From the NCBI GenBank assembly GCA_025774615.1, contig JALGVQ010000070.1, positions 1 to 13,377 on the forward strand: a stretch of 13,377 nt of DNA, written 5' to 3'. This document shows, piece by piece, positions 1 through 13,377 of the stretch; position 1 is the first letter of the stretch, and every line of letters starts with the position of its first letter. This DNA comes from a bacterium (GTDB taxonomy: Bacteria > Blakebacterota > Blakebacteria > Blakebacterales > Blakebacteraceae). The notes under the pieces were generated by a model, which saw only the letters and a program-made list of their open reading frames with translations, had not been told where the DNA came from and did not search any database. The position numbers and the translations under genes were made by a program.

Positions 1-3000
1 CGATCGGATGTCCTGCGGTCCGCTCCTGTTCGAGCATCTCCTTGATCCGCACGTATTCCCGACCGACCACCTTGCCCCGTTCGATCCGGCGCTTCGAGAA
101 GCGCAACCGGAGCTCACCGAAGATGGTGTAGACGATCGGGATGATGAGCAGGGTCAGGAAGGTCGCGGCCGTCAGGCCACCGATCACCGAACGGGCCATC
201 GGTGCCCACAGTTCCGCTCCGGTCCCCATCTCCAGCGCCAGCGGCAACATGGCCAGGATGGTGGTCAGCGCAGTCATGAGGATCGGTCGCATCCGCCGCC
301 GGGCGGCGATCCGCACCGCTTCGAACATCTCGATGCCCCGCTCACGCAGCTGCTCGATGTAGTCGATCATCACGATTGCGTTGTTCACCACGATCCCGAC
401 CAGGATGATGATCCCGATCATCGCCACCACACTGAGAGCCGTTCCGGTGAGGAAAAGGGACCAGGTGACGCCGATGAAGGAGAGCGGGATAGTGAGGATG
501 ATGATGAATGGGTTGAGCAGGCTCTCGAACTGGCTCGCCATGACCATGTAGACGAGCAGGGAACCGGCTATCAGAGCGACGAAGAGCCAGATGAATGATT
601 CCATCATGTCATCGGCCGCTCCACCGACTGCCCATTGGAAACCCTCCGGCATCTCGTACTGCTCAAGCAGATCCTGGACGTTCCGGGTCACCGCTCCCAG
701 CTTTGCCCCAAGGACATCGATGTTCACGTAAACCACCCTCTGCTGGTTCTTGCGGCTGATCGTCACCGGTGCCCGCGAAGGCTCCAGGGTGATGAGATCG
801 GCCATCGGGATCTGGCTTCCCATCGGAGTGGCGACCAGCAGGTCCTGGATCGCGGAAGCGCTGTTACGGTACTGTTCATCTGCCTGGACCAGCACCTCGT
901 GTTCGCGGCTGCCCTCGGTGTACCAGGTCGCGATCGTTCCACGCATGTAGGTGCTCAGAGTGCTTGTTACCGCGCTCCCCGAGAGACCCATGGCCGAGAT
1001 CTGTTCGCGGTTCAGTTTCACCTCCAGTTCAGGGCGCCCTTTCTCGTACGAGCTGCTCACGTGCACGATCCACTTCAGTTCCCTGATCTGGTCGATCAGG
1101 TCGAGGGCGATCTGCTGTCCCGTTTCCAGATCGTGCCCGAAGATCTCGACGATGATGTCTCCCTCGGTCATCATGTTCATCCCGCCGCCCAGCTGGGCGG
1201 TCATCACCACTCCCGGCTCCTGTTCGAGGAGCGGCATCAGGGCATCCCTGATCTCCACCGTATCGCGTTCCCGCTCCCCGATATTGACTAGGTTGATCTC
1301 GATGGAACCCTGGTTGCTGGCGGTGGATGAGAACGATGCGAAACCCTCACCCGGTCCATAGGAGCTGGTCACGGCGTACGCCTCGGGAATCGTCCGCATA
1401 GCGATCTGCTCGAGGCGTGACATGGTCGCCTCCATCTCTTTGATAGAGATGCCAGGCTCCCGCTCCACATTGATGATGATCTGCTCTTCCTGTGACTCGG
1501 GGAGCCACTCCTGGTCGATCACGGCCATCAGGGACATCGAACCGAAGAAGAGGATTATCGCGGCCCCGATCGTGAGCTTCCGATGTTCGAGGGCGCGGTC
1601 GAGATTGCGACCGTAGTTGCCTTCCGCCTTCTCAAGGAACCGGCCGATGAATCCGCTGAGCCGCTGGAAGAGAGGCTTGAAGGGTTCGATCAGCCGCCGT
1701 ATAAGGCCTCGATATTCAGATTTTCCCGCGGAAGCAGGTCTCAGCAACCGGCTCCCCATCAGGGGTACAAGGGTGGTGGCCACAAAGAGGCTGGCCGCGA
1801 GGCTCACACAGATGGTGATGGCCATGTCCTTGAACATCACCCCCGCGATCCCCGGTACGAAGAGAATCGGCACGAACACGCTGACCGTGGTGAGGGTCGA
1901 GGCCGTGATGGCGGTCAGTATCTCGGAGGGACCCTTGACCGCTGCCTCCATCGGAGTATCGCCGTCCTCAATGAAACGGACAGTGTTCTCCAGCGCCACG
2001 ATAGCGTTATCTACGAGCATCCCGAGCGCCAGCGCCAGTCCCGCCAGACTGATGATATTGAGATTCAGGTCGAGCAGGTACATCACGAAGAAAGCGAAGA
2101 GCATGCTCAGCGGCATGCTCATGGCCACGATCACACTGGCCCGGAAATTCCGCAGGAAGAAGAGCAGAACGATCCCGGCCATGATGAACCCGAGGACGGC
2201 GGTGTTGGCCAGGTTGCCGAGAGAGCGCTGGATGAATCCCGACTGTTCAAAGATGGTGGAGAGTTCCACTCCAGGGGGCAGGAGGGTATTGATATTCGGA
2301 ATCTCCTTCAGGACCTCCTGTCCCACCTTCACGGTATTGGCGTCTGACTGCTTCATCACCACCATCATCACACCCGGGGCGCCATTGATGTGGGTACCGG
2401 CGAGTTCCTCGGCAAAGGTATCCACCACGTTGGCGACATCCTGGACCCGGACGGGAGAGGTTCCCACGTACCCGACGATCGTCCGTGCTATCTGATTCAC
2501 ATCGGTGTACTTGCCCTGGGTGTGTACCGCGTAAGTGATCTGTCCCTGGTCGAAGGTGCCGGCCGGCATCTGCATGTTCTCCATGCGGATGGCGTTGATC
2601 ACCTGTGCCGCAGCGATGCGCCGGGCACGCATCCGGGTGGGATCGAGCCGGACCTGGATCTGCCGGTCCTGACCTCCAGTCACGGTGGCCAATGCCACTC
2701 CCGGAACTCGCTCCAGCATCGGTTCGATCCGCTCTTTTGCGATGGCTCTCAGTTCGTGGGTGGGCAGGTCACCGGATACACCCAGAAAGGAGATCGGCAT
2801 CATGCTGGGATCGAAGGCCACAACGAGTGGAGATCTCATCTCCTGGGGGAAGAAATCCTCAAACATCTTGAGGTTCTCCCGGATGTCCTCCTTGGCGATC
2901 TCCATGTTGGTGCCCCAGGCGAATTCCAGCAGAAGGAAAGCCACCCCCTGCCGGGAATCGCTGGTGATGTTCTTGATACCACTGACGGAAGAGACCGCTT

Positions 3001-3205
3001 CCTCGATGGGGCGGGTGACCAGTGATTCGATGTCCTCGGGACTCGACCCCTCGTAATCGACGAAAACCACAGCCATCGGGAAGGTGATATCGGGGAAGAG
3101 TTCCACGGGCAGCAGTTTCAGGCCCATGATCCCGAACCCCGTCAGGGCGGCAAAGACCATACTGAAGGTGACCGCCCTCTTGACGGCCAGACGGGGGAGG
3201 TTCAT
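1..3205 (-). CDS. RND efflux pump permease (AcrB/HAE-type), C-terminus cut by window edge
   Basis: Inner-membrane proton-driven exporter, the motor of the tripartite pump encoded with the two genes before it. The frame is open for 1068 codons and runs off the left edge. Family members are about 1020-1070 residues, so little is missing. TM1 is near residues 10-30, followed by the usual GLKLLPVELFPDI entry into the porter domain. The TM4 motif LVDNAIVALENT places the proton-relay Asp at residue 399, followed by Asn400 where AcrB has a second Asp. The TM10 motif GIVVNNAIVMIDY has Asn941 where AcrB has Lys940. These changes match the broad 'LVDNAIV/GIVVNNAIV' subgroup rather than classic AcrB. 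The ATG at 3205 overlaps the upstream stop as ATGA and has an AGGAGG 6 bases away, so the start is secure. Substrate (drug, lipid or metal) cannot be told; heavy-metal CusA/CzcA signatures are not apparent. Confidence 0.96.
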   Translation of the reverse strand, partial: MNLPRLAVKRAVTFSMVFAALTGFGIMGLKLLPVELFPDITFPMAVVFVDYEGSSPEDIESLVTRPIEEAVSSVSGIKNITSDSRQGVAFLLLEFAWGTNMEIAKEDIRENLKMFEDFFPQEMRSPLVVAFDPSMMPISFLGVSGDLPTHELRAIAKERIEPMLERVPGVALATVTGGQDRQIQVRLDPTRMRARRIAAAQVINAIRMENMQMPAGTFDQGQITYAVHTQGKYTDVNQIARTIVGYVGTSPVRVQDVANVVDTFAEELAGTHINGAPGVMMVVMKQSDANTVKVGQEVLKEIPNINTLLPPGVELSTIFEQSGFIQRSLGNLANTAVLGFIMAGIVLLFFLRNFRASVIVAMSMPLSMLFAFFVMYLLDLNLNIISLAGLALALGMLVDNAIVALENTVRFIEDGDTPMEAAVKGPSEILTAITASTLTTVSVFVPILFVPGIAGVMFKDMAITICVSLAASLFVATTLVPLMGSRLLRPASAGKSEYRGLIRRLIEPFKPLFQRLSGFIGRFLEKAEGNYGRNLDRALEHRKLTIGAAIILFFGSMSLMAVIDQEWLPESQEEQIIINVEREPGISIKEMEATMSRLEQIAMRTIPEAYAVTSSYGPGEGFASFSSTASNQGSIEINLVNIGERERDTVEIRDALMPLLEQEPGVVMTAQLGGGMNMMTEGDIIVEIFGHDLETGQQIALDLIDQIRELKWIVHVSSSYEKGRPELEVKLNREQISAMGLSGSAVTSTLSTYMRGTIATWYTEGSREHEVLVQADEQYRNSASAIQDLLVATPMGSQIPMADLITLEPSRAPVTISRKNQQRVVYVNIDVLGAKLGAVTRNVQDLLEQYEMPEGFQWAVGGAADDMMESFIWLFVALIAGSLLVYMVMASQFESLLNPFIIILTIPLSFIGVTWSLFLTGTALSVVAMIGIIILVGIVVNNAIVMIDYIEQLRERGIEMFEAVRIAARRRMRPILMTALTTILAMLPLALEMGTGAELWAPMARSVIGGLTAATFLTLLIIPIVYTIFGELRLRFSKRRIERGKVVGREYVRIKEMLEQERTAGHPI

Positions 3206-4395
3206 CGATCTCCTCCTTCCTCCGTCTCGCTGTCACTGTTCCGGATCCGGATCGGGACGCCATCGGAGATCTGGTACTTGCCCGTGGTGATGACCTGTTC
3301 TCCGACTGAGATCCCCTGTGTGATCTGAACCGACGCCACTCCGATCACACCGATCTGGACTTCCCGCAGACGGGCTGTGTTTCCATCAGCCATGTAGACC
3401 TGGGCCTGGGTCAGATCACTCATCCCGGCCTGGTCTCCAGCAGAGATCAGGGGAGCGTTGGTCACGTAGCGGAACTCATCAATGAGGGCATCGATCGGAA
3501 CCAACACAGCGTCTTCCACTGTGGTGGCCACCAGATCGAGTTCGACGAACATACCCGCCTTCAGCCGCCCATCCTCGTTGTCCAGCCCCACCTCGATTCT
3601 GGTCATTCTGGTCAGGGGATCGAGTACCGGCGCGATATTGATGATCGCACCCTCGAAGATAGCTCCCGGCCAGGAGGAGACAGTCACCCTGGCAAGCATC
3701 CCGAGCTGGATCTGGCCGAGTCGTTCCTGGCTGATTTCGGCCACCACGCGGACCGTGCTCATATTCACGATCCGGAATACGGGGAATCCGGGTCCGGCAA
3801 GGTCACCTGCCTCGAGGTTCCGCTCACCGATCACCCCGTCGAAGGGTGCGATTATGGTCGCGTTCTGTGAACTGGCAAGTGCCCCGGTGAGAGCGGCCTG
3901 GAGCTGTTCCTCCTGGGCTATGGTTGCCTCCAGCTGGGTCTCAAGGCCTTCCAGGGTCTGGTTGGCGACCGCGCCCGCTTCATGGAGACGCTGCGTGCGT
4001 GCATATTCGACGCGCAGGTTCGCGAGTGTCGCCTGAACAGACCGGAGATTCGCCTCCATCTGGTCCACCCCGGCCTGGACGCCCTCATCCCGGATCCGGG
4101 CCAGGACCTGACCCCGCCGGACTTCGTCTCCCACGTCCACCAGAACGCTTGTCAGCCGGTCGGGGATCTGTCCGAACAGCCGGACCGATCTGCCGGCAAC
4201 CACGTCTCCGGAAAGGTGGATGGTCCGCTCGATGAATCCCCGGGTGACATCCACGGTCTCCACGACGACTCCTCTGACTTCAGTATCTTCATCGCCCGCG
4301 GGGGCACACCCCTGCAGACCGGTCATGAGGAACACCACCATGGCCGTTGTCAGGATCGTGGCCGTTGATTTCAACGTCTTTATCTGTATCTGCAT
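3202..4395 (-). CDS. RND periplasmic adaptor (membrane fusion) lipoprotein
   Basis: HlyD/AcrA-type adaptor joining the RND pump to the outer-membrane channel. 397 residues, a usual length. The N-terminus has a hydrophobic stretch (about 11-28) ending in the lipobox LQGC with Cys30, so it is probably a lipid-anchored periplasmic protein. Next come the first lipoyl half-motif (VDVGDEVRRGQVLARI), a helical hairpin rich in Gln/Glu/Ala that would form the coiled coil, then the second lipoyl half (APFDGVIGERNLEAGD). A beta-barrel and a C-terminal membrane-proximal domain (GISVGEQVITTG) follow. The start at 4395 has GAGGG upstream and lies 10 bases after the tolC-type stop. The stop overlaps the pump's ATG as ATGA, which implies translational coupling. 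Family assignment is firm; substrate is unknown. Confidence 0.95.
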   Translation of the reverse strand: MQIQIKTLKSTATILTTAMVVFLMTGLQGCAPAGDEDTEVRGVVVETVDVTRGFIERTIHLSGDVVAGRSVRLFGQIPDRLTSVLVDVGDEVRRGQVLARIRDEGVQAGVDQMEANLRSVQATLANLRVEYARTQRLHEAGAVANQTLEGLETQLEATIAQEEQLQAALTGALASSQNATIIAPFDGVIGERNLEAGDLAGPGFPVFRIVNMSTVRVVAEISQERLGQIQLGMLARVTVSSWPGAIFEGAIINIAPVLDPLTRMTRIEVGLDNEDGRLKAGMFVELDLVATTVEDAVLVPIDALIDEFRYVTNAPLISAGDQAGMSDLTQAQVYMADGNTARLREVQIGVIGVASVQITQGISVGEQVITTGKYQISDGVPIRIRNSDSETEEGGDR

Positions 4396-4405
4396 GTCTA
4401 TACCC

Positions 4406-5872
4406 TCAGAAGCTGATCGGCTGGCCGACGGCTTTTTCGATCCGGGCCAGGGCGATGAGGTAGTCGTAGAGAGACTGGTAATGGTTCTGTCGTGCCATCG
4501 TCAGCGCGAGCTGACTGTCCATCAGTTCCACACTGGTCATCATTTCGTTCTCGTAGGATATCTGTGCGATCTGAAGCGCCCGCTCAGCGATGGCGACATT
4601 GTCGAGCTGTGCCAGATAGGTCTGTTCGGCTGCCTGCAGATCATTCAGCGCCTGCTCGATCTCGGCATCTATCACCCGTTCGAACTGATCGACCATGATC
4701 CGGGCCTGTTCCCGTCCTGCGCTCGCCATCTGTTTTCTGCTTTTTGAGGCGAATCCGTCGAAGATGGGAACGGCGACCACGATGTTGGTCATGTAGCTGT
4801 CGTTGTAGCGCTCACTGAGCAGGGCATCGTCAGCGCGGAATGACCATGAGCCGCTCAACATCACCGCCGGGAGGCGGCTTGCCCGGGCCATGCTCACACC
4901 GAGTTCAGCCCGCTGGACCCCGAGTCTGGCGCTCTGTAGATCGGAACGATTCGCGACCGCGTGCTGCTTCAGCTCTTCGAGCGAGAGATCGACAGGCCGG
5001 TAGCGCAACTCACCTTTGATCTGGAATTCTTCCTCCGGCGGCATACCGAGCAGGAGATTGAGGCCGATCCGTACCTGCCGGATCATCGATTCGGCCCGCG
5101 TTACCCCCGGCCGGAGATTGGCGACCTGTACCTGGGCACGGAGGACGTCGAACTCACTCGCGGCACCCTGGGCCAGGCGTTCGGCCGCCATCGACTCCTG
5201 CCGCTCGGCCTGTGCGAGGGCATCAAGGGCGACCTGCAGGCCCTTCTCGGCCAGGAGCACACCGTAGAAGGTCTGAGTCACCTGCAGGACCACGTCGCGA
5301 TGGCTGCTCTCAAGGGTGTTCCGCGTGATATCGAGTGCGGTACGGGCATCGGCATAGCCGTTACGCGTCAGGCCCCACATGGCGATCGGCATCCCGATGT
5401 TCACCGATCCCTGGTAGTCCTGTGTGAAATCCATCTTCAGTATGGGGGGGCCCCCCAGTGAGGCGAACGGATTGGGTATCTCCTGCACTTTCTCGGCGAA
5501 GTTCCACAGACCGCTGAAGCTGGCAGTCGGAAGCATCGCCCCCCGCGCGCCCAGTACGGCTCCCTCCGCCGAGTTGATCTGCTGCCTCGCAGCCAACAGC
5601 GTGGGATTCTGGTCCGTGGCGAGAACGATCGCTGACTCGAGGGTGAGCGTACGTGACGGACCGCTCCTGGTTCCCTGTGCCAGCAGGGGAGAGGTCCACA
5701 GCAGGAGTACCGGTATCAGGTACACATAGGCCATCAGGAATGGACGTCTCGTGCTTTGATTCGACATGTCGGGTCTCACTCTGTTCTGCGTGTGAATGAT
5801 CAAGCGATCTGTCTGATGGTGGATCATGCGATCCATCTGACGATTGACCAGGTGGTCTCTCTGACGATTCAT
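4406..5872 (-). CDS. TolC-family outer-membrane efflux protein
   Basis: Outer-membrane channel of the tripartite pump. 488 residues from the chosen start. Two OEP-type halves can be seen, rich in the alternating helical pattern of TolC (for example LTLESAIVLATDQNPTLLAA near the N-terminus). The start at 5872 overlaps the tetR stop as ATGA and has a perfect AGGAGGT 6 bases upstream. However, it adds about 35 polar residues with an 8-residue repeating pattern (NRQRDHLV, NRQMDRMI, HHQTDRLI) before the signal sequence. An alternative ATG at 5767 (residue 36) would give a conventional N-terminus: MSNQSTRRPF, a hydrophobic segment, then a cut near LLAQ. That start has only a weak ribosome site. I keep 5872 on the strength of the ribosome site, but the extension may not persist in the mature protein because it precedes the signal peptide. 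Confidence 0.93.
   Translation of the reverse strand: MNRQRDHLVNRQMDRMIHHQTDRLIIHTQNRVRPDMSNQSTRRPFLMAYVYLIPVLLLWTSPLLAQGTRSGPSRTLTLESAIVLATDQNPTLLAARQQINSAEGAVLGARGAMLPTASFSGLWNFAEKVQEIPNPFASLGGPPILKMDFTQDYQGSVNIGMPIAMWGLTRNGYADARTALDITRNTLESSHRDVVLQVTQTFYGVLLAEKGLQVALDALAQAERQESMAAERLAQGAASEFDVLRAQVQVANLRPGVTRAESMIRQVRIGLNLLLGMPPEEEFQIKGELRYRPVDLSLEELKQHAVANRSDLQSARLGVQRAELGVSMARASRLPAVMLSGSWSFRADDALLSERYNDSYMTNIVVAVPIFDGFASKSRKQMASAGREQARIMVDQFERVIDAEIEQALNDLQAAEQTYLAQLDNVAIAERALQIAQISYENEMMTSVELMDSQLALTMARQNHYQSLYDYLIALARIEKAVGQPISF
5798..5869. repeat. Three imperfect 24-bp tandem units with palindromic cores
   Basis: Units start at 5798, 5822 and 5846 on the plus strand. Units 1/2 and units 2/3 each agree at 18 of 24 positions. 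Each begins with a 12-base near-palindrome: GATCAAGCGATC, GATCATGCGATC and GACCAGGTGGTC (consensus GAYCANGYGRTC). The second extends to TGGATC-N4-GATCCA. They lie inside the first codons of the tolC-type frame (antisense to the strand quoted) and encode the 8-residue repeats of the N-terminal extension. The 24-bp period keeps frame. They may be a coding expansion, extra regulator sites, or RNA structure near the ribosome site. Confidence 0.6.
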
Positions 5873-6492
5873 CGGGTTACCTCCTGAGCGCCAAGAAGCT
5901 CAAGGATGCGGCTGGTCGTCTCTTCGGTATTTTCAGTAAGCGGATGAGTGCTTTCGGTCATCACGGAGTAGCGGAATTCCGCGGTGATGATGTCCAGAAC
6001 TAGGAAGGCTGACTTGTGCGGGTCCATAGTCCTGAAAACCCCTTCTTCCTGGCCCTCGGCGATGAATTCGGAGATGAAGTCGATCAACTGCATGAAATTC
6101 TGCCTGAGAGGACCGCCGAACGTATCCTTCATCGATACGGCAGTCCGATCCCCTTCCTGCATGAGGATCTTGTGGATGTCCCGGCCGGTCTCGAAGAACT
6201 CGAGGAAAAGCTGGACGAACATGCCGAGCCGTTCCACCCGGGAGGTGTCGGGTGTTGAAAGCGTCTCCTGGCCGATTTCTCGTGCCCTGCCGCTTCCCCA
6301 TTCGATCAGGGTCCGGAACAGTTCCTGTTTGTTGGAGAAGTAGTTATAGACGGTCCCTTTCGAGACTTCCGCTGCTTCGGCGATCATGTCCATCGTGGTT
6401 GCTTCGAATCCGTGCTGGGCAAACAGAGACACCGCCCGTTCCAGGATGAAGCGCCGATGGAATTCCCGCTCTCGTTCTTTGCGACTGGGCAT
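5869..6492 (-). CDS. TetR/AcrR-family transcriptional regulator
   Basis: DNA-binding repressor, very probably of its own efflux operon. 207 residues, typical length. The N-terminal helix-turn-helix is clear at about residues 12-58: ILERAVSLFAQHGFEATTMD, then IAEAAEVSKGTVYNYFSNKQEL, the standard TetR signature ending in the YxYFxxKxxL helix. The rest is a helical ligand-binding domain of unknown specificity (about 60-207). It is first in the operon, and its TGA overlaps the ATG of the tolC gene, so regulator and pump are made from one message. The ATG at 6492 has GTGAGG about 8-10 bases upstream. A perfect inverted repeat 34-49 bases upstream of the start is the likely operator. The inducer is probably a pump substrate, as in AcrR, but that is inference. 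Confidence 0.95.
   Translation of the reverse strand: MPSRKEREREFHRRFILERAVSLFAQHGFEATTMDMIAEAAEVSKGTVYNYFSNKQELFRTLIEWGSGRAREIGQETLSTPDTSRVERLGMFVQLFLEFFETGRDIHKILMQEGDRTAVSMKDTFGGPLRQNFMQLIDFISEFIAEGQEEGVFRTMDPHKSAFLVLDIITAEFRYSVMTESTHPLTENTEETTSRILELLGAQEVTR
5879..5885 (-). promoter_or_regulatory. Strong ribosome binding site that decides the tolC start
   Basis: AGGAGGT on the minus strand, 6 bases before the ATG at 5872 and inside the last tetR codons. It is the main reason for choosing the long tolC frame over the internal ATG at 5767, which has only a weak match upstream. Confidence 0.75.
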
Positions 6493-6525
6493 ACAGGAGC
6501 CTCACTGTACTGAAGGGTCATCTGA

Positions 6526-6541
6526 TTGACTGACCAGTCAA
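6526..6541. promoter_or_regulatory. Putative TetR-type operator (inverted repeat)
   Basis: TTGACTG and CAGTCAA form a perfect 7-bp inverted repeat around a 2-base centre, 16 bp in all. This is the size and form of many TetR-family operators. It lies in the 175-bp gap between tetR and the divergent glycerate kinase, 34-49 bases upstream of the tetR ATG, where binding would block tetR-tolC transcription. It is 127 bases or more upstream of the kinase start, so an effect on that gene is less likely. Visible in sequence; the binding role is inferred. Confidence 0.65.
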
Positions 6542-6631
6542 ATAATTGACCAATGAGTTCATATGCAACTGAATACGTGTCAGATCGCCCGGAGTTGCCC
6601 GGGAACAGAAAATATTTCACGGTGTGGATGG

Positions 6632-6661
6632 TTGACGACAGACCCGGTTCGCATCTACGGT
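6632..6661 (+). promoter_or_regulatory. Possible promoter giving a leaderless glycerate kinase message
   Basis: TTGACG (6632-6637), an 18-base spacer and TACGGT (6656-6661, fits TANNNT). The A of the ATG at 6668 lies 7 bases after the -10, the usual distance to a transcription start. No Shine-Dalgarno sequence is visible before that ATG, which fits leaderless initiation. The -10 matches only three of six consensus bases, so this is weak. Confidence 0.3.
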
Positions 6662-6667
6662 CTGGTC

Positions 6668-8020
6668 ATGAATACCGGAGATTTGCGCGCACGCGCCCTC
6701 GATATTTTCTCGGCGGTTCTCGACGCCGCTCATCCACATCAGCTGATGTCGGAAGCGCTGGACCTCCACGGCACCATTCTGGATATAAAGGGCCTGGGCG
6801 GCCGGCAGACCCGGCTCGATCTCAACGACTACGAACGGATCGTTGCCGTCGGAGCCGGAAAAGCAACCGCACCGATGGCGGGAGCGCTTGAGGACCTGCT
6901 CCAGGCCAGGCTCGAGAGCGGAGTAATATCGGTCAAGTATGGCCACACGGTTCCCCTTGATCGCATCGATGTGAGGGAATCAGGGCATCCGGTACCCGAT
7001 GAGAGCGGCATCTCGGCGACTCGGGAGATACTGACCACACTTTTCAGTCTCGGATCCGATGATCTCGCTTTCGTTATGCTCTCAGGCGGCGGGAGCGCGC
7101 TCCTTGATGCATACCCCGAACCGATCACCCTCGATAACGCGCAGGACACCTTCACCGTTCTTCTCAACTCAGGCGCTCCGATCCACGAGATCAATGTCGT
7201 TCGGAAGCATATATCGAGTGTGAAGGGCGGTCAGCTTGCCCGGCTGGCACTGCCGGCGACCGTGATCACCCTCGTCCTGAGTGATGTCATCGGTGATCCA
7301 CTCGATATCATCGCCTCCGGCCCTACGGTTCCCGATCCGAGCACGTTCGGAGACGCGCTTGCCATCCTCGACGCATACCATGTTCGTGAGCAGATCCCGC
7401 GGCCGGTCATGGAGCACCTGGAGAAGGGTGGAAGGGGAGAGATCCCGGAGACCCCCAAGGAGGGTGATGAAGGATGGCAATGCTGCTCCTCCTTCCTCAT
7501 AGGCAACAATCAGCTGGCCATGGATACCGCCGCCGAGCGAGCCGCGGACCTCGGATTGACTCCCATGATCCTGACGACGACGATGCAGGGAGAAGCATCA
7601 GTCGTGGGGGAGGAGATGGCACGGAATCTGAAACGGGCACTTGAGACAGGGGAACCTCGGTCGCCTCCGTGCTGCCTTATCGCCGGTGGAGAAACGACCT
7701 GCACCATCGGGAGTGATTGCGGCCTTGGAGGTCGCAGTCAGGAGCTCGCTCTGGCAGCCGCGCGGGAACTGCGTGACACCGGTAACGCGGTTCTGCTCGC
7801 TGCCGGCACCGATGGCACCGACGGCCCCACCGATGCAGCCGGCGGGATCGTGGATGGTGAGACGGTCGGCAGGGGAGTGGAGAAAGGACTCATTCTCGAC
7901 GAGTACCTGGAGGGACACAACGCCTACCCCTTCCTGCAATCGACCGGATGCCTTATCAAGACAGGACCGACGATGACCAACATCATGGACATCGTCCTCA
8001 TGCTCGCTGGAACGGAGTGA
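6668..8020 (+). CDS. Glycerate 2-kinase (GckA/TtuD type, DUF4147-MOFRL)
   Basis: Phosphorylates D-glycerate to 2-phosphoglycerate with ATP, feeding glycerate into lower glycolysis; cytosolic. 450 residues from the chosen start, normal for the class. Family blocks are in order: GAGKA at 62-66, SGHPVPDE, SGGGSALL at 139-146, the long central block with NVVRKHISSVKGGQLA and LSDVIGDPLDIIASGPTVPD, then GGETT at 340-344, GGRSQELAL, GTDGTDGPTDAAGG from 380, and the C-terminal STGCLIKTGPTMTNIMDI. I chose ATG 6668 because family members begin just before the helix RARALDIFSAVLDAA. An upstream in-frame ATG at 6563 would add 35 residues without family character. The stop shares one base with the next ATG. 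No neighbouring glyoxylate, serine or tartrate genes show which pathway supplies the glycerate. Confidence 0.95.
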   Translation: MNTGDLRARALDIFSAVLDAAHPHQLMSEALDLHGTILDIKGLGGRQTRLDLNDYERIVAVGAGKATAPMAGALEDLLQARLESGVISVKYGHTVPLDRIDVRESGHPVPDESGISATREILTTLFSLGSDDLAFVMLSGGGSALLDAYPEPITLDNAQDTFTVLLNSGAPIHEINVVRKHISSVKGGQLARLALPATVITLVLSDVIGDPLDIIASGPTVPDPSTFGDALAILDAYHVREQIPRPVMEHLEKGGRGEIPETPKEGDEGWQCCSSFLIGNNQLAMDTAAERAADLGLTPMILTTTMQGEASVVGEEMARNLKRALETGEPRSPPCCLIAGGETTCTIGSDCGLGGRSQELALAAARELRDTGNAVLLAAGTDGTDGPTDAAGGIVDGETVGRGVEKGLILDEYLEGHNAYPFLQSTGCLIKTGPTMTNIMDIVLMLAGTE

Positions 8021-8856
8021 TGCTGAAACTGCCCCCGTATGGATGGGCAGGTGCTCTGATCCTGGTGGTCGGGTTTTCAGCGAACATCTTCACCGAATCC
8101 CTTTTCTTTCACACCTTCTTCACGCCCTGGATGTGGACGGGGTATCTGCTCCTGGCCGATGCTCTGGTAGCCCGACTGACCGGCAGGTCGTGGTTGACCC
8201 CCGATCCGCGCCGCTTTTTCAGTCTCCTGTTCGTCAGCCTGATGTTATGGCTGCTCTTCGAGGGCTATAACCTCCACCTCAGGAACTGGCAGTATATCGG
8301 ACTGCCGGCCAGCCCCTTCGTCGAATCCCTCGGGTATCTCTGGTCGTTCGCAACCATCTGGCCGGCGCTCTTCATTACGGCTGACCTGCTTGAGGCATTC
8401 GGGCTGAAGGTCCGGGGCAATCCACTCCGGATCACTCCGGGGAGACTGCGGTCGTGGTTCATGTTCGGCCTTGTCGCAGCTATCGGTCCCCTGTTGCTGC
8501 CCGGTCACCTGGCAGCATATTTTTTCGCCATCGTGTGGGTGGCGTATGTTTTCCTGCTTGAACCTCTGATCTACCCGAGACCGGAAGTGCGGTCACTGCT
8601 GCGTGAAGCAGGGGAGGGAGAATGGACGCGCTGGGTGAGCCTCGGTCTGGCGGGGCTTGTCTGCGGATTCCTCTGGGAGTCGTGGAACGTGTTTTCCACC
8701 GCCCGGTGGGTATACACCTTCCCCATGTTCCAGAACTGGAAACTCTTCGAGATGCCGTTTCCGGGATTCATGGGCTTCATCCCGTTCGCCTGGGAGGCAT
8801 CTGCCATGTACTCCTTCTGGCTTCTGGTCAGGGGAGCGAGGAGACCCGCGAGGTGA
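8020..8856 (+). CDS. Uncharacterised polytopic membrane protein, probable internal duplication
   Basis: 278 residues with about seven or eight hydrophobic segments, near residues 8-28, 37-53, 66-82, 105-127, 145-161, 165-184, 205-224 and 248-271. I do not recognise a named family. Acidic residues sit in or at the ends of helices (E26, E81, E181, E220, E259). Two similar stretches suggest an internal repeat: FEGYN-x5-W-x-Y (80-92) and WESWN-x6-W-x-Y (219-232), each followed by a Pro/Glu-containing loop and another helix. The W-x-Y then P...E arrangement loosely recalls lycopene-cyclase-like repeats, but that is not enough to assign a function. Its ATG overlaps the kinase stop by one base (TGATG). 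Its TGA overlaps the GTG of the next gene by 4 bases, so it is translationally coupled on both sides. Confidence 0.85.
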   Translation: MLKLPPYGWAGALILVVGFSANIFTESLFFHTFFTPWMWTGYLLLADALVARLTGRSWLTPDPRRFFSLLFVSLMLWLLFEGYNLHLRNWQYIGLPASPFVESLGYLWSFATIWPALFITADLLEAFGLKVRGNPLRITPGRLRSWFMFGLVAAIGPLLLPGHLAAYFFAIVWVAYVFLLEPLIYPRPEVRSLLREAGEGEWTRWVSLGLAGLVCGFLWESWNVFSTARWVYTFPMFQNWKLFEMPFPGFMGFIPFAWEASAMYSFWLLVRGARRPAR

Positions 8857-9698
8857 ATGCCCGCTTATCGGCAGAAACCGATCCCCGTGTGGCCAGGTAC
8901 TATCGATCGGTGGCCGGGAAGATGCTGCCCTTCCTGGCGGGGAGACCAGCTGCAGTGCGCTGGGGGGAAGGCAGCGCCTTTTCACGCCGTGATGTGGATG
9001 GGCCGATCCATGTGAACAACGGGAGAGAACTCTCTGAATGGGTGGAGAAGGGCGCGACGGCCTTCTTTGCCTCCCCGATCGCCGATTCAGGCGAGGTCTG
9101 GTTCACACTTGCGCTCAATGGTGGAGACCTTCCCTTCGATGTCGTGAGGCTCACGGCTCTCAAACTGCTCCTGGTGCTTGAAGATTCTGAACTCGATGGA
9201 CTCCTCGTATACGACGGCAATGGTTCAGTCCGATTGCTCTGGACCTACGGAGTGATCGATCCCGATGAGATCCCCGGTGACCTCTGGCGATTCCAGAGCA
9301 ACATTGCGTCTGCTCTGCAGGAGAGGGTGGAGGCACGACTCATAGCGACACCGGAGCGCGACCGGATCGGCAGATGGCTCGGCTATGAAGGACCGGTGAC
9401 CCGGCTCGAAGGTGGCAGGATCACCGCCGGGAGGGGGCGGGGCGCAGGATCGGAGGGTGAGAAGGGGGATGTCGTGGTGATCTCGACCGGCGCGATGACA
9501 CCGAAAGGACTTCTGCGGATCCCGTATAGTCTCAATGAGGCCACCGGGTTCGCCTCTCGGCCGGTGACACGCTCGGATCTCTACCGGTTTGTCCGTGAGC
9601 GCCATGCCTCACCTGACCACGTCCGGCTCCTCCGTCGCAGGTTCGTTGTTCCCTTGAACCTGCCCCGGGCCGTGCTGAGAGGGCTGGGATTGGATTAA
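8853..9698 (+). CDS. Primase/LigD-polymerase-like (AEP) protein, catalytic motifs apparently lost
   Basis: 281 residues from a GTG that overlaps the upstream stop as GTGA, with AGGAG about 10 bases before it. The N-terminus (YYRSVAGKMLPFLAGRP, 16-32) matches the opening of LigD polymerase domains (tyrosine, LLPHL, dRP). The C-terminus (LLRIPYSLNEATGF, 220-233) resembles the RLIRLPgSLHgkTGL block of archaeal/eukaryotic primase small subunits and the PYS-R block of LigD. Between these, the expected DxD strand appears as WFTLALNGGD (83-92), SGGKGLH/SGRRGVH as YDGNGSVRLLW (120-130), and the third acidic strand as DVVVISTG (206-213). The metal-binding acids and the nucleotide-binding His/Ser are therefore missing in this alignment. 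No ligase, nuclease, Ku or zinc domain is present. Probably a non-catalytic relative; the alignment is by eye and needs a profile search. Confidence 0.65.
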   Translation: MNARLSAETDPRVARYYRSVAGKMLPFLAGRPAAVRWGEGSAFSRRDVDGPIHVNNGRELSEWVEKGATAFFASPIADSGEVWFTLALNGGDLPFDVVRLTALKLLLVLEDSELDGLLVYDGNGSVRLLWTYGVIDPDEIPGDLWRFQSNIASALQERVEARLIATPERDRIGRWLGYEGPVTRLEGGRITAGRGRGAGSEGEKGDVVVISTGAMTPKGLLRIPYSLNEATGFASRPVTRSDLYRFVRERHASPDHVRLLRRRFVVPLNLPRAVLRGLGLD

Positions 9699-9748
9699 AG
9701 AGTCTGTCGGAGAGGTCGGCAGGCCTATCTGAGAACAGGGAGACACCG

Positions 9749-10105
9749 ATGCCGAAATTCGTGACCCGCTGGCTGGTAACCGCTCTGGCGATCATCCTGG
9801 CGAGTTATTTCATGGCCGGTGTTCAGTTCGACTCAGCCTTCACCCTGGTCATGGCCGCCCTGGTACTGGGGCTCCTCAATGCGATCGTACGCCCGATACT
9901 GGTCGTGCTCACTCTCCCGATAACAATGGTCACTCTCGGGATCTTCCTCCTTGTCGTGAACGCGGTCACGCTGTGGCTCACCGCTGCCATCGTGCCGGGA
10001 TTCGAAATCGAGGGTACTTCCTATATCTGGGCCGCCCTGCTGATAACGATCCTGTCGTGGTTTATAAATCTTTTTATCAGGAAAGAAGAACGACGGGAGT
10101 ATTGA
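9749..10105 (+). CDS. Phage-holin-4_2/YvlD-family small membrane protein
   Basis: 118 residues and four hydrophobic segments (about 8-25, 30-48, 50-75 and 88-110), with the family's characteristic middle: LVLGLLNAIVRPILVVLTLP, then LGIFLLVVNAVTLWL and a C-terminal helix ending in a charged tail (RKEERREY). Despite the family name, chromosomal members are inner-membrane proteins of uncertain role; B. subtilis YvlD belongs to an envelope-stress operon. No phage genes are nearby. The ATG at 9749 has GGGAGA 6 bases upstream. It lies 50 bases after the primase-like gene and may share its message. It ends 3 bases from a convergent gene. Confidence 0.9.
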   Translation: MPKFVTRWLVTALAIILASYFMAGVQFDSAFTLVMAALVLGLLNAIVRPILVVLTLPITMVTLGIFLLVVNAVTLWLTAAIVPGFEIEGTSYIWAALLITILSWFINLFIRKEERREY

Positions 10106-10108
10106 GAA

Positions 10109-10642
10109 TCAGAGCAGCAGGATACCTTCCCCTCGCAACAGCCCCTGCTTCATTTTGAGCCCTCCACCGAATCCCACGAGTTTGTCCCGTTCACCGACTA
10201 CCCGGTGACAGGGAACGATCAGCGGTATCGGGTTCGCTCCCACGGCTGCGCCGACTGCCCGGGCGGCATTCGATCGCTTCCTGAGCCGGGTCGAGATGGT
10301 TCCGTAGGTGAGGGTATTGCCGAAGGGGATCTTGTGGACGATCTCCCAGACTGCCCTCTGGAAGTCTGTGCCATACAGGTCGACGGGGATGTCCTCTTCA
10401 GGCGGGTCTCCACCGAACAGGCTCTTCAGCCATCGGTTCACGTCGCGGAACTGATTCTCGCTCTCCATCATCTGATGGCCGGGCAGGTATCGGTCCCGGA
10501 AGTCAGCGAGTATCGAGGGACCCGGATCAGGCCTCTGCCTGCTCAGAGGCGGGAGAGTGAGACGCACGACTCTCTCTCCGTTCCGCATGACCCACAGGCG
10601 GCCGTAGGGAGACTCGAATGAAGTGAAATAGAGACGCTCCAT
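10109..10642 (-). CDS. Methylated-DNA-protein cysteine methyltransferase (Ogt/MGMT)
   Basis: Repairs O6-alkylguanine in DNA by irreversible transfer of the alkyl group to its own cysteine. 177 residues, the single-domain Ogt length, with no AraC-type Ada domain. The C-terminal domain shows GTDFQRAVWEIVHKIPFGNT (91-110), Tyr113, the arginine finger in ARAVG (127-131, Arg128), the Asn hinge in GANPIP and the active site PCHRVV with Cys145. The next block is GFGGGLKMKQGLL, in place of the more usual G(Y/F)xGGxxxKxxLL. The N-terminal half (1-85) is poorly conserved, as is normal. No Shine-Dalgarno is obvious before the ATG at 10642, but the N-terminal strand MERLYFTSFESPYG supports that start. 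Functional assignment is firm; preference between methyl and larger adducts is not visible. Confidence 0.95.
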   Translation of the reverse strand: MERLYFTSFESPYGRLWVMRNGERVVRLTLPPLSRQRPDPGPSILADFRDRYLPGHQMMESENQFRDVNRWLKSLFGGDPPEEDIPVDLYGTDFQRAVWEIVHKIPFGNTLTYGTISTRLRKRSNAARAVGAAVGANPIPLIVPCHRVVGERDKLVGFGGGLKMKQGLLRGEGILLL

Positions 10643-10857
10643 GCCGGAATGCTACACGAGACCAGCGTGATGTGCCAGCATCCAATACTGGCTCGATCCA
10701 TAAACAACCGATATGCTCCGGAAGCCGGGATTCACCCTTCTTCCTTGTTCAGCGACCGCTGATTTGACTACTCTGTTTATTCTGGATGCTCCGTCTACCG
10801 GCGGCTCATATCGATACATCATCTTCAGTACCAGTACATGAAAAGGAGTACCATTCC
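10643..10857. other. Divergent intergenic region between ogt-like and thioredoxin genes
   Basis: 215 bp that must hold the promoters of both flanking genes. A TTGACT at about 10765 could be a -35 for the thioredoxin gene, but no good -10 follows at 16-18 bases. No strong operator, riboswitch fold or small gene is apparent. The region is somewhat richer in A and T than the genes around it, as expected of a promoter region. Confidence 0.4.
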
Positions 10858-12162
10858 ATGTTCGTGCCCATCCACGGTCGGTCCGCCAGGGCCCGCCTTC
10901 TTGTTCTTCCCGTTGTGTTCCTGGCCACGCTGATGGTGGTCTCATGCTCTTCTGACTCGTGGCGCTCAGGAGCGCTCGAACTGGTCGAGGGGTATGAACA
11001 GGCCGCCACCTACTACATGCCCTCCCGCAGTCCGGTACAGGCTGAGCCGGTCGAGACCCTCGTTGCCGAACCCGACTATCAGGGCACGCCGCTCTATGGT
11101 TCCTACACGATCGGTGATGGTGAGGATAACACGTTCAGTTACGTGCTCGATCATCAGGAGGGATCGGCTTCCCTCTTCTACCTCGATCTGAACAACAACG
11201 AGGATCTCACCGATGATGGTGACGGCGGCTGGGATGAGGTAAGTGACGCGACGAACAGGATCACCACCACCCTCATGGTACCGTTCGAGCGCGGTGGAGA
11301 ACTGCCCCTGCAGTTCTTCTTCTACTTTTTCAATACCCGCGACCCGATGGAACTGGGTGTTCTCTACACGCGGTCCAGCAGCCGTGTCGGGGAGATCAGG
11401 CTCTCAGGAACCACCTACCGGATCGCGATCGTCGAGAACGATAACAATGGTCTCTTCGACATGAAGGATGCTGAAGCCGATACCATCCTGCCCGGCATCA
11501 TCGGTTTCACGATCGATCTGAACGGTGACGGGGAAATGAGCTCCTCCAGCGGTTCACCCGAGAACTACCGGTTGGGTGAAGCATTCAACGTCGGCGGAAA
11601 GAGCTATGAGATAGCCGATGTCTCTCCAAGAGGAGAGTGGATCGAGTTCCAGCTTGCCGCAGAAGAGGTCGAACCGAGGCTGTACATCGAAGTGGGTCAC
11701 ACAGCACCGTCCTTTGCCCAGGAAGACTGCCGGGGCAACATGATCGAGCTTGAAGAGTACGTCAAAGACTACAAGGTCGTTCTTCTCGATTTCTGGGCAA
11801 CGTGGTGTGGACCGTGTATTGCGGAACTCCCGAACGTATTGGCCGTATTCGAAGAGTACAGGGACCAGGGATTCGGTGTTCTCGGTGTCAGTCTCGATCT
11901 CGCTCCCGATCCTGACAACCCGGCGGAGTTTCAGAAGACCGCCGAACAGGTCCGGGCCTTCATGGATGAGATGGAGATGGACTGGCCTACCACCTATGAT
12001 GGCCTCTACTGGAACAACGCAGTGTCCAGGTACTATCGTGTGAACTCGATTCCGGCGACCTTCCTGCTCGATTCCGAGGGGAAGATCCATTACGTGAATG
12101 TCCGGGGAGAGGCGTTGGGTGAGGCGGTCAAGGCGATGCTCGAAGAGGCTGGTGGTCAGTAG
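10858..12162 (+). CDS. TlpA-type thioredoxin lipoprotein with calcium-loop-like N-terminal domain
   Basis: Probable envelope thiol-disulfide oxidoreductase, 434 residues. The signal peptide ends in a lipobox-like VVSC with Cys30, so it is likely lipid-anchored outside the cytoplasm. Residues about 31-285 are an unassigned beta-rich region with three DxNxN/DxDxDG-like loops: DLNNNEDLTDDGDG at 110-123, NDNNG at 194-198 and DLNGDGEM at 220-227. These resemble calcium-binding loops. The C-terminal thioredoxin domain (about 288-434) has WATWCGPC with Cys317/Cys320 and the cis-Pro in NSIPATFLLD (Pro399), so the redox site is intact. It is far longer than the TlpA domain alone. The ATG at 10858 is set by AAGGAG 9 bases upstream and by the signal peptide; an in-frame ATG at 10786 would bury the signal 24 residues further in. 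Partner proteins are unknown. Confidence 0.92.
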   Translation: MFVPIHGRSARARLLVLPVVFLATLMVVSCSSDSWRSGALELVEGYEQAATYYMPSRSPVQAEPVETLVAEPDYQGTPLYGSYTIGDGEDNTFSYVLDHQEGSASLFYLDLNNNEDLTDDGDGGWDEVSDATNRITTTLMVPFERGGELPLQFFFYFFNTRDPMELGVLYTRSSSRVGEIRLSGTTYRIAIVENDNNGLFDMKDAEADTILPGIIGFTIDLNGDGEMSSSSGSPENYRLGEAFNVGGKSYEIADVSPRGEWIEFQLAAEEVEPRLYIEVGHTAPSFAQEDCRGNMIELEEYVKDYKVVLLDFWATWCGPCIAELPNVLAVFEEYRDQGFGVLGVSLDLAPDPDNPAEFQKTAEQVRAFMDEMEMDWPTTYDGLYWNNAVSRYYRVNSIPATFLLDSEGKIHYVNVRGEALGEAVKAMLEEAGGQ

Positions 12163-12212
12163 AAACCGGCCGCTCACGGCTTCCTGAAAGGGATTGTTGA
12201 GGAACGGATAGC

Positions 12213-12593
12213 ATGCAGACGATCCAGATAAGCCTCGTGATCATCGCGATCTGTACGGTTCTGCTGACCGTCGTACCGCTGCTCATCGCCTGGCAGGTCT
12301 ACCGGCTGATGCGTGCGGTGACGAAGGTCGTTAAGGAGTTCCAGGAGGAGTTCAAGCCGCTGGCCGAGGAGATCAAGGACCTCGCGTTTCATGCAACAGA
12401 GGTCGCGGATAATGCCCTCTACGAGGTAGAAGGTTTCACCGAGGCGGTTGCAGGGGTTCGGGAGCGCGCTGAACGAATGGGGCTCCTGGCTGAGGTACTC
12501 GAAGAGGATCTGGAGCGGGTCACAATACGGATATTCTCGTTCTTCAGCGGTTTCGGGAGGTTTGTCAAATCACTGTTCAGGAAGGATTCCTGA
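12213..12593 (+). CDS. DUF948-like single-pass membrane protein
   Basis: 126 residues. One N-terminal transmembrane helix (about 6-27, ISLVIIAICTVLLTVVPLLI), then a long amphipathic, charged helix (about 30-110) of coiled-coil character with EFQEEFKPLAEEIKDLAFHA in its middle. This layout matches the DUF948/YtxG family, whose members are short general-stress or envelope proteins of unclear role. The ATG follows GAGGAACGG about 5-8 bases upstream. It lies 50 bases after the thioredoxin gene and 59 bases before a YtxH-like gene. That pairing (YtxG then YtxH, as in B. subtilis) supports the assignment. Biochemical function is unknown. Confidence 0.8.
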   Translation: MQTIQISLVIIAICTVLLTVVPLLIAWQVYRLMRAVTKVVKEFQEEFKPLAEEIKDLAFHATEVADNALYEVEGFTEAVAGVRERAERMGLLAEVLEEDLERVTIRIFSFFSGFGRFVKSLFRKDS

Positions 12594-12611
12594 GATTTCG
12601 ACCGGTAGAAC

Positions 12612-12635
12612 GCTCGCGGGCCTCGTCCCGCGGGC
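12612..12635 (+). promoter_or_regulatory. GC-rich hairpin just before the ytxH ribosome site
   Basis: GCTCGCGGG and CCCGCGGGC pair as a 9-bp stem (one G-U) around the 6-base loop CCTCGT. The stem ends 3 bases before AGGAGG (12639-12644). No T-run follows, so it is not a normal intrinsic terminator. It could tune mRNA stability or access to the ribosome site. Confidence 0.5.
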
Positions 12636-12652
12636 ATCAGGAGGCGAGTACA

Positions 12653-13291
12653 ATGGGTAAGAAATCAGGAGGCAGGTTCAGTTCCTTCATCTTCGGCAGT
12701 CTGGCCGGTTTCATTGCCGGACTTGCCTACGCGCCCCGTCCCGGAGTGGAGACGAGGGAGATGTGGAAAGAGAAGAGGGGGGATCTGAAGGAAAAAGGGG
12801 AAGATCTGAAACAGAAGGCTGAGGATCTGCTTGAAAAGGTCGAGGATGCCTGGGAATCGACCGAAGAATGGCGGGAGCAGGCGTTCGAGCGGGCTGTTGA
12901 GTTCAAGATGAAGGGTGAGGACATCGGGAAAAAGGCCGTCTCGGAGGCCGAGCAGCTTTCAGAAGAACTGAAGACCCGACTCACCGATCTCTCCTCGAAG
13001 GTCAAGGGCATCCAGACCGACCTGGATGACGTTAACGAAGAGGTGGAAACGGGATCCGGATCATCGGCTGGTGCCGCTCTGTCAGCTCTGAAGGAACGGC
13101 TGCAGGATGCAAAGGACACCTTCAAGGACGCGATGAAGTCGAAGGAAGCAGAGCTGAAGAAGCGGGTCGACGAAGCAGCCGAGGCCGGGGATGATGACGC
13201 CGAAGAGAAGAAACCGGCGGCGAAGAAGACCTCAGCCAAAAAGACGGCTTCGAAGAAGACCGCGGCGAAGAAGGAATCTGACGAGGATTAG
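12653..13291 (+). CDS. YtxH-like protein with lysine/alanine-rich C-terminal tail
   Basis: 212 residues. The N-terminus is a glycine-rich hydrophobic helix, SSFIFGSLAGFIAGLAYAPR (10-29), followed by PGVETREM: the YtxH/gas-vesicle-like signature (GxxxGxxxGLLxAPxxGxExR). A long charged helical region (about 35-185) has repeated GEDLKQKAEDLLEKVED-type heptads, likely coiled coil. The tail (about 186-212) repeats AAKKTSAKKTASKKTAAKK and ends acidic (ESDED). This resembles the basic tails of bacterial histone-H1-like proteins and is not usual in YtxH. The ATG at 12653 has a perfect AGGAGG 8 bases upstream. The protein is probably membrane-anchored with a cytoplasmic tail that could bind nucleic acid or another polyanion; this is inference. 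It follows a DUF948-like gene, as YtxH follows YtxG in Bacillus. Confidence 0.85.
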   Translation: MGKKSGGRFSSFIFGSLAGFIAGLAYAPRPGVETREMWKEKRGDLKEKGEDLKQKAEDLLEKVEDAWESTEEWREQAFERAVEFKMKGEDIGKKAVSEAEQLSEELKTRLTDLSSKVKGIQTDLDDVNEEVETGSGSSAGAALSALKERLQDAKDTFKDAMKSKEAELKKRVDEAAEAGDDDAEEKKPAAKKTSAKKTASKKTAAKKESDED

Positions 13292-13297
13292 GGGAAT

Positions 13298-13377
13298 TTG
13301 AGCTCCACGACCGGGGGAGAGGGCCAGAGCGGGTGGGACTACCGTGACGCGGCGGATCTGACTGCCCGTTTCGATGA
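13298..13377 (+). CDS. Partial gene of unknown function, cut by right edge
   Basis: An open frame from TTG at 13298 to the window end (26 codons), starting MSSTTGGEGQSG and continuing WDYRDAADLTARFDE if TTG initiates. AGGGGA lies only 3 bases upstream, across the preceding stop, which is tight but possible. The same frame was closed by the YtxH stop just before, so this is a new gene or no gene. No in-frame ATG or GTG is available within the window, and too little is visible to name a family. Confidence 0.4.
   Translation, partial: MSSTTGGEGQSGWDYRDAADLTARFD

Follow-up and report, generated by a model that had tools for sequence, protein, structure and literature searches.

The window analysed here, a stretch of 13,377 nucleotides, contains an open reading frame on its forward strand that the sequence-only reading had placed at 8853-9698, and we found exactly these coordinates, with a GTG start, a TAA stop and a product of 281 amino acids. 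The strings which that reading had quoted in support of a primase- or LigD-polymerase-like protein were likewise located, with YYRSVAGKMLPFLAGRP at residues 16-32, WFTLALNGGD at 83-92, DGNGSVR at 121-127 and LLRIPYSLNEATGF at 220-233. The gene, which we refer to as LigD-Pol-like after the polymerase domain of LigD, lies among the following neighbours.

7984-8856, forward strand: membrane protein whose stop overlaps the start of the LigD-Pol-like gene; its family is widespread and is covered by no Pfam or NCBIfam model
8853-9698, forward strand: LigD-Pol/AEP-like gene, with homologues and signs of purifying selection
9749-10105, forward strand: downstream gene for a protein with four transmembrane segments (PF04020), in an order preserved in L007 and L003
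10109-10642, reverse strand: convergent gene resembling O6-methylguanine-DNA methyltransferase, also retained nearby in L007

Genes farther away in the window encode glycerate 2-kinase-like, efflux, TetR, thioredoxin-like lipoprotein and DUF948/YtxH-like proteins.

The source phylum is represented in our collection by four incomplete genomes (G000-G003, 63-85% complete). We found a full-length homologue with about 62-63% identity in G003, on what seems to be the contig that we also hold as L007 (Candidatus Zixiibacteriota MAG CSMAG_1180; the sequence matches), and a C-terminal fragment at a contig edge in G002 (L003), while the G001 contig stops within the upstream membrane gene, so that the presence of the LigD-Pol-like gene there is not judgeable. 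L007 was the sole match when genome contigs were scanned; the protein had no match in 386 sampled genomes outside the source phylum and none in phages, plasmids or viral contigs, and tracing the membrane gene through other genomes in search of active relatives yielded none. The gene is conserved but so far confined to one small candidate lineage (three genomes, uncultured). Matches obtained under relaxed settings (E up to 0.3) gave only local hhalign alignments of at most 99 columns, none of them LigD-like, and were rejected. A weak profile match, L065 (G142:C803; DGAIIFNGDGSKILWAN), locally resembles residues 104-169 and was taken as chance; by the look of its sequence it appears to be of the diadenylate-cyclase type.

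The loss of every catalytic residue (see below) and the lack of a database family could suggest a spurious frame or a decaying LigD-Pol pseudogene. We give this next to no credence, given a full-length homologue at the same conserved genomic position, a frame that is open in both the window genome and L007, and an NG86 comparison between the two in which dN (0.32) is far below dS (about 2.6, saturated), comparable to the neighbouring genes. Thus, the frame is a real gene that is under purifying selection and shows no decay.

Family libraries searched with HMMER contained no family covering the core of the protein. Pfam LigD_Prim-Pol (PF21686) gave a weak, sub-threshold match at the N-terminus of both homologues, with E values of 0.0037 and 0.0012 and bit scores of 17.3 and 18.9 (curated cut-off, 27.4), and TIGR02778 reached 13.4 bits against a cut-off of 214.7. 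For profile comparisons we used an alignment of 13 LigD polymerase domains (A3), validated as LigD-Pol by matches to 2iru, 2fao, 5dmu, 5op0 and 6sa0, and a second set of 36 LigD domains. When the two-homologue alignment was compared with A3, hhalign reported a probability of 92% and a score of 51.1 over 199 columns, whereas the best of 200 column shuffles scored 29.0 and the reversed profile 18.4. The score against the 36 domains was 51.4 (best of 150 shuffles, 25.4), so that overall the match has a probability of 92-93% and spans 199-200 columns, almost end to end. As single sequences, L007 scored 53.5 and the window protein 39.7 against LigD-Pol; nine other proteins from the window scored 12.8-24.5. 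As judged from these profiles, the resemblance to LigD-Pol exceeds chance. Of the AEP-like character that the sequence-only reading had proposed, a distant kinship with LigD-Pol is thereby upheld (a score of 51 against best shuffles of 25-29).

Beyond the nearly full-length profile match, the window protein shares with LigD-Pol (PF21686/TIGR02778; M. tuberculosis, PDB 2iru) the order of its blocks, including an N-terminal YY..VA..LP...GRP block and a PYS block near the C-terminus. It differs in that six active-site residues are replaced, the curated cut-offs are not reached, the N-terminus is short, a basic C-terminal tail has been added and no Ku or LigD partner was found. The stretches of the protein discussed below, all on the forward strand, are as follows.

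8886-8975: residues 12-41, N-terminal LigD-Pol-like block (RVARYYRSVAGKMLPFLAGRPAAVRW...), seen by Pfam LigD_Prim-Pol (stretch 13-40) and hhalign; strongest part of the match
9096-9128: residues 82-92, strand of motif I (DxD), VWFTLALNGGD; D137 is replaced by A87 and D139 by N89 (L007 has T and V)
9129-9185: residues 93-111, helix after motif I, 19/19 identical between the homologues (shuffle p of about 0.011 for the longest run)
9207-9236: residues 119-128, region of motif II; S172 is replaced by D121 (L007 also has D) and H178 by R127 (L007 has G)
9369-9404: residues 173-184, invariant block GRWLGYEGPVTR, lying between motifs II and III where the alignment is poor; LigD has no evident equivalent
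9468-9488: residues 206-212, strand of motif III; D227 is replaced by S211 (L007 has T)
9510-9551: residues 220-233, block opposite LigD APYSxR; R244 is replaced by N228 (L007 has H, and the L003 fragment from G002 has N)
9561-9695: residues 237-281, C-terminal tail of basic composition (residues 236-281 contain 11 K/R and 4 D/E)

About half of the LigD-Pol profile signal falls within the first 41 residues. When these were removed, the score dropped to 27.5-28.5, with best shuffles of 26.8 (of 100) and 26.0 (of 150); 158-159 columns still aligned in unchanged register and order, marginally above all shuffles. Since the core is weak without these residues, its mapping leans on the N-terminal anchor and on co-linearity.

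AlphaFold models from the two-sequence input had a pLDDT of 34 with the window protein first and 36 with L007 first, and both were unusable. For the first model, Foldseek placed the LigD-Pol structure 2r9l at rank 2 (E 0.06) amid unrelated folds, and VIA-align returned 5dmu (Z 5.5, rmsd 2.7, 86 aligned) and 2r9l (Z 5.3, rmsd 3.0, 88 aligned) alongside many unrelated folds. For the second, LigD-Pol was absent among the best 50 Foldseek rows, and the structural matches were eIF4E-like and other unrelated folds. Neither model therefore gave a reliable match to the AEP fold with Foldseek or VIA-align. With the models unusable, we infer the AEP fold of a LigD-Pol-like protein from the sequence profiles alone. 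The LigD sequence of a viral contig (L092) was kept out of the fold alignment, both because its C-terminal part came out misaligned in MAFFT and because its inclusion would have made the test circular.

The uneven distribution of the profile signal raises the question of whether the likeness to LigD, arising through chance or fusion, is confined to roughly the first 40 residues, with the remainder adopting a different, undescribed fold. That roughly half of the score is N-terminal, that the models are unusable and that no library family matches the core would all fit this explanation. We nevertheless regard it as rather improbable, since the core alone retains its register and order just above all shuffles, and since the length of the protein, the order of helices and strands (which in the first AlphaFold model, pLDDT 34, agrees with LigD-Pol) and the placement of the PYSL..TG block all fit LigD-Pol.

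Motifs I-III of AEP enzymes have been reviewed (PMC4538821). In LigD-Pol of M. tuberculosis, the active site comprises Asp137 and Asp139 of motif I and Asp227 of motif III, with the Ser and His of motif II and Arg244 as triphosphate ligands (PMC8656161). We placed the M. tuberculosis numbers on the columns of A3 through a near-constant offset (31-32), and the motif mapping was identical under four hhalign settings. Of the 36 LigD domains, 35-36 keep the residue at each of the Asp, His and Arg positions; at the Ser position, either S or T occurs. The two strings suspected of marking the former motifs, WFTLALNGGD and DGNGSVR, do fall in the catalytic columns. As suspected, both full-length homologues have lost the DxD pair together with the third Asp and the His, and neither has the acidic triad. 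Moreover, five of the six catalytic-equivalent positions differ between the homologues, against an overall identity of about 63%, and within residues 85-92, the old DxD stretch, only one of eight is identical; with two full-length homologues known, how constant these losses are is judged from two sequences.

With both metal and triphosphate ligands lost, polymerase activity and nucleotide binding at the old site are disfavoured, and we consider either unlikely as far as the alignment can tell. This also argues against the nucleotide binder that the sequence-only reading had offered as one option, given that the Ser, His and Arg that contact the triphosphate have been replaced as well. The 5'-phosphate pocket of LigD-Pol is formed by Asn13, Lys16 and Lys26 (PMC3898472). 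In this region the window protein is short, with only about 10 residues ahead of the aligned block. D10 lies opposite the Lys that is invariant in LigD column 2, at a low-confidence end of the alignment.

A further option put forward by the sequence-only reading was a new AEP subfamily whose active site has moved. An active enzyme of this kind would use other acidic residues, for example D121, E81 and D206, all three of which are present in both homologues. Close to the motif strands, a number of acidic residues do not vary between the homologues, and D121 lies in the motif II loop. Two sequences that are about 63% identical keep many acidic residues anyway, the parent site has lost every metal and triphosphate ligand and the old active strand is poorly conserved, and we find a moved site very unlikely.

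We lean towards the interpretation that the window protein descends from a LigD-type polymerase domain of the AEP superfamily and has become non-catalytic and specific to its lineage, because the profile similarity is nearly full-length, six residues are replaced and the gene is under purifying selection. The old site would then hold neither catalytic metals nor NTP, there would be no polymerisation, and the protein would most likely function through its surfaces, as a putative binding or scaffold subunit. The invariant helix at residues 93-111 and the GRWLGYEGPVTR block are candidate sites for a protein partner, and the Arg-rich C-terminal tail is a candidate contact for nucleic acid or another acidic partner (the calculated pI is 9.3 and 10.0). 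Such a binding or scaffold role is our guess from conservation and charge. As to the notion of a pseudo-polymerase, i.e. an AEP/LigD-Pol domain that lost all of its chemistry and became established in a regulatory or structural role in a bacterial lineage without detected NHEJ, we see the chances as evenly balanced.

AEP polymerases are known as priming and end-joining enzymes. Neither Ku nor a catalytic LigD-Pol was found in the four genomes of the phylum, whose incompleteness means that absence is not proof; with both missing from these assemblies, a role of the LigD-Pol-like protein in NHEJ is unlikely. The block at residues 220-233 is reminiscent of a block of PriS, as the sequence-only reading had pointed out, and the window protein differs from PriS/Prim1 of the AEP superfamily in that motifs I-III are absent. 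AEP enzymes with non-catalytic partners do have a precedent in PriX, a non-catalytic primase subunit which is a diverged homologue of the C-terminal domain of PriL, not of the catalytic AEP domain (PMC12019639). The window protein differs from it in its kinship, which is with LigD-Pol and not PriL, and in that no catalytic LigD-type partner was found here.

A limited keyword search of the open-access literature found no description of a LigD-Pol homologue that stands alone and is catalytically dead. If our interpretation is correct, a homologue maintained without its catalytic residues would mean that the AEP scaffold can be retained for another purpose, and would offer a defined test case for the roles of AEP non-catalytic surfaces. 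For now, its reach is limited to three genomes of one uncultured lineage.

Another explanation would make the LigD-Pol-like protein a cytoplasmic partner of the upstream membrane protein that functions only jointly with it. Translational coupling of the two genes, as claimed from the sequence, is borne out in the window, where the GTG start overlaps the TGA of the membrane frame (GTGA at 8853-8856), and is not conserved: in L007 the genes are adjacent without overlap, separated by a gap of 123 nt. Outside the source phylum, the membrane family (L027-L042; no Pfam or NCBIfam model for the four members checked) has strong matches in 16 sampled genomes, none of which gave a match to the LigD-Pol-like protein, and in the contexts that were read its neighbours are unrelated. 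The gene follows the membrane protein in L007 and in none of the contexts read outside the phylum. The overlap and the adjacency in L007 would fit a partnership, and in G001 the membrane gene lies at a contig end, so a missing partner there is not judgeable. However, the gap in the relative and the occurrence of the family beside unrelated genes in genomes without a match to the LigD-Pol-like protein speak against a functional link; furthermore, the downstream gene order is kept too, so that plain synteny suffices to explain the adjacency. We therefore judge an obligate partnership to be unlikely.

Two differences between the loci were noted in passing. In L007, a membrane enzyme resembling phospholipid methyltransferase/ICMT (2110-2655, forward strand) precedes the membrane gene, where the window has the glycerate kinase-like gene. 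In the window, the thioredoxin-like lipoprotein (AhpC/TSA, TlpA-type; 10786-12162, forward strand) lies between the methyltransferase and the DUF948 gene, and at its place L007 has only a short frame (5609-5944, forward strand) with a similar string, IPATLLLDSEG, perhaps a remnant.
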